Shown here: positions 1-64,000 of the stretch, in pieces
Numbering within the stretch: position 1 is the first letter of the stretch
How the letters are laid out: every line of letters begins with the position of its first letter
Assembly (NCBI GenBank): GCA_026417035.1
Contig: JAOAEA010000007.1
Location: 20,058 to 84,057, forward strand
DNA: 64,000 bases
DNA from: Burkholderiales bacterium
Lineage (GTDB): Bacteria > Pseudomonadota > Gammaproteobacteria > Burkholderiales > SG8-39
Direction of reading: 5' to 3'
The notes under the pieces: generated by a model
The model's input: only the letters and a program-made list of their open reading frames with translations
Database searches by the model: none
Told to the model about the DNA's origin: nothing
Made by a program: the position numbers and the translations under genes

Positions 1-580
1 GGTCGGGGCCTTTGCGGCTGTAGCCGCGCTCGCCCTGCAGCAGGATCGGCTGGGTGGGCCGAAACGACAACGCGAGGGAGAAATCGCGGGCTGCGATCGA
101 CGTGCGGTAGACATCGCCCTCGAGGCGCAGCCACCAGTCGTCGATGCGCACGTCGGTCGTGCCTTGCGCGGCCTGCGCCAGCCCGAAGCCGGCGCGCCGC
201 GCGCGCTGGTCGTGGCGCAGGCGGCCGTGACGCGGATCGGCGAGCGCCGCGTGGGCGAAGAGGAGCTCGCGCGGCGCGAATGCGCTCGCGCTCTCCTCCG
301 CCACGCCCGGCCGATTGCGAAAGAAGGTGACCTGGATGCCGAAGTCGTTCCCCCGGTCGTCACGCACCCAGCCGGTGACGTACCACCACTCGGTGCGGTA
401 CTCGGGATGGCTGCCGTGGTCGCGCGGAAACACGAGCTCGCGCGGCCGCACCGCGGGATAGGCGACCTCGCGCGCCCTCGCGAGCGGCGCGAGCAGCGCG
501 AGCGCCGCTGCGAGGAACGCCCGGCGGGGTTCAGAGGACAGAGGACAGAAGACAGGGGACAAAACGCTTCGCATCCCCAT
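1..580 (-). CDS. AttH/CrtC-like secreted lipocalin-fold protein, partial (C-terminus beyond window)
   Basis: I translated the minus strand here because the ORF track omits this edge ORF. It reads MRSVLSPVFC..., then a hydrophobic signal segment (AFLAAALALLAPLARA), then the hallmark HPEYRTEWWYVTGW and later LLQGERGYSRKGP. These motifs belong to the AttH/CrtC (carotenoid 1,2-hydratase-like) family, which typically accompanies FtsX-type ABC exporters and is exported. It lies downstream of the permease and ATPase genes, as in other att-like loci. Two in-frame ATGs exist, at 580 and 574; an AGGAAGG lies 5 bases before the first. The first 17 or so codons lie in a dispersed repeat, so the N-terminus is unusual. 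The substrate is unknown. Confidence 0.82.
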   Translation of the reverse strand, partial: MGMRSVLSPVFCPLSSEPRRAFLAAALALLAPLARAREVAYPAVRPRELVFPRDHGSHPEYRTEWWYVTGWVRDDRGNDFGIQVTFFRNRPGVAEESASAFAPRELLFAHAALADPRHGRLRHDQRARRAGFGLAQAAQGTTDVRIDDWWLRLEGDVYRTSIAARDFSLALSFRPTQPILLQGERGYSRKGPD

Positions 581-842
581 CCTGGCCTTCCTCAGCCCAG
601 AGGACGGAGAACAGAAGACAGAGGACAGAACGCTTTCGATCCCCGCGGCGACTTTCGACGGGCCGAAGGACAGACGATGGGGGACCGAAGCCCCGGCAGT
701 CGCATCCCGGGGGACGGCGCGCTTCCCACACCCATCCCGACCTTCCCGCTGCGAGGGGGAAGGAGCCCTTCGCCCAACGCTCAATCCTCAGTCCTCAATC
801 CCGAATCCCGAATCCCGAATCCTGCATCCCGCGGGCCGTAGC
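531..842. repeat. Imperfect direct repeats and tandem AATCCCG units between attH-like gene and permease
   Basis: Two copies of a unit of about 36 bp (roughly GACAGAAGACAGRGGACA followed by RAACGCTT) occur near 543-578 and 611-646, both ending in ATCCCC. Nearer the permease stop there are three tandem AATCCCG units (about 795-820). The first copy runs into the 5' end of the attH-like gene. No other gene is visible; the listed ORFs here are composed of the repeat itself. Confidence 0.7.
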
Positions 843-3356
843 TCACCAGTCCTCCTTCACCGCCCGCACGACGTCGGCGCCCATCGCCTGCCGGCCGCTC
901 GCGAGGGCGGTCAGCGTGGCGAGCGCGAGCAGCACCGCACCGAGGGCCGCGAGCCCGGCCCAAGGCACGTGCAGCTCCATGCCCCAGTGGAAGGACTGAC
1001 GGTTCACGACGTGGATGAGGACGAGGCTGATCAGCCAGCCGATGGCGAGCCCCACCGCGAGCCCGACCGCGCTCACGGCGAAACCCTCGACGGCGAGCAT
1101 CGCGCCGATCTGGCGACGCGTCATCCCGAGGTGGCGCAGCACGCCGAACTCGCGCCGGCGCGCGAGCACGAGCGCGCTGAAGCTCGAGGAGAGCCCGACG
1201 AGCCCGATCAGCACGGCGGCGGCCTCGAGCGCGTAGGTGACGGCGAAGGTGCGGTCGAAGACGGAGAGCGAGATGTCCCGGATCTCGCCCGGCGTCGCGA
1301 TCTCGAGGTTGCCACCGCCGGGCACGGCCGCGGCGACCGCCCGGCTCACGGCGTCGGGGCTCGCGCCGGGATCGAGCCAGAGCGCCACCGCGTTCGCGTT
1401 GGCGTCCCCGGTGAGCGCGACGAAGACCTCGCGCTGGATCATCACCGCGCCCTGCTGGCGCGCGTAGTCGCGCCACACGCCCGCGACGACGAACGGCGCC
1501 ATCCGCCCGGCGATCGGCAGCTCGATGCGCTCGCCGATCCGGTAGCCGTAGAGGTCCACCATCGGCTCGGTGACCCAGGCGGGCGGCGGATCGCCCGGTT
1601 TCGGCACCACGAACGCGCCCACGAGGGGCAGCTGCCGCGCCGGATCGGCGGGATCGACCGGTTTCGCGAGCAACGCGACGCCCGCGCGGTCGGCGGCGAG
1701 GAGGATGCGCTGCGCCCGCAGCGGCTCGCTGCGCCGCACGCCGGGAATCGCGGCGAGCCGTTCCAGGTCCGCCGGCGAGAGGAACGCGGTGTCGGTCGTC
1801 ATGCTCGCCCGCACGTAGAGGTCGGCTGGCAGGACGCGGTCGAGCCAGTCGTCCACCGACTGCCGGAACGAAGCGACCATGATCGCCATCGACACCATCA
1901 GCGACACGGCGGCCACGATCGCCGCGAGGCTCACGCTCGCCTGCCCCGGCGCGCCGCGCAGCTGGTCGAGCGCGAGCGCGCCCGGCACCGCCCGCGGCCG
2001 CGGCGCGGCGGAGAGCGCCGCATGCGCGACACGCGGCATCAGCACGATGGTGCCGACGAGCAGGCACGCGATCGCCGCATAGCCGAACAGGGGCAGCCCG
2101 CGCACCGGCGGCAGGAAGCTCGCGGCGAGGCCCGCGGCCCACAGCGCGAGTCCCGGCCACGGCGTCGCCAGCCGCGCCAGCGCGCGCTGCTCGTCGCCTG
2201 CCTTCAGCGCCGGCCCGGGCTGTGCGCGCGCGGCCTCGAGCGCAGGCGCGAGGCTGCCGAGCACGGCCGCAGCGACGCCGAGCAGGAAGAACGCAGCGGC
2301 CGACCCAGGCTCGACGCCGAGCCGCGGCGTGACGCCCCGGAAATAGCCGGCGCCGAGATCGCTGCCGAAAATACTCACCGCGGCGGCCGCGAGCGCGTAG
2401 CCGGCGACGAGGCCGAGCGCCGCACCGGCCGCGCCGATCGCGGCGCCCTCGCCGACGAGCGTCACCGCGAGCGCGCGCCGCTTCACGCCGAGCACCCGAA
2501 GGAGCGCGAGCTGAGTGCGCCGCCGCACCACGGCGAGCGCCTGCGTCGAGAAGACCAGCAGTCCACCCGTGAACAGCGCCACGAGCGCCAGGACGTTGAG
2601 GTTGACGCGGTAGGCGCGCGACAGGCTCGTCGCCGCACGCAGCGAAGCCTCCGGCCTGGCAACGACCAGGCCCGGCGGGAGCTCCGCCTGCAGCGCGGCG
2701 CGGAACGCCGCGACGTCCGTTCCCGGCCGCAGCCGCAGGTCGATGCGCGTGATCCGGCCGACGCGGCCGAAGCGGTCCTGGACCGCGGCGATGTCCATCA
2801 CGCCGAGCCGGCCCGGCGTCCGCGCCGAAAGGAGCCCCGCCACGCGCAGCTCGACCGGCTCGAGGCCTGCGAGCACGCCGACGCGATCGCCCCGCTTCAC
2901 GCCGAGCGCGTCGGCGGCGGCGACCGAGAGGAAGATCGCGTCCGGGCGCAGCACGTCGAGGCCGTCCTCGCCCTCGCCGACGAGCCCGGGCTGGATCGGC
3001 CCCGCGCGGAAGACGTCGATGCCGAGCAGCGCCAGCTCGCCACGGTCGCCGGCGAGCTTCGCGTCCACTTCGACGACGGGGCTCGCGAGCGCGACCTCCG
3101 GGCGTGCCGCCACCGCGGGGAAGAGGCTCTCGTCGAAGCCCGCGCGCGGCCCGCGCACCTCGAGGTCGGCGTCCCCGGCCACGGTCGCGAGGCCCGCGGA
3201 GAGTTCGTTCACCGCCGCCTGGTTGATGAGCTGGACCGCGTAGCCGAGCGCGACCCCGAGCGCGATCGCCGCGACCGACAGGACGAGCCGTCCCCCGTTC
3301 GCGCGCAACGCGCCGCCGGTGACCGCGCCCCAGGGCGTGATGCGCGCCGCGCTCAC
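843..3356 (-). CDS. FtsX-family ABC transporter permease, duplicated (AttFG-like)
   Basis: This 837-residue integral membrane protein looks like two FtsX/MacB-type permease halves in one chain. There is an N-terminal membrane segment (LSVAAIALGVALGYAV), an extracytoplasmic domain, and a first FtsX block around residues 250-400. A second extracytoplasmic domain follows, then a final FtsX block with the typical LARRREFGVLRHLGMTRRQI. Such proteins pair with an ATPase to export or extract lipids, peptides or lipoproteins. Its start overlaps the stop of the ATPase gene by 4 bases, so the two are coupled. The AttH-like gene follows downstream. The substrate cannot be told from sequence. Confidence 0.9.
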   Translation of the reverse strand: MSAARITPWGAVTGGALRANGGRLVLSVAAIALGVALGYAVQLINQAAVNELSAGLATVAGDADLEVRGPRAGFDESLFPAVAARPEVALASPVVEVDAKLAGDRGELALLGIDVFRAGPIQPGLVGEGEDGLDVLRPDAIFLSVAAADALGVKRGDRVGVLAGLEPVELRVAGLLSARTPGRLGVMDIAAVQDRFGRVGRITRIDLRLRPGTDVAAFRAALQAELPPGLVVARPEASLRAATSLSRAYRVNLNVLALVALFTGGLLVFSTQALAVVRRRTQLALLRVLGVKRRALAVTLVGEGAAIGAAGAALGLVAGYALAAAAVSIFGSDLGAGYFRGVTPRLGVEPGSAAAFFLLGVAAAVLGSLAPALEAARAQPGPALKAGDEQRALARLATPWPGLALWAAGLAASFLPPVRGLPLFGYAAIACLLVGTIVLMPRVAHAALSAAPRPRAVPGALALDQLRGAPGQASVSLAAIVAAVSLMVSMAIMVASFRQSVDDWLDRVLPADLYVRASMTTDTAFLSPADLERLAAIPGVRRSEPLRAQRILLAADRAGVALLAKPVDPADPARQLPLVGAFVVPKPGDPPPAWVTEPMVDLYGYRIGERIELPIAGRMAPFVVAGVWRDYARQQGAVMIQREVFVALTGDANANAVALWLDPGASPDAVSRAVAAAVPGGGNLEIATPGEIRDISLSVFDRTFAVTYALEAAAVLIGLVGLSSSFSALVLARRREFGVLRHLGMTRRQIGAMLAVEGFAVSAVGLAVGLAIGWLISLVLIHVVNRQSFHWGMELHVPWAGLAALGAVLLALATLTALASGRQAMGADVVRAVKEDW

Positions 3357-4069
3357 CGGCGCGTCTCCTCGCGCAGCCCCGAGCGCGTCAGCGTGAGGAT
3401 GCGGTCGGCGGTGGCCGCGGCGGCGTGCGAATGCGTGACCAGGATGCCGGTCGCCCCGTGCGCGCGGATCGTCGCCGCGAGCAGCGCCAGGATCTGCGCG
3501 GCGCTCTCAGGGTCGAGGTTGCCGGTCGGCTCGTCCGCGAGGACCACCGCGGGCCGGTGCACCAGCGCGCGCGCGATCGCCACGCGCTGCAGCTCGCCTC
3601 CGGAGAGCTCGCGCGGCATGCTCGCGGCGCGGTCGGCGAGGCCCACCGCGTCGAGCATCGCCCCGACGCGCGTCTGCGCCTCGCCCGCCGCGACCCCGAG
3701 GAGCGCGAGCGGCAGCGCCACGTTCTGCGCCACCGAAAGATAGGGCAGGACGTGGAAGGCCTGAAAGACGAAGCCCATGCGCGCGCGCCGCAGCGCCGTG
3801 AGGGCGTCGTCGTCGAGCGCGGTGACCTCGACGCCGTCGACGACGATGGCGCCCGCGTCGGGCCGGTCCAGGCCGGCGACCAGGTTGAGCAGCGTGGACT
3901 TGCCCACGCCCGACTCGCCCATGATCGCGACGTACTCGCCGCGCGCGAGCTCGAGGGAGATCGCGGTGAGGACGCTGCGCTCGCGCGGGCCGGCGTAGGC
4001 CTTGGAGACGTCGCGGATGGCAATCACGGCTGCAAAGGTAACAGGCTGGCGAGAAACGCTTCCCGGCAC
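3353..4069 (-). CDS. ABC transporter ATP-binding protein (LolD/MacB type)
   Basis: This is the nucleotide-binding subunit that would energise the FtsX permease immediately downstream. Walker A is GESGVGKST, the signature is LSGGELQRVAIAR, and Walker B reads VVLADEPTGNLDPE, which is typical of the LolD/FtsE/MacB group. The annotated start at 4069 is a GTG. The family-like sequence begins at VIAIRDVSK, so an internal GTG at 4027 (224 aa) is a credible alternative. Neither start has a good ribosome-binding site. The gene overlaps the permease by 4 bases (ATGA). Confidence 0.92.
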   Translation of the reverse strand: MPGSVSRQPVTFAAVIAIRDVSKAYAGPRERSVLTAISLELARGEYVAIMGESGVGKSTLLNLVAGLDRPDAGAIVVDGVEVTALDDDALTALRRARMGFVFQAFHVLPYLSVAQNVALPLALLGVAAGEAQTRVGAMLDAVGLADRAASMPRELSGGELQRVAIARALVHRPAVVLADEPTGNLDPESAAQILALLAATIRAHGATGILVTHSHAAAATADRILTLTRSGLREETRR

Positions 4070-4191
4070 GCTCCGCTAGGGGGCACCGGCGGGCCCAGGG
4101 GCGCTTTCCGGCGGTCCCCGATTCGCGGCTCGACGTGTCCCCAGGCTTCGACACGCCGGCGCCGATGCGGTGCCGCGCGCGACCGCGCGCC

Positions 4192-4902
4192 TCAGACGCC
4201 GAGGTAGCGCTCGCGGATCGAAGGGTCGCCGCGCAGGCGCTCGGACGGCCCCTCGAAGACCACGCTCCCTTTGACGAGGATCATCGCCCGGTCGGCGATG
4301 GCGGTCACGGCCCGGAAGTTCTTGTCGACGATGATGGTGGCGATGCCGGAGGCCTTGATCTCGCGCACGATGCGCCAGATCTCGCGCGAGACGAGCGGTG
4401 CCAGCCCCTCGGTCGCCTCGTCCAGGATCAGCACGTCCGGGTTCGTGAGCAGCGCCCGCCCTATGGTGAGCATCTGCTGCTCGCCGCCGGAGAGCTGGCC
4501 GCCGCCGTGGCCGATGCGCTCGCGCAGCCGCGGGAACGCCGCGAGGACGCGCTCGAGCGTCCAGTCGCGCTGCCCTCGGGCGCCGGCGCGCGCCGCCATC
4601 ACCAGGTTCTCGTGCACCGAGAGGTTGGGGAAGATGCCACGCCCTTCGGGCACGTACGCGACGCCGGCCAGCGCGATCCGGTGCGGCGCGCTGCGCGTCA
4701 TGTCCGCGCCCTTCACCCGCACCGTGCCCGACCGGGGCCGCACCAGCCCGAGGATGCTCTTGAGGAGCGTCGACTTGCCCATGCCGTTGCGGCCCATGAG
4801 GCCCAGGGTCTCGCCCGGCGCGAGCGCCAGGTCGACGCCGTGCAGGATGTGGCTCGCCCCGTAGTAGGTATGGATGCCGCGCGCTTCGATGAGGCTAGTC
4901 AT
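4192..4902 (-). CDS. livF: Branched-chain amino acid-type ABC transporter ATPase LivF
   Basis: This 236-residue ATPase is the LivF-type subunit: Walker A GRNGMGKST, then GVAYVPEGRGIFPNLSVHENL (diagnostic of LivF), signature LSGGEQQML, and Walker B VLILDEATEGLAP. It is the last gene of the benzoate-CoA ligase/Liv operon and overlaps livG by 8 bases. With LivG it would drive uptake through LivH and LivM. Since the genes follow benzoate-CoA ligase directly, I infer that the transported solute is benzoate or a related aromatic acid and not a branched-chain amino acid. Confidence 0.95.
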   Translation of the reverse strand: MTSLIEARGIHTYYGASHILHGVDLALAPGETLGLMGRNGMGKSTLLKSILGLVRPRSGTVRVKGADMTRSAPHRIALAGVAYVPEGRGIFPNLSVHENLVMAARAGARGQRDWTLERVLAAFPRLRERIGHGGGQLSGGEQQMLTIGRALLTNPDVLILDEATEGLAPLVSREIWRIVREIKASGIATIIVDKNFRAVTAIADRAMILVKGSVVFEGPSERLRGDPSIRERYLGV

Positions 4903-5653
4903 GCGCCTCGTCCCCGCCGAGGTAGGCGTCCTGCACCGCCTGGCTCGAGCGGATCCGCTCGGGCGTGCCGGACTCGAGGACGACGCCGTTCACCATCACG
5001 GTGAGCGTGTCGGCGAGGGCGAAGACGGCGTCCATGTCGTGCTCGACGAGCAGCATCGCGTGGTCCGCGGCTAGCCGCTGCAGCAGGGCGACGATCCGCG
5101 CGGACTCTTCGGCGCCCATGCCGGCGAGCGGCTCGTCGAGGAGCAGCAGCGTGGGGTCGGTCGCGAGCGTCATGGCGATCTCGACCTGGCGCTGCTCGCC
5201 GTGCGAGAGGCTCGCGACGGTGGCGCCCTCGCGCCCCTCGAGCCCGGCGGCGGCGATCGCGCGCTCGGCCGCCTCGTTCACCGCCCGGAGCGCCGTCGCC
5301 GGACGGAAGAACCGGAGCGAGCTCGCGAGGCGCGACTGCGCGGCGATCCGCGCGTTCTCGAACACCGTGAACGGCAGGAAGACGTTCGTCTTCTGGTAGC
5401 TGCGGCCCACCCCGAGCCGCGAGATCCGGTCCGCCGTGAGGCCGGTGACGTCGCGCCCGCGCAGGCGCACCGTGCCGCTCGTCGGCGGCAGGTCGCCCGA
5501 GAGCATGTTGATGAGCGTCGACTTGCCGGCGCCGTTCGGCCCGATCACCGCGTGCACCTCGCCCATGCGGCACTCGAGCGAGACGCCGCTCACCGCCGCG
5601 AGCCCGCCGAAGTTGCGCGATAGCCGTTCCACCGCGAGCACGACCTCCGCCAT
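4895..5653 (-). CDS. livG: Branched-chain amino acid-type ABC transporter ATPase LivG
   Basis: This is a LivG-type ATPase with Walker A GPNGAGKST, signature LSHGEQRQVEIAM and Walker B LLLLDEPLAGMG. I place the start at MAEVVLAVERLSRNFGG. Its ATG overlaps the livM stop by one base (TGATG), whereas the longer ORF at 5683 would run into livM. The protein is then 252 residues, normal for the family. Its position in a livH-livM-livG-livF series downstream of benzoate-CoA ligase supports a role in aromatic acid import. Confidence 0.95.
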   Translation of the reverse strand: MAEVVLAVERLSRNFGGLAAVSGVSLECRMGEVHAVIGPNGAGKSTLINMLSGDLPPTSGTVRLRGRDVTGLTADRISRLGVGRSYQKTNVFLPFTVFENARIAAQSRLASSLRFFRPATALRAVNEAAERAIAAAGLEGREGATVASLSHGEQRQVEIAMTLATDPTLLLLDEPLAGMGAEESARIVALLQRLAADHAMLLVEHDMDAVFALADTLTVMVNGVVLESGTPERIRSSQAVQDAYLGGDEAHD

Positions 5654-6609
5654 CAGCCGCTCCGTCCGCGCTGGAGCGGCCACGCGAGGCCCGCGATCCC
5701 GTTCGGCAGGAAGAGCGCGACCAGGACGATGGTCGTGCCCATGAGGAGCTGCCAGTGCTCGCTCAACCCCTGGAACACGAGCTCCAGCAGGAGGAACGCC
5801 GCAGCGCCGATCACCGCGCCCGCGAGCGTGCCCATCCCGCCGAGGATCACCATCATCAGCACCGAGCCGGAGAGGTGCCAGCCGAGCATCTCCGGGTTGA
5901 CCGCGCCGTACTGCACGGCGCCGAAGTAGCCGGCGAGGCCCGCGACCGCGCCCGCGATCGTGAAGGCGACGAGCTTGTAGCGGAACGTCGGGAAGCCGAG
6001 CGACTTCATCCGGTGCTCGTTCACGCGGATGCCCTGCACGACGCGGCCGAACGGCGAGGCGAGCACCACGCGCAACACGAGGTACGCGGCGACGAAGACC
6101 GCCAGCACCACGAAGTAGAGGTGGACGAAGTTCGCGAGGTCGAACGGGGTCCAGCCGAAGAGCGCCGTGTCGGGGCGCACGTCGATGAAGATGCCGTCCG
6201 AGCCGCCCGCGATCTTGGTGTCGTGGAACACGTAGTACACCATCTGCGCGAACGCGAGCGTCACCATGATGAAGTAGACGCCCTGGGTGCGCACCGCGAA
6301 GAAGCCAATCGCGGCGGCGAGCAGGGCGGCGCCGCCCACGGCGAGCGGCAGGCTGGTCCAGAAGTTCGCCGCCTGGTACTGCGGCGCGGCGAGCGCGACG
6401 AGGTAGGCGCCGAAGCCGAAGAACGCCGCGTGCCCGAGGCTGACGAGCCCCGCGTAGCCCACCAAGAGGTCGAGGCTCATGGCGAAGACCGCCATGATCA
6501 GGATCTTGGTGGCGAGCTGCACGTAGTACTTGCCGGCGACGGCCGGGAGCGCGACGAGCGCGAGCAACACCACGATCAGGAGCACCGTCGCGGCGCGGTC
6601 GGAGCGCAT
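5653..6609 (-). CDS. livM: Branched-chain amino acid-type ABC transporter permease LivM
   Basis: This LivM-family inner-membrane permease has 318 residues and starts MRSDRAATVLLIVVLLALVA. Several hydrophobic segments follow, with the family-typical LDLLVGYAGLVSLGHAAFFGFGAY. The ORF track shows it only as the tail of a 1427-residue ORF that reads through other genes in the wrong frame. The true start is the ATG at 6609, which overlaps the livH stop by one base (TGATG). It forms the translocation pore together with LivH. Confidence 0.94.
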   Translation of the reverse strand: MRSDRAATVLLIVVLLALVALPAVAGKYYVQLATKILIMAVFAMSLDLLVGYAGLVSLGHAAFFGFGAYLVALAAPQYQAANFWTSLPLAVGGAALLAAAIGFFAVRTQGVYFIMVTLAFAQMVYYVFHDTKIAGGSDGIFIDVRPDTALFGWTPFDLANFVHLYFVVLAVFVAAYLVLRVVLASPFGRVVQGIRVNEHRMKSLGFPTFRYKLVAFTIAGAVAGLAGYFGAVQYGAVNPEMLGWHLSGSVLMMVILGGMGTLAGAVIGAAAFLLLELVFQGLSEHWQLLMGTTIVLVALFLPNGIAGLAWPLQRGRSG

Positions 6610-7505
6610 CAGAGCCGCTTCCCGAAGATGCCCTCGGGCCGCCACAGCAGCACGCCCGCCATGAGGAGGTACATCGCCATGCCGGCGAGGTCGGGCAGCA
6701 CGCGCAAGCCGCCGAGCTCGAGCGTGGTCACCTTGCCGAAGGTGTCCACGAGGCCGATCAGGATCGCCGCGACGAGCGCCCCTTTCACCGAGCCGATGCC
6801 GCCGATGACGACGACGACGAACGACACGATCAGCACCTGGCCGCCCATGCCCGGGAACACCGAGGACACCGGCGCCGAGATCATGCCCGCGAACGCCGCG
6901 AGCGCGACGCCGAAGGCGAACACGAACCGGTAGAGCATGCGGATGTTGATGCCGAGCGACTGCACCATCTCGCGGTTCGAGGCGCCGGCGCGGATCATCA
7001 TGCCCAGGCGCGTGCGCTGGATGAGGAGGTACATCGCCACGGCGAGCGCCAGCACGACCGCGGAGATCCACAGCCGGTACACGGGGTAGGCGAGCGTCTC
7101 GGTGAGCGGGATCGACCCGGTGAACGGCGCCGGCACCGGGATGCCGTGCACGTCGTTGCCCCAGATCATGCCGCGCAGCTCCTCGAAGGCGAGGATCAGG
7201 CCGTAGGTGAGCAGCACCTGGTACAGGTGGTCGCGCGCGTAGAGCCGCGCGATGAGCAGCCACTCGATCAGCATCCCCAGCGCGACCGTGAGCAGCACCC
7301 CGACCGGGAGCGCGAACCAGAAGCTGCCGATCTTCCCCGCGAGCGACCAGGCGAGGTAGGCGCCGATCATGTAGAAGCTGCCGTGGGCGAGGTTGATGAC
7401 GCCCATGATCCCGAACACGAGCGTGAGCCCGCTCGCGATCAGGAAGAGGAGCAGCCCGTACTGGACGGCGTTGAGCAGCTGGACGAGGAAACTGCCGAGG
7501 TCCAT
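6609..7505 (-). CDS. livH: Branched-chain amino acid-type ABC transporter permease LivH
   Basis: This 298-residue LivH-type permease begins MDLGSFLVQLLNAVQYGLLL and contains the typical GLTLVFGIMGVINLAHGSFYMIGAY near residue 30, with around eight membrane segments. It follows the substrate-binding protein gene after a 105-bp gap that holds a hairpin terminator. It is coupled to livM by a one-base stop/start overlap. It is presumed to be part of the aromatic acid importer. Confidence 0.95.
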   Translation of the reverse strand: MDLGSFLVQLLNAVQYGLLLFLIASGLTLVFGIMGVINLAHGSFYMIGAYLAWSLAGKIGSFWFALPVGVLLTVALGMLIEWLLIARLYARDHLYQVLLTYGLILAFEELRGMIWGNDVHGIPVPAPFTGSIPLTETLAYPVYRLWISAVVLALAVAMYLLIQRTRLGMMIRAGASNREMVQSLGINIRMLYRFVFAFGVALAAFAGMISAPVSSVFPGMGGQVLIVSFVVVVIGGIGSVKGALVAAILIGLVDTFGKVTTLELGGLRVLPDLAGMAMYLLMAGVLLWRPEGIFGKRL

Positions 7506-7561
7506 GCGGTGGTCGCCTGCGCTGTCGTTCGCCTCCCGCGCGCGGCGCGGCCCCCATCAGC

Positions 7562-7591
7562 AAAACGCCGGTGCCCTCGCGGACACCGGCG
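7562..7591 (-). terminator. Intra-operon hairpin with T-run after the substrate-binding protein gene
   Basis: Read on the minus strand, CGCCGGTG and CACCGGCG form an 8-bp perfect GC-rich stem with a 10-base loop, followed at once by TTTTGC. This is the shape of an intrinsic terminator. It sits between the binding-protein gene and livH. The likely effect is partial termination that gives more binding protein than membrane subunits, a common arrangement in ABC importer operons. Confidence 0.7.
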
Positions 7592-7610
7592 CTCGCTGCG
7601 GGACGCCGCG

Positions 7611-8822
7611 TCAGGCTCCCGGCATCTTGCAGCGGTCGGCCGGCGGGTAGTCGAGCGCCTTCACGGCCACCCCCGAGGCGCGGTTCTCCTTGCCGACGAC
7701 CTTGCGCAGGTACAGGTCCTGGATCGGGTTGTGCGCCTTCGACATCCGCCAGGTGCCGCGGGGGCTCTCGATCACCGCGCCTTCCATGGCCTTGATGAGG
7801 GCCGGCTTGTCCACCGCGCCCTTGGTCTTCGCGAAGGCCTGGACGAGGAGGAGGCCGGTATCGTAGCCCTGCACCGCGTACACGTCGGGCTGCATCTTGA
7901 AGGTCTTGGCGTACGCGAGCCGGAACGTTTTGTCCTTCGCGAGGTCGAGCGAGTCGGCGTAGTGCAGCGTCGTCTCGATGCCCTCGGCCGCGTCGCCCGC
8001 GGCGTCGAGCACGCCGTCGGTGAGGAAGCCCGCGCCGTAGAGCGGGATCTTGCCCTTCAGTCCCGCTGCCTGATAGTCCTTCAGGAACTTCACCGCGCCG
8101 CCGCCGGCGAAGAACGTATAGACGGCGTCGGGCTTCAGCGAGGCGATCTCGGTGAGGAGCGGCTGGAACTCGACGTTCGGGAACGGCAGCCACAGCTCCT
8201 TGGTCACCTTGCCGCCGCCCTTGGTGAACGCGTCCTTGAATCCGGCGACGCTCTCCTCGCCCGCGGCGTACTTCCAGGAGATCGTGACGACGTTCTTGAT
8301 GCCGCGCTCGGCCATCACCTTGCCCATCGGGTACCCGACCTGGCCGTTGGCGAAGGAGGTGCGGAAGATGTTCGGCGCGCAGAGGGGCCCGGTCGCCGCG
8401 TCCGCCCCGGCATTCGGGATCAGCAGCAGGGCGTTGGTCTCGCGCGCCACGCGCACCATGGCGAGCGCGACGCCCGAGTGCACCGTGCCGACCAGCCCGT
8501 CCACCTTGTCGCGGGTGATCAGGCGGTTGGCGTTGTCGGTCGCCTTCGCCGGGTCGGATTCGTCGTCGAGCTTGACGAACTCCACCTCGCGGCCGCCGAG
8601 CTTCCCGCCCGCCTCGTCGATCGCGAGCCGGATGCCGTTCTCGATCGCGACGCCGAGCTGCGCGAACGTGCCCGAATAGGGCAGCATCAGCCCGATGCGG
8701 ATCTTGCCCGTCTGGCCGATGGCGGCGGCGGGCAGCAACGCGCCGAGCGCCGCCGCGCCGCCGAGCGCACCCCCCTGCTTGAGAAACGCGCGGCGGCCGC
8801 GCAGGTCCTTCTCCTCGGTCAT
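7611..8822 (-). CDS. ABC transporter substrate-binding protein (LivK type, Tat-exported)
   Basis: This is a periplasmic binding protein of the Leu/Ile/Val (peripla_BP_6) family, 403 residues. The N-terminus carries a twin-arginine signal, RRAFLKQGG followed by a hydrophobic stretch and AAAIGQ. The mature part begins KIRIGLMLPYSGTFAQLG, the usual first strand of this fold. A good Shine-Dalgarno (GAGGAAGG) precedes the ATG. It lies between benzoate-CoA ligase and livH, so I infer capture of benzoate or a similar aromatic acid. The ligand itself is not provable from sequence. Confidence 0.92.
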   Translation of the reverse strand: MTEEKDLRGRRAFLKQGGALGGAAALGALLPAAAIGQTGKIRIGLMLPYSGTFAQLGVAIENGIRLAIDEAGGKLGGREVEFVKLDDESDPAKATDNANRLITRDKVDGLVGTVHSGVALAMVRVARETNALLLIPNAGADAATGPLCAPNIFRTSFANGQVGYPMGKVMAERGIKNVVTISWKYAAGEESVAGFKDAFTKGGGKVTKELWLPFPNVEFQPLLTEIASLKPDAVYTFFAGGGAVKFLKDYQAAGLKGKIPLYGAGFLTDGVLDAAGDAAEGIETTLHYADSLDLAKDKTFRLAYAKTFKMQPDVYAVQGYDTGLLLVQAFAKTKGAVDKPALIKAMEGAVIESPRGTWRMSKAHNPIQDLYLRKVVGKENRASGVAVKALDYPPADRCKMPGA

Positions 8823-8888
8823 TGCCTTCCTCCTCGTTGGTTGACTGCTCTCCGGGCGCGATTGTAGCCCCGCCGCGCGCGCCGGCGT

Positions 8889-10481
8889 CTACTTCTGGCC
8901 CGCGGCGCGGAGCTTGAACCGCTGGATCTTGCCGGTGGCGGTCTTCGGCAGCTCGCTCATGAACTCGATCCAGCGCGGGTACTTGTAGGGCGCGAGCCGG
9001 TCCTTCACGTGCTGCTGGAGCCGCGCCTTCAATTCGTCGCCCGGCACGATCCCCGGTTTCACCACCACGTAGGCCTTCGGCTTGACGAGCCCGTCGGTGT
9101 CGGCCGCGCCGACGACCGCCGCCTCCAGCACGTCCGGATGCGTCATCAGCGCCGCCTCGACCTCGAAGGGCGACACGTAGATCCCGCTCACCTTGAGCAT
9201 GTCGTCGGAGCGCCCGCCGTAGACGTAGTAGCCGTCGGCGTCCACGCTGTACTTGTCGCCGGCCCGCGTCCACGGGCCCACGAAGGTCGCGAGCGAACGG
9301 GCGCGGTTGTTCCAGTACATGATCGCGCTCGAGGGACCGTTGATCTGCAGCTCGCCGATCTCGCCGGGCTTCGCGTCGTTGCCGCTCTCGTCGACGAGCC
9401 GCACCTGGTAGCCCGGCACCGGCTTGCCGGTCGTGCCGTAGCGCACGTCGCCCGGGCGGTTCGAGAGGAAGATGTGCAGCATCTCCGTGGAGCCGATGCC
9501 GTCGAGGATCTCCACGCCGAAGTGCGCGGTCCAGCGGCGCCCGATGTCGGCGGGCAGCGCTTCGCCGGCGGAGGTGCACACGCGCATGCCCACCTCCTCG
9601 CGCCGCGGGAGGTCCGGGCTCGCGAGCATCGCCGCGTAGAGGGTCGGCACGCCGTAGAAGATCGTCGGCCGATGTTCCTTGAGCCGCTTCGCCACGCTCG
9701 CCGGCGTCGGCCGCTCCGCCATCAGCACGGTGGTCGCGCCGACCGAGAGCGGGAACGTGAGCGCGTTGCCGAGCCCGTACGCGAAGAAGAGCTTCGCGGC
9801 CGAGAACACGACGTCCGATTCGCGGATGCCGAGGATCGGCTTCGCGTAGAGCTCCGCGGTGTAGACGAGGCTCGACTGGATGTGCACCGTGCCCTTGGGC
9901 GTGCCGGTCGAGCCCGACGAGTAGAGCCAGAAGCACACATCGTCGCAGGTGGTCGGCGCGGGCTCGCAGCGGGCCGGCGCGTCGGCCATGAGGTCGGCGA
10001 GTCGCCGATGGCCGTGGGGGTTCGCGCCCGACACGATCACGTGCTCGAGGAATGGCAGGTCCTCGAGGATCGGCGCGAACACCGGGAGCAGCGGCTCGGA
10101 CACCACCAGCGCACGCGCCCGGCTGTCCTCGAGCATGAACTTGTAGTCGGCCGCCGTGAGCAGCGTGTTCGCCGCGATCGGGACGATCCCCGCCTTGATC
10201 GCGCCGAGGAACACGCTCGGGAAGTCGATGGTGTCGAGGAGCGCCACCATGATGCGGCTCTCCATCGCGAGCCCGAGCGAGGCGAGCGCGTTGGCGGCGC
10301 GGTTCACCCGCTCGGCGAGGTCCGCGTAGGTGTAGCGCCCGGCGTCGTCGATGTAGGCGACCTTGGCACCCCGGCCGGCCTTGAGGTTGCGTTCGATCAG
10401 GTCGTGCGCGGCGTTGTAGTCGCGCGGGATCCGGACGACGGGCGGACTCGCGCTGTGGTCCGCGGTGCTCAGTGACGCCAC
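8889..10481 (-). CDS. bclA: Benzoate-CoA ligase
   Basis: This 530-residue member of the adenylate-forming superfamily converts benzoate, ATP and CoA to benzoyl-CoA, the first step before the Box enzymes. The AMP-binding motif YSSGSTGTPKGT lies near residue 180, and the C-terminal lysine motif is LPKTATGKIQRFKLR. The overall sequence matches the benzoate-CoA ligase family, beginning PRDYNAAHDLIERNL. The start is a GTG preceded by GGAGGAGAGC. It lies between the DUF4863 gene and the substrate-binding protein gene, close enough for one transcript, and probably responds to the BoxR-like repressor. Confidence 0.93.
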   Translation of the reverse strand: MASLSTADHSASPPVVRIPRDYNAAHDLIERNLKAGRGAKVAYIDDAGRYTYADLAERVNRAANALASLGLAMESRIMVALLDTIDFPSVFLGAIKAGIVPIAANTLLTAADYKFMLEDSRARALVVSEPLLPVFAPILEDLPFLEHVIVSGANPHGHRRLADLMADAPARCEPAPTTCDDVCFWLYSSGSTGTPKGTVHIQSSLVYTAELYAKPILGIRESDVVFSAAKLFFAYGLGNALTFPLSVGATTVLMAERPTPASVAKRLKEHRPTIFYGVPTLYAAMLASPDLPRREEVGMRVCTSAGEALPADIGRRWTAHFGVEILDGIGSTEMLHIFLSNRPGDVRYGTTGKPVPGYQVRLVDESGNDAKPGEIGELQINGPSSAIMYWNNRARSLATFVGPWTRAGDKYSVDADGYYVYGGRSDDMLKVSGIYVSPFEVEAALMTHPDVLEAAVVGAADTDGLVKPKAYVVVKPGIVPGDELKARLQQHVKDRLAPYKYPRWIEFMSELPKTATGKIQRFKLRAAGQK

Positions 10482-10545
10482 GCTCTCCTCCTCCTCCTTC
10501 TTCCTCCGCCGGCCCGCTCGGGCGCGGGCTCGCTCTTCGTCGTCT

Positions 10546-11013
10546 CTAGGTCTTGGTGAACTCGATGGCGCCGCCGGGCAGGAGGTAGAGCACCAGGGCC
10601 CGACCCTCGGTCACCGTCGGGTAGTGCGCCGTTCCCGGGCCGTAGACGAGCCAGCCGGCACCGCGCCCGTCGAACCGCGCCCCGGGCGACACGGGCATGA
10701 TGAGGTCGATCTCCCCGTTCGGATGCCGGTGGTGCGGCCCCTTCACCGAGTCCATGTCCACCACGTCCACCGAGAGATCGCCGAGCGCTGCGCCCGGCTT
10801 CAGGACGCGGCCGTATCTTATGCCCCCGCCCTCGCGGCTGCACATCCATCCCGCGGCGATCGCGGCGTGGCACGCCTGCGTGACCGCCGCGAACGTCGCG
10901 CTCGCCGGCCCGAATGCGTCGTTGAGATCGGCTTCGAGAGAGGCGTCGAGCGCGCGGCCGCGGATGCGCTCCGCGATCGGCGCGAGCAGCGCCTCGAATG
11001 CCTGCGGGGTCAT
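10546..11013 (-). CDS. DUF4863 protein (4-hydroxylaminobenzoate lyase-like)
   Basis: This 155-residue protein begins MTPQAFEALLAPIAERIRG and ends GGAIEFTKT; it resembles the DUF4863 family. One characterised relative is 4-hydroxylaminobenzoate lyase (PnbB). The central GPHHRHPNGEIDLIMP looks like a cupin-type metal site with several histidines and a glutamate. Homologues are often found with box genes, but their role there is not established. The start ATG has a clear AGGAGG 5 bases upstream. It is the first gene of the minus-strand operon, directly after the divergent promoter region. The longer 606-aa ORF in the track is a readthrough of the boxR antisense strand. Confidence 0.8.
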   Translation of the reverse strand: MTPQAFEALLAPIAERIRGRALDASLEADLNDAFGPASATFAAVTQACHAAIAAGWMCSREGGGIRYGRVLKPGAALGDLSVDVVDMDSVKGPHHRHPNGEIDLIMPVSPGARFDGRGAGWLVYGPGTAHYPTVTEGRALVLYLLPGGAIEFTKT

Positions 11014-11287
11014 GCTTGCCTCCTCGTGCGTCCGCGGCTCACCCGGCGCACCCTCGGATCCTGCGCAAGGGGGGTCGATGCACGACGAGCACCCGGCCGC
11101 GGGTGACCGTCGGCCGGTGCGCCGGCCCAGCGGGCGGGGACAAACGAGCCGGCCGCAGGAGCACCCGTCGCGCGGCGCGCCTGCCCGCGCGAATCGTCCA
11201 TCGCTCGGCGCCCACGCCGGTCGCGTGAGCCCGGCCTCTCCCGAGACAGGACACCCGGCCCTTCCTCCGCTGGGGACTGAATCCCTC

Positions 11288-11351
11288 TTGCCCTTGGATG
11301 CTGATGCATTATAATGCCGTCCATCCGAAGCGCAAGCACTATATTGCATTC
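11288..11351. promoter_or_regulatory. Divergent promoter/operator between the bcl-liv operon and boxRCBA
   Basis: A perfect 12-bp palindrome GCATTATAATGC lies at 11306-11317 and contains TATAAT on both strands (11310-11315 forward, 11313-11308 reverse). TTGCCC sits 16 bp upstream on the plus strand (11288-11293). TTGCGC sits 16 bp upstream on the minus strand (11335-11330). Two TGCA motifs (11305-11308 and 11345-11348) are 40 bp apart. BzdR/BoxR-type operators are reported to contain TGCA repeats, so this is a strong candidate operator covering both promoters. Confidence 0.7.
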
Positions 11352-11361
11352 CCCCACCAAC

Positions 11362-12258
11362 ATGGTTCCCGCCGAGGCTCGCGCCGCCAACAAGGCCGCG
11401 GATGCGGAAAGCCGCGAGGACGCGGCCTTCCTCCGCGCCCTGGGCGAGCGGGTCCGCCAGGCGCGGGCGCGCCGCGGCATGTCGCGGCGCATCCTCGCCG
11501 CCGATTCCGGGGTCTCCGAGCGCTATCTCGCGCAGCTCGAGGCCGGCCAGGGGAACGTCTCGGTGCTCCTCCTCGCGCGCGTCGCCGCGGCCCTCAGCCT
11601 GCCGGTCGCCGAGCTCGTCCGCGAGGACGAGCCGCGCTCGCTCGAGCTCGACCTCATCCAGAGCTTCCTCAAGCGCATCCCGACGCCGAAGCTCGCCGAG
11701 GTGCGGTCGCAGCTCGTGCGCGATTTCGGCGCGGCGCGCACGGACCGCATGCACCGCATCGCCCTCGTCGGGCTGCGCGGCGCCGGGAAATCGACGCTCG
11801 GCGCGAGGCTCGCGCGCGAGCGCGGCGTGCCCTTCATCGAGCTCGACCGCGAGATCGAGCGCGAGGCCGGGACCAGCCTCTCGGAGATCTTTCTCCTCTA
11901 CGGCCAGGCCGGCTACCGCCGCTACGAGCGCCGCGCGCTCGAGAAGGTGCTCGACGCGAACGAGCGCTGCGTGATCGCGACCGGCGGCAGCATCGTCTCC
12001 GAGCCGGGCACCTACGACCTGCTCCTCGCGACGTGCTTCACCGTCTGGCTCAAGGCGGCCCCCGAGGAGCACATGGCGCGCGTGGTCGCCCAAGGGGACA
12101 TGCGGCCGATGGCCGGCAGCGAGGAAGCGATGGACGACCTGCGGCGCATCCTCGACAACCGGGCGATGCTCTACGCGCAGGCCGACGTGACGATCGACAC
12201 CGCCGGCAAGTCGGTCGAAGAGAGCCTTGCCGAGCTCAACGCGGCCGCGGCCCCCTGA
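11362..12258 (+). CDS. boxR: BoxR/BzdR-family transcriptional regulator (XRE HTH plus shikimate kinase-like domain)
   Basis: This two-domain repressor has an XRE helix-turn-helix around residues 30-80 (ALGERVRQARARRGMSRRIL, ending ARVAAAL). A shikimate kinase-like domain begins near residue 130 with P-loop GLRGAGKST and LDREIEREAG. In BzdR and BoxR this second domain binds benzoyl-CoA, which releases repression. I choose the ATG at 11362 (298 aa), because the ORF-track ATG at 11314 lies inside the promoter palindrome. No clear ribosome-binding site precedes it. It is the first gene of boxR-boxC-boxB-boxA and lies opposite the bcl-liv operon, both of which it probably controls. Confidence 0.9.
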   Translation: MVPAEARAANKAADAESREDAAFLRALGERVRQARARRGMSRRILAADSGVSERYLAQLEAGQGNVSVLLLARVAAALSLPVAELVREDEPRSLELDLIQSFLKRIPTPKLAEVRSQLVRDFGAARTDRMHRIALVGLRGAGKSTLGARLARERGVPFIELDREIEREAGTSLSEIFLLYGQAGYRRYERRALEKVLDANERCVIATGGSIVSEPGTYDLLLATCFTVWLKAAPEEHMARVVAQGDMRPMAGSEEAMDDLRRILDNRAMLYAQADVTIDTAGKSVEESLAELNAAAAP

Positions 12259-12288
12259 CCGCGCCCGCACACCCAGGAGGACACACCC

Positions 12289-13973
12289 ATGAGCGCCGTA
12301 CTGAACGCGCCCCCACCGACCGATTCGCTCGTGACCTTCGACACGCACCCGGACCGCTACGCCCACTGGAAGCTCGCGTTCGACGGCGCGGTCTCCACGC
12401 TGGCGATGGCCGTGGACGAGGACCGGGGGATCCGCCCGGGTACGAGCTGAAGCTCAACTCCTACGACCTCGGCGTGGACATCGAGCTCAACGACGCGCTG
12501 CAGCGCATCCGCTTCGAGCATCCGGAGGTGAAGGTCGTCGTGCTGACGAGCGCGCGCGAGCGGATGTTCTGCTCCGGCGCGAACATTTACATGCTGGGCC
12601 TGTCCTCGCACGCCTGGAAGGTCAACTTCTGCAAGTTCACCAACGAGACGCGCAACTCGATGGAGGACTCGAGCCGCGACGGCGGGCTGAAGTTCCTCGC
12701 GGCCGTGAACGGCACGATGGCCGGCGGCGGCTACGAACTCGCGCTCGCCTGCGACGAGATCCTGATGGTCGACGACCGCTCCTCGACGGTGAGCCTGCCC
12801 GAGGTGCCGCTCCTTGGCGTGCTCCCCGGGACCGGCGGACTGACGCGCGTCACCGACAAGCGGCACGTGCGCCGCGACCTCGCCGACGTGTTCTGCACGA
12901 TGACGGAGGGCGTGCGCGCCGACCGCGCCAGGCAGTGGAAGCTCGTCGACCACGTGGCGAAGCCGCAGGTCTTCAGGGAAGCGGTGCAGGAACGCGCGGC
13001 GGCGCTCGCCGCGAAGAGCCAGCGGCCGGGTCCCGGGGCCGCGACGGGCGTCGCGCTCGCTCCGCTCGCGCGCACGATCGACGACGGCGGGTACCACTAC
13101 GGGCATGTGGACGTGGCGATCGACCGCAAGGCGCGCACCGCCACGATCACCGTCGGGGCGCCGCGCGAGCCGCAGCCGGCGGACCTCGCGGGGATCCTCG
13201 CGGCGGGCGCCGCCTGGTGGCCGCTCGCGATGGCGCGCGAGCTCGACGACGCGATCCTGATGCTGCGCGCGAACGACCTCGACATCGGCACCTGGATCCT
13301 CAAGACGCGCGGCGACGCCGACGCCGTCCTCGCCGCGGACGCCGCGCTCCTCGCGTATCGCGACAACTGGTTCGTGAAGGAAGTGCTGGGCATGCTGCGG
13401 CGGACGCTCGCGCGGCTGGACACGTCCTCGCGCACGCTCTTCGCGCTGATCGACCGCGGCTCGGCCTTCGCCGGCAGCCTCCTCGAGCTCGCGCTCGCCG
13501 CCGACCGCAGCTACATGCTGCTGCTTCCCGACGACGCGGAAGCGCCGCGCGTGGTGCTCTCGGAGATCAACTTCGGGCCGCTGCCCATGGTGAACCACGC
13601 CACGCGGCTCGCGACGCGTTTCTGCGGCGCGGCGCAGCCCGTCGAGGCGGCGCGTGCGGTGATCGGCGACCGGCTCGACGCCGCGGTCGCCGCCGAACTC
13701 GGCCTGGTCACCTTCACGCCCGACGACCTCGACTGGGACGACGAGGTGCGCATCGCCGTCGAGGAGCGCACGAGCCTCTCCCCCGACGCACTCACCGGGA
13801 TGGAGGCGAACCTGCGCTTCCCCGGCGCCGAGACCATGGAGACGCGCATCTTCGGCCGCCTGTCGGCGTGGCAGAACTGGATCTTCATCCGGCCGAACGC
13901 GGTCGGCGAGCAGGGGGCGCTCAAGGTCTTCGGGACCGGCGCCAAGGCGAAGTTCAACTGGGACCGGATCTGA
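12289..13973 (+). pseudogene. boxC: Benzoyl-CoA-dihydrodiol lyase BoxC, with an apparent -1 frameshift
   Basis: BoxC is a crotonase-like enzyme that opens the benzoyl-CoA epoxide/dihydrodiol ring. The ATG at 12289 has CAGGAGG upstream and reads MSAVLNAPPPTDSLVTFDTHPDRY... to EDRGIRPG, then stops at TGA 12448-12450. The family reading continues one frame over as YELKLNSYDLGVDIELNDAL from 12441 to the stop at 13973. One missing base in CCCGGG/TAC explains it. If the frame is restored the protein is about 561 residues, normal for BoxC, and the rest (CSGANIYMLG, MAGGGYELALACDE) is intact. It could be a recent mutation or a sequence error; the downstream boxB and boxA are intact. Confidence 0.88.
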
Positions 13974-14212
13974 CAGCGTGATGCGAAACGCCGTCCTGAC
14001 AGCGACGAGGCCCCTGGCGGAGAGCCAGCCACGAGCGAACAGCGCGTTTTGCGTCACCGGCTTTGGGGATCGCAAAGGGGCTGTGGCCCCTTTGCATCGA
14101 CCTGCCAGACAGTCCCGACCGCGAGGGCGCGATCGCATGGCGGCCCGGGCCGCCGGCAAGGGCGCGGTCGCCTTCGTGTCTTCGTGGTGAGCATTCCTTT
14201 CAGGAGACCGTG
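13974..14212 (+). other. boxC-boxB spacer with a 10-bp hairpin, no gene
   Basis: This 239-bp gap is long for an operon. It holds a hairpin (14072-14095) with arms GCAAAGGGGC and GCCCCTTTGC around a TGTG loop. No T-run follows, so it is not a classic terminator; it may be an mRNA processing or stability element. CAGGAGACCG upstream of boxB is the ribosome-binding site. The ORF that starts at 14063 is only a readthrough extension of boxB. Confidence 0.55.
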
Positions 14213-15640
14213 ATGAGCAGCATCGACTACAGCGAGCGCATTCCGAACAACGTCAACCTCTCGAGCAACAAGACGCTGCAGCGCGCGCTCGAGCACTGGC
14301 AGCCCGCCTACCTCAAGTGGTGGCAGGAGATGGGCCCCGAGGGCTCGACGTCGATGGACGTCTATCTCCGCACCGCGATCAGCGTCGATCCGAAGGGCTG
14401 GGCGCACTTCGACTACGTGCGCATGCCCGACTACCGCTGGGGGATCTTCCTCGCCCCGCCCGAAGCCGGGCGCAAGGTCAACTTCGGCGCGCACAAGGGC
14501 GAGCCCGCGTGGCAGGAGGTCCCGGGCGAGTACCGCTCGGTGCTGCGCCGGATCATCGTCACCCAGGGCGACACCGAGCCGGCGAGCGTCGAGCAGCAGC
14601 GCCACCTCGGGCTCACCTGCCCGTCCCTCTACGACCTGCGCAACATCTTCCAGGTGAACGTCGAGGAAGGCCGCCACCTGTGGGCCATGGTCTACCTGCT
14701 GCACGCCTACTTCGGCCGCGACGGCCGGGAGGAAGGCGAGGCGCTCCTCGAGCGGCGCTCCGGCGACGCCGACAACCCGCGGATCCTCACCGCCTTCAAC
14801 GAGAGGACCCCCGACTGGCTCTCGTTCTTCATGTTCACCTTCATCACCGACCGCGATGGCAAGTACCAGCTCGCCGCGCTCGCGGAGTCGGGCTTCGACC
14901 CGCTCTCGCGCACCTGCCGCTTCATGCTCACCGAGGAAGCGCACCACCTCTTCGTCGGCGAATCGGGCGTCGCCCGGATCATCCAGCGCACCTGCGACGT
15001 CATGGCCGCGCACAAGACCGACGACCCCGCGAAGCTGCGCGGCCTCGGCGTGATCGACCTGCCGACGATCCAGAAATACCTCAACTTCCACTTCTCGGTG
15101 ACGAGCGACCTCTACGGCTCCGAGATCTCGTCGAACGCGGCCTCCTTCTACACGCAGGGGCTCAAGGGCCGCTTCGAGGAGACCAAGATCGGCGACGACC
15201 ACGTCCTGGACTCCGCCGAGTATCCGGTGATGGAGGTGGTCGGCGACCGGATCGCGGTGAAGCACGCGCCGGCGCTCAACGCGCTGAACGAGCGGCTGCG
15301 CGACGACTGGATCCGCGACGTCCAGTCGGGCGTCGACCGCTGGAACCGCATCCCGGAGAAAGCCGGCATCCCGTTCCGGTTCACGCTGCCGCACAAGGGC
15401 TTCCACCGCAAGATCGGCGTCTTCGGCGAGCACCACGTGAGCCCGGACGGCCGCGTCGTGTCGGAGGCCGAGTGGACCCACCACGCGAGGGACTGGCTGC
15501 CGACCTCCACCGACCGCCAATACGTCCACTCGCTCATGGGCCGCGTCACGGAGCCGGGCAAGTTCGCCAACTGGATCGCCCCCCCGGCGCGCGGCATCAA
15601 CAACCAGCCGGTGGACTTCGAGTACGTCAGGTTCAACTGA
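14213..15640 (+). CDS. boxB: Benzoyl-CoA 2,3-epoxidase, oxygenase component BoxB
   Basis: BoxB is the di-iron oxygenase that adds one oxygen atom to benzoyl-CoA, giving the 2,3-epoxide, with electrons from BoxA. The protein begins MSSIDYSERIPNNVNLSSNK and is 475 residues, the family length. Candidate iron ligands are visible in VEEGRHLWAMVY and MLTEEAHHLFVGE, the EXXH motifs of the ferritin-like fold. The start ATG at 14213 has CAGGAG upstream. It lies between boxC and boxA. The sequence is intact. Confidence 0.95.
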   Translation: MSSIDYSERIPNNVNLSSNKTLQRALEHWQPAYLKWWQEMGPEGSTSMDVYLRTAISVDPKGWAHFDYVRMPDYRWGIFLAPPEAGRKVNFGAHKGEPAWQEVPGEYRSVLRRIIVTQGDTEPASVEQQRHLGLTCPSLYDLRNIFQVNVEEGRHLWAMVYLLHAYFGRDGREEGEALLERRSGDADNPRILTAFNERTPDWLSFFMFTFITDRDGKYQLAALAESGFDPLSRTCRFMLTEEAHHLFVGESGVARIIQRTCDVMAAHKTDDPAKLRGLGVIDLPTIQKYLNFHFSVTSDLYGSEISSNAASFYTQGLKGRFEETKIGDDHVLDSAEYPVMEVVGDRIAVKHAPALNALNERLRDDWIRDVQSGVDRWNRIPEKAGIPFRFTLPHKGFHRKIGVFGEHHVSPDGRVVSEAEWTHHARDWLPTSTDRQYVHSLMGRVTEPGKFANWIAPPARGINNQPVDFEYVRFN

Positions 15641-15787
15641 GGGTTCAGGATTCGGGACGCGGGATCGAGCCGTGAGGGTCGAGGATCGCGCTTTGCAAGC
15701 GGACTTCTCTGCCCGCTGCCGGATCGTCCACCCTCGATCCTGGGTCCGCGATCCCGGCTCCCCAGTCCCGCATCCTGCCTTCCAGCC
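15641..15787. repeat. Composite inverted repeat between boxB and boxA
   Basis: CAGGATTCGGGAC (15646-15658) and GTCCCGCATCCTG (15765-15777) are inverted copies with one mismatch, about 106 bp apart. Further GGATCGAG-type fragments lie between them on both strands. The composition resembles the AATCCCG-type repeat upstream of the ABC permease near 800. No coding potential is evident. Confidence 0.55.
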
Positions 15788-15898
15788 ATGAACGCCACCG
15801 CGGAGCCCGTAGGGCAGCACCGCATCGACCCGATGCAGCCGAACCAGGGGGCACACCCCCTTGTCGATCCCCCATCCGCGCTCGAGGTGCTGCCGTGA
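15788..15898 (+). pseudogene. Degenerate partial copy of the boxA 5' end (36-codon ORF, coupled to boxA)
   Basis: The ATG at 15788 starts a 36-codon [21 protein letters not shown]... whose TGA (15896-15898) overlaps the boxA GTG start as GTGA. Its first 15 or so codons parallel boxA ([16 protein letters not shown]). In nucleotides, 24 of 27 bases match over the stretch encoding xVxQHxIDP. It is therefore a partial tandem duplication of the boxA start, about 107 bp upstream. It could act as a leader peptide that couples translation, or be dead sequence. Confidence 0.6.
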
Positions 15899-17109
15899 AC
15901 GCCGAACTCGTACGGCAGCACCTCATCGACCCGGAGATCTGCATCCGCTGCAACACCTGCCAGGAGACCTGCCCGATCGACGCGATCGAGCACGACGCCC
16001 GCAACTACGTCGTGAAGTTCGACGTCTGCGACGGATGCAACGAGTGCATCCCGCCCTGCCCGACCGGCGCGATCGACAGCTGGCGCAAGGTCACGAAGTC
16101 GAAGCCCTACACGCTCGCCGAGCAGTACGCGTGGGATTCGCTGCCCGCGGAGACCGAGCCCGACGTGGGGGCGCCGGGCGACGTCCCCGAAGAGGTCGTG
16201 CGCATCACCGCGGAGGCGACCGCCGGCACCGGCGGTCCGCTCGCGCCGCCCTGGTCCGCCGCCCATCCCTACGTCAACCTCTACTCGCTCGCCCGGCCGG
16301 CGGTCGCCACCGTCAGCGGCAACTACCGGCTCACCGCCGAGGACGCGTCGAGCGACATCCGCCACATCGTCCTCGACTTCGGCAACTCGGCGTTCCCCGT
16401 GCTCGAGGGCCAGTCGATCGGCGTGATACCGCCCGGGGTCGACGCGAACGGCAAGCCGCACCACGTGCGTCTGTACTCGGTCGCGAGCCCGCGCAACGGC
16501 GAGCGGCCCGGCTACAACAACCTCGCGCTCACCGTGAAGCGCGTCGTCGAGGACCACGAAGGCAAGGCGGCCCGCGGCGTCTGCTCGAACTACCTTTGCG
16601 ACCTGCGGAAGGGCGACCAGGTAAAGGTCGTCGGGCCCTATGGCACGAGCTTCCTGATGCCCAACCACCCGGGCTCGTCGCTGATGATGATCTGCACCGG
16701 CACCGGTTCGGCGCCGATGCGGGCGATGACCGAGCGGCGGCGCCGGCGCATGGCGCTCAAGGAAGGTGGCGAGCTCATGCTCTTCTTCGGCGCGCGCGCG
16801 CCCGGGGAGCTGCCCTACTTCGGGCCACTCATGAAGCTGCCCAAGGACTTCATCGACATCAACTTCGCCTTCTCGCGCGTGCCGGGCGAGCCCAAGCGCT
16901 ACGTGCAGGACCGGATCCGCGAGCGCGGCGAGAAGGTCGCGCGGATGCTCGCCGACCCGAACTGCTACATCTACGTCTGCGGCCTGAAGGGCATGGAGGC
17001 CGGCGTCAACGAGGCGTTCGCCGATGTCTGCCGCGCGCACGGACTGGACTGGAGCGCCGTGCTCGCCGGCCTTAAAGCGCAGGCGCGCTTCCACGTCGAA
17101 ACCTACTGA
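15895..17109 (+). CDS. boxA: Benzoyl-CoA 2,3-epoxidase, reductase component BoxA
   Basis: BoxA passes electrons from NADPH to BoxB. The N-terminus carries two 4Fe-4S cluster motifs, [12 protein letters not shown] and [12 protein letters not shown]. The rest is a ferredoxin-NADP reductase-like module with FAD-binding [11 protein letters not shown] and nucleotide-binding [14 protein letters not shown], ending with the C-terminal YVCGLKGME. The length of 404 residues fits the family. The start is a GTG that overlaps a short upstream ORF as GTGA. It is the last gene of boxR-boxC-boxB-boxA. Confidence 0.95.
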
Positions 17110-17270
17110 CCCGGGGGCCGCGGCCCAAGCCGGGCGAGGCCGGGCGGCGCCTGCGAAACCGGTCACGCCCGGACGTCATCGCCGAGGCCGCCTCTTGCGT
17201 TATTTCACCGCGAGCCCGGCACCGATCCGGGAAGATCGCCGGACCCCGGCACACGTCGAAACCGATTCCA

Positions 17271-18410
17271 ATGGTGGATTCCAGAGCCCCTGCCGCCCAC
17301 GCCTGGCTGCGCGCCATCACGCTCGCGGCCGTCCTCGTGCTCGCACCCGCCGCGGGATCGGCGGGCACCGCTTCGGCCGATCCGGAGCTCACGTCGGCGG
17401 CGCGGCTGCTCGCCGGGCTGCCGTCGGACTACGCGCCGCACGCCGCCTTCCAGTCGCTCGCCGCGTGGCAGTCCCACCGGGAGGCCATCGGCCGTTCGTG
17501 GTCGGACTTGCGCGCACAGCGCCTCGCCGCGATGGAGCGCTGGCGTGACGCCGAGCTCGCTGCGGCGGCGGCGACCGCCGGCAAGAACCTCGTCTATCCG
17601 TTCAGCGGACCCGATTTCCTGAACGCGTATCTCCTCTTCCCCGGGTACGACACCTACGTGATGTTCGGCCTCGAGAGCCCGGGCGAGCCGCCGCGCATCG
17701 CGGGCCTGGGCGAGCGCGAGGCGGCCGGCTACCTGCGCAGCCTGCGCGTCGCGGTGCAGGACCTCATCGAGCGCAACTACTTCATCACGCAACACATGTC
17801 GAAGCAGCTCCACACGCCGCAGCTGAAGGGCGTGCTGCCGGTCATCATGGCTTCGATGGCCCTGCTCGACCTCGACATCGCGGCGATCGAGCCCGTCGAG
17901 ATCGCGCCCGCTGACGCGGCGAGGCCGCGCGGAAAGGCGATCCAGGCGGTCAAGGTCACGTTCTCGCAGGCGCGGAGCGGGCGGGCGCAGGTGCTCTATT
18001 ACCTCTCGCTCGACGCGACCGACCGGGCGCTCGAACGCACCCCCGAGTTCCTCTCGTTCCTCGCGCGGTTCCGCCCGGCGACGACGCTCATCAAGTCGGC
18101 CTCCTATCTCCTCCACGGGCCGTACTTCACGAAGACGCGCGCCGTGCTCCTCGGCGTGACCGATACCCTCGTGCAGGACGACACCGGCATCCCCTTCGGC
18201 ATGCTCCAGGCGTCGGGGTGGAGCGTGCGGCTCTACGGGGACTACGAGAAGCCGATCCGCGACTTCGGCCGGTTCGGCTATCAGCGCGACCTCGAATCGG
18301 CCTACCGGTCCGGCCGGGCCGCGGGCCGCCTGCCGTTCCCCTTCGGCTACCACTGGTCGAACGGCAAGTCCACGCTCATGGTGGCGAGCGCCGGCGCGCG
18401 GCTCCCGTGA
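17271..18410 (+). CDS. Exported protein of unknown function (379 aa)
   Basis: I do not recognise the family. An N-terminal signal peptide is evident (LRAITLAAVLVLAPAAGSAGTASA), so the protein is probably periplasmic. The middle contains GKNLVYPFSGPDFLNAYLLFPGYDTYVMFGLES, and the C-terminus has GDYEKPIRDFGRFGYQRDLE and PFPFGYHWSNGKSTLMVAS. No catalytic motif is clear. Its stop overlaps the start of an alpha/beta hydrolase gene (GTGA), which suggests joint expression. It lies after a 161-bp gap downstream of boxA and probably is not part of that operon. Confidence 0.8.
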   Translation: MVDSRAPAAHAWLRAITLAAVLVLAPAAGSAGTASADPELTSAARLLAGLPSDYAPHAAFQSLAAWQSHREAIGRSWSDLRAQRLAAMERWRDAELAAAAATAGKNLVYPFSGPDFLNAYLLFPGYDTYVMFGLESPGEPPRIAGLGEREAAGYLRSLRVAVQDLIERNYFITQHMSKQLHTPQLKGVLPVIMASMALLDLDIAAIEPVEIAPADAARPRGKAIQAVKVTFSQARSGRAQVLYYLSLDATDRALERTPEFLSFLARFRPATTLIKSASYLLHGPYFTKTRAVLLGVTDTLVQDDTGIPFGMLQASGWSVRLYGDYEKPIRDFGRFGYQRDLESAYRSGRAAGRLPFPFGYHWSNGKSTLMVASAGARLP

Positions 18411-19294
18411 GCCGCGGCGGTGTCGCACGCGTGCCAACACCGCTGCGCGCCCTCGCTGCCGCGCTCGCCCTGGCGACGGTCCTGCCCGCGGCGGCCGACG
18501 TGACCGCGCGCCGCTTCACGACCTCGGACGGCGTGAGCCTCAACGTCCTCGAGGCGGCGCCGCGCGGCGCCGACGGCTCCACGCCCGTCGTCGCCCTGGT
18601 CCCGGGGTGGAGCATGCCGGCCTCAATATGGCGCGGCCAGCTTGCGACGCTCGGCACGCGCTTTCGCGTCCTCGCGCTGGATCCGCGCGGCCAAGGCGAT
18701 TCGGATGTCCCCTCAGGCGGCTACACGCTCGCGCGCCGCGCCGAGGACCTCGCCGACTTCCTGCGCGCGGAGCGGCGCGTCGTGCTGGTGGGATGGTCCC
18801 TGGGCGCGCTCGAATCGCTCGAGTTCGTCCGCCGCCACGGCGAAGGCAAGCTCGCGGGGCTGGTGCTCGTGGACAGCTCCGTCGGCGAACCGCCCGCCCC
18901 GCGCGGCTCGGATTTCCTCGACCGGCTGAAGAAAGACCGCGCCGCGGCGCTCGATGGCTTCGTGCGGGCGATCTTCCGCACGCCCCGGACCGAAGCCGAG
19001 ATCGCCGCGCTCGTCGCCGGCGCACTGCGCCTGCCCCCTGAGGCGGCCGTTGCCCTGCTCTCCTACCCCGTGCCCCGCGAGCACTGGCGCGCGATCGCAC
19101 GCGGCGTGCGGGCGCCGCTCCTCTACGTCGTCACGCCCCAGTTCGCGCGCCAGGCCGCGAGCCTGAAGCGACACCGGCCGGGCACGGAGGTGGCGGTCTT
19201 CGAGGATGCCGGCCATGCCCTCTTCGTGGACGAGCCGGAGCGGTTCGACGCGCAGCTCGCCGACTTCGTCACGAGGGCCTGGGGGGCGAAGTAG
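18407..19294 (+). CDS. Alpha/beta hydrolase, probably exported
   Basis: This protein has a classic alpha/beta hydrolase fold. PGWSMPASIW forms the oxyanion region, and LDPRGQGDSD follows. The nucleophile elbow is VGWSLG. DAGHALFVDEP supplies the histidine, and the acid is probably the Asp/Glu before it. The GTG start at 18407 overlaps the upstream stop as GTGA and gives 295 residues with a signal-like segment (LRALAAALALATVLPAAADV). Substrate is unknown; closest general type is the haloperoxidase/esterase group. Expressed with the exported unknown protein upstream. Confidence 0.85.
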   Translation: MSRGGVARVPTPLRALAAALALATVLPAAADVTARRFTTSDGVSLNVLEAAPRGADGSTPVVALVPGWSMPASIWRGQLATLGTRFRVLALDPRGQGDSDVPSGGYTLARRAEDLADFLRAERRVVLVGWSLGALESLEFVRRHGEGKLAGLVLVDSSVGEPPAPRGSDFLDRLKKDRAAALDGFVRAIFRTPRTEAEIAALVAGALRLPPEAAVALLSYPVPREHWRAIARGVRAPLLYVVTPQFARQAASLKRHRPGTEVAVFEDAGHALFVDEPERFDAQLADFVTRAWGAK

Positions 19295-19319
19295 CCGGAC
19301 GCCCCGGGCGGGGCGGCGC

Positions 19320-20630
19320 CTACTCGAAGCGCGCGGGGCTGGCGACCGCGAGGAGCTCGAGCGCGCGGCGCGCCTGAGCGGTGCGGGCCCGGAACGCGGA
19401 CATTCGCTGCGGCGCGTCGGGATCGGCGGCGAGCTCCAGGGCCGTTTCGGGGTTCACCGGCTTGCCGTCGACGCGCACCTCGTAGTGGAGGTGCGGACCG
19501 GTCGCCCACCCGGTCTTCCCGACGTAGCCGATGACCTCGCCCTGACGGACGCGCTGGCCACTCGCGAGGCCCGGCGCGAACGCGTCCAGGTGCGCGTACA
19601 GCGTCGCGAGCGACCCGCGGTGCTTGACGATCACCACGTTGCCGTAGCCGCGATATTCCGGTCCCGCGGCGATCTCGGCCACGCCGTCCGCGGTCGCGTG
19701 CACCGGCGTGCCGATCGGCGCCGCGTAGTCGACACCGGGATGCGAAGCCTGGAAGCGCCGCCCGATCTGGCGCGTCTTGCCGTACCAGGACGTGACTTCG
19801 GTGAACTCGAGCGGTGCCGGCAGGAACTCGCGGTCGAGCGTGAACCCTTCGGGCCCGTAGTAATCGCCACCCCTGCCCTCCGGCGCGAACCAGAACGCGC
19901 GATAGGGCTTTCCCTTGCGCACGACCTCGACGCCGAGGACCCGGCCGGGCCGGGCACCCGCGGGCGTCGCGTGCTCTTCGAATACGACCGCGAACCGGTC
20001 GATCTCCCGGGCGGCTGCGTGCAGGTCGAACTGCTTCTCGAAGATCCTCCGGACCTGCTCGGCAACCGGCTTCGGCAGCCCGGCCGCCTCGAAGGCAGCG
20101 AAGAGTGAGGCGCCGCCCCGGCCCGCCCGGAAGCGCGTCTGCACCGCCTCGGCCTGCGCCTGGCGGGCCACGCGGAATCCCGCGCCATCGCGGGTGAGGC
20201 GCCAAGCGTCGCCGCCCGGCGTCAGATACTCGAGCTCGATCAGCTCCCCGCTGCCGCGGCGGGTGGCGCGCACCAGCGAGCCCGGGAGCGCCGATCGCAA
20301 GGGCGAAGCCGAAGGACTCGTGCGCAGGAAGCGCTCGGCCGCAGCGTCCAACACTCCAACCCGGGCCAACGCGGCGAAGAGCGTATCCCCGCGCGACAGG
20401 AACTCGGGCGCGACGACGACCTCATCGTCGTCGACCGCCCCGACGAGGGCCCCGTCGATGAGGGCCGGCGCAACGACGGTCTCGGCCGCCGGTGGTCGGA
20501 CGCCGCTATCGACGCTGGCGGTGACGACGACGGCCGGGAGCGCAAGCACGCCGGCGGCGATCGCCGCGAGTCGCCACGTTGGCGGTCGGTGAGTCGTCAA
20601 GCAGGGTCGGATGGGTGCGGGAAGCCGCAA
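19320..20630 (-). CDS. M23 family metallopeptidase (MepM-like murein endopeptidase)
   Basis: This is a secreted or membrane-anchored peptidoglycan endopeptidase. A hydrophobic N-terminal segment (AAIAAGVLALPAVVVTASV) is followed by a LysM/OapA-like region (EFLSRGDTLFAALARVGV). The C-terminal LytM domain has the zinc motifs HPGVDYAAP and GPHLHYEV. Length fits the MepM group that cuts D,D-crosslinks. The ORF-track start at 20630 is a TTG; another TTG at 20600 (MTTHRPPTW...) is equally possible, so the N-terminus is uncertain. The upstream side is the AT-rich island. Confidence 0.9.
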   Translation of the reverse strand: MRLPAPIRPCLTTHRPPTWRLAAIAAGVLALPAVVVTASVDSGVRPPAAETVVAPALIDGALVGAVDDDEVVVAPEFLSRGDTLFAALARVGVLDAAAERFLRTSPSASPLRSALPGSLVRATRRGSGELIELEYLTPGGDAWRLTRDGAGFRVARQAQAEAVQTRFRAGRGGASLFAAFEAAGLPKPVAEQVRRIFEKQFDLHAAAREIDRFAVVFEEHATPAGARPGRVLGVEVVRKGKPYRAFWFAPEGRGGDYYGPEGFTLDREFLPAPLEFTEVTSWYGKTRQIGRRFQASHPGVDYAAPIGTPVHATADGVAEIAAGPEYRGYGNVVIVKHRGSLATLYAHLDAFAPGLASGQRVRQGEVIGYVGKTGWATGPHLHYEVRVDGKPVNPETALELAADPDAPQRMSAFRARTAQARRALELLAVASPARFE

Positions 20631-21332
20631 CTCTACCAGCGACGCCCGGGGGGCTCAATGATCCAAGTCGCCCTGCATACACGTGTTTTTTATTTCTTTT
20701 TATCAAGATATTAGAAGATCTTTCTAACGTTTTTTCGAGGAATCATGAGGCACGCCCACCTCGGCGGCTCCCCGCTGCCGCCGCTGCCGGCCGCCCCGCT
20801 CGCCGCTTGGGGAAGCGATAGCCACGTGCCCTCGGAACCGGCGCGAGTGCTCCGGCACGGTTCCCCTGCGGTTCGCGCCCCAAACTCGGGGGCCGTCGAA
20901 GCTCTATGCATGGACGGGCCCGTCACCTGGAGGCCCCTGTTCGCCTTGCCTAGGTCCCCGAGCGAATCCCTGGCCCAACGGGCCGCCGGCTCACCGCCCG
21001 GCCCCGCCAGTGCGGTCGAGCTTGTGACGCCGCGAGCGGCTGCAGAGCGCGCCAGTGGCCCGTCCCGGGCGTCGCTTCTCTGCGCTTCGCGCGCGAAGTA
21101 CGATCCCGGGAACCCCGCTGCTCGGTCCGGCGCGGGGCGCGCCCGGGAGGGAGCTCGCTCCAGGCGGCCCGGGGCGGCCGTCCGGCCAAACGGCGGCGAC
21201 GCAGCCCGCTCGGATCGCGCCCCTGCGAGCGTCGCCGTTCACCGATGGCCGGGCGCGAGCGCCCTCGCCCGTGCGGGCCGCGCAGCGCGTGCAACGAATA
21301 CCGGGAGGGCTCGAGGGAGCCGCGGCCGAACC
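20631..21332. other. 700-bp gene-free stretch with an AT-rich island and GC-rich hairpins
   Basis: Bases 20675-20745 are strikingly AT-rich for this genome, with GTTTTTTATTTCTTTTTATC and an imperfect inverted repeat TTAGAA...TTCTAA followed by TTTTTT. The remainder to 21332 is GC-rich and without a convincing gene. It contains a hairpin at 20834-20864 with outer arms GGAACC/GGTTCC and inner GTGC/GCAC closing a TCCG (UNCG) loop. The ORFs here are in-frame extensions of the downstream phosphoesterase or antisense shadows. It could hold a promoter for the M23 gene or a structured RNA. Confidence 0.55.
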
Positions 21333-21983
21333 ATGAACCTCTTCGCCGTCGACGTCGCCGGAGAATCGCTCGGGCTCTTGCCGGAGCGGTGCGCGTTCTG
21401 GGCACGCGAGGGGGTGCTCTTCGTCGCCGACGCCCACTTGGGCAAAGCCGCCGCGTTCCGGGCGGCCGGCGGGCCCGCCGCGCGGGGAACGACCGCCGAC
21501 AACCTCGCGCGCCTCGACGCCGCGCTCGCGCGCACGCGCGCCAGCCGCATCGTCTTCCTCGGCGACTTCCTCCACGCGCCGCGCGGCCGCGCGCCCGGAA
21601 CCCTCGAAGCGCTCGCCGCCTGGCGCGAGCGCCATCCGCGGCTCACCGTCGCGCTGGTGCGCGGCAACCACGACCGCGGCGCGGGCGAGCCGCCCGCGTC
21701 GCTGCGCTTCCTCGTCGCTTCCGAGCCGCTCGCCGCAGGGCCGTTCGCGCTCTGCCACGAGCCACGCGAAGTGCCCGGGGCCTACGCCCTCGCCGGGCAT
21801 GTGCACCCGTCGTTCACCGTGCGCGGCAAGGCCAACCAGGCGCTGCGGCTGCCCTGCTTCTGGTTCGGCCCGCGCTGGGGGATCCTGCCCGCGTTCGGCG
21901 ACTTCGCCGGCACGGCACCGATCGGCCGCGCCGCCGAGGACCGCGTGTTCGTCGTCGCCGGCGGCGAGGTGATCGCCGCTTGA
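21333..21983 (+). CDS. pdeM: Calcineurin-like phosphoesterase (PdeM-like, ligase-associated)
   Basis: All metallophosphoesterase motifs are present: DAHLGK, GDFLH, RGNHD, CHEPR and AGHVHPS. Together with the length of 216 residues and the C-terminal PCFWFGPRWGILPAFGDFAG, they match the PdeM family of ligase-associated DNA-repair phosphoesterases. The usual partners, a DEXH helicase and an ATP-dependent ligase, are not in this window. I start at the ATG at 21333; the upstream part of the 412-aa ORF is low-complexity and not conserved-looking. Convergent with the TRIC gene. Confidence 0.88.
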   Translation: MNLFAVDVAGESLGLLPERCAFWAREGVLFVADAHLGKAAAFRAAGGPAARGTTADNLARLDAALARTRASRIVFLGDFLHAPRGRAPGTLEALAAWRERHPRLTVALVRGNHDRGAGEPPASLRFLVASEPLAAGPFALCHEPREVPGAYALAGHVHPSFTVRGKANQALRLPCFWFGPRWGILPAFGDFAGTAPIGRAAEDRVFVVAGGEVIAA

Positions 21984-22029
21984 GTGGCCATCCGCCCCGA
22001 ATCGCAAGGATCGCCGGGTTCGGCAAGGT

Positions 22030-22048
22030 CGAGGGGGTCTGCCCCTCG
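22030..22048. repeat. Short hairpin between convergent pdeM and TRIC genes
   Basis: CGAGGGG and CCCCTCG form a 7-bp stem around a GTCTG loop. It lies in the gap between two convergent genes, so it may act as a weak terminator. It also resembles the GGGG-TCTGA-CCCC type of dispersed palindrome. Confidence 0.4.
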
Positions 22049-22057
22049 GCGGCGCGA

Positions 22058-22669
22058 CTAGCTTCGGGCGCGAAACGTCGGCAGCCGGATGCGCCAGCGG
22101 ATGGCGGCGAGCCGTACCGCGACGATCAGCGCGAACGCCACGGCGGCAGCGAGCGGGGCGGCGACGCCCGAGCTGCCGAGGCCGACGTAGAGGAGCGCGC
22201 CGGCCCACGCGGCGGTGCCGTAGAGCTCGCTGGAGAACACGAGCGGCACCTCGTTCGCCAGCATGTCGCGTAGCACGCCGCCGAAGACCCCGGTGACCAC
22301 GCCGAGAAACGTCGCCGCGAGCCAGGGGACCTCGTAGGCGAGCGCGATCTCGGTGCCGACGACCGTGAAGAGCGCGAGGCCGATCGCGTCGGGCAGGAGA
22401 AAGAGGTTCGGCGGCAGCCGCACGAGCCGCACCAGCGCGAAAGTCGCGACGCCGGCGGCGAGCGCGCAGACGAGGTAGGTCGGATCCGCGATCCAGAACG
22501 CCGGCCGGTCGAGCAGCAGGTCGCGCAGCGTCCCGCCGCCGAGCGCGGCCGTGAGCGCGACGAGCACCATGCCGAAGAGGTCGATCGGCTTGCGCCCGGC
22601 TTCCAGCACCCCGGTCGCCGCCGAGACCGCCACCGCCGCCACACCCGCCCAATAGATGAGTTCGTCCAT
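22058..22669 (-). CDS. TRIC-family cation channel (UPF0126/YadS-like)
   Basis: This 203-residue membrane protein contains two repeats of the bacterial TRIC/UPF0126 domain, each with the conserved glycine-rich turn: ALGGGTLRDLLL near residue 45 and GVFGGVLRDMLA near residue 130. Six or seven hydrophobic segments are visible. Bacterial and archaeal relatives form homotrimeric potassium-permeable channels in the inner membrane. It is a single gene between convergent pdeM and the divergent CoA-transferase gene. Confidence 0.9.
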   Translation of the reverse strand: MDELIYWAGVAAVAVSAATGVLEAGRKPIDLFGMVLVALTAALGGGTLRDLLLDRPAFWIADPTYLVCALAAGVATFALVRLVRLPPNLFLLPDAIGLALFTVVGTEIALAYEVPWLAATFLGVVTGVFGGVLRDMLANEVPLVFSSELYGTAAWAGALLYVGLGSSGVAAPLAAAVAFALIVAVRLAAIRWRIRLPTFRARS

Positions 22670-22763
22670 CGCGTACGCCCCCTTGCCGACGGACGCAGGT
22701 TACGCGATGCGCGGCGGGCGCGGCCGCAGCCGGCCGCGCGCCGGCGGCGGTTAGAATCCGCTG

Positions 22764-23954
22764 ATGCTGCCTCTCTCCGGCATCCGCGTCGTCGAGTTCG
22801 GCCAGGTCGCGGCGGGCCCGTTCTGCGGCATGCTGCTCGCCGACATGGGGGCCGACGTGATCAAGGTCGAGTCACCCGAGGGCGACGGCCTTCGCGCCTG
22901 GCCCCCGCACACGAAGAACCCGGCGGCCCCGGACGCGCCGGGGTTCTCCGAGAACTTCGCCTCCGTGAACCGCAACAAGCGCTCGGTGGTCCTCGATCTG
23001 CGCGACGCGCCCGCTCGCGCCGCGGCCCGGCGGCTCGCCCTGTCCGCAGACGTCGTGCTCGAGAATTTCCGGCCGGGCGTGCTCGCGAAGCTCGGTCTCG
23101 GTTACGAGGCGCTCGCCAAGGAAAAGCCCGCGCTCGTGTACTGCTCGATCTCCGCCTTCGGGCAGGCCGGGCCGCGCGCGCAGGAGGGCGGCTTCGATCT
23201 CACCATCCAGGCGATCGGTGGCGTCATGAGCGTCACCGGCGAGCCCGGCGGGCGGCCGGTCAAGTGCGGCGTGCCGCTCTCGGATTTCTCCGCGGGCCTT
23301 TACGCGGCCTTCGCCATCGTCTCGGCGCTGCGCAAGGCCGGCCGCGACGGCCTCGGCCAGCACATCGACGTGGCGATGCTCGGGGCGACGCTCGGCATCG
23401 CCGCGCTCCAGACAAGCGAGTATTTCGGGACCGGGCGCGACCCGGTGAAGCTCGGCTCGGCGCACCCACGGAACGCGCCCTACCAGGCGTTCCGGGCTGG
23501 CGACGGGGACTTCGCGATGGCGGCGGGTAACGACCGGCTCTGGCTCGCGGTGTGCGACGCGCTCGGCCGCGCCGACCTCGCCGCCGATCCGCGGTTCGCC
23601 ACCACGGCCCTGCGCGCGAAGAACCAGGAGGCGCTGCGCGACCTGCTCGAGGCCGAATTCGCCGGGCGCACGGTCGCCGACCTCCTCTCGCTCTTCGCCG
23701 CGCGTGGCGTCCCGTGCGCGCCGATCAACACCTATTCGCAGGTGCTCGCCGACCCGCAGGTGGCGGACATGGGCTGGGTGCGCCCGCTGGAGCTCCCGAA
23801 CGGCGCGCACACGCTCACGTTCGTTTCGCCGTTGCGCATGAGCCGCGAGACCTTCGGCGTGTACCGCCGCCCGCCCGCGCTCGGCGAGCACACGGCCGAG
23901 GTGCTGGCCGAGCTCGGCCTCGCTCCGGAGGCCGGCCGCGAGGCGGACGCGTGA
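22764..23954 (+). CDS. CaiB/BaiF family III CoA transferase
   Basis: The protein begins LPLSGIRVVEFGQVAAGPFCGMLLADMGADVIKVE, the standard start of the formyl-CoA transferase/CaiB/AMACR family. DVVLENFRPGVLAKLGLGYE and SAFGQAGP are further family motifs, and SDFSAGLYAAFAI probably supplies the catalytic aspartate. Length of 396 is typical. It would move CoA between carboxylic acids; the substrate pair is unknown. It is followed after 25 bases by a thiol dioxygenase gene on the same strand, so a shared role in organic acid or thiol metabolism is possible. Confidence 0.9.
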   Translation: MLPLSGIRVVEFGQVAAGPFCGMLLADMGADVIKVESPEGDGLRAWPPHTKNPAAPDAPGFSENFASVNRNKRSVVLDLRDAPARAAARRLALSADVVLENFRPGVLAKLGLGYEALAKEKPALVYCSISAFGQAGPRAQEGGFDLTIQAIGGVMSVTGEPGGRPVKCGVPLSDFSAGLYAAFAIVSALRKAGRDGLGQHIDVAMLGATLGIAALQTSEYFGTGRDPVKLGSAHPRNAPYQAFRAGDGDFAMAAGNDRLWLAVCDALGRADLAADPRFATTALRAKNQEALRDLLEAEFAGRTVADLLSLFAARGVPCAPINTYSQVLADPQVADMGWVRPLELPNGAHTLTFVSPLRMSRETFGVYRRPPALGEHTAEVLAELGLAPEAGREADA

Positions 23955-23979
23955 CGGGGCGTCCCGCGGTGGCCGGCGC

Positions 23980-24588
23980 ATGAAGAACCTCGCGCGTTTC
24001 CGGACGTTCGTGGCGCGGATGAGCGCGCTCGTCGAGCGCCATGGGGGCGACGAGCCGCGCATCCTCGACGAGGGCGCCGCGCTGCTCGCCGAGCTCGTGC
24101 GTCACGACGACTGGCTGCCGGACGAGTGCGCGGCCGCCGCGGCCGAATCGTATCGGCAGTATCTCCTCTACTGCGACCCGCAGGAGCGGTTCTCGGTCGT
24201 GAGCTTCGTCTGGGGGCCGGGCCAGCGCACGCCCATCCACGATCACACCGTATGGGGGCTCGTCGGCGTCCTGCGCGGCGCGGAGGTCTGCCGCGAATAC
24301 GGTCCGCCGGCCCACGGCCGGCCGATGGCCGCGCGCGGCGAGCATCGCGTCGGGCCGGGCGACGTCGACCGGGTGTCGCCGCGAATCGGCGACATCCACG
24401 TCGTCGCCAACGCGCTTGCGGACCGCGCTTCGATCAGCATCCACGTCTATGGCGCCAACATCGGCGCCGTCGCGCGCCACGTGTACGACGAGGCCACCGG
24501 CGCGGTGCGCCCGTTCGTCTCCGGCTACCACAACGCGGCGCTGCCCAACTTCTGGGACCGCTCGGCGGAGATCGGTCCGCGGACCTGA
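23980..24588 (+). CDS. Cysteine dioxygenase-type thiol dioxygenase (possibly 3-mercaptopropionate dioxygenase)
   Basis: The cupin motif TPIHDHTVWGLVGVLRGAE contains the first two iron-binding histidines, and GDIHVVANAL the third. This 3-His set with PxHDHxxW is typical of the cysteine dioxygenase superfamily. The length of 202 and the WG/V pattern are closer to bacterial 3-mercaptopropionate dioxygenases than to mammalian-type enzymes, but substrate cannot be fixed. Product would be a sulfinic acid. It lies 25 bases downstream of the CoA transferase. Confidence 0.82.
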   Translation: MKNLARFRTFVARMSALVERHGGDEPRILDEGAALLAELVRHDDWLPDECAAAAAESYRQYLLYCDPQERFSVVSFVWGPGQRTPIHDHTVWGLVGVLRGAEVCREYGPPAHGRPMAARGEHRVGPGDVDRVSPRIGDIHVVANALADRASISIHVYGANIGAVARHVYDEATGAVRPFVSGYHNAALPNFWDRSAEIGPRT

Positions 24589-24676
24589 GCGGGGACGGGC
24601 CGGCGGCGCGACCGCGTGGCTGTTAGACTCGCGACGAGGGAGTCGAACCCGACTCCACGCCCAGGGAGAGAAAACC

Positions 24677-25057
24677 ATGCACCGCTTCGGTCCTCGCGCC
24701 GCGCTCGCGCTCGCCGTGGCCGCCCTCGCCGGCTGCGCGCCCGGCGCCTGGAACGAGCAGTCGGCGTTCGACCAGTTCATCTACAAGCTCCAGGCCGTCT
24801 GCCCTTACGCGCGCTCCGGCCAATGGCAGATTTACGCGGGGGCGACCTCGCTCGTCAACAACGCGACTTTCCTCGATCTCACCTCGCGCCTCTACTACGG
24901 GAAGATCTCGCGATCCCAGTACGCGACCGGCGTCGCGAGCCTCACGTTCGGCCGCGAGAACGACCCGGCGATCCTGTGCGTCTTCGAGAACCTGCCGGCC
25001 CAGCCGGCGTCCGACGCGCCGGACCGCATGCGCGCGCCGCCGCCACCCGGAAACTAG
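24677..25057 (+). CDS. Small lipoprotein of unknown function
   Basis: This 126-residue protein begins MHRFGPRAALALAVAALAGC, a signal peptide with a clear LAGC lipobox, so it should be lipid-anchored at a membrane. The mature part (QSAFDQFIYKLQAVCPYARSGQWQIY, later SLTFGRENDPAILCVF) has two cysteines but no motif I recognise. A proline-rich tail ends the protein. CAGGGAGAG upstream is the ribosome-binding site. It stands alone between the dioxygenase gene and a gene-free stretch. Confidence 0.82.
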   Translation: MHRFGPRAALALAVAALAGCAPGAWNEQSAFDQFIYKLQAVCPYARSGQWQIYAGATSLVNNATFLDLTSRLYYGKISRSQYATGVASLTFGRENDPAILCVFENLPAQPASDAPDRMRAPPPPGN

Positions 25058-25430
25058 CCGCGCTGGTAGCCGCATGGCCAGCGCGCGACACCGCGCCCGG
25101 CGTTGGGCACGGTGTGGGCGAAGCGCGCCGGGACGACGGAATCTATTGCCCGGGACGCGGGCGGTGCACCGCCCCCCGAGCTCGAGCTCGATCACGCCAT
25201 CCGCGGGCATGACGAGCCCGTCGGTGGCGCGCACGAACCCTTCCCGCGTCGGGCCCGGCGGATCGACCCAGAGCTCGTAGGAAACGCGGGTGGCCCGGTC
25301 GTCGCGCGCTGTTTCGAGGCGGCTCATCGGCGCGGCCAGGGAATGTCTGAGGGAAAAGGGGGACGCGCTCCCTTTGACTCCCGATTTCAGAGGAAGCCCT
25401 GATCCGTTCGGCGGAAAGATCGGAGCTTTC
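25058..25430. other. Gene-poor stretch with a possible gene remnant and an AAAGGG palindrome
   Basis: On the minus strand 25327-25170 reads MSRLETARDDRATRVSYELW..., which looks protein-like for about 50 codons before it becomes arginine-rich. It may be a remnant of a lost gene. At 25354-25375 AAAAGGGGG and CTCCCTTT form an imperfect palindrome of the same kind as at 27206. I see nothing else of note. Confidence 0.4.
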
Positions 25431-26225
25431 CTACGAGCAGCCGTAGGACTGCTGAATGCGCATCACGGGCTGCGCGGCGAGCTCGTAGATGCGGTAGGTG
25501 AGCTGGCAGCGCGTGCTCGCGCCCGCCGGCTCGACGTCCATGCGGGCGAGGAGGTAGGCGGGACCCGCGGGCACGACGCGCACCGCGTAGCCGCCGAGGA
25601 TCGCGCGGCCGCCGAGGTCCTCGGGATAGAAACGCCACCGCGCGCCGCCGATCGCGAGCTCGTAGCCGCCCTTGCCGAACGGATCCAGGCGCGACGCGAC
25701 GGGCTCGGCCTGCATGTCCGGGCGGGTGGCGATCACGAACACGACGTCCTCGGGCAGCACCGCCTTCTTCGCGAGCGCCGGCCCGCAGATGAGGCCGGAG
25801 AGGAACGGCCCGATGATCTCGCGGCCCTCGCGGTCGGCCTGGTAGGTCACCGTGCCGATCGCCCGGGCCGGGCTCACCTCGAGGACCGAGTCGGGCGCGA
25901 GCGCGAAGTAGCGCTGCCACCCCTTCGGGAACGGGATCGTCGCCGGGTACTCGAACACGGCGCGCCCGTTGAGGGGGTTGCGGGCCGCCTTCACGCGCTC
26001 GGCGTCGGGCCGCGCGAGGGGGAACTCCGTGAAATAGCGCTGCGCGGTCTTCTGCCAGTTGATCCGCGGGCTCGCCTCGAAGCAGACTTCGCCGCCGCGC
26101 ACGCTCATCACCCGCAGCGGCTCGGGCAGCGCGGGCCCCTGCGCGAGCGCCGCGGGGGCAGCGAGCGCGATCCCCGCCGCCGCCGCGAGGCGCGCCGCGC
26201 GCTCAAGCGCCCTTGAAGCGCTCAT
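25431..26225 (-). CDS. Exported protein of unknown function (264 aa)
   Basis: I start at the ATG at 26225, which gives a signal peptide ([22 protein letters not shown]); the longer 310-aa ORF reads antisense through the next gene. The mature sequence includes [22 protein letters not shown] and [34 protein letters not shown], and ends with QQSYGCS. No known domain is apparent. The gene overlaps the end of the upstream carboxymuconolactone decarboxylase-like gene by 23 bases, so they are probably cotranscribed. Confidence 0.75.
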
Positions 26226-26595
26226 CGACCGGGATCCGGTAGCCGTTGGCGAGCCTGTTGGTCTCGTTCGCGAGCCCGACCACGGCGAGGAGCTCGGCGA
26301 GCATCGCGTCGTCCATGCCCTTGGCGCGCGCCGCGGCGCCGTGCGATTGGATGCAATATTCACAGTTGTTGGTGACGCTCACCGCGATGTAGACGAGCTC
26401 CTTGGTGAGCGGGTCGAGCGCGCCGGGCGCCATCACCTGCTTCACATTCTCCCACAGCCGCGCGAGCGTCGGCGGGTGCACGGCGAGCGCCTTCCAGAAG
26501 TTGTTGACGTCATCGGTGCCGCGCGTCGCCATGATGTCTTCGTACACCGCGCGCACCTCGGGCGGCGCCTCGCCGTACTCGATGAGCCTCGCCAT
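26203..26595 (-). CDS. Carboxymuconolactone decarboxylase family (AhpD-like) protein
   Basis: This 130-residue protein carries the family core [31 protein letters not shown]. The CEYC pair followed by a histidine is the redox or peroxidase-type active site of the AhpD-like subgroup; true carboxymuconolactone decarboxylases lack it. A role as a small disulfide/peroxidase protein is more likely than aromatic decarboxylation. It is divergent from msrB and overlaps a secreted unknown protein downstream. Confidence 0.9.
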
Positions 26596-26796
26596 CGCCT
26601 GGTCCTCTCCAGCGGAACGGAACAGCCTGCCCGGGAACGCCCGAACCGGGGGAACATCGCACTTCGCACCCTGCGCCAGGACGAGCCGCGATCCGTCTTG
26701 CGCACGAATCCCGGCTTCCCTAGCATGCCGCAGACGCGCCTGCGCGGCCGGATTCTATGTCGGTCCGCCGCCGGGCGCGCGCGATGCGAAAGGACG

Positions 26797-27195
26797 ATGG
26801 CGATGGCGAAAGTGACGAAGACCGACGCCGAGTGGCGGGCCGCGCTCTCCGAGGCCGAGTACCAGGTCACCCGCAGGCACGCGACGGAGCCCGCGTTCAC
26901 CGGGCGGTACTGGGACAGCAAGGAGCGCGGCACCTATCGGTGCGTCTGCTGCGGAGAGCCCCTCTTCAGCTCCGAGCACAAGTACGACTCCGGCAGCGGC
27001 TGGCCCTCCTACTGGCAGCCGCTCTCCCAGGACGCCGTGGCGACGGCCGAGGACGCGAGCCACGGTATGCGCCGCACCGAGGTCCACTGCGCCCGGTGCG
27101 AGGCCCACCTCGGGCACGTGTTCGAGGACGGTCCGGAGCCGACGGGGCTCCGGTACTGCATCAACTCGGCGGCGCTGCGCTTCGAGAAGGGCTGA
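26797..27195 (+). CDS. msrB: Peptide-methionine (R)-S-oxide reductase MsrB
   Basis: MsrB repairs oxidised methionine (R-sulfoxide). The 132-residue protein has both zinc CxxC pairs, CVCCGE and CARC, followed by [12 protein letters not shown], and the catalytic cysteine in [22 protein letters not shown] is another family mark. The ATG at 26797 is preceded by GAAAGGACG; a second ATG at 26803 is also possible. The ORF in the track starts 738 bases too early, in sequence antisense to neighbours. It is divergent from an AhpD-like gene, consistent with an oxidative stress theme. Confidence 0.95.
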
Positions 27196-27205
27196 CCGGG
27201 TGCTG

Positions 27206-27230
27206 AAAAAGGGGGGACACATCCCCCTTT
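27206..27230. repeat. AAAGGGGG-ACACA-CCCCCTTT palindrome after msrB
   Basis: AAAGGGGG (27208-27215) and CCCCCTTT (27223-27230) form a perfect 8-bp stem with a short loop. The element lies 10 bases after the msrB stop and can act as a terminator. A related element lies at 25354-25375. Palindromes of this AAAAGGGG...CCCCTTTT kind recur between genes in many proteobacteria. Confidence 0.6.
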
Positions 27231-27295
27231 GCTCAGACATTCCCTAACGTCCCCCGCTCCGCCCCGGGGGGCGCCTGTGCGATAATCGCGGGCTC

Positions 27296-27835
27296 ATGAA
27301 GTTCCTGTTCGACATCTTCCCCGTCGTCCTCTTCTTCGTCGCGTTCAAGGCGTGGGGCATCTACGTCGCCACGGCCGTCGCGATCGCCGCGACGTTCGGG
27401 CAGGTCGCATGGCTCAAGCTGCGCCGCCGCCCGGTGGACAAGATGCTGTGGGTGAGCCTCGGCGTCGTCGCCATCTTCGGCGGCGCGACGCTCGCCCTGC
27501 ACGACGAGACGTTCATCAAGTGGAAGCCCACGATCCTCTACTGGCTGTTCGGCGCCGCCCTGCTGGTGGGCGACGTCGTGTTCCGCCGCAACCTGATCAA
27601 GGCCGCGCTGGGCGGCGAGATCCGCATGCCGGACGCGGCCTGGCGCAAGCTCAACTGGAGCTGGATCGCCTTCTTCGCCGTGATGGGCGTCGCGAACCTC
27701 TACGTCGCGTTCAACTTCGCCACCGACACCTGGGTGAACTTCAAGCTCTTCGGCGGCGTCGGGCTGATGCTCGTGTTCGTGCTCGCGCAGGGCTTCTTCC
27801 TCGCCAAGCACATCGAGGAGAAGCCCTCGTCATGA
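27296..27835 (+). CDS. yciB: Inner membrane-spanning septation protein YciB/IspA
   Basis: This 179-residue protein has five hydrophobic segments and the family start MKFLFDIFPVVLFFVAFKAWG. The highly conserved GFYVATAV-like (GIYVATAVAI), DETFIKWKPTILYWLFG, and WRKLNWSWIAFFAVMGVANLYVAF segments are all present. YciB is involved in cell envelope synthesis and septation. It is followed by bolA and a parvulin gene, a familiar betaproteobacterial order. Confidence 0.95.
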   Translation: MKFLFDIFPVVLFFVAFKAWGIYVATAVAIAATFGQVAWLKLRRRPVDKMLWVSLGVVAIFGGATLALHDETFIKWKPTILYWLFGAALLVGDVVFRRNLIKAALGGEIRMPDAAWRKLNWSWIAFFAVMGVANLYVAFNFATDTWVNFKLFGGVGLMLVFVLAQGFFLAKHIEEKPSS

Positions 27836-27875
27836 GCCGCCGTGCCGACCGCGGCGCCGCGCGGGCCTTGCCTGG

Positions 27876-28136
27876 ATGAGCGTCGCGCAGGCGATCCGCG
27901 AGCGGCTCGCGGCCCTCGAGCCCGAGTCCCTCGCCCTGGAGGACGAGAGCGCGGCCCATGCCGGACACGAGGGCGCCCGCGGCGGCGGCCATTTCCGCCT
28001 CACCATCGTCTCGCCGCGTTTCACGGGCAAGGCGCGCGTCGAGCGCCACCGCCTCGTGTACGGGGCGCTCGGCCCGCTGATGCAGCGCGAGATCCACGCG
28101 CTCGCGATCGAAGCGCTCGCGCCCGACGAAATCTGA
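27876..28136 (+). CDS. BolA family protein
   Basis: This 86-residue protein matches BolA: it begins MSVAQAIRERLAALEPESLALEDESAAHAGH and has the core HFRLTIVSPRFTGKARVERHRLVYGAL followed by REIHALAIEAL. BolA proteins work with monothiol glutaredoxins in iron-sulfur cluster handling and affect cell shape. It lies 40 bases downstream of yciB and 42 upstream of the parvulin gene, so one operon is likely. Confidence 0.93.
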   Translation: MSVAQAIRERLAALEPESLALEDESAAHAGHEGARGGGHFRLTIVSPRFTGKARVERHRLVYGALGPLMQREIHALAIEALAPDEI

Positions 28137-28178
28137 CGAGACCCGCATTCCAGCAGCACCCTCCCGAAAGGACCCCGC

Positions 28179-28994
28179 ATGACACCGAAATCCCTCCCTG
28201 CCGCCGCCCTGCTCGCCGCCGCGCTCGCCGCGGGCGGCCCCGCGGCCGCACAGACGCCCGCCGCGTCGCCGGCGCCCGCAGCCGGCGCCGTCGCGACCGT
28301 GAACGGCGTCGCGATCCCGAAGGCGCGCGTCGACGCCATCGTCAAGGCCCAGGCGGCGCAGGGCACGCCGGACTCGGACCAGCTCCGCGCCGCGGTGCGC
28401 GAACGCCTGATCGAGCTGGAGGTCCTCGCCCAGGAGGCGAACCGCAAGGGTCTCGGGAAGAACCCCGACGTCGTGCAGCAGCTCGAGCTGCAGCGCCAGC
28501 AGGCGCTCGCGAACGCGCTGGTGCAGGACTTCATCCGCGCCAACCCGGTGGACGACGCCCTGGCGAAGGCCGAGTACGAGAAGATCAAGGCCCAGGCGGG
28601 CGACAAGGAATACAAGGCGCGCCACATCCTCGTCGAGAAGGAAGACGAGGCGAAGGACGTCGTCGCGAAGCTGAAGGCCGGCCAGAAGTTCGAGGACCTC
28701 GCCAAAGTCTCGAAGGACCCCGGCTCGAAGGACCGCGGCGGCGACCTCGACTGGAATTCGCCGGCGGCCTACGTGAAGCCCTTCGCCGATGCGCTGGTCA
28801 AGCTGCAGAAGGGCCAGTACACGCTGGTGCCGGTCCAGACCCAGTTCGGCTGGCACGTCATCCTGCTCGAGGACGTCCGGCCGACCAAGTTCCCCCCCTT
28901 CGACGACGTCAAGAACGAGCTGAAGCAGCGCATCCAGCAGCAGAACGTCGCGAAGTACGTCGGCGACCTGCGCTCCAAGGCGAAGATCCAGTAG
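28179..28994 (+). CDS. Periplasmic parvulin-type peptidyl-prolyl cis-trans isomerase
   Basis: The protein has a signal peptide ending AAAQTPA, then a SurA/PrsA-like N-terminal helical region (GVAIPKARVDAIVKAQ). The parvulin domain runs from about residue 145 to 240, with ARHILVEKEDEAKDVVAKLKAG, DLAKVSKDPGSKDRGGDLDW and TQFGWHVILLEDVRP. It folds outer membrane or secreted proteins in the periplasm. The 271-residue length is typical of this group. It is the last gene of yciB-bolA-parvulin, followed by a strong hairpin terminator. Confidence 0.93.
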   Translation: MTPKSLPAAALLAAALAAGGPAAAQTPAASPAPAAGAVATVNGVAIPKARVDAIVKAQAAQGTPDSDQLRAAVRERLIELEVLAQEANRKGLGKNPDVVQQLELQRQQALANALVQDFIRANPVDDALAKAEYEKIKAQAGDKEYKARHILVEKEDEAKDVVAKLKAGQKFEDLAKVSKDPGSKDRGGDLDWNSPAAYVKPFADALVKLQKGQYTLVPVQTQFGWHVILLEDVRPTKFPPFDDVKNELKQRIQQQNVAKYVGDLRSKAKIQ

Positions 28995-29018
28995 CGCGCC
29001 GCCCGAGCGATCGTGAGG

Positions 29019-29040
29019 AACGGGGGCCGCGGCCCCCGTT
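29019..29040 (+). terminator. Perfect 22-bp palindrome terminator after the parvulin gene
   Basis: AACGGGGGCC and GGCCCCCGTT flank GC to make a perfect palindrome, followed by TTTCCGTTT on the plus strand. It lies 25 bases after the parvulin stop and before the end of the convergent NifU-domain gene, so it should end the yciB-bolA-parvulin transcript. Confidence 0.8.
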
Positions 29041-29058
29041 TCCGTTTCCGGCGGCGCT

Positions 29059-29577
29059 TCAGAAGGCGTTGAGCACCGCGCGCACCTGCGGGAAACGCCG
29101 CCGCACCAGCGCCTCGACGACGTTGCGCAGGTCGAGCGGCGCGCGCGGGCAACCGGCGCAGGCGCCCTTCAGCCGGACGCGCACCGTGCGGCCCTCGACG
29201 CCGACGAGCTCGACGTCGCCACCGTCCCGGGCGAGGATCGCGCGCACCTCGTCGAGCGCCGCGCGGAGCTCCGCCTCCGGGGGCATCGGCGCGGCGGCAT
29301 CTCCGCCCCGCTCCGATTCCAGCCTCAGCTTCAGGAGGTGCTGCTCGCGCGAGATGCGCATCGCCGCGACCGGATCGGCCTCGTAGAGCGCGTCGAGCTC
29401 CGCCTCCGTGTAGAAGGGCGCATCGAGTTTCTCGATCTCGGGCACGGGCAGCGGCTCGTCGGCGGCGTCGCCGGATGCCGCGGAGGCTCCGGCTGCTGCG
29501 CAGCATAGATCAGAGCGGCGTGCGCTGCAGGACGCTGGAGGGGGTGCTTCCCCGCCGTCTCGGGATTCCCGCGGCAC
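29059..29577 (-). CDS. NifU C-terminal domain protein (iron-sulfur scaffold-like)
   Basis: The C-terminal half has the NifU/NfuA scaffold domain: LRAALDEVRAILARDGGDVELVGVEG, then LKGACAGCPRAPLDLRN with the CxxC that would bind a 4Fe-4S cluster, and ends RRRFPQVRAVLNAF. The N-terminal half (LDAPFYTEAELDALYEADPVAAMRISREQHLL) is characteristic of a betaproteobacterial subgroup. The start is a GTG at 29577 without a good ribosome-binding site, and the first 40 residues are low-complexity, so the true start may be further in. Confidence 0.78.
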   Translation of the reverse strand: MPRESRDGGEAPPPASCSARRSDLCCAAAGASAASGDAADEPLPVPEIEKLDAPFYTEAELDALYEADPVAAMRISREQHLLKLRLESERGGDAAAPMPPEAELRAALDEVRAILARDGGDVELVGVEGRTVRVRLKGACAGCPRAPLDLRNVVEALVRRRFPQVRAVLNAF

Positions 29578-29604
29578 GAGGGACGCGCAACGCAGCGCGT
29601 GCGG

Positions 29605-30351
29605 CTAGACCCCGCCGAGCCCGCTCATGAAGCGGTCGGCCTCGCCGCGCGCGAACTCGAGGAACGCCTGCTCGCCCATCCCGGCGGGCCGCGGCACGAG
29701 CAGCGCGAACCCGAGGAGCACGCCGTCGCGGACGACGAACCGCTCGACGCTCACGCTCGCGAGGTCGGGCGCCCCGCTCACCTGCGCGGCCGCGTAGGGG
29801 AAGAACGGGTCGGCCTCCCGGTTGCGCACCACCACCTCGAGCGCCGGGCCGAGCGCGCCGTCGAGACGCCGGACCTCGGGCGCCTGCGATCCGCGGCCCG
29901 CGTGCAGCGCCCGCTGGCTGCGCTCGACCTCGTCGAGGAGCCGCGCATCGCGCGGGTAGCCCTCCGGAACGCGCTCCGCGACCACGGCCGCGAGCCAGCC
30001 GGCGGCATCGCGGAACCGCACATGGGCGACGGCTACGGCGCCGTCGGGGCGGCGCGCGCGCACGGCGCGGTACACGTCCACGCGTCCGGTGCCGAGCGGC
30101 GGCAAGAGGATGTCGAACAGCCCCTCGGGGGCGAAGTAGCGCCCGTCGCGGATGGCGTCGCCGTGACCGAGCTCGCGCACCGCCGCGTAGCCGGCGGGCG
30201 ACATCATCTCGGAGAAGAACTCGCCGAGGACGACCCTCTGCGCGGCGCGCGCGGCAGCGGCGGCGTCGATGCGGTAGGCGTCCGCGGCAGCCGCGTGCAG
30301 GGAGACGGCCAGCAGGGACGCACCCAGGCGGGCGAGCGCCCGGCGGTTCAT
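29605..30351 (-). CDS. Exported protein of unknown function (248 aa), coupled to purL
   Basis: The start is the ATG at 30351, which overlaps the purL stop by 4 bases (ATGA). A signal peptide is visible ([22 protein letters not shown]). The mature part includes [62 protein letters not shown] and [34 protein letters not shown] do not recognise the family. Coupling to purL is curious, since the product should be exported, and may only reflect genome compaction. Confidence 0.75.
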
Positions 30352-33300
30352 CCGACCCAGGCCCGGGCGTTCGCGAACATGCGCTGCCACGGACTCGAGT
30401 CGCCGGATGCGTCGGGCCGCCACGACCACTGCACCCAGCGGAACATGCGCTCGGGGTGCGGCATGAGGATGGTGAACCGCCCGTCGGCGGTGGTGAAGCC
30501 GGTGAGACCGTCGGGGGAGCCGTTGGGGTTCGCGGGGTAGCGCGTCGCCGGCGCGCCCCGCCCGTCGACGAAGCGCAGCGCCGCGATCGCCGCGCTCCGC
30601 GCGCCGGCGTCGGTGAACACGGCGCGGCCCTCCCCGTGGGCGACGGCGACCGGGATGCGGCTGCCCGCCATGCCGGCGAAGAAGAGCGACGGGCTCGGCA
30701 GGATCTCGACCATCGCGACGCGCGCCTCGAACTGCTCCGAGCGGTTGCGCACGAACTTCGGCCACGCCGCCGCGCCGGGGATCAGGGCCGCGAGATTCGA
30801 CATCATCTGGCAGCCGTTGCACACGCCCAGCGCGAAGGTGTCGCCGCGCGCGAAGAACGCCGCGAACTCCTCGCGCAGCCGGTCGTTGTAGAGGATCGAC
30901 TTCGCCCAGCCCTCGCCGGCGCCGAGGACGTCGCCGTAGGAGAAACCGCCGCACGCGACGGCGCCGCTGAAACCTGCGAGCGTCACGCGCCCGGCGAGGA
31001 GGTCGCTCATGTGCACGTCGCAGGCGTCGAAGCCCGCGCGGTCGAACGCCGCCGCCATCTCGACCTGGCCGTTCACGCCCTGCTCGCGCAGCACCGCGAC
31101 CCGCGGCCGCGCGCCGGTCGCGACGAAGGGCGCCGCGGGATCCGTCTCCGCGTCGAACGTGAGAGCGAGCGAGAGCCCGGGGTCGGCGCGGTCGAGGATC
31201 GCGTCGTACTCCTCCTGGGCGCAGTCGGGGTTGTCGCGCAGCCGCTGCATGAGGTAGGTGGTCTCGGACCACGCGCGCTCGAGCGCGGCGAGCGGCTCGG
31301 CGAACACCGGAGCCGCGTTGCGCACGAGCCGCACCTCGTCGCGCGCATTCGGGCCGCCGACGACGAGCGCGTAGAGGCCGTGCCGGCGCAGCGTCTCGGC
31401 CACGCGCTCGCGATCCTCCATACGCACCTGCAGCAGCGCGCCGAGCTCCTCCGCGAAGAGCGCGGCGAGCACGCGCTCCGCGTCGCGCCCGGCCATGAGC
31501 GCCGGGGTCTTCTCCGAGCCATCGACGTCGAGCGCCTCCGGATCGTAGGCGAGCACGTCGAGGTTCAGCGTGACGCCGACGCGGCCGGCGAACGCCATCT
31601 CGCAGGCCGCGGCGAAGAGCCCGCCGTCGGAGCGGTCGTGGTAAGCGAGCACGGTTCCGGCGGCGCGCAGCTCCGCGAGCGCCGCGTAGAAGCGCTGCAT
31701 CGCCGCCGGATCGTCGAAGTCGGGCGCCTCGTCGCCGGTCTGCGAGTAGACCTGCGCCAGGACGGAGCCGCCCAGGCGCCCGCGGCCGCGCGCGAGGTCG
31801 ACGAGCACGAGATCGGTCGGGCCCCGGTCCGTGCGCAGCGCCGGCGTCCAGGTGCCGCGCACGTCGTCGACCGGTGCGAACGCCGAGACGATGAGCGACA
31901 CCGGCGCCACCACCTCGCGCTGCGCCCCGCCCTCCTGCCAGGTCGTGCGCATCGAGAGGGAATCCTTGCCCACCGGGATGCCGACGCCGAGCCGCGGGCA
32001 GAGCTCGAGCGCGACGGCGCGCACCGTGTCGAAGAGCGCCGCGTCCTCGCCGGGATACCCCGCGGCGGCCATCCAGTTCGCCGAGAGCTTCACCCTTCCG
32101 AGCGCCGTCACCGGCGCCGCGGCGAGGTTGGTGAGCGCCTCGCCGATGGCCATCCGGCCCGACGCGGCGGGATCGATCACCGCGAGCGGCGTGCGCTCGC
32201 CCATCGCGAACGCCTCACCTTGGTAGCCCTCGAAGTCGGCGAGCGTCACGGCGCAGTCGGCCACCGGCACCTGCCACGGTCCCACCATCTGGTCGCGCGC
32301 GGTGAGCCCGCCGACGCTGCGGTCGCCGATCGCGACCAGGAACGTCTTGCGCGCGACCGTCGGCGCCGCCAGGACGCGCAGCGCCGCTTCGCGGAGCTCG
32401 ATCCCCGAGGCGTCGAAGGGCGCCGGCCGCCGCGCGACGTGGCGCACGTCGCGGACCATGCGCGGCGGCTTGCCGAGCACCGCGCGGAGATCCATGTCCA
32501 CCGGCAGGTTGCCGAAGAGGGGGTCGCGCACCTCGAGGTGCTCCGCCTCGGTCGCGACGCCGACCACCGCGAACGGGCAGCGCTCCCGCTCGCAGATCGC
32601 GCGGAAGTGCTCCAGGGACGCCGGCGCGATCGCGAGGACGTAGCGTTCCTGCGCCTCGTTCGACCAGATCTCGCGCGGGGACATGCCGGGCTCCTCGCTC
32701 GGCGCGGCGCGCAGGTCGATCTTCGCGCCGCGGCCGCCGCTCGCCGCGAGCTCCGGCAACGCGTTCGAGAGTCCGCCGGCGCCGACGTCGTGGATCGAGA
32801 GGATCGGGTTCGCCTCGCCGAGCGCCCAGCAGCGGTCGATCACCTCCTGCGCGCGGCGCTGCATCTCGGCATTGCCGCGCTGCACCGAATCGAAGTCGAG
32901 GTCGGCGATGTTCGCGCCGACGTTCATCGAGGAGGCGGCGCCGCCGCCCATGCCGATCAACATCCCCGGCCCGCCGAGCTGCACGAGGAGCGCGCCCGCG
33001 GGGATCCCGGCCTTGTGCGAGTGCATCGCGCGGATCGCGCCGACGCCCCCGGCGATCATGATCGGCTTGTGGTAGCCGCGCACCACGCCGGCGACCTCCG
33101 CCTCGTACGCGCGGAAATAGCCGGCGAGGTTCGGCCGGCCGAACTCGTTGTTGAAGGACGCGGCGCCGATCGGGCCCTCGATCATGATCGCGAGCGCCGA
33201 GGCGATGCGGTCGGGACGTCCGAAGTCGCGCTCCCACGGCCGCTCGTGCCCGGGGATGCGAAGGTTCGACACGGAGAACCCGCACAGCCCGGCCTTCGGC

Positions 33301-34274
33301 TTCGCGCCCCGGCCGGTCGCGCCCTCGTCGCGGATCTCGCCGCCCGCGCCGGTCGCCGCGCCGGGAAACGGCGAGATCGCCGTGGGGTGGTTGTGCGTCT
33401 CGACCTTCATCAGCGTGTGCGTCGGCTCGCGGTGGCGGCGGTAGACGCCGTCGGCATCGACGAAGAAGCGCGAGGCCTCCCCTCCCTCCATGATCGCCGC
33501 GTTGTCGGCGTAGGCGACGACGGTGCCCTGCGGGCTCGCCCGCTCCGTCTCGCGGATCATGCCGAACAGCGTCTCGCGCCGCGGCTCGCCGTCGATCACC
33601 CAGGAGGCGTTGAAGATCTTGTGACGGCAGTGCTCCGAGTTCGCCTGCGCGAACATGGTGAGCTCGACGTCGGTCGGGTTGCGGCCGAGCCCGGTGAAAT
33701 GCTCCGCGAGGTAGTCGATCTCGTCGGCCGACAGCGCCAGCCCCATCGCGAGGTTCGCTTCCTCGAGGGCCGCGCGGCCGCGGCCGACGAGGTCCACGGT
33801 CGCGAGCGGCCGCGGCGCGAAGTGACGGAACAACGCGTCGGCCTCGTCGAGCGAGGTGAGCACCGCCTCCGTCATCCGGTCGTGCAGCAGCGGCAGCGAC
33901 CGCGCGACCGCGGTCGCCTCCGGCGCCGCGAGACGGTAGAGCGTGCCGCGCTCGATCCGCAGGACCGACGCGAGGCCGCACTGGCGGGCGATCTCGGTCG
34001 CCTTCGAGGACCACGGCGAGATCGTGCCCAGACGCGGGGTGACCACCACCGTGTGCGTCGCCGCCGCGGGGGCGCCGGCCGGCTCGCCATACGTGAGCAG
34101 CCGCTCGAGCCGCCCGCGGTCGGCGTCCGAAGGCTCGCCATCGGTCTCGATGAAATGCCAGAACTCGCTCTGGAGGATGCGGAGGCCGGGGCGGATCGCC
34201 GCGAGGCTGGCGTTCAACTTGTCGAGACGGAACGCCGGGAGGGCCGAGCCCCCGCGGAGCTTGAGGATGGGCAT
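30348..34274 (-). CDS. purL: Phosphoribosylformylglycinamidine synthase PurL (single-chain)
   Basis: PurL converts FGAR, glutamine and ATP to FGAM in purine synthesis. The single large chain carries the N-terminal PurS-like domain, two AIRS-like synthetase halves ([30 protein letters not shown]), and a C-terminal class I glutaminase with [18 protein letters not shown], nucleophile [10 protein letters not shown] and [11 protein letters not shown] start at the ATG at 34274 (MPILKLRGG), giving 1308 residues, the usual length for this form; the ORF in the track is 30 codons too long. Its stop overlaps the next gene. Confidence 0.96.
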
Positions 34275-34464
34275 GGCGAGGCGCCGGTAAAACGCGATTA
34301 TACCGGCACGGGCCGGCGCTCCCGGCGCAGGGGACCGCGGGCCGGTGCCACGGACGCGTCGCACTGGAGCGCCGCGCGATGCAGCGGCTGGCGAAACCAG
34401 CGGCCGCTGCGCGCCCTCGACGCAGGGCTTGGGAGGGCGCCGCGCCCGCTGCCGCGGATCCCCG

Positions 34465-37400
34465 CTAGCGCCGGAAGGTGATCTGCGGCAGCGCCCCGCT
34501 CACCGAGAAGCTCGCGCGCGACACGCCGCCCTGCGGCGACTTCATCTCCGCCGCGACCTTGCCGGTCACGGCCTTGCCGCCCTCGACGTCGAGCGCGCCC
34601 GACGCCGAGAGCACGCCGGCACCGAGGCGCAGGTTGCGCAGCGCGACCCGGCCCGCGTCGATCTGGCCCTGGCCGGAGAGCTCGTTGAAGGCGGTGCCGC
34701 CGTCCTTGCTCGCGCCAGTCTGGAGCATGCGGGCGAAATCGATGTTCGCGAGCTGGCCCTTCTGCACGGTGAAGTTGCCTTCGAGCCGCGCGCTGTCGAA
34801 GAGCTTTTCGGGCGCGGCGGCGCTCATCGCGAACGTGCCCTGCGCCAGCACCCGGCCGGCGCCGAAGAGCTGCGGCACGAGCACCGTCGCGTCCGCCTGC
34901 CGCAGGTCGGCATCGCCCTCGAGCGTCCAGCCGTTCGCCCAGCCGAGGCGGGCGCGGCCCCGCACCACGCCATCCCAGATCCGTCCGTCGAACTCGGTGA
35001 GCACGAGCTCGCCCGGCGCGACCTCGCCCTTGCCGCCGAAATCGGCGAGCACCAGAGAGGAGCCGAACGGAACGCGCAGCGACGCGACCGTGAGCTCGAT
35101 GGCGGCCCGGCCCGGACGCGGCTGGACGTCAGCCAGGATCTTTTTGTCGGGCGTGGCGAGCGTGAGCTTCTGCACCGCGCCGTTCGCCGCCAGCGTCGCC
35201 GTCGCCTCCAGCGTCGGCAGCTCGATGCCCGGGAGGGCGAGCTTCACATCGTGCGCGACGATGCGCTCGACCGCGAGGTCGGCGGAACCCGGCGGCTTCG
35301 CCCATAGAATCCCCCCCAGGCCCGCCGGCGAGACGGTGACGCCCGAGAGCTCGAGGGTCCTGAACGTGCGGGCCTCGCCGAACATCGTCCCGAGCTCCGG
35401 GTGCGCCTTCACCGACGCGATGCGCACCGCCTGGTCGGCGCCGACGACGACGTTCTCGAAGCGGACCGCGGGCGTCGGCAGGACCGAGAAGCCCGCGCTC
35501 TGGATCTTCACCGGCGCACCGAACTTGGCGCTCGCCAGCCGCTCGTAGAACGCGGTGTCGAGCGACAGGAACTGCAGCGCGACCGCCCCGGCGACGAGCG
35601 CGGCCACGAGGCCGATGCCGATGAACTTCCCGAGCCCGCTTCCGCCGCGCCGCCGCCCCGACGACACCGGCTCCGCGCGACGTGGGGACTCGGCCTCGGC
35701 GCGGGCTTCGGCTTCCGCCTGCTCGCGGGCGCGCTCTTCCTTGCGCGCACGCGCGGCCGCCTCGGCCTCGGCCTTCGCCCGCGCGCGCTCTTCCTCGCGC
35801 GCCTTGCGGTCCGCTTCGTGGCGCGCCTTTTCCTCGGCCTCGCGCCGCGCGCGCTCCTCGGCTTCCTGTCGTGCGCGCGCCTCGGCCTCGGCGTGGCGCT
35901 GCGCTTCGGCCTCCGCCCGCGCGCGCTCCTCGGCCTCGCGGCGGGCGCGATCGTCCGCCTCGCGCTTCGCACGCTCTGCCGCTTCGCGCTTCGCCCGCTC
36001 CCTCGCCTCGGCCTCGCGCCGGGATCGCTCCTCGGCCTCGCGCCGCGCGCTCTCCTCGGCCCGACGGCGCGCGCCCTCCTCTTCGGCGCGCTGCTTCGCC
36101 TCGGCCGCGGCGAGCTCCGCCGGGCTCGGGCCCTGCGAGGCCCGGTCGATCTCCGCCTGGAGCTCGCGCCGGATCCGTTCCTCGGACTCGCGCCGCTCGC
36201 GCTCCTCGGCCTCGCGCCGCGCCTTCTCCGCGGCTTCGCGCCGGGCCTTCTCCTCGGCCTCGAGCCGCGCGGTCTCCTCGGCAATGCGCCGGGCCTTCTC
36301 CTCGGCAGCGCGCCGGGCCTTCTCCTCGGCTTCGCGCCGCGCCCGTTCCTTCTCCTCGGCTTCGCGCCGCGCCTTTTCCTCGGCCTCCCGCCTGGCTCTT
36401 TCTTCGGCTTCGCGCCTGGCCCGCTCCTCGGCTTCGCGCTTCGCTCTCTCCTCGGCTTCGCGGCGCGCTCTTTCTTCGGCTTCGCGCTGGGCCTTCTCCT
36501 CGGCGATGCGCCGGGCTTTCTCTTCGGCCTCGCGCCGGGCTTTCTCTTCGGCCTCGCGCCGGGCTTTCTCCTCGGCTTCGCGCCGCGCCCTGGCCTCGGC
36601 GTCCTGGCGTTGCTTCTCCTCCGCCGCGCGCGCCTTCTCGGCCGCGTCGCGCCGGGCACGCTCCTCGGCCCGCCGGACTTCGTCCTCGAGCTCGCGGCGC
36701 AGCGCCTCTTCCTTCTCGCGCTTCGCGCGCTCCGCGGCCTCCGCCTGCGCGCGGGCCTCGGCCTCGCGCTTCGCTTTCTCCTCGGCTTCGCGCCGCGCCC
36801 GCTCGTCGGCTTCCCGCTTGGCCCTTTCTTCGGCTTCGCGCCTGGCCCGCTCCTCGGCTTCGCGCTTCGCTTTCTCCTCGGCTTCGCGCTTCGCTTTCTC
36901 CTCGGCTTCGCGCTTCGCCTTTTCCTCGGCTTGCTTGCGGGCGCGCTCCTCGGCCTCGAGGCGCTTGCGTTCCTCGGCCTCGCGCTTCGCCCTCTCTTCG
37001 GCCTCGCGCTTCGCCTTCGCGGCAGCTTCCGCCTTCGCCTTCGCTTCGGCCTTGGCCTTCGCCTCCGCTTCGGCCCGGGCCTTCGCTTCGGCCGCGGCCC
37101 GCGCCTTGGCTTCGGCCTCGGCCCGCGCCTTCGCTTCGGCCTGCTCGCGCTCGCGCGCGGCGGCGACCTGGCGCGCGACCTCTTCGACCTCGGCGGTGTC
37201 GGGCGTGCCTTTCCCGGGACCCGACTGGCTGATGATCGCGGTGAAATCGAGGTCCACGTCCTCCTGCACGCTCGGCAGCTGCGAGGGCGGCGAAACGCTC
37301 ACGGGCGCCGTGACGAACTCGCGCACGAAGCCTTCGCGCAGCAGGCGCGTCATCGCTTCGAGGAGCTTCGGCTCGGAGAACTTGTCGAGCTTCTGGTGGA

Positions 37401-37530
37401 CGTCGCCGACCGTGGCCTTGCCGTCGATCTGCGAGAGCACGTTGCGGATGTCGCGCGGGAGGAGGCTCGTCTTCCCGGTGACCTCCATGAGGCCCTTGGC
37501 AGTCTTCGTGAGTACCGTTCTTCTGTCCAT
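34465..37530 (-). CDS. Protein with N-terminal winged-helix-like domain, giant charged helix, membrane anchor and AsmA-like domain
   Basis: This 1021-residue protein has four parts. Residues 1-75 ([19 protein letters not shown]...[10 protein letters not shown]) form a small helical, winged-helix-like domain. Residues 122-613 are an E/K/R/A-rich, mostly 8-residue repeat (A-K/R-REAEE-K/R), with one Gly/Pro break near 463 (SQGPSP). It resembles a TolA-like or single-alpha-helix domain. A membrane segment ([20 protein letters not shown]) lies near 633-655. The last 366 residues resemble AsmA-family periplasmic domains. Predicted topology is N-in, C-out. I know no characterised protein with this layout. 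It is divergent from a c-di-GMP phosphodiesterase gene. Confidence 0.82.
35690..37165 (-). repeat. Internal coding repeat, 24-nt period, encoding A-[KR]-REAEE-[KR]
   Basis: The DNA encoding the charged helix is made of degenerate 24-base units (typically CTCCTCGGC-TTCGCGC-type on the plus strand) repeated dozens of times with occasional 16- or 18-base variants. The repeats create long open frames in the other five frames (724 aa and 1117 aa on the plus strand), which are artefacts. Such an array is prone to length change by recombination. Confidence 0.85.
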
Positions 37531-37729
37531 CGTGTTCCGGCGTGCGGGGCGGGCTCCAGCGATCGCGAATGCTAACACCGCGGGGCACCGCGGGCCGTGC
37601 AATAGTGCCCTTGCGCGGCAGACCCTGACGAGGCGCGGCAGATCGCGGGCAGCCGGCCGGGCACGATCCGTGCTGACGTTTGCGGTCGGAAGGCGCGACC
37701 GCCTCCCGCTCACGCGGAAAAATTCACAC

Positions 37730-38908
37730 ATGGACATCCGCTCGCTCAGCCTGATGGTCGTCGAGGACCAGGCGGTGCAACGCCAGGTCGCCGTCGGCAT
37801 GTTGCGCAGCCTCGGCGTCTCCGCGATCCACGAGGCCGCCGATGGCTACCAGGCGCTCGACGCGCTGCGCGCGGCGCCCGAGTCGCCCGACGTGATCGTC
37901 TGCGACCTGCGGATGCCCGGGATGGACGGCATCGAGTTCATCCGCCACCTCGGCGAGTCCAAGTCGGCCTCGTCGATCATCCTCGCGAGCGCGCTGGACC
38001 CGACGCTTCTCTCCTCCGTCGAAGCGATGGCGCGCGCCCAGGGTCTCTCGGTGCTCGGAACGATCCCGAAGCCGCTCTCGCGCGACCGCCTCGGCGAGCT
38101 CCTGGGGCGCTTCGAGCGCCCGGACCTCCTCGGTCCCAACGCCGGGCAACCGCGGGCGAGCGCGAACGAGCTCGAGGAGGCGATCGCCGACGGGCAGATC
38201 GTCGCCTACTTCCAGCCGAAGCTGCACGTCGAGGACGGGACGATCGCGGGCGCCGAGGCGCTCGCGCGCTGGCACCATCCGCGGCGCGGCGTGGTCGGCC
38301 CGGGCGAATTCATCCCGCTCGCCGAGGAGTGCGGGCTCATCGACGCGCTCACCTGGGTGATGCTCGAGCAGTCGATGGACGAGCTGAACACCTGGCGGCG
38401 CGCCGGACAGGACTGGGCCGTGTCGGTGAACCTGTCGCTGCCCTATCTCGAATACAACGGCGCGGCCGACCGCATCGCGGGGCTCGCCGAGCGGCACGGC
38501 GTCGACCCGCGCCACGTCGTCCTGGAGATCACCGAGAGCCTCGCCTCGGCCAACCTCGCGCCGGTGCTCGGCAACGTCGCGCGGCTGCGCATGAAGGGCT
38601 TCGGCGTCGCGATCGACGACTACGGCACCGGCTACTCGTCGCTCAAGCAGCTCGCGTCGATCCCGTTCACCGAGCTCAAGGTGGACCAGACCTTCGTCCA
38701 CAACGCCAAGGGCAACCGGCAGCGCGAGGCGATCCTCGCCTCGAGCGTGGAGTTGGCGCGGCGGCTGCAGCTCGTGTCGGTGGCCGAGGGTGTCGAGACT
38801 CAGTCGGACCTGTCGGTTCTCGAAACGCTCGGCTGCGACCTGGTCCAGGGGTTCCTGTTCGCGCGGCCGATGGCGGCGCCCGACTTCGCGGCCTGGGCCG
38901 AGATCTGA
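37730..38908 (+). CDS. Response regulator with EAL domain (c-di-GMP phosphodiesterase)
   Basis: Residues 1-130 are a receiver domain with the acidic pair in MVVEDQ, phospho-acceptor in [13 protein letters not shown] and conserved lysine in GTIPKPLS. Residues 150-392 are an EAL domain with EALARWHHP, the metal-binding VNLSLPYLE and [24 protein letters not shown] and VAEGVET. All catalytic residues are there, so active hydrolysis of cyclic di-GMP is expected. No cognate histidine kinase lies next to it. It is divergent from the giant-helix/AsmA protein gene across a 199-bp shared region. Confidence 0.93.
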
Positions 38909-38919
38909 GCGGAACTATT

Positions 38920-41900
38920 TCACGCCTCGCCCGGCGCGCCGCAGCCGCCTCCGCCGGGCGTCTCGATCACGAACACGTCGCCCGGCTGCATCGCGGCGCG
39001 ATCGGCGCCTTCGAGCACCACGACCGTCCCGTCCGCGCGCTCGATGGAGTTGCGGCCCGGCTTGCCGGGCAGCCCGCCCGCGATCCCGTAAGGCGGCACG
39101 CGCCGGTGGCCTGACAGGATCGCCGCGGTCATCGGCTCGAGGAAGCGGATGCGCCGCACCACGCCGTCGCCGCCGCGCCACCGCCCCGCGCCGCCCGAGC
39201 CGCGCCGGATCGCGAAGCGCTCGAGCACGACCGGAAACCGCCACTCGAGCACCTCCGGGTCGGTGAGCCGCGTGTTGGTCATGTGCGTGTGTACCGCGTC
39301 GGTGCCGGCGAAGCCGCCCCCGGCGATGCCCCGCGCCGGGTCCAGGAGGCCCGCGCCCGAGCCGCCACAGATGGTCTCGTAGTACTGGTAGCGGTCGTTG
39401 CCGAAAGTGAAGTTGTTCATCGTCCCCTGCGCGCCGGCCATCACGCCGAGCGCGCCGTAGAGCGCGTCGGTGATGGCCTGCGACGTCTCGACATTGCCCG
39501 CGACGACCGCCGCCGGATACCGCGGCCGCAGCATCGAGCCCTCCGGGATCGCGACCTCGAGGGGCGCCAGGCATCCCTCGTTGAGCGGAATGTCGTCGTC
39601 GACGAGCGTGCGGAACACGTACAGCACCGCCGCCATGGTCACGGCTGCCGGCGCGTTGAAGTTGTTGGCGAGCTCGCCCGACGTGCCGGTGAAGTCGATG
39701 CGGGCCGAGCGTGCGGCGCGGTCGATCGCGATCCTCACGCGCACGACCGCGCCGTGGTCCATCGCGTAGGCGAACTCGCCGTCGCGCAGCACCCCGATCA
39801 CCCGCCGCACCGCCTCCTCGGCGTTCGCCTGCACGTGACGCATGTAAGCGTGCACGACCGGCAGCCCGAACAGGGCCACCATGCGCCTGAGCTCCTGCAC
39901 GCCCTTCTCGTTGGCGGCGACCTGGGCGCGCAGGTCGGCGAGGTTTTGCGCGACGTTGCGCGCCGGATGCGGTCCGGAGGCGAGCAGCGCCGCCATCTCC
40001 GCCTCGCGGAACCGGCCCTCCTCCACCAGGAGGAAGTCGTCGATCAGCACGCCTTCTTCCTCCACCACGCGGCTGTCGGGCGGCATCGAGCCGGGCGTGA
40101 TGCCGCCGATGTCGGCGTGGTGCCCGCGCGAGCCGACCCAGAAGAGGATGTCCCGTCCCGCCTCGTCGAAGACCGGCGTGACGACGGTCACGTCCGGGAG
40201 GTGCGTGCCGCCGTTGTAGGGCGCGTTCAGCACATAGACGTTGCCGGGCCGGATGCGCCCGCGGTTTTCGCGGATGACGGTCCGCACCGACTCGCCCATC
40301 GAGCCGAGGTGCACCGGGAGGTGCGGGGCGTTCGCGACCAGGTTCCCGCCGGCGTCGAAGACCGCGCACGAGAAGTCGAGCCGCTCCTTGATGTTCACGG
40401 AGTGGGCGGTGTTGGCGAGCCGCACGCCCATCTGCTCGGCGATCGCCATGAAGAGGTTGTTGAAGATCTCGAGCATCACCGGGTCGGCGCTCGTGCCGAC
40501 GGCGACGCGCCGCGGACGCGACGCCACGCGCTCGAGCACGAGGTGCCCGAGGTCCGTGACGGTGGCGCCCCAGCCGGGCTCGATCACCGTGGTCGCGTTC
40601 GCCTCGGCGATGATCGCCGGGCCCTCGACCGCGACGCCCCGGGCGAGCGCGTCGCGGCGGAAGAGCGGCGCATCGTGCCAGCGGCCGCCCGAGTACATCC
40701 GCACCCGCGCCGCCGGCCGGTGCTCGCGCCGCAAATCGGCAGGCCGCTCGGCCGGCGCGTCGGAGGCGCCGGTCGCCTCGACCGAGACCGCCTCGACCAC
40801 GAGCGGCTTGTCCGGCATCAGGAACGAGTAGCGCTGCCGGTACGCGGCCGCGAAGGCCTCGCGCATCGCCGGCACCGTGTCGAGCGGCACGACGAGCGGC
40901 ACGTCGGTGCCTTCGTAGCGGATGTGCGCGCGTCGCGCCACCCGGATCCGCTCCGGCGGCACGCCCTGCGCGACGAGCTCGGCGCGCGCGGCGATCGCGA
41001 GCGCTTCGGCGCGCTCCTCGAGCGCACGGCGCACGCTGTCGTCGAGACGCTTCTCGATCGACGCCTCGCGCATCGCGACGCGGTCGGCGAGCCCGATGCC
41101 GTACGCCGAGAGCACGCCGGCGAGCGGGTGGATGAAGATGCGCGTCATCCCGAGCTCGTCGGCGACCTTGCAGGCGTGTTGGCCGGCCGCGCCGCCGAAG
41201 CAGCAGAGCGTGTAGCGCGTGACGTCGTGCCCGCGCTGCACCGAGATGTGCTTGATCGCGTTCGCCATGTTCGCCACCGCGATGTCCACGAAGCCCTCGG
41301 CCACGGCTTCGGGCGGCCGCTCGTCCCCGGTGGCGCGGCGGATCTCGGCGGCCAGCGCGGCGAACTTCTCGCGCACGGTCCCGGCGTCGAGCGGCTCGTC
41401 GCCCGCGGGCCCGAAGACGCGCGGGAAGAAGTCGGGCTGAATCTTGCCGAGCATGACGTTCGCGTCGGTGACCGCGAGCGGCCCGCCGCGGCGGTAGCAC
41501 GCCGGCCCGGGGTTGGCGCCGGCCGAATCGGGCCCGACGCGGTAGCGGGAGCCGTCGAAGGCGAGGATCGAGCCGCCGCCCGCCGCGACCGTGTGGATCG
41601 ACATCATCGGGGCGCGCATGCGCACGCCGGCGACCAGCGTCTCGAACTCGCGCTCGAGCTCGCCCGCGAAGTGGGAGACGTCGGTCGAGGTGCCGCCCAT
41701 GTCGAAGCCGATGATGCGATCGAACCCCGCGGTGGCCGCCGCGCGCGCGGCGCCGACGACGCCGCCCGCAGGCCCGGAGAGGACCGAGTCCTTGCCCTGG
41801 AAGCGGCGGGCGTCCGCGAGCCCGCCGTTCGACTGCATGAAGAGGAGCCGCACGCCGGGGAGCTCCGCGGCAACCTCGTCGACGTAGCGGCGCAGGATCG

Positions 41901-42549
41901 GCGAGAGGTAGGCATCCGCCACCGTGGTGTCGCCGCGGGAGACGAGCTTCATCAGCGGGCTCACCTCGTGCGACGCCGACACCTGCGTGAACCCGATCGC
42001 GCGCGCCGCGGCGGCGAGCGCCGCCTCGTGCCGCGGGTAGCGGTAGCCGTGCATCAGGACCACCGCCACCGAGCGGAAGCCCTCGTCCCAGGCCGCCTGC
42101 AGATCGCGCCGCGCCGATTCGAGGTCGAGCGGGACGAGCACGTCGCCGCGGGCGTCCACGCGCTCGTCCACCTCGACCACCTTCGCATAGAGCATCTCCG
42201 GCAGCACGATGCGGCGGGCGAAGAGGTGCGGCCGGTTCTGGTAGCCGATGCGCAGGGCGTCGGCGAAACCGCGCGTGACGAAGAGCACCGTCGGCTCGCC
42301 CTTGCGCTCGAGGAGCGCATTGGTGGCCACCGTCGTGCCCATCTTCACCGCTTCGATCCCGCCGACCGGAATCGGCTCGTCATGCGCGACGCCCATGAGC
42401 TCGCGGATCGCCGCGATCGCGGCGTCCCGGTAGCGCTCCGGGTTCTCCGAAAGCAGCTTGTGCGTGACGAGCGCGCCGTCGGGGCGCAGCGCCACGACGT
42501 CGGTGAACGTCCCGCCGCGGTCGATCCAGAACTGCCAGCGGCCCGCCAT
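38920..42549 (-). CDS. 5-Oxoprolinase / hydantoinase A-B fusion
   Basis: This 1209-residue single chain contains a HyuA part ([13 protein letters not shown] at the N-terminus, [10 protein letters not shown], and [10 protein letters not shown]) and from about residue 680 a HyuB part ([45 protein letters not shown]). Fused proteins of this length are mostly ATP-dependent 5-oxoprolinases, which open 5-oxoproline to glutamate; other hydantoin-type substrates are possible. I start at the ATG at 42549 ([13 protein letters not shown]). It is convergent with the EAL gene and divergent from a 2-hydroxyglutarate oxidase-like gene. Confidence 0.92.
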
Positions 42550-42628
42550 GTCGTGGGTGGAAGAGTCCGGCCGCCCGAGTATATCCTCGGCGCATGCCGG
42601 GCCCCGCCACCGCTTCGCCGAACGCAGG

Positions 42629-43735
42629 ATGAGCGTCGAGACGCTGGATGCGGTGGTCATCGGCGCCGGTGTGGTGGGCCTCGCCGTGGCGCGCGCGCTC
42701 GCTTACGCCGGCCGCGAGGTGGTGGTGCTCGAGGCCGCGGGCGCGATCGGCACCGGCACGAGCTCGCGCAACTCCGAGGTGATCCACGCGGGGATCTATT
42801 ACCCGCCCGGCTCGCTCAAGGCGCGCCTGTGCGTGGCGGGCAAGCACGCCCTCTACCGCTATTGCGCCGAGCGTGGCGTGCCGTTCGCGAACTGCGGCAA
42901 GCTCATCGTCGCGACCAGCCCGGAGCAACTCCCCGATCTCGAACGGCTCCGCGCGCAGGCCGAGGCGAACGGCGTTCGCGACCTCGCGCGTCTCGCGAGC
43001 GCTGAGGCAGCGTCGCTCGAGCCCGCGGTGCGCTGCGTGGGAGCGCTCCACTCGCCTTCGACGGGCATCGTCGACAGCCACGCGCTGATGCTCGCGCTCG
43101 CCGCGGACGCCGAGAGCGCGGGCGCGGCCATCGTCTTCATGAGCCCGGTGGAAGGCGGCGCGGCCGGTCCGCAGGGGATCGAACTCGCCGTGGGTGGTGC
43201 CGAGCCGGTGCGCGTGCGCGCCCGCTCGGTCGTGAACAGCGCCGGCCTCGATGCGCCCCGCGTCGCCCGGTCGATCACGGGGATCCCGCCCGAGACGATC
43301 CCGCCCGCCTACTTCTGCAAGGGCAACTACTACACGCTCGCGGGCCGCTCCCCGTTCTCGCGGCTCGTCTACCCCGTGCCCGAATCCGCCGGGCTCGGCG
43401 TGCACGTCACCATCGACCTCGCGGGGCAGGCGCGCTTCGGCCCCGATGTCGAGTGGGTCGATGCGATCGATTACGACGTGGACCCGCGGCGCGCGGATGC
43501 GTTCTACGCCGCCATCCGGCGCTATTGGCCGGATCTGCCCGACGGAGCGCTCGCCCCGGGCTACGCCGGCATCCGCCCGAAGATCCACGCGCCCGGCGAG
43601 CCGGCGCGCGACTTCCTCGTCCAGGGACCCCGCGAGCACGGCGTCCCCGGGCTGGTGAACCTCTTCGGGATCGAGTCCCCCGGGCTGACGGCGAGCCTCG
43701 CGATCGGCGAGCACGTGGCGCGGCTGCTCGCCTGA
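42629..43735 (+). CDS. FAD-dependent L-2-hydroxyglutarate oxidase/dehydrogenase-like protein
   Basis: This DAO-family flavoprotein has 368 residues. The dinucleotide motif [16 protein letters not shown] is near the N-terminus, followed by the characteristic [25 protein letters not shown]. The latter stretch and [12 protein letters not shown] match the L-2-hydroxyglutarate oxidase (LhgO) and L-2-hydroxyglutarate dehydrogenase family. It would oxidise L-2-hydroxyglutarate to 2-oxoglutarate, passing electrons to quinone or oxygen. It lies between the 5-oxoprolinase and a TRAP transporter. Confidence 0.9.
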
Positions 43736-43816
43736 GGACGCGGCGCGCATTGTGCCCCGTGGGGAATTTCGCTACGCTAGGCGCGCCTTTCCCGGCCGAA
43801 CCGAGGAGACCCCGAA

Positions 43817-44779
43817 ATGAAACTGCGCGCGCTCGTCGCCGCCGTCGCGCTCGCCGCCGGCGCGGCCCAGGCCCAGACGAAGTGGGACCTGCCGACCGCC
43901 TACCCCGCGACCAACTTCCACACCGAGAACATCCAGCAGTTCGCCAACGACGTCGACAAGGCCACCGGCGGCAAGCTCAAGATCACGGTGCACCCGGGCG
44001 CCTCGCTCTTCAAGGCGCCGGAGATCAAGCGCGCGGTCCAGGGCGGCCAGGCCCAGGCCGGCGAGATCCTGCTCGTCAACTTCTCGAACGAGGACCCGGT
44101 TTACGGCGTGGACGGCATTCCCTTCCTCGCCACGAGCTACGCCGAGGCGAGGAAGCTCTACGGCGCGCAGAAGAAGCAGCTCGAGGACCGCCTCGCCAAG
44201 CAGGGGATGATGCTGCTCTTCTCCGTGCCCTGGCCGCCGCAGGGCATCTATTCCAAGAAACCGCTCGCCAGCGTCGCCGACATGAAGGGCCTCAAGTGGC
44301 GCGCCTACAGCCCGCAGACCTCGCGCATCGGCGAGCTCGTCGGCGCGCAACCCGCGACCATCCAGGCCGCGGAGGTGCCGCAGGCCTTCGCCACGGGCGT
44401 GATCGACTCGCAGGTCACCTCGGGCGCGACCGGCTACGACACCAAGGCGTGGGAATACGTCAAGAACTACTACGACACGCAGGCCTGGCTGCCCAAGAAC
44501 GCCGTCATCGTCAACAAGAAGGCGTTCGACGCGCTCGACAAGGCGACGCAGGACGCGCTCCTCAAAGCCGCCGCCGAGGCCGAGGCCCGGGGCTGGAAGG
44601 TCTCCGAGGAGAAGAACGCCTGGTACCTCGGCGAGCTCGCCAAGAACGGCATGAACGTCGCGAAGCCGAGCCCGGAGCTCGCCGGGGGGCTCAAGAAGGT
44701 GGGCGACACCATGTTGAACGAGTGGCTCGAGAAGGCGGGGCCGGACGGCAAGGCGATCGTCGACGCCTACCGCAAGTAA
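43817..44779 (+). CDS. TRAP transporter substrate-binding protein DctP
   Basis: This 320-residue protein has a signal peptide (LRALVAAVALAAGAAQAQ) and DctP-fold sequence: LPTAYPATNFHTENIQQFANDV, then GVDGIPFLATSYAEARKLY, MKGLKWRAYSPQTSRIGELVGAQPA and AEVPQAFATGVIDSQV. The conserved arginine in KWRAY normally pairs with a substrate carboxylate, so an organic acid is expected. GAGGAGACCCCGAA precedes the start. It begins the dctP-dctQ-dctM set; neighbouring genes make 5-oxoproline or 2-hydroxyglutarate-like acids reasonable guesses. Confidence 0.94.
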   Translation: MKLRALVAAVALAAGAAQAQTKWDLPTAYPATNFHTENIQQFANDVDKATGGKLKITVHPGASLFKAPEIKRAVQGGQAQAGEILLVNFSNEDPVYGVDGIPFLATSYAEARKLYGAQKKQLEDRLAKQGMMLLFSVPWPPQGIYSKKPLASVADMKGLKWRAYSPQTSRIGELVGAQPATIQAAEVPQAFATGVIDSQVTSGATGYDTKAWEYVKNYYDTQAWLPKNAVIVNKKAFDALDKATQDALLKAAAEAEARGWKVSEEKNAWYLGELAKNGMNVAKPSPELAGGLKKVGDTMLNEWLEKAGPDGKAIVDAYRK

Positions 44780-44788
44780 GCCCGGCGC

Positions 44789-45307
44789 ATGCGCCGCTGG
44801 CTCGACCGCCTCTACGACGCCGCCGGCATCCTGGCGGCGTTTTTCATGGTGGCGACGCTCGCCTGGGTGCTCGTCGGCATCGCCGGCCGCACGTTCCACT
44901 TCTACGTGCGCGGCACCGACGCCTACGCGGGCTACAGCATGGCGGCGGCCGGCTTCCTCGCGCTCGCCTACACGCTGCGCAAGGGCGAGCACATCCGCGT
45001 GACCCTGCTCCTGCAGCACGTCGGACGGCGCTGGGCGCGCGCGCTCGAGCTGTGGAGCCACGGCGTCGGCGTCCTCGTCTGCGCCCTCCTCGCCTTCTAT
45101 TCGGCGAAGCTCGCCTGGCAGTCCTACACCTTCCACGACATCTCGACCGGCAACGACGCCACGCCGCTCTGGATCCCGCAGCTCGCCATGGCCCTCGGCA
45201 CCGCCGTGCTCCTCGTCGCGATGGGGGACGAGTTCGTGCGCCTTCTCGCACGCAAGCGGCTCGACGGCCACCCCCCGAACGCGCAAGAGCCGATGCGGAT
45301 GGAGTGA
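44789..45307 (+). CDS. TRAP transporter small permease DctQ
   Basis: This 172-residue membrane protein has four hydrophobic segments. It begins MRRWLDRLYDAAGILAAFFMVATLAWVLVGIAGR and has the DctQ-typical EHIRVTLLLQHV after GFLALAYTLRKG. It starts 9 bases after dctP and ends 3 bases before dctM, so one operon is clear. It forms the membrane complex with DctM. Confidence 0.92.
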   Translation: MRRWLDRLYDAAGILAAFFMVATLAWVLVGIAGRTFHFYVRGTDAYAGYSMAAAGFLALAYTLRKGEHIRVTLLLQHVGRRWARALELWSHGVGVLVCALLAFYSAKLAWQSYTFHDISTGNDATPLWIPQLAMALGTAVLLVAMGDEFVRLLARKRLDGHPPNAQEPMRME

Positions 45308-45310
45308 GCC

Positions 45311-46615
45311 GTGGGCGACTTCTGGATCACCGCGCTCCTCATCGCGGCCCTCTTCCTGCTGCTCGGCACCGGCGTCTGGATCGGGCTCTCGCTCGTCGGC
45401 GTCGCCTGGATCGGCATGCAGGCCTTCACGTCGCGCCCGGTCGGCGACGCGATGGCGGTCACCATCTGGGGGTCCGCGTCGAGCTGGACCCTCACCGCGC
45501 TGCCGCTCTTCATCTGGATGGGCGAGATCCTCTTCCGCACGCGCCTCTCCGAGGACATGTTCCGCGGCCTCGCGCCCTGGATGGAGCGGCTGCCGGGGCG
45601 CCTCCTGCATACCAACATCATCGGCTGCACGATCTTCGCCGCCGTGTCGGGATCGAGCGCGGCGACCGCGGCGACGATCGGCAAGATGACGCTGCCGGAG
45701 CTCGCGAAGCGCGGCTACCCCGAGGGCATCACCATCGGCTCGCTCGCCGGCGCCGGGACGCTCGGCCTGCTGATCCCGCCGTCGATCATCATGATCGTGT
45801 ACGGCGTGACGGCCGAGGTCTCGATCGCGAAGCTCTTCATCGCCGGCGTGCTGCCCGGCGTCCTGCTCGCGGCGCTCTTCATGGGCTACGTGATGGCCTG
45901 GGCCCTCGCCCACCCCGGCGCCATCCCGCCCATCGAGCGGCGCACGACCTTCGTGCAGAAGCTGCACGCCTCGCGCCACCTGATCCCCGTGATGCTGCTC
46001 ATCGCCGCGGTGCTCGGCTCGATCTACGCCGGCATCGCGACGGCCACCGAGGCCGCCGCGTTCGGGGTGGTCGGCGCGCTGGCGATCTCGGCGACGCAGG
46101 GCTCGCTCACCCGCCGAACCTTCACCGAAAGCCTGCTCGGCGCGACGCGCCTCTACTGCATGATCGCGCTGATCCTCGCCGGCGCCTCGTTCCTCACGCT
46201 CTCCATGGGCTACATCGGGCTGCCGCGCCACCTCGCGGAATGGATCGGCACGCTCGGCCTCGCGCCGCTCGCGCTCGTGCTCGCGCTGATGGTGTTCTAC
46301 ATCGTGCTCGGCTGCTTCCTCGACGGGATCTCGATGGTCGTGCTCACGATGGCGGTGATCCTGCCGACCGTGCAGCGCGCCGGCATCGACCTCATCTGGT
46401 TCGGCATCTTCGTCGTGCTCGTCGTGGAGATGGCGCAGATCACCCCGCCGGTGGGCTTCAACCTCTTCGTGCTGCAGGGCATGACCGGCAAGCAGATCAC
46501 GTGGATCGGCAAGCACACCCTGCCCATGTTCGTCCTCATGATCGGCGCCGTGCTCGCCATCTGGTTCTTCCCCGGGATCGTGACTTGGCTGCCGCAGCAG
46601 ATGAAGCTCGGTTAG
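45311..46615 (+). CDS. TRAP transporter large permease DctM
   Basis: This 434-residue integral membrane protein matches DctM/SiaM. It has GVWIGLSLVGVAWIG, LPLFIWMGEILFRT, SGSSAATAATIGKMTLPELAKRGY, and near the end LVVEMAQITPPVGFNLFVLQGM, all family hallmarks, with about 12 hydrophobic segments. It moves the substrate with a sodium or proton gradient. The start is a GTG 3 bases after dctQ. Confidence 0.95.
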   Translation: MGDFWITALLIAALFLLLGTGVWIGLSLVGVAWIGMQAFTSRPVGDAMAVTIWGSASSWTLTALPLFIWMGEILFRTRLSEDMFRGLAPWMERLPGRLLHTNIIGCTIFAAVSGSSAATAATIGKMTLPELAKRGYPEGITIGSLAGAGTLGLLIPPSIIMIVYGVTAEVSIAKLFIAGVLPGVLLAALFMGYVMAWALAHPGAIPPIERRTTFVQKLHASRHLIPVMLLIAAVLGSIYAGIATATEAAAFGVVGALAISATQGSLTRRTFTESLLGATRLYCMIALILAGASFLTLSMGYIGLPRHLAEWIGTLGLAPLALVLALMVFYIVLGCFLDGISMVVLTMAVILPTVQRAGIDLIWFGIFVVLVVEMAQITPPVGFNLFVLQGMTGKQITWIGKHTLPMFVLMIGAVLAIWFFPGIVTWLPQQMKLG

Positions 46616-46625
46616 CGTCCGCGGC

Positions 46626-48152
46626 GTGCGCCGCGCTGCGGAAGTGGCGGGCGTGACGCGCGCCGTGGCCTTCGCGCCGGTCTGCACCGTCGCCGCGATC
46701 CGCGACATCGAGGCTGCGGCCTTCGCGCAGTCGCCGCCGGCGCCGCTGATGCAGCGCGCGGGGCTCGCCACGGCGGAGCTCGCACGCGAGCTCGCCGGCG
46801 GGGACGCCGCGGGCGTGCTGGTGCTCGCGGGCCCCGGCAACAACGGCGGCGACGCGCTCGAGGCGGCCGTCCACCTCAAGCGTTGGTTCTTCCGCCCGAG
46901 CGTCGTCTTCGCGGGCGACGCCGCCCGCCTTCCGCCGGATGCCGCCGCCGCGCTCGCCCGGTGGCGCGACGCCGGCGGCGAGCTGCTCGCCGAGATCCCG
47001 CAGCGGCCCTTCGGCCTCGTGATCGACGGCCTCTTCGGCATCGGGCTCAAACGCCCGCTCGAAGGGCGGTACGCGGCCCTGATCGACGCGGCCAACCGCA
47101 TGGGCGCGCGCGTGCTCGCGGTCGACGTCCCGAGCGGCCTCGACGCCGACACCGGCGCGGCGCTCGGCGCGACCGTCCGCGCGACCCACACGCTCACCTT
47201 CATCGCGCTCAAACCCGGGCTGCTCACGCTCGACGGGCCCGACCATGCCGGCACCGTGCAGGTCGCGGCGCTCGGCCTCGATGCGGGCACGCCCGGCAGC
47301 GGATGCGGCGCGCTCGTGGCGGCCGCCATCCTCGACGCGCTGCCGCTCGATCGCCCCCGCAACTTCCACAAGGGCAACGCGGGCAGCGTCGCCGTCATCG
47401 GCGGCGCGCCGGGCATGGTGGGCGCGGCCTTGCTCGCGGGGCGCGCGGCGCTGCGCACCGGCGCGGGCAAGGTCTTCCTCGGCCTGCTCGCGCCGGACGC
47501 GCCCGCGGTCGACGTGGCGCAGCCCGAGCTCATGATGCGCCGGCCGGAGTCGCTGCTCGCCGACGTGCCCGTCGACGTGTACGCGGTGGGGCCCGGCCTC
47601 GGCCAGGACGCGGCCGCGCAGCGGCTGCTCGGCCAGGCGCTGCGGAGCGAGCGCACGGTGGTGCTCGACGCGGACGGCCTCAACCTGGTGGCCGCCTACT
47701 CGGTGCTGCAGCACGCGCTCGCATCGCGCCGGGCGGCGACGCTCATCACGCCGCATCCGGCCGAGGCCGCGCGGCTCGCCGGCACCGACACGGCAGCCGT
47801 GCAGGCCGACCGGCTCGCGGCCGCGCGCGCTCTCGCCGCGAAGTTCTCCTGCGCGGTGGCGCTCAAGGGCAACGGCACCATCGTCGCTGCACCGGACGGC
47901 CGCTGGTGGGTGAACGGCTCGGGCAACCCCGGGCTCGCGAGCGCCGGTTCCGGCGACGTGCTCACCGGCATCGTCGCGAGTCTCGCCGCGCAGGGCGCCG
48001 AGCCCGTCGACGCGCTGCTCGGCGGCGTCTGGCTGCACGGCGCGGCCGCCGACGCGCTCGCCGCCGCCGGCGTGGGCCCGATCGGCATCGCGGCGGGCGA
48101 GCTCGTCGACGCGGCGCGCACGCTCCTCAACCGGCGCGCGGCGCGGGCCTAG
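46626..48152 (+). CDS. nnr: Bifunctional NAD(P)H-hydrate epimerase / ADP-dependent dehydratase
   Basis: This repairs hydrated NAD(P)H. The N-terminal YjeF (epimerase) half has AGLATAELAREL, LAGPGNNGGDALEAAVHLK and DVPSGLDADTG. The C-terminal dehydratase half has RNFHKGNAGSVAVIGGAPGM and the phosphate-binding ASAGSGDVLTGIVASLAAQG. At 508 residues it is the normal fused form. The ORF-track GTG at 46626 may be 9 codons too early; GTG at 46653 (MTRAVAFAPV) has a better purine-rich leader. It lies 10 bases after dctM. Confidence 0.94.
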   Translation: MRRAAEVAGVTRAVAFAPVCTVAAIRDIEAAAFAQSPPAPLMQRAGLATAELARELAGGDAAGVLVLAGPGNNGGDALEAAVHLKRWFFRPSVVFAGDAARLPPDAAAALARWRDAGGELLAEIPQRPFGLVIDGLFGIGLKRPLEGRYAALIDAANRMGARVLAVDVPSGLDADTGAALGATVRATHTLTFIALKPGLLTLDGPDHAGTVQVAALGLDAGTPGSGCGALVAAAILDALPLDRPRNFHKGNAGSVAVIGGAPGMVGAALLAGRAALRTGAGKVFLGLLAPDAPAVDVAQPELMMRRPESLLADVPVDVYAVGPGLGQDAAAQRLLGQALRSERTVVLDADGLNLVAAYSVLQHALASRRAATLITPHPAEAARLAGTDTAAVQADRLAAARALAAKFSCAVALKGNGTIVAAPDGRWWVNGSGNPGLASAGSGDVLTGIVASLAAQGAEPVDALLGGVWLHGAAADALAAAGVGPIGIAAGELVDAARTLLNRRAARA

Positions 48153-48189
48153 CGCCCCGCCGCCGCGCAAGCTCCGAAAGCTCCGCCCC

Positions 48190-49923
48190 ATGGAAGCCAA
48201 CGTCTTCATCCGCGCGCGCTCGTTCCTCGGCAAGGTGTGGAACCTCGCCTCGCCCTACTGGCGCTCCGAGGAGCGGGGCACCGCCTGGGCGCTGCTCGCC
48301 GCGATCGTGGCGATCTCGATGGGTCTCGTGTACATGCTGGTGCTGCTCAACGACTGGCAGCGGCAGTTCTTCAACGCGATCGAGGCGAGGCAGTACGAGG
48401 ACTTCTTCGCGCTGCTGCTCTACTTCAGCTTCCTCGCCGCCGTGTTCATCGTCGCCTCGGTGTACCGCACCTATCTCCAGCAGATGCTCGAGATGCGCTG
48501 GCGGATCTGGCTCACGAAGCAGTACCTCGGCGACTGGCTCGGCGAGCAGGCCTTCTACCGCCTCGAGCTCGCCGGCCGCGGCACCGACAACCCCGACCAG
48601 CGCATCGCCGAGGACCTGCGGCTCTTCACCTCGAACACGCTCGCGCTCGGTCTGGGGCTGCTGCGCGAAGCGGTCACGCTGGCGTCCTTCGTCGTGATCC
48701 TTTGGCACGTCTCGGGGCCGCTGCGGTTCGACCTCGGGGGCAGCGCGGTCACGATCCCCGGCTACATGGTCTGGGCGGCGCTCGCCTACGCGATCGTCGG
48801 CAGCGTGCTCACCCACTTCGTCGGCCGGCCGCTCATCGGGCTCAACTTCCGTCAGGAGCGCGTCGAGGCCGACCTCCGCTTCGGTCTCGTGCGTCTGCGC
48901 GAGCACGCCGAGGGCATCGCGCTCTACCGCGGCGAGGCCCCGGAGCGCCGCTCGCTCCTCGACCGGCTCGAGCGGGTGCGCGAGAACTGGTGGGCGCTGA
49001 TGCTCTACACGAAGCGGCTCGGCACGTTCACCATCGGCTACAACCAGATCGCGGTCGTCTTCCCGTACTTCGTCGCGGGGCCGCGCTACTTCACCGGCGC
49101 GATCACGCTCGGCGAGCTCACGCAGATCGCCAACGCGTTCGGGCAGGTGCAGAGCTCGCTCTCGTGGTTCGTCGACAGCTACGGGGCGCTCGCCAACTGG
49201 AAGGCGAGCGTGGACCGCCTGCTCACGTTCCACGAGGCGCTGCAGGAAACCCACCGCGAGATCCGCGAGGCCCCCGCCATCCGGCGCGAGCCGGCCGTCG
49301 CCCCGGCGCTCTGCGCCGAGGACCTGACGCTCGCGCTGCCGGACGGCCGGGTGATCCTCGCCGACGCATCCTTCTGCCTCGAACCGGGCGAGCGCGTCGT
49401 GGTCACGGGCCCCTCGGGAAGCGGCAAGAGCACCCTCTTCCGCGCGCTCGCCGGGATCTGGCCGTTCGGGCGCGGGCGTATCGTCGTGCCCGAAGGCGCG
49501 CGGCTCCTCTTCCTCCCGCAGAAGCCCTACATCCCGATCGCGAGCCTGCGCGAGGCCGTTTCGTTCCCCGCCGTCGCCGGCACCTACTCCGACGACGACA
49601 TCCGCGCGGCGCTCGATGCGGTGGGGCTCGGCGGGTTCGCCGACCGCCTCGACGAGACGCAGAACTGGAGCATGCGCCTCTCGGGCGGCGAGCAGCAGAA
49701 ACTCGCGATCGCGCGCGCGCTCCTCGCGCGGCCGGACTGGCTCTTCCTCGACGAGGCGACCTCCGCGATGGATCCCGCCGCCCAGCGGACCGCGTTGGCC
49801 GCGCTGGCCGCCCGCCTGCCGCAGGCGACCGTCGTGAGCATCGCGCACGGCGAGGGCGAGCTCGCCGGCCGACGCCTCGCCTTCGTGCCCGAGAACGGGA
49901 TGGCGCGGCTCGCCGCCGGGTGA
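48190..49923 (+). CDS. ABC transporter ATP-binding protein/permease (SbmA/BacA-like, ABCD type)
   Basis: This 577-residue half-transporter has a fused membrane domain (residues 1-340) and ATPase (360-577). The membrane part (FNAIEARQYEDFFALL, YLQQMLEMRWRIWLT, DNPDQRIAEDLRLFT) is typical of the SbmA/BacA/YddA group of the ABC_membrane_2 family. The ATPase has Walker A GPSGSGKST, signature LSGGEQQKLAIARALL and Walker B WLFLDEATSAMD. Related proteins import vitamin B12, very long fatty acids or peptides; the substrate here is unknown. It is 37 bases after nnr. Confidence 0.9.
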   Translation: MEANVFIRARSFLGKVWNLASPYWRSEERGTAWALLAAIVAISMGLVYMLVLLNDWQRQFFNAIEARQYEDFFALLLYFSFLAAVFIVASVYRTYLQQMLEMRWRIWLTKQYLGDWLGEQAFYRLELAGRGTDNPDQRIAEDLRLFTSNTLALGLGLLREAVTLASFVVILWHVSGPLRFDLGGSAVTIPGYMVWAALAYAIVGSVLTHFVGRPLIGLNFRQERVEADLRFGLVRLREHAEGIALYRGEAPERRSLLDRLERVRENWWALMLYTKRLGTFTIGYNQIAVVFPYFVAGPRYFTGAITLGELTQIANAFGQVQSSLSWFVDSYGALANWKASVDRLLTFHEALQETHREIREAPAIRREPAVAPALCAEDLTLALPDGRVILADASFCLEPGERVVVTGPSGSGKSTLFRALAGIWPFGRGRIVVPEGARLLFLPQKPYIPIASLREAVSFPAVAGTYSDDDIRAALDAVGLGGFADRLDETQNWSMRLSGGEQQKLAIARALLARPDWLFLDEATSAMDPAAQRTALAALAARLPQATVVSIAHGEGELAGRRLAFVPENGMARLAAG

Positions 49924-49940
49924 TCGCGCGGCGGCCCCGC

Positions 49941-50432
49941 TCAGGGCAGGATGCGCAAGAGCAGCGAGCCGGCGTCGGCGGCCGAGCCACGTTCGATCTC
50001 GTCCGCGGTGGCCGGCCGCACCGACGCCACGTGGATCAGGAACTTGAGCGCCATGCCCGCGAGCGGGTGATTGCCGTCGAGGACCACGGCGTCGTCCGCG
50101 ACGTCGGTCACGGTGTAGATCGTCTCGTCGCCCGCCTCGCCCGGGATGCCCTCGAACTGCATGCCGACCGCGACCGATTCGGGGAACTTCCCGCGCGGCT
50201 CGACGCGGAGCAGCGTCTCGTCGTAGTCGCCGAACGCATCCTCGGGCTCGAGCCGGACCTCGAGGCGGTCGCCCTCGGCACGGCCCGCGAGGGCCTGCTC
50301 GAGCGCGGGCAGCAGCCCCTCGGCGCCCCCGTGCAGGTAGAGCAGCGGCTCCTCGGTCTTCTGCAGGACGTTGCCCCAGAGGTCCTGGAGCTCGATGTCG
50401 AGTGCGGCGACGGTGCCGGGGCCGATGTTCAA
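49941..50432 (-). CDS. FKBP-type peptidyl-prolyl isomerase (SlyD-like)
   Basis: The sequence matches SlyD/FkpB-type isomerases: PLLYLHGGAEGLLPALEQALAGRAEGDRLEVRLEPEDAFGDYDETLLRVEPRGKF, and the insert-in-flap part GDETIYTVTDVADDAVVLDGNHPLAGMALKF. I choose a TTG start at 50432 (LNIGPGTVAALDIEL), because GGAGG lies 4 bases before it and the earlier 12 residues of the ORF in the track look non-native. The result is 163 residues. No histidine-rich metal-binding tail is present. Confidence 0.88.
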   Translation of the reverse strand: MNIGPGTVAALDIELQDLWGNVLQKTEEPLLYLHGGAEGLLPALEQALAGRAEGDRLEVRLEPEDAFGDYDETLLRVEPRGKFPESVAVGMQFEGIPGEAGDETIYTVTDVADDAVVLDGNHPLAGMALKFLIHVASVRPATADEIERGSAADAGSLLLRILP

Positions 50433-50484
50433 GGAACCTCCGCGAGGGCTCGCCGGCGCGCGGCGCACCGCGCCCGCGGACGGC

Positions 50485-50952
50485 TCAGCCGAGCTGCTTC
50501 ACCAGCGCCAGCACCTCGGCGGCGTGGCCCCTGGGGTTGACGTTCACGAGCGTGTGGCGCACCTTGCCGCGCTTGTCGATGATGAAGGTCGCGCGCTGGA
50601 TACAGCGCTTCTTCACGCCGTCGTGGTCCTTCTCCGCGACCACGCCGTACTTGCCGCAGACCTCGGTGTCCGGGTCGGCGAGCAGCCGCACGGAGAGCCC
50701 GTTCTCGTCGCGGAACTCGGCGTGCCGCAGGCAGTCGTCGGGCGAGATGCCGAGGACGATCGTGTCGTGGCGCAGGAAATCGCTCTCGTGGTCGCTGAAG
50801 TCGATCGCCTGCAGCGTGCAGCCCGGCGTGCCGTCGCGCGGATAGAAATAGAGCACGACGTTGTGCTTGCCCCTGAACTGCGCGAGGCTCACCGTCTCCA
50901 TGTCCGCATCGGGCAGGGAGAAGTTGGGCGCGGGCTGGCCGACTTGCAGCAT
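50485..50952 (-). CDS. Peroxiredoxin (BCP/PrxQ type)
   Basis: This 155-residue thiol peroxidase carries the peroxidatic cysteine 45 in FYPRDGTPGCTLQ, followed by the conserved SPDDCLRHAEFRDENGL and KRCIQRATFIID. In many PrxQ proteins a resolving cysteine lies five residues after the peroxidatic one. Here that position (residue 50) is isoleucine, so resolution must use another of the three remaining cysteines or an external thiol. It follows upstream of the FKBP gene on the same strand. Confidence 0.92.
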   Translation of the reverse strand: MLQVGQPAPNFSLPDADMETVSLAQFRGKHNVVLYFYPRDGTPGCTLQAIDFSDHESDFLRHDTIVLGISPDDCLRHAEFRDENGLSVRLLADPDTEVCGKYGVVAEKDHDGVKKRCIQRATFIIDKRGKVRHTLVNVNPRGHAAEVLALVKQLG

Positions 50953-51100
50953 GACGGTTGCGCGGGGTCGCGGCGATTCTAAACCAACTCATTTCGCTCC
51001 GTGTCAAGGGGAGCGGCGCGAACCGTTTCATATAATCGCAACGTGGCGTCGCGCGGATGCGCCCCGCATCGCGCTTCGGCCGCCGCACGGCTTCACGCTC

Positions 51101-52225
51101 ATGGGACTCGACCTCCTCGGCGGCCTCGCGCCGCGCGAATTCCTCGCCCGCCACTGGCAGAAGCGCCCGCTCGTCGTGCGCGGGGCCGTGCCGGGGTTCC
51201 GCGGCGCGGCGACGCCGCGCGAGCTCTTCGCGATCGCGGGGCGCGACGACGCGGAGTCGCGCCTGGTGTCGCGCTCGCGCGGGCGCTGGCACCTGCGCCA
51301 CGGCCCGTTCGCGGCGCGGACGCTCGCCGCGATGCCGCGCCGCGGCTGGACACTGCTCGTGCAGGGCGTCAACGAATTCTTGCCCGCGGCCGACGCCCTG
51401 ATGCGGCGCTTCGCGTTCGTGCCCTACGCGCGCCTCGACGACGTGATGGCGAGCTACGCGGTCCCCGGCGGCGGCGTCGGCCCGCACTTCGATTCCTACG
51501 ACGTCTTCCTCCTGCAGGGCCTCGGGCGGCGGCGCTGGCGCATCGGCGCGCAGCGCGACCGGACGCTCGACCCGCGCGCGCCGCTGCGCGTGCTCGCGCG
51601 CTTCCGGCCCGAGGCCGAGTGGATCCTCGAGCCCGGCGACATGCTCTACCTGCCGCCGCGCTACGCGCACGAGGGTGTCGCGCTCGACGAATGCACCACG
51701 TGGTCGATCGGCTTTCGCGCGCCGTCCGCGACCGAGTACGCCCGGGGATTCCTCGGCTTCCTCGCCGACCGCCTCGACCTCGCCGGGCGCTACGCCGACC
51801 CCGACCTCGCGCCGCAGCACCATCCGGCCGAGATCGGCAGCGCGATGGTCGAACGGGTCGCGGCGATGCTCGCGGGCGTGCGCTGGCGCCGCGCCGACAT
51901 CGAAGCGTTCCTCGGCGAGTTCCTCTCTGAGCCGAAGCCGCGCGTCGTGTTCGACCCGCCGCGGTCCCCGCTCGGTCCGGCGCGCTTCGCCGCCGCCGTG
52001 CGGCGCCGCGGGGTGCGGCTCGACCTGCGCACCATCATGCTCTTCCGCGGCGCGCACGTGTACGTGAACGGCGAGCGCGCGCCGATGCCGCGCGGAACCC
52101 GGCACGCGCTCGTCGCGCTCGCCGACCGCCGCGCGCTCGCCCCCGCGGAGGTGGACACGCCCCTGCTCCCGCTGCTCCACGTGTGGTACCGTGCCGGCTA
52201 CCTCCATCCCGGGCCGCCCGCATGA
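51101..52225 (+). CDS. Cupin-4/JmjC-like 2-oxoglutarate oxygenase (ribosomal L16 arginine hydroxylase-like)
   Basis: This 374-residue protein resembles YcfD/RoxA, which hydroxylates an arginine of ribosomal protein L16. It has FLARHWQKRPLVVRGAVPGF, the iron-binding HxD in GVGPHFDSYDVFLLQ and the distal histidine in LYLPPRYAHEGVA. I start at ATG 51101 (MGLDLLGGL); the ORF in the track begins much earlier. Its stop overlaps the next gene by 4 bases (ATGA). Confidence 0.9.
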   Translation: MGLDLLGGLAPREFLARHWQKRPLVVRGAVPGFRGAATPRELFAIAGRDDAESRLVSRSRGRWHLRHGPFAARTLAAMPRRGWTLLVQGVNEFLPAADALMRRFAFVPYARLDDVMASYAVPGGGVGPHFDSYDVFLLQGLGRRRWRIGAQRDRTLDPRAPLRVLARFRPEAEWILEPGDMLYLPPRYAHEGVALDECTTWSIGFRAPSATEYARGFLGFLADRLDLAGRYADPDLAPQHHPAEIGSAMVERVAAMLAGVRWRRADIEAFLGEFLSEPKPRVVFDPPRSPLGPARFAAAVRRRGVRLDLRTIMLFRGAHVYVNGERAPMPRGTRHALVALADRRALAPAEVDTPLLPLLHVWYRAGYLHPGPPA

Positions 52226-52725
52226 CCCAGGACGACTCCTCGCCACCGCCCGAGCGCGTCGTGATCGACACACGCCGCGAGTATCAGGAGGCGTTCGACG
52301 CGCTCCTCGCGCTCGCCACCCGCGAGATCCGGATCTTCGACCCGGACCTGGCGCAGCTCGCGCTCGAGGCGCCGGAGCGCCTCGACCGCGTGGGCGCCTT
52401 CCTGCGCCGCACGCGCGGCAACCGCCTGTTCATCGCCGTCCACGATCCGGCGCCCCTCGCGCAACGCTCGCCGCGTCTCGCGCGCCTCGTGGCGCTCTTC
52501 AGCGACGACATCGCGGTGCACCGGACCACCGGCGAGGCGGAGCGCGCGCAGGACTGCTTCGTGCTCGCCGACCGCGAGCACTTCGTGCGGCGCGCGGTCG
52601 CGGCGCATCCGCGCGGTGTGTTCGCACGCCACGACCCGCACGAGGGCACGCTCATGCGCGAGCGCTTCGACCAGATCTGGGAGAGCTCCGAGCCGACGGC
52701 GCCGCCCACCACACTCGGTCTCTGA
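52222..52725 (+). CDS. DUF7931-like protein of unknown function
   Basis: The 167-residue protein begins MTQDDSSPPPERVVIDTRREYQEAFDALLALATREIRIFDPDL. This resembles a phospholipase D-like fold half without an HKD motif, and a domain often found after L16 hydroxylase-like genes. The C-terminus is RHDPHEGTLMRERFDQIWESSEP. The start overlaps the upstream cupin gene's stop as ATGA, so a linked role is likely. No catalytic residues can be named. Confidence 0.75.
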   Translation: MTQDDSSPPPERVVIDTRREYQEAFDALLALATREIRIFDPDLAQLALEAPERLDRVGAFLRRTRGNRLFIAVHDPAPLAQRSPRLARLVALFSDDIAVHRTTGEAERAQDCFVLADREHFVRRAVAAHPRGVFARHDPHEGTLMRERFDQIWESSEPTAPPTTLGL

Positions 52726-52868
52726 GCGACGCCGAAGAAGGGGGCGCGTTTCCGCGGGCCCCGATTCGGGCGCCGACCACGGGCACCCCCTCTCGCGGCA
52801 GCGGGCCGGGCGCGAGAGAATCACTCGCCGGCGCCCTCGCGGTGCCGGTGCCGCGGTGCCGCAGCCGT

Positions 52869-52874
52869 TATAAT
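52869..52874 (+). promoter_or_regulatory. Probable -10 box upstream of the small lipoprotein gene
   Basis: A perfect TATAAT lies 79 bases upstream of the lipoprotein ATG in an otherwise GC-rich 228-bp gap. The sequence about 17 bp upstream (CGGTGC) is a poor -35, so an activator or another sigma factor may be needed. Confidence 0.45.
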
Positions 52875-52953
52875 CATTGCCGCTCGGCCGGCGTGCCGCC
52901 GCGGGCCACCATCGGCCGACACCTCTCCTCACTCGAACAAAAGGGACCACACC

Positions 52954-53217
52954 ATGAAACGCACTCTCGTTGCCGCCGCGCTCGTCGCGATCGCGCTCGC
53001 CGGCTGCGGCAAGGAAGAACCGAAGCCGGCGCCCGCGCCCGCGCCTGCTGCCCAACCGCCGGCCGCGCCGCCGGCCGCCCCCGCGCCGGCGCCCGCCGCG
53101 GAGGCGCCGAAGGCGGATCAGCCGGCCGCCGCGCCGGCCGCGGGCGAAGCGGCGAAGGCCGCGGGCGAAGCCGCCAAGGCGGCGGCCGAGCCCGCCAAGG
53201 AAGAAGCGAAGAAGTAA
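52954..53217 (+). CDS. Small Ala/Pro/Lys-rich lipoprotein
   Basis: This 87-residue protein has a signal peptide and lipobox (ALVAIALAGCGKEE). The mature part is low-complexity, first proline/alanine repeats (PAPAPAPAAQPPAAPPAAP), then lysine-containing AAKAAGEAAKAAAEPAKEEAKK, which suggests an extended linker that reaches from a membrane to the peptidoglycan or nucleic-acid-like surfaces. No domain is seen. It has its own promoter-like -10 box and a strong terminator, so it is monocistronic. Confidence 0.8.
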   Translation: MKRTLVAAALVAIALAGCGKEEPKPAPAPAPAAQPPAAPPAAPAPAPAAEAPKADQPAAAPAAGEAAKAAGEAAKAAAEPAKEEAKK

Positions 53218-53234
53218 GCGGCGCTTCGGCGGCG

Positions 53235-53269
53235 CGCGAAGGCCGGCCCATGGGCCGGCCTTCGCGTTT
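53235..53269 (+). terminator. 32-bp perfect palindrome with T-run after the lipoprotein gene
   Basis: CGCGAAGGCCGGCCCA is followed directly by its reverse complement, then TTT. It lies 17 bases after the lipoprotein stop, between convergent genes. Strong intrinsic terminator for the plus strand; it also shields the MBL gene coming from the other side. Confidence 0.85.
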
Positions 53270-53290
53270 CTGCGCCCGGGTGGCACGCCT

Positions 53291-54058
53291 TCAGAGCGCG
53301 CGCCAGCCGAAGCCCTCCTGCTGCGAAGCGATGCCGATCCAATCGGCCGGGCAGCCGAGCGCCTGCGCCAGCGCCGCGCGCGCCAACTCGGGGGTGTTGT
53401 TCGCCTCGGAGAGATGCGCCGCGACGACGTGGCGCAGCCGCGTCCTGTCGAGCGCGGCGAGCAGCTCCGCCGCCGCGTCGTTCGCCAGATGCCCGAAGGG
53501 GCCGGCGATTCGCTGCTTCAGCCACTCGGGATAGGGCCCGGCGGCGAGCATCCCGGGATCATGGTTGCACTCCAGAACCAGCGCGTCGCAACCCGAGAGC
53601 ATCTCGACGACGTGCCGGGTCGGCGCGCCGATGTCGGTGAGCACCCCGAGCCGGAGCGCGCCGTCGGAGAAGACGAACTGCACCGGCTCGCGTGCGTCGT
53701 GGGGCACCGGAAACGGGGTGATCGAGAGCCCGCCAACGGCGAACGGCGCGTGGCTGTCGATCGGCACGACGCGTGCCGGCGCCCCGTCGCCACCGACCGC
53801 CCGGAAGGTGCCGTGCGTCATCCACACGGTGAGACCGTGCCGCGCGGCGAAGGGGAGCGCGTGGCCGGCATGGTCGTCGTGCTCGTGCGTGACGACGATC
53901 CCGTCGAGGTCGGCCGGGGCGAGGCCGAGGCGTGCCAGACGGCGCTCACAGTCCCGCGGGGCGAAGCCGCAATCGAGGAGGACACGGGAAGCGCTCGCGG
54001 CGACGACCAGCGCGTTGCCGCGGCTGCCGCTGCCGAGCGAGGCGAAGCGCAGGCTCAA
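53291..54058 (-). CDS. MBL-fold metallohydrolase (YycJ/WalJ-like)
   Basis: This 255-residue protein begins MSLRFASLGSGSRGNALVV and has DCGFAPRDCERRLARLG, VVTHEHDDHAGHA (the metal-binding HxHxDH motif), LTDIGAPT, LECNHDPGML and HVVAAHLSEANN. This set is typical of the YycJ/VicX group, which are predicted double-strand DNA 5'-exonucleases or phosphodiesterases. It lies 76 bases downstream of bamC on the same strand. Confidence 0.9.
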   Translation of the reverse strand: MSLRFASLGSGSRGNALVVAASASRVLLDCGFAPRDCERRLARLGLAPADLDGIVVTHEHDDHAGHALPFAARHGLTVWMTHGTFRAVGGDGAPARVVPIDSHAPFAVGGLSITPFPVPHDAREPVQFVFSDGALRLGVLTDIGAPTRHVVEMLSGCDALVLECNHDPGMLAAGPYPEWLKQRIAGPFGHLANDAAAELLAALDRTRLRHVVAAHLSEANNTPELARAALAQALGCPADWIGIASQQEGFGWRAL

Positions 54059-54134
54059 CGGCGCGCCCGCCGCTGGCAGCGCGCGGCAGCGAGACGGGGC
54101 CGTGACACGCGGCAGCCCACGCGGCGCGGCCCGG

Positions 54135-55271
54135 CTACTTCAGCTGGTCGTGCAGAAGGGCGAGGATGCGGCGCGAGGCGTCGGAGCTGTCCACGGCGCC
54201 GTCCTTCGTGAGCACCTGCACCCGGGTGACATCGCCGCTCGACTTCACAGCGATCCGGTACTGCTCGGCCTGCTTGCCGCTCGGGCCGCTCGAGCGCCAG
54301 AAGGCGAGCTTCGAGAGCCACCCTTCCTGGCCCTTTGGCGTGGAATCACCGGGCTCCGCGTAGCGGACGTAGTAGGTGCCATTGGCGCGGTCGCGGTCCT
54401 CGACGGTGAAGCCGACGCGGTCGAGCGCGACGCCCACGCGCCGCCACGCACGGTCGAAAGGCTCTTCGACCTCGAGGACGCCGCCGGCCGCGCCGCCGAC
54501 CATCTTGGCACGGTCCTCGCGCTTCTCCGCGGAGGCGACGATGGTCTTCGCGCGCTCCTCCTCGATGTTGTAGCGGACCATCAGGCGGCGCAGGAACTCG
54601 GCCTCGAGCTCCGGGTCGGGCGGGCGCGGCTGCCAGCGCGTGTCGGCGCTGGAGGCCGTCCCGGTGAGGACCTCGACCATCCCGCGATGGCTGATGAAGA
54701 CCTCGGTGGAGCCGTCGGGAGCGCGCTCGAGGCGCGTGCGGAACTTGTCGCGTTCGCCCGTGGAATACAGCGAATCGAGGAGCTTGCCGAGCGTGTTGCG
54801 GATGACGTCCTGCGGGATCTTCGCGCGGTTCTCGGCCCAGTCGGTCTCCATGATCCCGGTCTCGGCGTTCTCGAGCACGATCACGAAGCCGGCGTCCTGC
54901 CAGAACTCGCGGACGACCGGCCAGACCTTCTCGGGCGGCTGCGGGATCACGAGCCAGCGCTGGCTGCCGGCGCGCTCCATGCGCACCTTGCCCTCGGGCA
55001 GCACGTCCGCCGCACCCGTGCGCGGGCGCCCGGCGCGCTCGGCGTCGTAAGTCGAGAAGGTCGCGCTGCCGCTGCGATTGGTATCGGGGACCGCGTAGCG
55101 GTCGTCTCGACCGGGCCGCGTCAGGTCCGGCGGCACTTCCAGGGGCGAAGTCTTGGTGGCGGACTTGTATTCGATCTGCTTCGAGCTCTTGAACATCTCG
55201 TCGAGGCTCGTGCAGCCCGCGAGGGCGGCAGCGCCCGCGAGCACGGCGGCGAGGGCATACCGGCGGTTCAT
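54135..55271 (-). CDS. bamC: Outer membrane protein assembly factor BamC (lipoprotein)
   Basis: The N-terminus is a lipoprotein signal (ALAAVLAGAAALAGC). A lasso-like N-terminal region follows (PLEVPPDLTRPGRDDRYAVPD), the usual BamC feature. Two helix-grip domains come next (WLVIPQPPEKVWPVVREFWQDAGFVIVLENAETGIMETDW; and EPFDRAWRRVGVALDRVGFTVEDRDRANGTYYVRY). It supports BamA-driven insertion of outer membrane beta-barrels. The start overlaps the dapA stop by one base (TGATG), and the dapA-bamC order is conserved in proteobacteria. Confidence 0.93.
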   Translation of the reverse strand: MNRRYALAAVLAGAAALAGCTSLDEMFKSSKQIEYKSATKTSPLEVPPDLTRPGRDDRYAVPDTNRSGSATFSTYDAERAGRPRTGAADVLPEGKVRMERAGSQRWLVIPQPPEKVWPVVREFWQDAGFVIVLENAETGIMETDWAENRAKIPQDVIRNTLGKLLDSLYSTGERDKFRTRLERAPDGSTEVFISHRGMVEVLTGTASSADTRWQPRPPDPELEAEFLRRLMVRYNIEEERAKTIVASAEKREDRAKMVGGAAGGVLEVEEPFDRAWRRVGVALDRVGFTVEDRDRANGTYYVRYAEPGDSTPKGQEGWLSKLAFWRSSGPSGKQAEQYRIAVKSSGDVTRVQVLTKDGAVDSSDASRRILALLHDQLK

Positions 55272-56182
55272 CAGGCCGCCCCCCGCTCCAGCACGTGCAC
55301 CCCGGCGGCGAGCACGCCGGCCCGACGCATGGCGTCGCGCACGGCCTCGTGGTGCTGCGCGGCAAGGGGCGTGAGCGGCAGCCGGATGCCCGGCTCGATG
55401 AGACCGAGCTCCGCCACGGCCCACTTCACCGGAATCGGGTTCGCCTCGACGAAGAGCTTCGTGTGCAGCCCCATCAGGCGGTTGTTCGCGTCCCGCGCCC
55501 GGACGAGGTCGCCGGCGAGCGCGGCGGCGCACATCTCGTGCATCAGGCGCGGCGCGACGTTCGCCGTCACGCTGATCACGCCGTGGCCGCCGAGGAGCAT
55601 CAGCGCGAGCGCGCTCGCGTCGTCGCCGCTGTAGACGGCGAACCCGGCGGGCACGCGCGCCAGCAGGTCGGCGCCGCGCTCCATGTTGCCGGTCGCGTCC
55701 TTGATGCCGACGATGTTCGGCACCTGCGCGAGCCGCACGGTCGTCTCGTTGGCGAGATCGGCGACCGTCCGCCCGGGGACGTTGTAGAGGATGAGCGGGA
55801 CGTCCACGGCCTCCGCGATCGCGCGGAAATGCCGGTAGAGCCCCTCCTGCGTCGGCTTGTTGTAATAGGGAACGACCGAGAGGCAGGCCGCGGCGCCGGC
55901 CTGCTTCGCCGAGGCGGTGAGCTCGATCGCTTCGGCCGTGGAGTTCGCGCCGGTCCCCGCGATCACCGCGACCCGCCCGGCCGCGTGCGCGACCGCGACG
56001 CGGATGAGCTCCTTGTGCTCGTCGAAGTCGACGGTGGGCGACTCGCCGGTCGTGCCTACGACGACGATGCCGTCGGTGCCCTCCGCGACGTGCCAGTCGA
56101 TCAGGGACTTGAATCGCGCCATGTCGAGGCGTCCATCCTCGAGCATGGGTGTCACGATGGCGACGAGGCTTCCGGTGATCAT
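55271..56182 (-). CDS. dapA: 4-Hydroxy-tetrahydrodipicolinate synthase DapA
   Basis: DapA condenses pyruvate with aspartate semialdehyde in the lysine/diaminopimelate pathway. The 303-residue protein starts [20 protein letters not shown] and has [32 protein letters not shown], the tyrosine in LYNVPGRT and the Schiff-base lysine in [11 protein letters not shown]. It is directly followed by bamC with one-base overlap. The methyltransferase gene upstream lies 61 bases away on the same strand. Confidence 0.97.
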
Positions 56183-56243
56183 CGGTCCGCCCTCAGAAAT
56201 TGACCCGGGATTCTATCCCACGGCGCCGCCGCCGTGCGCCGGA

Positions 56244-56801
56244 TCAGGGAAGCCGAGAGAGCGTCGGGTCGCCGCGCAGGGCGCAGATGCGCTGCACGAC
56301 CGCCGGCCACGGGCGAACCACCTCCCCCTGCTCGAAGGCGAGCACGGCCATGCGGCCGTGGACCACCTCCAGGAGCTCGCCCGGCTGGAGCAGGAAGGCC
56401 GGGTTCGATGGCCGGCGAAAACGCTCGTTCCCGCGCATGAAGGTCTCGTAGACGAGCCGCCCGCCCGGGGCGATCGCGGCGAGGAGATGCGGAAAGAGCG
56501 GCCGGTGCAGGTAGTTCGTCACCACGATGCAGTCGAACGCTTCGCCCGGCAGAGGCCAGGGGCCGCCCTCGAGGTCGGCGCGGCGCGTCTCGACGTTGGC
56601 CGTGTCGGCGAGCGCGGCGAGCGCCTCCGCGTCGCGGTCCACGGCGAGCACCCTCGCGCCGCGCGCCGCGAGCAGCCGCGCGTGCCGGCCGTAGCCGCAC
56701 GCGACGTCGAGCACCCGGCTGCCCGGGCCGATCCCGCTCGTCCACCGGTGGACCCAGTCGGACGGCGCCTGGGTCGCGTGGAGTGCTTTCTCTTCCGCCA
56801 T
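56244..56801 (-). CDS. SAM-dependent class I methyltransferase
   Basis: This 185-residue protein has the SAM-binding motif I RVLDVACGYGRHARLLAARGARVLAVDRD, motif II-like DCIVVTNYLHRPLFPHL and motif III LLAAIAPGGRLVYETFMRGN. The family resembles TehB-like and other small methyltransferases; the substrate is unknown. It is separated by 2 bases from the DUF924 gene upstream, so it belongs to the same minus-strand operon running from 59609. Confidence 0.88.
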   Translation of the reverse strand: MAEEKALHATQAPSDWVHRWTSGIGPGSRVLDVACGYGRHARLLAARGARVLAVDRDAEALAALADTANVETRRADLEGGPWPLPGEAFDCIVVTNYLHRPLFPHLLAAIAPGGRLVYETFMRGNERFRRPSNPAFLLQPGELLEVVHGRMAVLAFEQGEVVRPWPAVVQRICALRGDPTLSRLP

Positions 56802-56803
56802 GG

Positions 56804-57382
56804 CTAGAACCCTGACCCCGGCTGGCGCAAGTACTCGGCCTCCTCCGGGGTCGAGGGCCGGCCGAGGATCGCGTTGCGGTGCGGGAAGCGGCCGAACCGG
56901 GCGATCACGTCGTAGTGGCGCCGCGCGTAGTCGATGGCCGTCGCGCTCGCGGGATCACCGGCGAGCCGGGCGAAGAGGCGCAGCGACTCGCGCTGCGCCG
57001 TGAGATCCTCGGCGTGCTCGAACGGGAGATACACGAACCAGCGCGCGACGGGCGCGAGCACGCGGTCGAAGCCGCGCCACACGGCCTTGCGCGCCACCGC
57101 CAGCGCGCGCGCATCGGAGGCGAAGGCGCGGGGCGTGCCGCGATAGAGGTTGCGCGGAAACTGGTCGAGGACGACGAGGAGCGCGAGCGCCGCGAGCGGC
57201 GTCTCCGCCCAGGCGTCGAGCGCGCCCGCGTGCGCCGCGCCATGCAGTGCGCCGAAGCGCTCGCGGATCTCCGCATCGAAGGCGTCGGACTTCCTGAACC
57301 AGCAGTCGCGCGGGCGCCCGGATTCGGCGGACCCCGCGCCGCCGAACCAGAACGCGAGCACTGGCGCGAAGCCCGGCGTCAT
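56804..57382 (-). CDS. DUF924 family protein
   Basis: This 192-residue protein starts MTPGFAPVLAFWFGG and contains the family motifs [65 protein letters not shown] and HYDVIARFGRFPHRN. DUF924 proteins are all-helical with a TPR-like fold and unknown function. Its ATG overlaps the aldehyde dehydrogenase stop by 4 bases (ATGA). Confidence 0.92.
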   Translation of the reverse strand: MTPGFAPVLAFWFGGAGSAESGRPRDCWFRKSDAFDAEIRERFGALHGAAHAGALDAWAETPLAALALLVVLDQFPRNLYRGTPRAFASDARALAVARKAVWRGFDRVLAPVARWFVYLPFEHAEDLTAQRESLRLFARLAGDPASATAIDYARRHYDVIARFGRFPHRNAILGRPSTPEEAEYLRQPGSGF

Positions 57383-58947
57383 TCGACGACGGTCTGGGAC
57401 TGCTCCCGCAGGTACTGCGGCAGGTACCAGAACGAGCCGATCGCCTTGCCGGTCGTTCCCGAGCCCTTCCACCCGCCGAACGGCTGGTAGCCCGGCCACG
57501 CGCCGGTGGTCGCACCCTGCGGACGGTTGACGTAAGTGACGCCGGCCTCGATCCGGTCGAGGAAGCGGTCGATCTCGTCCGCGCCGCCGTAGAAGCCCGC
57601 GGTGAGCCCGTAGTCGGAAGCGTTGGCGAGCGCGAGCGCCTCTTCCAGGGAGTCGACCTCGCCGACGAGCACCAGCGGGATGAACTTCTCCTCGCGCCAG
57701 AGCGAGTAGTCGCGTGGCGCCACGCCGACCGTCGGCGCCACGAAATAGCCCTTCGCCAGGACGCCGTCGCGGAGCTGTTCCCCGCCCGCGAGGATCTCCC
57801 CGTGGCGCGCGAGGTTGGCGACGCACTTCTCGTAGCGCGCATAGGCGGCCGCGTTGATCACCGGGCCCATCCAGTTTCCCCGCTCGGTCGGATCGCCGAC
57901 CTTGATCGCGCGCGCCGCCGCGGCGAGCTTGCCGCGCAGCGCCTCGGCCACCGGCCGCTCGACGTAAACGCGCGAGCACGCCGAGCACTTCTGCCCCTGC
58001 AGCCCGAAGGCCGAGCGGGTGATGCCGGTCGCCGCGCGCTCGAGGTCGGCTCGGCGCGTCACGATCGCGGCGTTCTTGCCGCCCATCTCGGCGATGCACG
58101 GGCGCGGCCACGGCCCCTGCGCGAACGCGCGGTAGATCGCCATGCCGACTTCGTACGACCCGGTGAAGGTGACGCCGGCGATCGCCGGATGCCGCACCAG
58201 CGCGTCGCCGACGGTCGCGCCGCCGCCGGTGACGTAGTTCAGGACGCCGTCGGGCAGCCCCGCGTCGCGGAAGCAGTCGGCGAGGAGCGCCCCGCTCCAC
58301 GCGGTGTCGGTCGCGACCTTGAACACGGCGGTGTTCCCGGCGGCGAGCGCCGCGCCGATCGGGCCGCCGGCGAGCGCGAACGGGAAGTTGAACGGCGCGA
58401 TCACCGCCCAAACGCCATGGGGCTTGAGCAGCGTGCGGTTGCGGCTCGTGTAACCCTCGAGCGGGTCGTCGGGCAGGCGCTTCGCGAAGCCCGCGTTCGC
58501 CTCCATCTGGTCACAGTACCAGTAGACGAGGTCGGCGGTCTCCTGCACCTCGCCGAGCGACTCCATCCGGTTCTTGCCCACCTCGAGCGCGACGGCCGCG
58601 GCGATGTCGTACACCCGCTCCTCGATGAGCCGCCCGGCCCGGCGCAGGACCGCCACGCGCTCCTGCCACGGCGTGCGCGACCATGCGGGGAATGCAGCCT
58701 GCGCGGCCGCGACGGCGTCGCCGACGTCGGTGGCCGACCCGCGCGGGAAGCGCGCGAGCAGCCAGTCGCGGTCGATCGGGCTGCGCACCTCGAACCACTC
58801 GGCGCCGCCGCGCGGCCGGCCGCCGATCCACATCGGCACTTCCCGGCCGAGCGCGCCCTTCACGCGCGCGAGCGCCGCCTCGAAGCGCTCGTGCAGCGCC
58901 TCGGGCGGGTTGAACATGGTCGAGTAGGTGAGCTTGAAAGCGGTCAT
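57379..58947 (-). CDS. Aldehyde dehydrogenase (1-pyrroline-5-carboxylate dehydrogenase-like)
   Basis: This 522-residue NAD(P)-dependent dehydrogenase starts MTAFKLTYSTMFNPPEALH. It has APFNFPFALAGGPIGAALAAGN, the glutamate in CIAEMGGKNAAIV, the catalytic cysteine near residue 320 in FGLQGQKCSACSRVYV and PFGGWKGSGTTGKAIGS at the C-terminus. QKCSACSRVYV is characteristic of the P5C dehydrogenase subgroup. It is not a BoxD (dehydroadipyl-CoA semialdehyde dehydrogenase). It lies between DUF938 and DUF924 genes with ATGA overlaps on both sides. Confidence 0.9.
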   Translation of the reverse strand: MTAFKLTYSTMFNPPEALHERFEAALARVKGALGREVPMWIGGRPRGGAEWFEVRSPIDRDWLLARFPRGSATDVGDAVAAAQAAFPAWSRTPWQERVAVLRRAGRLIEERVYDIAAAVALEVGKNRMESLGEVQETADLVYWYCDQMEANAGFAKRLPDDPLEGYTSRNRTLLKPHGVWAVIAPFNFPFALAGGPIGAALAAGNTAVFKVATDTAWSGALLADCFRDAGLPDGVLNYVTGGGATVGDALVRHPAIAGVTFTGSYEVGMAIYRAFAQGPWPRPCIAEMGGKNAAIVTRRADLERAATGITRSAFGLQGQKCSACSRVYVERPVAEALRGKLAAAARAIKVGDPTERGNWMGPVINAAAYARYEKCVANLARHGEILAGGEQLRDGVLAKGYFVAPTVGVAPRDYSLWREEKFIPLVLVGEVDSLEEALALANASDYGLTAGFYGGADEIDRFLDRIEAGVTYVNRPQGATTGAWPGYQPFGGWKGSGTTGKAIGSFWYLPQYLREQSQTVVE

Positions 58948-59609
58948 GGCATCTGGCCTCGGTCGTTTGGAATCGCGGGCGCCGGGCGTGCGAGCCGCCA
59001 TCCGACCAGCCGGTTGTTCGCCGGCATCGCCTCGTCGGCGTGGAGGTCGAAGCCCGCCGCGCACGCGGTCGCAGCGACCCACTCGAAATCGCGGATGCCG
59101 CTCGCCGGGTCGCGCGCACGCAGCACCGCGTCGAAGCGCTCGTTCGACTCGGCAGTGTAGCGGCCGCCGTAGTTGAACGGGCCGTAGAGCGCGAACAGGC
59201 CGCCGGGCTCGAGCGCCGCCGCGACGCGCGCGAACATCCGCACCACCTCCGGGGCAGAGAGGATGTGCGCGGTATTGGCCGAGAACGCGGCGTCGAAGGC
59301 GCACGCGGGCCAGCCCCCCGCATTGACGTCGAGCGCGAGCGGCGCGAGCAGGTTCGCAAGCCCCGCATCCGCCCGCCACGCCTCGATGCCGGGAAGGTTC
59401 TCCGCAAGGTCGCTCGGCTGCCAGACGAGGTGGGGGAGCGCAGCGGCGAACGCCACCGCGTGCTGGCCGGTGCCGCTGCCGACTTCCAGGACGCGGCGGC
59501 GGTCGGCGAACCACCGCGCGAGCACCGCGAGGATCGGCGCGCGGTTGCGCTCGCACGCCTCGGACCACGGCTTCGCCGCCGCGACTGGGAGGCTTGAGGC
59601 AGGTTTCAT
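58944..59609 (-). CDS. DUF938 family SAM-dependent methyltransferase-like protein
   Basis: This 221-residue protein carries KPWSEACERNRAPILAVLARWF, RRVLEVGSGTGQHAVAFAAALPHLVWQPSD, AFDAAFSANTAHILSAPEVVRMF and LYGPFNYGGRYTAESNERFDAVLRARDP, which are DUF938 hallmarks. The fold is a class I methyltransferase, but the substrate is unknown. It is the first gene of an overlapping operon with the aldehyde dehydrogenase, DUF924 and the second methyltransferase. Confidence 0.92.
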   Translation of the reverse strand: MKPASSLPVAAAKPWSEACERNRAPILAVLARWFADRRRVLEVGSGTGQHAVAFAAALPHLVWQPSDLAENLPGIEAWRADAGLANLLAPLALDVNAGGWPACAFDAAFSANTAHILSAPEVVRMFARVAAALEPGGLFALYGPFNYGGRYTAESNERFDAVLRARDPASGIRDFEWVAATACAAGFDLHADEAMPANNRLVGWRLARPAPAIPNDRGQMP

Positions 59610-59639
59610 CTGCCGCGTGCAGCGGGCGGCCGCTTCGCC

Positions 59640-59822
59640 TCAGAAGCAGAGGCGCAGGTTCTCGAGCGCGAGGAGGAGCGACGGGTTGAGGTAGGCCGCG
59701 AACCCGGCGGCGAGGATCGCCGCGAGCGCCGCGAGCCCGACGGCGGGCACGAGCGCGGCACGCCAGTCCCGCCGCGGCTGCGGCCGGCCCGCCGTCCCCG
59801 TCGCGTGCGCGGAATAATTCAC
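59640..59822 (-). CDS. Small single-pass membrane protein
   Basis: This 60-residue ORF begins MNYSAHATGTAGRPQPRRDW and then has one hydrophobic segment ALVPAVGLAALAAILAAGFAAYL, with a short tail NPSLLLALENLRLCF. The shape fits a small inner-membrane protein. It could also be a chance ORF, but the positive-inside charge layout and the upstream purine-rich GGGGAGA support it. It lies between DUF938 and the divergent LemA gene. Confidence 0.6.
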   Translation of the reverse strand: MNYSAHATGTAGRPQPRRDWRAALVPAVGLAALAAILAAGFAAYLNPSLLLALENLRLCF

Positions 59823-59924
59823 GTCGGTCTCCCCGTATCGCGCCCCTCTTACGCGGGATTCTAGCGGATGCCGCTCGCGCGGGGGCTAGAATGCCCGCGC
59901 CTCGACACCCGCAAAGGAGCACCG

Positions 59925-60497
59925 ATGGCCGTCCTCGTCGTCCTCGCCGCGGTGGCGCTCGTGGTCGCCGCCTACGCGATCATGGTCTACAACGGCCTGG
60001 TCGGCGTGAAGCACGCCGTCGCGCGCGCCTGGGCGAACATCGACGTCCTCCTCAAGCAACGCCACGACGAGATCCCCAAGCTCGTCGAGACCGCCCGGCA
60101 ATACCGGCAGTTCGAGCAGGAGACCCTCGAGAAAGTGATCCGCGCGCGCAACCTGGTGCAGGACGCCCGCGAGAAGGCCGACATCGGCGCGCTCGGTCCG
60201 GCGGAGACCCTGCTGCGGTCGAGCCTCGGGACGCTCTTCGCCGTGGCCGAGGCCTATCCCGAGCTCAAGACCAACCAGAGCTTCGTACAGCTGCAGAACC
60301 GCATCAGCCAGCTCGAGAGCGCGATCGCCGACCGCCGCGAGCTCTACAACGAGGCGGTCAACGTGAACAACGTGCGCATCGAGCAGTTCCCCGACGTGCT
60401 CGTCGCACGCGCCTTCGGCTTCGCGCCGGCGAAGCTCCTCGAATTCGACGCAGCCGCGAAAGCCGACGTCGACGTGAAGGCGCTCTTCGGCGCCTGA
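59925..60497 (+). CDS. LemA family protein
   Basis: This 190-residue protein starts with a membrane anchor (AVLVVLAAVALVVAAYAIMVYNGLV), followed by the LemA core VKHAVARAWANIDVLLKQRHDEIPKLVETARQY, LFAVAEAYPELKTNQSFVQLQNRISQLESAIADRRELYNEAVNVNNVRIEQFPD. LemA is a helical membrane-anchored protein of unclear function. AAAGGAGCACCG is the ribosome-binding site. The GIDE-type gene 19 bases downstream is a frequent partner. Confidence 0.93.
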   Translation: MAVLVVLAAVALVVAAYAIMVYNGLVGVKHAVARAWANIDVLLKQRHDEIPKLVETARQYRQFEQETLEKVIRARNLVQDAREKADIGALGPAETLLRSSLGTLFAVAEAYPELKTNQSFVQLQNRISQLESAIADRRELYNEAVNVNNVRIEQFPDVLVARAFGFAPAKLLEFDAAAKADVDVKALFGA

Positions 60498-60516
60498 TCG
60501 CGAAGGCAGCCCCCCG

Positions 60517-61410
60517 ATGGTGGTGCGGCTGCGGCGGCAGTACGCCGCGATGATCGTCTCCGGCTCACAGCTCGCGCTCGTCCTCGCCGGCTTGCACTTC
60601 GGCGAGCCGGCCGCCTGGGTGGCCGTGCTGGCTGCCGTCGCCGCGCTGAGCTTCCTCGCGTGGATCGGCGCCTACCGCCGCTGGCGCGCGATCGCCGACA
60701 CGCCGACCTCGCAGGTCGCCTCGGCGGCCCAGGGCTACGCCGAGCTCGCCGGCCGCGCCGAGCCGCGGGAGGGCGGGCCGACCCGCGCGAAGATCTCGGG
60801 CCTCGCCTGCTGCTGGTACCGCTACCGGATCGAGCGGCGGAACGCCGACAAGAAAGGCTGGCGGACCGTGGAGGAAGGCGAGAGCACGGAGCGTTTCCTG
60901 CTGCGCGATGCGACGGGGGCGTGCGTCGTGGAGCCCGACGGCGCGGAGGTGCTGCCCGCGCGCCGCAACACCTGGACGCAGGGCGACCACCGTTACACGG
61001 AGTGGTTGGTGTATCGGGGCGACCCGCTGTACGCGCTCGGCGAGTTCGTTACGCTGGGCGGCCCGACGAGCGGCTCGCAGCGCGACCGCGCCGTCGGCGC
61101 CCTCATCGGCGAGTGGAAGCGCGACCGGGCGCGGCTGCTCGAGCGCTTCGATCTCGACCGCGACGGCGAGCTCTCCTTCGCCGAGTGGGAGCTCGCGCGC
61201 GCCCAGGCGAAGCGCGAGGCCGGGCGCACGGATGCGGCGGCCGGGCCCGGGACCGACGTCATGCGCCGGCCCGCCGACGGTCGGCTCTACCTCATCTCAA
61301 ACCTCGACCCGGAGAAGCTCGCGCGCAAGTTCCGCATCTGGGCGTGGGCGCACCTCGCGATCTTCTTCGGCGGCGTTGCGGGCGCGCTCCTCGCCGTGTC
61401 GTCCGCCTGA
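60517..61410 (+). CDS. GIDE-domain membrane protein with an EF-hand (E3 ubiquitin ligase-like family)
   Basis: This 297-residue protein has hydrophobic segments near the N-terminus (LALVLAGLHF..., AWVAVLAAVAALSFLAWIGAY) and C-terminus (AWAHLAIFFGGVAGALLAVSSA). Between them lies a GIDE domain: SQVASAAQGYAELAGRAEP, CCWYRYRIERRNADKKGWRTVEEGESTERFLLRDATG. Residues 210-225 (FDLDRDGELSFAEWE) are a canonical calcium-binding EF-hand. It lacks a RING domain, so the ubiquitin ligase name is only by homology to the MUL1/GIDE domain. It pairs with LemA. Confidence 0.85.
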   Translation: MVVRLRRQYAAMIVSGSQLALVLAGLHFGEPAAWVAVLAAVAALSFLAWIGAYRRWRAIADTPTSQVASAAQGYAELAGRAEPREGGPTRAKISGLACCWYRYRIERRNADKKGWRTVEEGESTERFLLRDATGACVVEPDGAEVLPARRNTWTQGDHRYTEWLVYRGDPLYALGEFVTLGGPTSGSQRDRAVGALIGEWKRDRARLLERFDLDRDGELSFAEWELARAQAKREAGRTDAAAGPGTDVMRRPADGRLYLISNLDPEKLARKFRIWAWAHLAIFFGGVAGALLAVSSA

Positions 61411-61424
61411 AGCGCAGCGCCTCT

Positions 61425-62807
61425 TCAGGCGGCTGCGACGTGCGCGGCGACGCGCTCGGCGCAGGCGTAGGCCGACTTGATGCAATCGCCCACCGAAATC
61501 CCGCCTCGCCAGTTCGCGCACAGGAAGAGCCCCGGCTGCGCCGCCTCGACGGCGGCGATGCGTTCGACGCGCTCGAGGTGCCCGAGCTCGTACTGCGGGA
61601 TCGCGCGCGGCCAGCGGGTCACGCGCACCATCGCGGGCTCGCCGCTCGCGCCGACGAGCGCCTCGAGCTCCGCGCGCACGTTCGCCGCGATCGCGGTCTC
61701 GTCCTCGCGCGCGAGCTCGGGCTGCCGCAGCCCGCCGACGAACGTCGTGAGGAGCACGTGGCCAGCCGGCGCGCGGTTCGGGAAGAGCGTGCTCGAGAAG
61801 ATAGTGCCGAGGATGCGCCGGCGCTCGACGGCGGGCACGAGGAAGCCGAAGCCGTCGAGCGGATGCGCGACCCGGTCGCGGCGATAGAGGGTGACGACCG
61901 ACGCGACCGGGGGGTATTCGATCGCGCGCAGAGCCGCCGCCGCGTCGGGCGCGCCCGGCGCGAGGACCGCAGCGGTGGCGTCCGCCGGCATCGCGAGCAC
62001 CAGCGCCCGCGCGCTCGCCGTCCACGGCCCGGCCGCGCTGCTCGCGCTCACCACGAAGCCGCCGTCGGCTTCCCTGCGGAAGCCGCTCACGCGCGCGCCG
62101 GTCTCGACCGGCGCGAGGCGCGCGACGATCGCATCGGTCAGGGTCTGCATCCCTTCGCGGAAGGAGATCATCCCCGCCGCCTGCTTCGACTTCTCGGGAT
62201 TCGCGCGGCGCTCGCGCGCCCCGAGCACCGCGCCGCGGATCAGGCTGCCGTACTTCTGCTCGAGCTCGGCGAGCCGCGGGAAGGCCGCGCGCACCGAGAG
62301 CCGCTCGGGATCGCCTGCGTACACGCCGGCCACGAAGGGGTTGATCGCGTAATCGAGGAATTCCCGCCCGAGCCGCCGGCGCACGAAATCGGCGAGCGAT
62401 TCCTCGCCCGGGCCGCGCCACCGCCCGATGAAAGGCTCGCGCAGCAGTGCGAGCTTGGTCGCAACCGAAAAGAGCGGGGTCGCGAAGAAGGCCGGCGGCG
62501 ACATCGGCACGGGCAGGAGCCGGCCGCCGCGCAGGATGAATCGCTTCTTCGCGGCCGGGTCGGCCTCCAGCCGCTCGCCCGCGAGGCCCAGGTCGGCGAT
62601 GAGCTCGCCGATGAGGGGCGACGTCTCGAGCATGGAGTTCGGGCCCGACTCGGCGAGCGCGCCGGACACGCGCGCCGTGCCGATCGCGCCGCCGGGCCGC
62701 CCGAGCGCGTCGAGCACGGCGACGCGCAGGCCCGCCCGGTGCAGGCGCCAGGCCACGGTGAGACCCGAGATGCCCGCGCCGGCGACGACCGCGTCGAAGT
62801 CGGTCAT
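61425..62807 (-). CDS. hemY: Protoporphyrinogen oxidase (HemY type)
   Basis: This 460-residue FAD enzyme makes protoporphyrin IX in the last steps of haem synthesis. It begins FDAVVAGAGISGLTVAWRL (FAD-binding), then ESGPNSMLETSPLIGELIADLGLAGE, KKRFILRGGRLLPVPMSP, LDYAINPFVAGVYAGDPERLS, SFREGMQTLTDAI and near the end FLCANWRGGISVGDCIKSAYACAERVA. This set is typical of oxygen-dependent HemY/PPOX. It is convergent with the GIDE-type gene. Confidence 0.93.
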   Translation of the reverse strand: MTDFDAVVAGAGISGLTVAWRLHRAGLRVAVLDALGRPGGAIGTARVSGALAESGPNSMLETSPLIGELIADLGLAGERLEADPAAKKRFILRGGRLLPVPMSPPAFFATPLFSVATKLALLREPFIGRWRGPGEESLADFVRRRLGREFLDYAINPFVAGVYAGDPERLSVRAAFPRLAELEQKYGSLIRGAVLGARERRANPEKSKQAAGMISFREGMQTLTDAIVARLAPVETGARVSGFRREADGGFVVSASSAAGPWTASARALVLAMPADATAAVLAPGAPDAAAALRAIEYPPVASVVTLYRRDRVAHPLDGFGFLVPAVERRRILGTIFSSTLFPNRAPAGHVLLTTFVGGLRQPELAREDETAIAANVRAELEALVGASGEPAMVRVTRWPRAIPQYELGHLERVERIAAVEAAQPGLFLCANWRGGISVGDCIKSAYACAERVAAHVAAA

Positions 62808-62863
62808 CGTGCGCCCCGCGCGTGGAGCGGGGACGGCGACTCGCGTAGAATCCGCCCTCCCGC

Positions 62864-62939
62864 GCCCCGGTAGCTCAGTGGATAGAGCAGCCCCCTCCTA
62901 AGGGGCAGGTCGCACGTTCGATTCGTGTCCGGGGCGCCA
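62864..62939 (+). tRNA. tRNA-Arg (anticodon CCU)
   Basis: The acceptor arms GCCCCGG and CCGGGGC pair, followed by discriminator G and encoded CCA. The D-arm has GCTC/GAGC, the anticodon stem is GCCCC/GGGGC, and the 7-base loop CTCCTAA places CCT at 62897-62899. The T-arm contains GTTCGATTC. All elements match a complete 76-base tRNA reading the rare arginine codon AGG. Confidence 0.97.
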
Positions 62940-62970
62940 CCCGGGCCGCGCCCCGCGCGCACCGCGCCGC

Positions 62971-63609
62971 TCACGCCGCGTCGGCCTGCTTCGCAGGCTG
63001 CGTGAGGTCGAAGGCGGCGAGCTTCATGCACTCGCCGAACACGCCCATCACCGTCGGATACGGCGCGAGGTCGCACTCGAAGCGCTTGGCGTTGAAGATC
63101 TGCGGCACGAGGCAGCAGTCGGCCAGGGTCACCACGTCGCCGAGCGTATAACGCCCCGCACGGCCCTCCGCGACGAGATGGCGCTCGAGCGACGCGAGCC
63201 CCTCGGCGATCCAGTGCCGATACCACGCGTTCACGCCCGCTTCGTCGAGTCCGAGGCCGCCGCGCAGGTGCTGGAGCACACGCAGGTTGTTGAGCGGGTG
63301 GATCTCGCAGGCGACGATCTGCGCGGCGGCGCGCACGTAGGCGCGGTCGAGCGGCGCACGCGGCAGGAGCGGCGGCTCGGGATGCGTCTCGTCGAGGTAC
63401 TCGATGATCGCGAGCGACTGCGTCAAGACCCGCCCGGCGTCCTCGAGCGCCGGGACGAGCGCCTGCGGGTTCACGGCCCGGTAGGCCTCGCCGCGATGCT
63501 CGGCCTTGGGCAGGTTGACGAAGACCGGCTCGTACGCAAGCCCCTTGAGCGCGAGCGCGATGCGGACGCGGTAGGACGCGGAGGAGCGGAAATAGGTGTA
63601 GAGCTTCAT
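62971..63609 (-). CDS. maiA: Maleylacetoacetate isomerase (zeta-class glutathione transferase)
   Basis: This 212-residue protein starts MKLYTYFRSSASYRVRIALALKG, with the SSxSxR glutathione-binding and catalytic motif of the zeta class. NPQALVPALEDAGRVLTQSLAIIEYLDE and LLPRAPLDRAYVRAAAQIVACEIHPLNNLRVL also match. It isomerises maleylacetoacetate to fumarylacetoacetate in tyrosine or gentisate-type pathways with glutathione as cofactor. No companion fumarylacetoacetase lies in this window. It is divergent from a MaoC hydratase gene. Confidence 0.94.
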   Translation of the reverse strand: MKLYTYFRSSASYRVRIALALKGLAYEPVFVNLPKAEHRGEAYRAVNPQALVPALEDAGRVLTQSLAIIEYLDETHPEPPLLPRAPLDRAYVRAAAQIVACEIHPLNNLRVLQHLRGGLGLDEAGVNAWYRHWIAEGLASLERHLVAEGRAGRYTLGDVVTLADCCLVPQIFNAKRFECDLAPYPTVMGVFGECMKLAAFDLTQPAKQADAA

Positions 63610-63724
63610 GCGCGACGCGGTTCCAGGAGAGCGCGGGGCGGCGCGGAGTCTAGCACCCGGCCGGACGCTTGGCGGCCGCGTGCGGTTCTGAAAGAATCGC
63701 CCCGTTCCCAACGGAGGGCGCGCC

Positions 63725-64000
63725 GTGTTTCCGGGCAAGGGCTACAACGAGGTGAAGGTCGGCGAGTCGTTCGCATCGGCGCTCACGGTCACCGAGACCC
63801 ATCTCGTCATGGCGGCGGGCCTCTTCGGCGACTTCAACCCGCTGCACGTCGACGAGCAGCACGCGCGCGGCTCCCGCTTCGGGGGCCGCATCCTCCACGG
63901 CCCGTTCACGAGCGCGCTCGTCTCGGCGCCGGTCGGCATGTTCTTCCACACCACCGCGATCGCCTACGTGGAGCATTGCTGCCACTTCAAGGCCCCGGTG
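63725..64000 (+). CDS. MaoC-family hydratase, partial (C-terminus beyond window)
   Basis: The GTG at 63725 opens a frame to the end of the window: MFPGKGYNEVKVGESFASALTVTETHLVMAAGLFGDFNPLHVDEQHA, then RFGGRILHGPFTSALVSAP. The GDFNPLHVDE and HG motifs are the hot-dog hydratase 2 active site (Asp and His) of the MaoC/R-specific enoyl-CoA hydratase family. Substrate is an acyl-CoA, chain length unknown. The rest of the gene is past base 64000. Confidence 0.88.
   Translation, partial: MFPGKGYNEVKVGESFASALTVTETHLVMAAGLFGDFNPLHVDEQHARGSRFGGRILHGPFTSALVSAPVGMFFHTTAIAYVEHCCHFKAPV

Follow-up and report, generated by a model that had tools for sequence, protein, structure and literature searches.

The closest described relatives of the site analysed here are the BoxR/BzdR operators of betaproteobacterial box and bzd gene clusters. 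In a comparison of 32 Betaproteobacteria, the BoxR/BzdR motif was defined as the palindrome ATGCACTATAGTGCAT, which is almost always found in several copies, mainly three to five helical turns apart, and which sits between boxR-boxCBA and the pfam16155, bclA and benzoate transporter genes (PMC6449761). A second precedent comes from bidirectional promoters, defined by starts 7-25 bp apart (PMC10268837), with favoured start distances of 10, 18 or 23 bp (PMC12825309). In one of them, E. coli PacrA/acrR, the -10 element is common to both directions and AcrR represses both RNAs (PMC12825309).

We analysed a stretch of 64,000 nucleotides from a Burkholderiales genome (contig JAOAEA010000007.1), called here the window, in which a site at 11288-11351 resembles both systems. 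As in the box/bzd clusters, there are 16-nt palindromes with a TATA core, in copies about three turns apart, placed between divergent boxR-boxCBA and pfam16155-bclA-transporter arms and accompanied by an XRE-shikimate-kinase repressor; unlike in that account, in whose searched text -10 and -35 elements at these operators are not discussed, one operator would here serve as the -10 both ways (PMC6449761). With PacrA/acrR the site shares the combination of an autorepressor gene and a divergent target with a common -10, the repressor shutting both. However, AcrR belongs to the TetR family, while the window site has no known activator, its common -10 forms a perfect palindrome in the middle of the operator, and a second operator holds part of a -35. 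Our reading, to which we give a probability of roughly 78%, is that the site is a BoxR-repressed bidirectional sigma70 promoter embedded in an operator with two BoxR sites.

A box divergon with two predicted BoxR operators

The gene arrangement in the window is that of the published divergon: the plus strand encodes BoxR, BoxC, BoxB and BoxA, and the minus strand a PF16155 protein, benzoate-CoA ligase and an ABC transporter. The boxR gene (11362-12258, 298 aa) starts at ATG 11362 and matches NCBIfam PRK08154 with 420.8 bits (cut-off 204); its product contains the Pfam domains HTH_3 (residues 31-85) and SKI (139-292), as expected of an XRE plus shikimate-kinase-like regulator. Its recognition helix is common to Azoarcus-type BoxR, and the pattern VSER-LA-LE-G-GN is nearly invariant across the family. 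The ATG at 11314, which would give the longest reading frame, was rejected as the boxR start because it lies inside the -10 and so cannot start a transcript from this promoter. Downstream lie boxC (12288-13973; TIGR03222, 873.6 bits downstream of a frame break), boxB (14171-15640, where 15640 is the frame end and the start codon is not fixed; TIGR03225, 912.8 bits) and boxA (15895-17109; TIGR03224, 710.7 bits). The boxC frame changes near 12430-12440, between ...DEDRGIRPG and GYELKLNSYDLG..., through either an error of sequencing or assembly or a genuine frameshift; the latter would inactivate the ring-opening enzyme. On the minus strand, the first gene encodes a PnbB-like protein (PF16155, 174.4 bits; 10546-11013, with GGAGG ahead of its ATG), followed by the benzoate-CoA ligase gene bclA (8889-10481; TIGR02262, 847.9 bits) and an ABC-type uptake system (4192-8822). 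The solute-binding protein of this system (7611-8822) matches Peripla_BP_6 with 256.5 bits, and its permease and ATPase genes were assigned from ORF translations only.

Two palindromes resembling ATGCACTATAGTGCAT lie between the arms, 30 bp apart, a distance within the three to five helical turns of the published pattern. O1, ATGCATTATAATGCCG at 11304-11319, has a profile score of 20.9, belongs to a pair conserved among boxR loci, and has as its core the predicted shared -10; O2, AAGCACTATATTGCAT at 11334-11349, scores 23.5. The initial annotation had pointed to two TGCA motifs 40 bp apart as fitting a BzdR/BoxR operator. These are found at 11305-11308 and 11345-11348, but the case is stronger than it was argued, since the second TGCA is the right end of a near-palindrome that had been overlooked, GCACTATATTGC at 11336-11347, 30 bp centre to centre from GCATTATAATGC, so that two 16-bp BoxR palindromes are present instead of loose motifs. 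Across the genome, GCANTATANTGC is confined to O1 and O2, which have 2 and 1 mismatches, respectively, to ATGCANTATANTGCAT, and no better site exists anywhere. With good confidence, on the basis of these matches, O1 and O2 are predicted BoxR operators. The genome search returned no further good BoxR operator outside this pair, and the idea of a wider BoxR regulon was dropped on that ground. Operator number varies among boxR loci: three have no recognisable operator within 400 bp, and four of the Azoarcus type (L020, L097, L105 and L106) have five to ten candidates.

A probable palindromic -10 element with a -35 on each side

The core of O1 is the palindrome GCATTATAATGC (11306-11317), which reads TATAAT on each strand, as the initial annotation had described. 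Toward boxR, TATAAT (11310-11315, plus strand) follows the hexamer TTGCCC (11288-11293), read directly and also found by a strict sigma70 scan, with a spacer of 16 bp; toward the pnbB-bclA-ABC operon, TATAAT (11308-11313, minus strand) follows TTGCGC (11330-11335) with the same spacer, and the TT of this hexamer falls within the edge of O2. Both hexamers and spacers agree with the initial reading. The two -10 elements thus overlap on opposite strands, as is characteristic of bidirectional promoters. If each transcript began 7 bp after its -10, the predicted starts would be ~11322 (plus) and ~11301 (minus). The site then resembles bidirectional promoters generally in its symmetric common -10, its -35 on each side and its predicted starts within 7-25 bp (PMC10268837, PMC12825309), although the predicted distance of 21 bp is none of the favoured 10, 18 or 23.

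The layout is unique in its genome. ATTATAAT is present twice in the 3.77 Mb, and TTG-N17-ATTATAAT-N17-CAA occurs a single time, even with one mismatch allowed. The GC content of 11288-11351 is 47%, against 72% across the window. Within 9000-13500, the strict scan returned one sigma70-like site, the plus-strand one (10/12 matches), compared with 0.1 in shuffles, and no other; the minus-strand site fell below the scan rule because TTGCGC, a weak -35, matches the consensus at only 3/6 positions.

Flanking TTG elements across boxR loci

BoxR operators in general carry a TATA core, and the palindrome alone is therefore no proof of a double promoter. Because a resemblance to the -10 is expected from the operator itself, the flanks provide an independent test. 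The boxR loci for this test came from named genome contigs and 399 genomes belonging to the order. After all of them had been placed in the same orientation relative to boxR, we derived an operator profile and retained the 60 that were non-redundant and held two operators at a spacing of 30 bp (33 loci) or 31 bp (27 loci). In the 30-bp pairs, a TTG stood 16, 17 or 18 bp upstream of the O1 -10 on the boxR strand in 18/33 and at exactly spacer 16 on the divergent strand in 13/33, against a background of 0.019 per position; the binomial values are ~1e-14 if shared ancestry is ignored. At other offsets the TTG count was 0-2, except for 7 at offset 20, which is inside O2 itself. Among the 31-bp pairs, 11 of the 27 had a divergent-strand TTG at spacer 17, and another 11 had instead a boxR-strand TTG 17 bp before O2, mostly as TTGAC.

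Part of the divergent -35 belongs to the adjacent operator, and a preference of BoxR therefore had to be separated from the need of a promoter; three comparisons speak for the promoter. TTG was found at 37/120 inner operator edges versus 1/120 outer edges (p=1e-11), and the bases following the inner-edge TTG leaned to the -35 consensus, with A at position 4 in 20/37 and C at position 5 in 15/37. In loci with a wider operator spacing of 49-51 bp, this edge again reads TTGACA or TTGACG, and a -10-like hexamer (such as TAAAGT or TAGATT) stands 17 bp on, in the gap and not in the other operator, which argues that this edge serves the promoter and not BoxR. Of the 12 loci with both TTGs, 6 carry TATAAT in both directions at O1, compared with 5 of the other 48. 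Tuning of the operator's free base toward TATAAT lends weak support: on the boxR strand this base was A in 14/22 at O1 versus 5/22 at O2 (p=0.007), and the same O1/O2 comparison on the divergent strand was not significant (p=0.5).

Both TTGs surround O1 in 12/60 loci, the boxR-strand one only in 10 and the divergent one only in 12; O2 is used toward boxR in 13/60, and 12/60 lack a promoter-spaced TTG at either operator. A tree of BoxR proteins places the window in an unresolved group of ten loci, 9/10 of which have both TTGs; in other lineages boxR is read from O2 or lacks a recognisable -35. On this tree the two-way layout requires at least 6 changes, which means that it has been gained or lost repeatedly. 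The Azoarcus/Aromatoleum-type loci (L020, L097, L102, L105 and L106), with operators 31 bp apart, resemble the window in having a -35 (TTGAC) in the inner edge of one operator and the -10 in its neighbour. Unlike the window, they read boxR from O2, and the -35 and -10 for the other direction are at another operator >100 bp away. Use of O2 as the -10 for boxR, the rule in these loci, was ruled out in the window, where no TTG lies at 15-19 bp. Five further loci have TTGAC directly before O1, upstream of boxR, and a -10-like hexamer (TAGAAT, TAAAAT, CATAAT) 17 bp on, between the operators; this suggests a further promoter layout, with O1 within the spacer.

The predicted leader of pnbB

The predicted pnbB leader is ~290 nt long and GC-rich, longer than the 44-103 nt that precede the first gene of several near relatives. 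In many near relatives (ten loci), the first divergent gene encodes a 158-aa flavodoxin (PF00258), usually 44-103 nt from O1. This gene is absent from 11014-11303 of the window, where the leader stands in its place, and a search made with no positive control did not find it elsewhere in the 90%-complete genome. A structured leader or riboswitch was considered and ruled out: Rfam gave only a sub-threshold CRISPR-repeat match inside the pnbB coding region (23 vs 45 bits), and the leader folded no better than shuffles (z=-0.19).

Alternative readings of the palindrome

The palindrome could be a BoxR operator and the -10 of one promoter only, the second -10 being a by-product of symmetry and the promoter of the other arm lying elsewhere. 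The TATA core of the BoxR consensus is in keeping with this idea, as are the 22/60 loci with a TTG on a single side of O1, the length of the pnbB leader and the weakness of the divergent -35. We nevertheless regard it as unlikely, because both TTGs stand at 16-18 bp in the window and in nine of its ten nearest loci, and because the strict scan of 9000-13500 returned no other sigma70-like site. A more radical version, in which neither -10 is used and the promoters lie elsewhere or depend on another sigma factor, would let the operator account for the TATA core and would suit the 12 loci devoid of a suitably spaced TTG; it leaves unexplained, by operator function alone, the enrichment of TTG at exact sigma70 spacing on both strands and the contrast between inner and outer edges, and we consider it highly improbable.

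The flanking TTGC words might themselves be extra, TGCA-like BoxR half-sites instead of -35 elements, given that some of the hexamers are TTGCAA or TTGCAT and that binding of BoxR/BzdR to TGCA repeats tolerates various spacings. This is hardly credible: most hexamers are TTGNNN without TGCA (TTGATT, TTGGTC, TTGTCG, TTGACC), and a spacer of 16 would put 12 nt between such a word and the TGCA of O1, versus the reported 1, 6 or 15. The initial proposal of divergent promoters sharing a palindromic -10 at a BoxR operator draws its support from the -35s, conserved at 16-18 bp across boxR loci, and from the persistence of the layout in nine of those ten nearest loci; the palindrome is insufficient by itself.

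Discussion

The bidirectional promoter that we propose would work as follows. With a perfect TATAAT in both strands of the O1 core, polymerase could load facing either boxR-boxCBA or pnbB-bclA and the ABC transporter genes. Without benzoyl-CoA, BoxR would sit, perhaps cooperatively, on O1 and O2, which are about three helical turns apart and hence on the same face of the DNA. With O2 falling at the beginning of the boxR transcript, the bound protein would cover this region together with the shared -10 and the divergent -35, silencing both arms, boxR included. In this organism, benzoyl-CoA would presumably induce both arms by releasing BoxR.

Opposed polymerases would be mutually exclusive at the site, and the arms may therefore limit each other when fully induced. 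Two polymerases cannot bind simultaneously at bidirectional promoters; in five tested E. coli examples, basal activity was too low for competition, and interference arose only after strong activation of one direction (PMC12825309). The competition between operons proposed in the initial annotation is thus plausible, being physically sound, and would not be automatic.

Each component is already known: the operators, their regulator and bidirectional promoters. We did not find their merging described, although the overlap of a -10 with the operator may already be on record in footprint work on Azoarcus BoxR/BzdR. In the merged form, the common -10 coincides exactly with the operator centre, and a change of the partner half-site from GCAT to GCTT gives the TTG of a -35. 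A broader and tentative extension, which we think possible more than probable, is that BoxR operators form a reusable promoter-operator module: each palindrome would offer a two-way -10, the inner edge of its neighbour would be altered into a -35, and the 30/31-bp pitch would reflect the joint demands of helical phasing and the 16/17-bp promoter spacer. Lineages would switch the operator used for each direction; here, both directions would have merged on one operator, with polymerase exclusion helping to set the ratio of uptake and activation to ring opening.

Bidirectional promoters are abundant in bacteria and their control has hardly been studied. As read here, the site would be a conserved natural example of a single palindrome that acts at once as two-way start signal and repressor operator. 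Its relatives, with both directions on O1, only one, or one moved to O2, would allow promoter sharing, repression and polymerase exclusion to be compared within a single pathway, and the BoxR operator model used in annotating aerobic benzoyl-CoA regulons would be refined.

Follow-up and report, generated by a model that had tools for sequence, protein, structure and literature searches.

Predicted winged-helix head and charged stalk of variable length on an AsmA-like envelope protein of beta-proteobacteria

How phospholipids travel to the outer membrane is an open question in which AsmA-like proteins play a central part, and none of these is known to us to be regulated from, or to extend far into, the cytoplasm. 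The sequence considered here is a 64,000-nucleotide stretch of a Burkholderiales genome (contig JAOAEA010000007.1; hereafter the window). On its reverse strand, to which the coordinates below refer unless stated otherwise, it holds a complete gene (34465..37530) recognised from ORF reading, hydropathy and same-frame homologues, in which a head domain and a long charged helix precede a membrane segment and an AsmA-like domain. The frame opens at ATG and encodes 1021 residues without interruption, which we divide with high confidence into four parts: a winged-helix head of ~75 residues, a charged single-helix region, one transmembrane segment, and a beta-rich AsmA-like domain. Codon changes relative to a same-genus relative are commonest at the third position in the head, the helix and the C-terminal domain alike, which supports the reading frame.

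Of 101 relatives searched as whole genomes, 68 contained the C-terminal domain and 62 the head, the two usually sharing one open frame, and extraction confirmed both ends within one ORF in 47 relatives of this first set. Overall, 92 distinct ORFs, a few of them cut off at contig ends or assembly breaks, carry the head and the AsmA domain in one frame, and essentially all belong to one beta-proteobacterial order. A preliminary description of the locus had left room for an N-terminal domain expressed apart from the rest; these homologues with the same domain order make separate expression unlikely. In a wider sample of the order, 111 of 250 genomes encoded the head, often within a frame 700-1500 residues long, and outside the order we found only short head proteins (frames of 144-337 residues in the clear cases) and head-less AsmA proteins. 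The layout is conserved across many beta-proteobacteria and, as far as could be found, is undescribed: the papers that could be searched for this domain order gave no account of it, in line with the preliminary statement that no characterised protein was known to be built this way. Named records with the gene are nearly all beta-proteobacterial metagenome-assembled genomes. Five metagenome records titled Bordetella parapertussis (L148, L149, L156, L174 and L212) sit amid uncultured beta-proteobacterial ones and are probably mislabelled. One genome (G027) has two copies (L085 and L110), and in both a frame break, due either to assembly error or to decay, separates the frame of the head from that of the AsmA domain.

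The membrane anchor is the only strongly hydrophobic stretch, residues 636-657 (35560..35625; hydropathy 2.31, helical in the model), so the single membrane segment described earlier holds. The remainder, residues 658-1021 (34468..35559), is modelled by AlphaFold mostly as beta strands; the C-terminal model contains about 22 of them and one transmembrane helix at a mean pLDDT of 90.3. A Pfam search with the window protein alone matched no relevant family, and the AsmA assignment therefore needed the relatives. Among 45 of these, aligned over the whole domain, the C-terminal domain matched AsmA in 18 (best 1.8e-13), YhdP in 16, DUF748 in 11 and TamB in one. NCBIfam agrees with an AsmA-type assignment, and a sequence profile of the domain matched a TamB chain among solved structures (9xdc_B, E 0.0018). 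Foldseek returned no significant solved match for the beta domain (best TamB 9xdd, E 0.25, besides non-significant barrels and ushers), and it is on sequence profiles that the assignment is based. Profile matches in relatives, together with the confident model, support the earlier proposal of an AsmA-like periplasmic end.

The predicted arrangement, with the transmembrane segment on the N-terminal side of an elongated, beta-rich periplasmic domain, is that of the AsmA superfamily (AsmA PF05170, YhdP PF13116, TamB PF04357, DUF748 PF05359). Members of this superfamily have been described with an N-terminal transmembrane segment and have, as far as is known, a short cytoplasmic N-terminus, whereas here a head and helix of ~630 residues precede the membrane. 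We file the protein as a variant within the AsmA superfamily rather than as a new kind of system. As the same genome also encodes TamB, YhdP and several further AsmA-family proteins, it is an extra, specialised paralogue. The C-terminal domain, at about 365 residues, is close in size to Pseudomonas aeruginosa PA2708 (361 aa), a protein considered not long enough to bridge the periplasm (PMC10900882), and the window domain is probably likewise too short to cross it alone.

Immediately before the membrane is a basic segment, residues 616-635 (35626..35685), with a net charge of +4 in its last 15 residues. Across 48 proteins, the 15 residues before the transmembrane segment have a mean net charge of +4.3 compared to -0.7 for the 15 after it, and the flank before is the more positive in every case. 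Two relatives provide independent evidence: a class III nucleotidyl cyclase domain (Guanylate_cyc, PF00211; E 5e-7 and 4e-8, above the cut-off) lies within their linkers, after the charged helix in L092 and before it in L106. Because a cyclase needs cytoplasmic nucleotides, these insertions argue that the whole linker is cytoplasmic. The flanking charges and the cyclases uphold the earlier placement of the helix in the cytoplasm, and we predict with high confidence that the head and helix are cytoplasmic and the AsmA domain periplasmic. TolA offers the opposite arrangement, a periplasmic helix reaching to the outer membrane, and it too joins a single transmembrane segment to a long, mostly helical region (PMC12204202). 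The TolA helix, however, follows its membrane segment, whereas the charged helix here comes before it, and the window protein has neither a signal peptide nor a second strong transmembrane segment. A TolA-like topology would also put the AsmA domain in the cytoplasm, contrary to what is accepted for that family (PMC10900882). We regard it as extremely improbable and reject it on the positive-inside flank and the linker cyclases.

In the helix, from residue ~121 to 615, A, E, K, R and Q make up >=93% of most 40-residue blocks, and L, I, V, M, F, Y, W and C together account for only ~3% of the linker. Opposite charges at i,i+4 number 255, about 2.5 times the 99±8 found in shuffles. The protein repeats every eight residues (identity 0.59 at lag 8), and TRF places beneath it a 24-bp tandem DNA repeat of 48.6 copies coding for the octad (35831..37134, strand not given). 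A Pfam match of the full protein to Fibrinogen_BP (3.4e-5, below the cut-off) falls on this repeat and was discarded as compositional. The preliminary description envisaged a stable single helix of ~490 residues. A long charged helix is indeed present, at ~500 residues, but it is not one unbroken span: a GPSP break at residues 467-470 (36121..36132) divides it into a first part of ~355 residues (112-466; 36133..37197), assigned from composition and i,i+4 charges and modelled as helical up to residue 207, where the modelled piece ends, and a second of ~145 (471-615; 35686..36120), assigned from composition. Similarly, the length of about 70 nm given earlier is close to the contour, about 75 nm at 0.15 nm per residue, and is an upper bound only; we computed a root-mean-square reach of about 36-51 nm on an assumed persistence length of 10-25 nm.

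Whether this region is a single helix at all is a separate matter, since a dimeric coiled coil, or a helix folded back near the membrane, would have a much shorter reach. The helical structure is predicted only, and sequences of this kind are commonly modelled by AlphaFold as long helices irrespective of their true state. Linker bodies also contain a median of about 2 Pro/Gly per 100 residues, which implies that the long linkers are not one unbroken helix. Scarce hydrophobics (~3% of the window linker, Ala not counted) and a period of 8 rather than 7 or 11, on the other hand, leave no hydrophobic stripe along the helix, and the i,i+4 spacing of opposite charges is that of the salt bridges in stable single helices (PMC5347031). 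We consequently regard a coiled coil or fold-back as improbable and prefer a single helix: the region is rich in E, K, R and A, with i,i+4 pairs above chance, few hydrophobics and no heptad. It shares the dense E/K/R/A content, the i,i+4 opposite charges and the near absence of hydrophobics with the SAH or ER-K domains of myosin and drebrin (PMC5347031, PMC4183817), and differs from them in its length of ~500 residues (up to ~1200 in relatives), its octad repeat and its attachment to a bacterial envelope protein.

A helix of this kind had been suggested to act as a ruler or tether, and comparison of its length among relatives separates the two. As a molecular ruler it would hold some cytoplasmic structure at a single set distance from the membrane. 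Among homologues with the same two ends, however, the distance from head to membrane segment varies from 34 to 1201 residues. These distances form two groups, 272-1201 and 34-105 residues, with none between; nearly all members of the first show a strong i,i+4 pattern (z about 8-27) and the second has no such pattern. Seven complete forms are compact and helix-less (L242-L247 and L253), two others (L216 and L219) look like broken copies, and one genome (G089) holds both a long and a compact form. The compact forms imply that the stalk is dispensable for the core function in some lineages.

On a carefully built tree of the C-terminal domain, the helix-less L253 pairs with the long L105 as its sister (support 99/100), and within this well-supported pair the stalk was gained or lost. 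Tree tests rejected a single clade both for the long forms (p-AU 0.0009) and for the compact ones (p-AU 0.009). Some branches of the tree are long, so that the overall number of gains and losses is uncertain. Together with the spread of lengths, the scattering of long and compact forms on the tree suggests that the stalk lengthens, shortens or disappears while the ends stay, and the 24-bp DNA repeat offers an obvious route for such changes. Lengths do lie closer within genera than overall (SD of ln length 0.20 vs 0.37), as a ruler would have it, yet two same-genus pairs differ strongly (525 vs 319 and 501 vs 260), a comparison in which short-read assembly of repeats may have shortened some linkers. 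We regard a ruler as very improbable and reject it on the spread of linker lengths, to which the lack of a single clade of long forms adds; of the two earlier suggestions we prefer the tether.

What the tether would hold is best approached through the head, residues 1-75 (37306..37530), which AlphaFold models at a pLDDT of 92-97 across residues 1-70 with three helices (26-33, 41-47 and 53-66) and a terminal strand (69-72). The model, profile matches and the alignment point to a winged-helix or PqqD-like fold, and the earlier call of a small winged-helix-like domain at the far end of the helix agrees with this confident model. Pfam gave weak HTH_47/TrmB matches in a minority of relatives, and the head profile gave weak but consistent matches to PqqD and to winged-helix regulators of solved structure (E 0.0008-0.002). 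The likeness to PqqD and other RiPP-recognition or winged-helix domains is one of fold and profile; the window head, by contrast, has its own conserved KTxKG..E....L..D-G-K signature, falls outside any Pfam family, and had no RiPP or PQQ genes noticed near it. A GKTS in the head was considered as a P-loop and rejected, since its spacing is GxxxxxGKT and no head fits GxxxxGK[TS].

A winged helix could bind DNA or another polyanion, in which case the stalk would connect the chromosome with the AsmA domain and the inner membrane that anchors it, a link to the nucleoid that the preliminary description had suggested. In favour of such a nucleoid tether, besides the modelled fold, are the positive charge of the head (net +4 over its 75 residues, and usually +2 to +4 in relatives), its conserved basic residues (K9, K12, K20, R26, K38, K47, K50 and R70) and the DNA-binding regulators among the profile matches. 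The same profile matches PqqD too, however, and Foldseek lists the heterocyclases TruD/4v1v and GATOR1-complex chains, all of them non-significant by E; PqqD-like and GATOR1 winged helices are known as protein or peptide binders. Most positions of the putative recognition helix (53-66) vary among relatives, and the extra domains in relatives and neighbours are signalling domains. We consider a nucleoid tether rather unlikely.

The segment between head and helix may point to a protein partner. Residues 76-111 (37198..37305) are probably disordered (pLDDT 52-62 for the blocks of 71-110), the usual setting for a docking motif, and contain a conserved DLDFT motif at residues 93-97 (37240..37254; D95, F96 and T97 in 96%, 91% and 88% of relatives). 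An LDF[T/S]-like motif occurs at this place in 74 of 83 long forms, compared to 0.02 expected from shuffles, and in one of nine others. The head also occurs apart from the AsmA domain, in small proteins of ~160-200 residues (L112-L116 and L123-L130, including G000:C166:43438-43707 in the window's own genome). These join the same head to a conserved C-terminal helical domain (..LGxDAxKIxxKLxxAPDSxxxL...CKKxVxLTIDExKA..), occur in the same genomes as the long gene and in others, and gave no Pfam match in the two searched. Three of them (L113, L114 and L116) adjoin two-component genes and an acetate-permease-like gene. L117 is a fusion in which a receiver domain follows a head-like domain and an LDFS motif, the domains being recognised by eye. 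Taken together, the motif in its disordered segment, the small head proteins beside two-component genes and the L117 fusion suggest docking on a cytoplasmic, perhaps signalling, partner.

Our favoured reading, which we hold tentatively and at somewhat under even odds, is that an AsmA-type periplasmic domain is carried on a length-tolerant stalk, a tether that presents a docking head to a cytoplasmic partner. The protein would be an inner-membrane member of the AsmA superfamily with a cytoplasmic antenna. Its periplasmic domain may form an open hydrophobic groove that handles lipid beside the inner membrane, as has been proposed for AsmA-like proteins, family membership being what suggests lipid handling here. 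The head and LDFT motif would dock on a soluble partner, for which a signalling protein or a scaffold is the likeliest candidate, and the single helix would serve as a stiff, length-tolerant stalk, a tether or spacer rather than a ruler, by which one molecule anchored in the membrane could contact a partner at a distance of tens of nanometres and which may also keep the two protein ends apart.

This widespread branch, with its cytoplasmic winged-helix head, conserved docking-type motif and, in two members, nucleotidyl cyclase, hints at possible cytoplasmic control over a periplasmic lipid-groove protein. A broader proposal, which we think quite unlikely, is a family of envelope-to-cytoplasm tethers in which the single helix, with a contour of tens to ~180 nm across the family, couples a lipid-handling AsmA domain, mechanically or spatially, either with the nucleoid or with some signalling complex far inside the cytoplasm; if true, envelope lipid traffic would respond to chromosome position or second messengers. 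With the same ends held apart by anything from 34 to about 1200 residues, and with one sister pair made up of a helix-less and a long form, nature has already set up an experiment on the role of long single helices in bacterial cells.

The surroundings of the gene vary, and no conserved operon was found among the 48 loci compared. purL lies downstream in 25 of the 48 and a hydantoinase gene upstream in 17; an operon with either was rejected, as these neighbours are shared inside a single family but missing from the rest of the order, and the association looks like an inherited neighbourhood. A divergent gene 200 bp away (37730-38908, forward strand) encodes, as read by eye, a response regulator with a C-terminal EAL-like domain; it was dismissed as a fixed partner, being found beside the gene in only three loci (the window, L061 and L064). 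A minority of the long forms, finally, have a second acidic-hydrophobic motif nearer the membrane end of the linker (L203, L161, L154 and L097; for example VKIEIDFDAV and VRIEVDFDAL).
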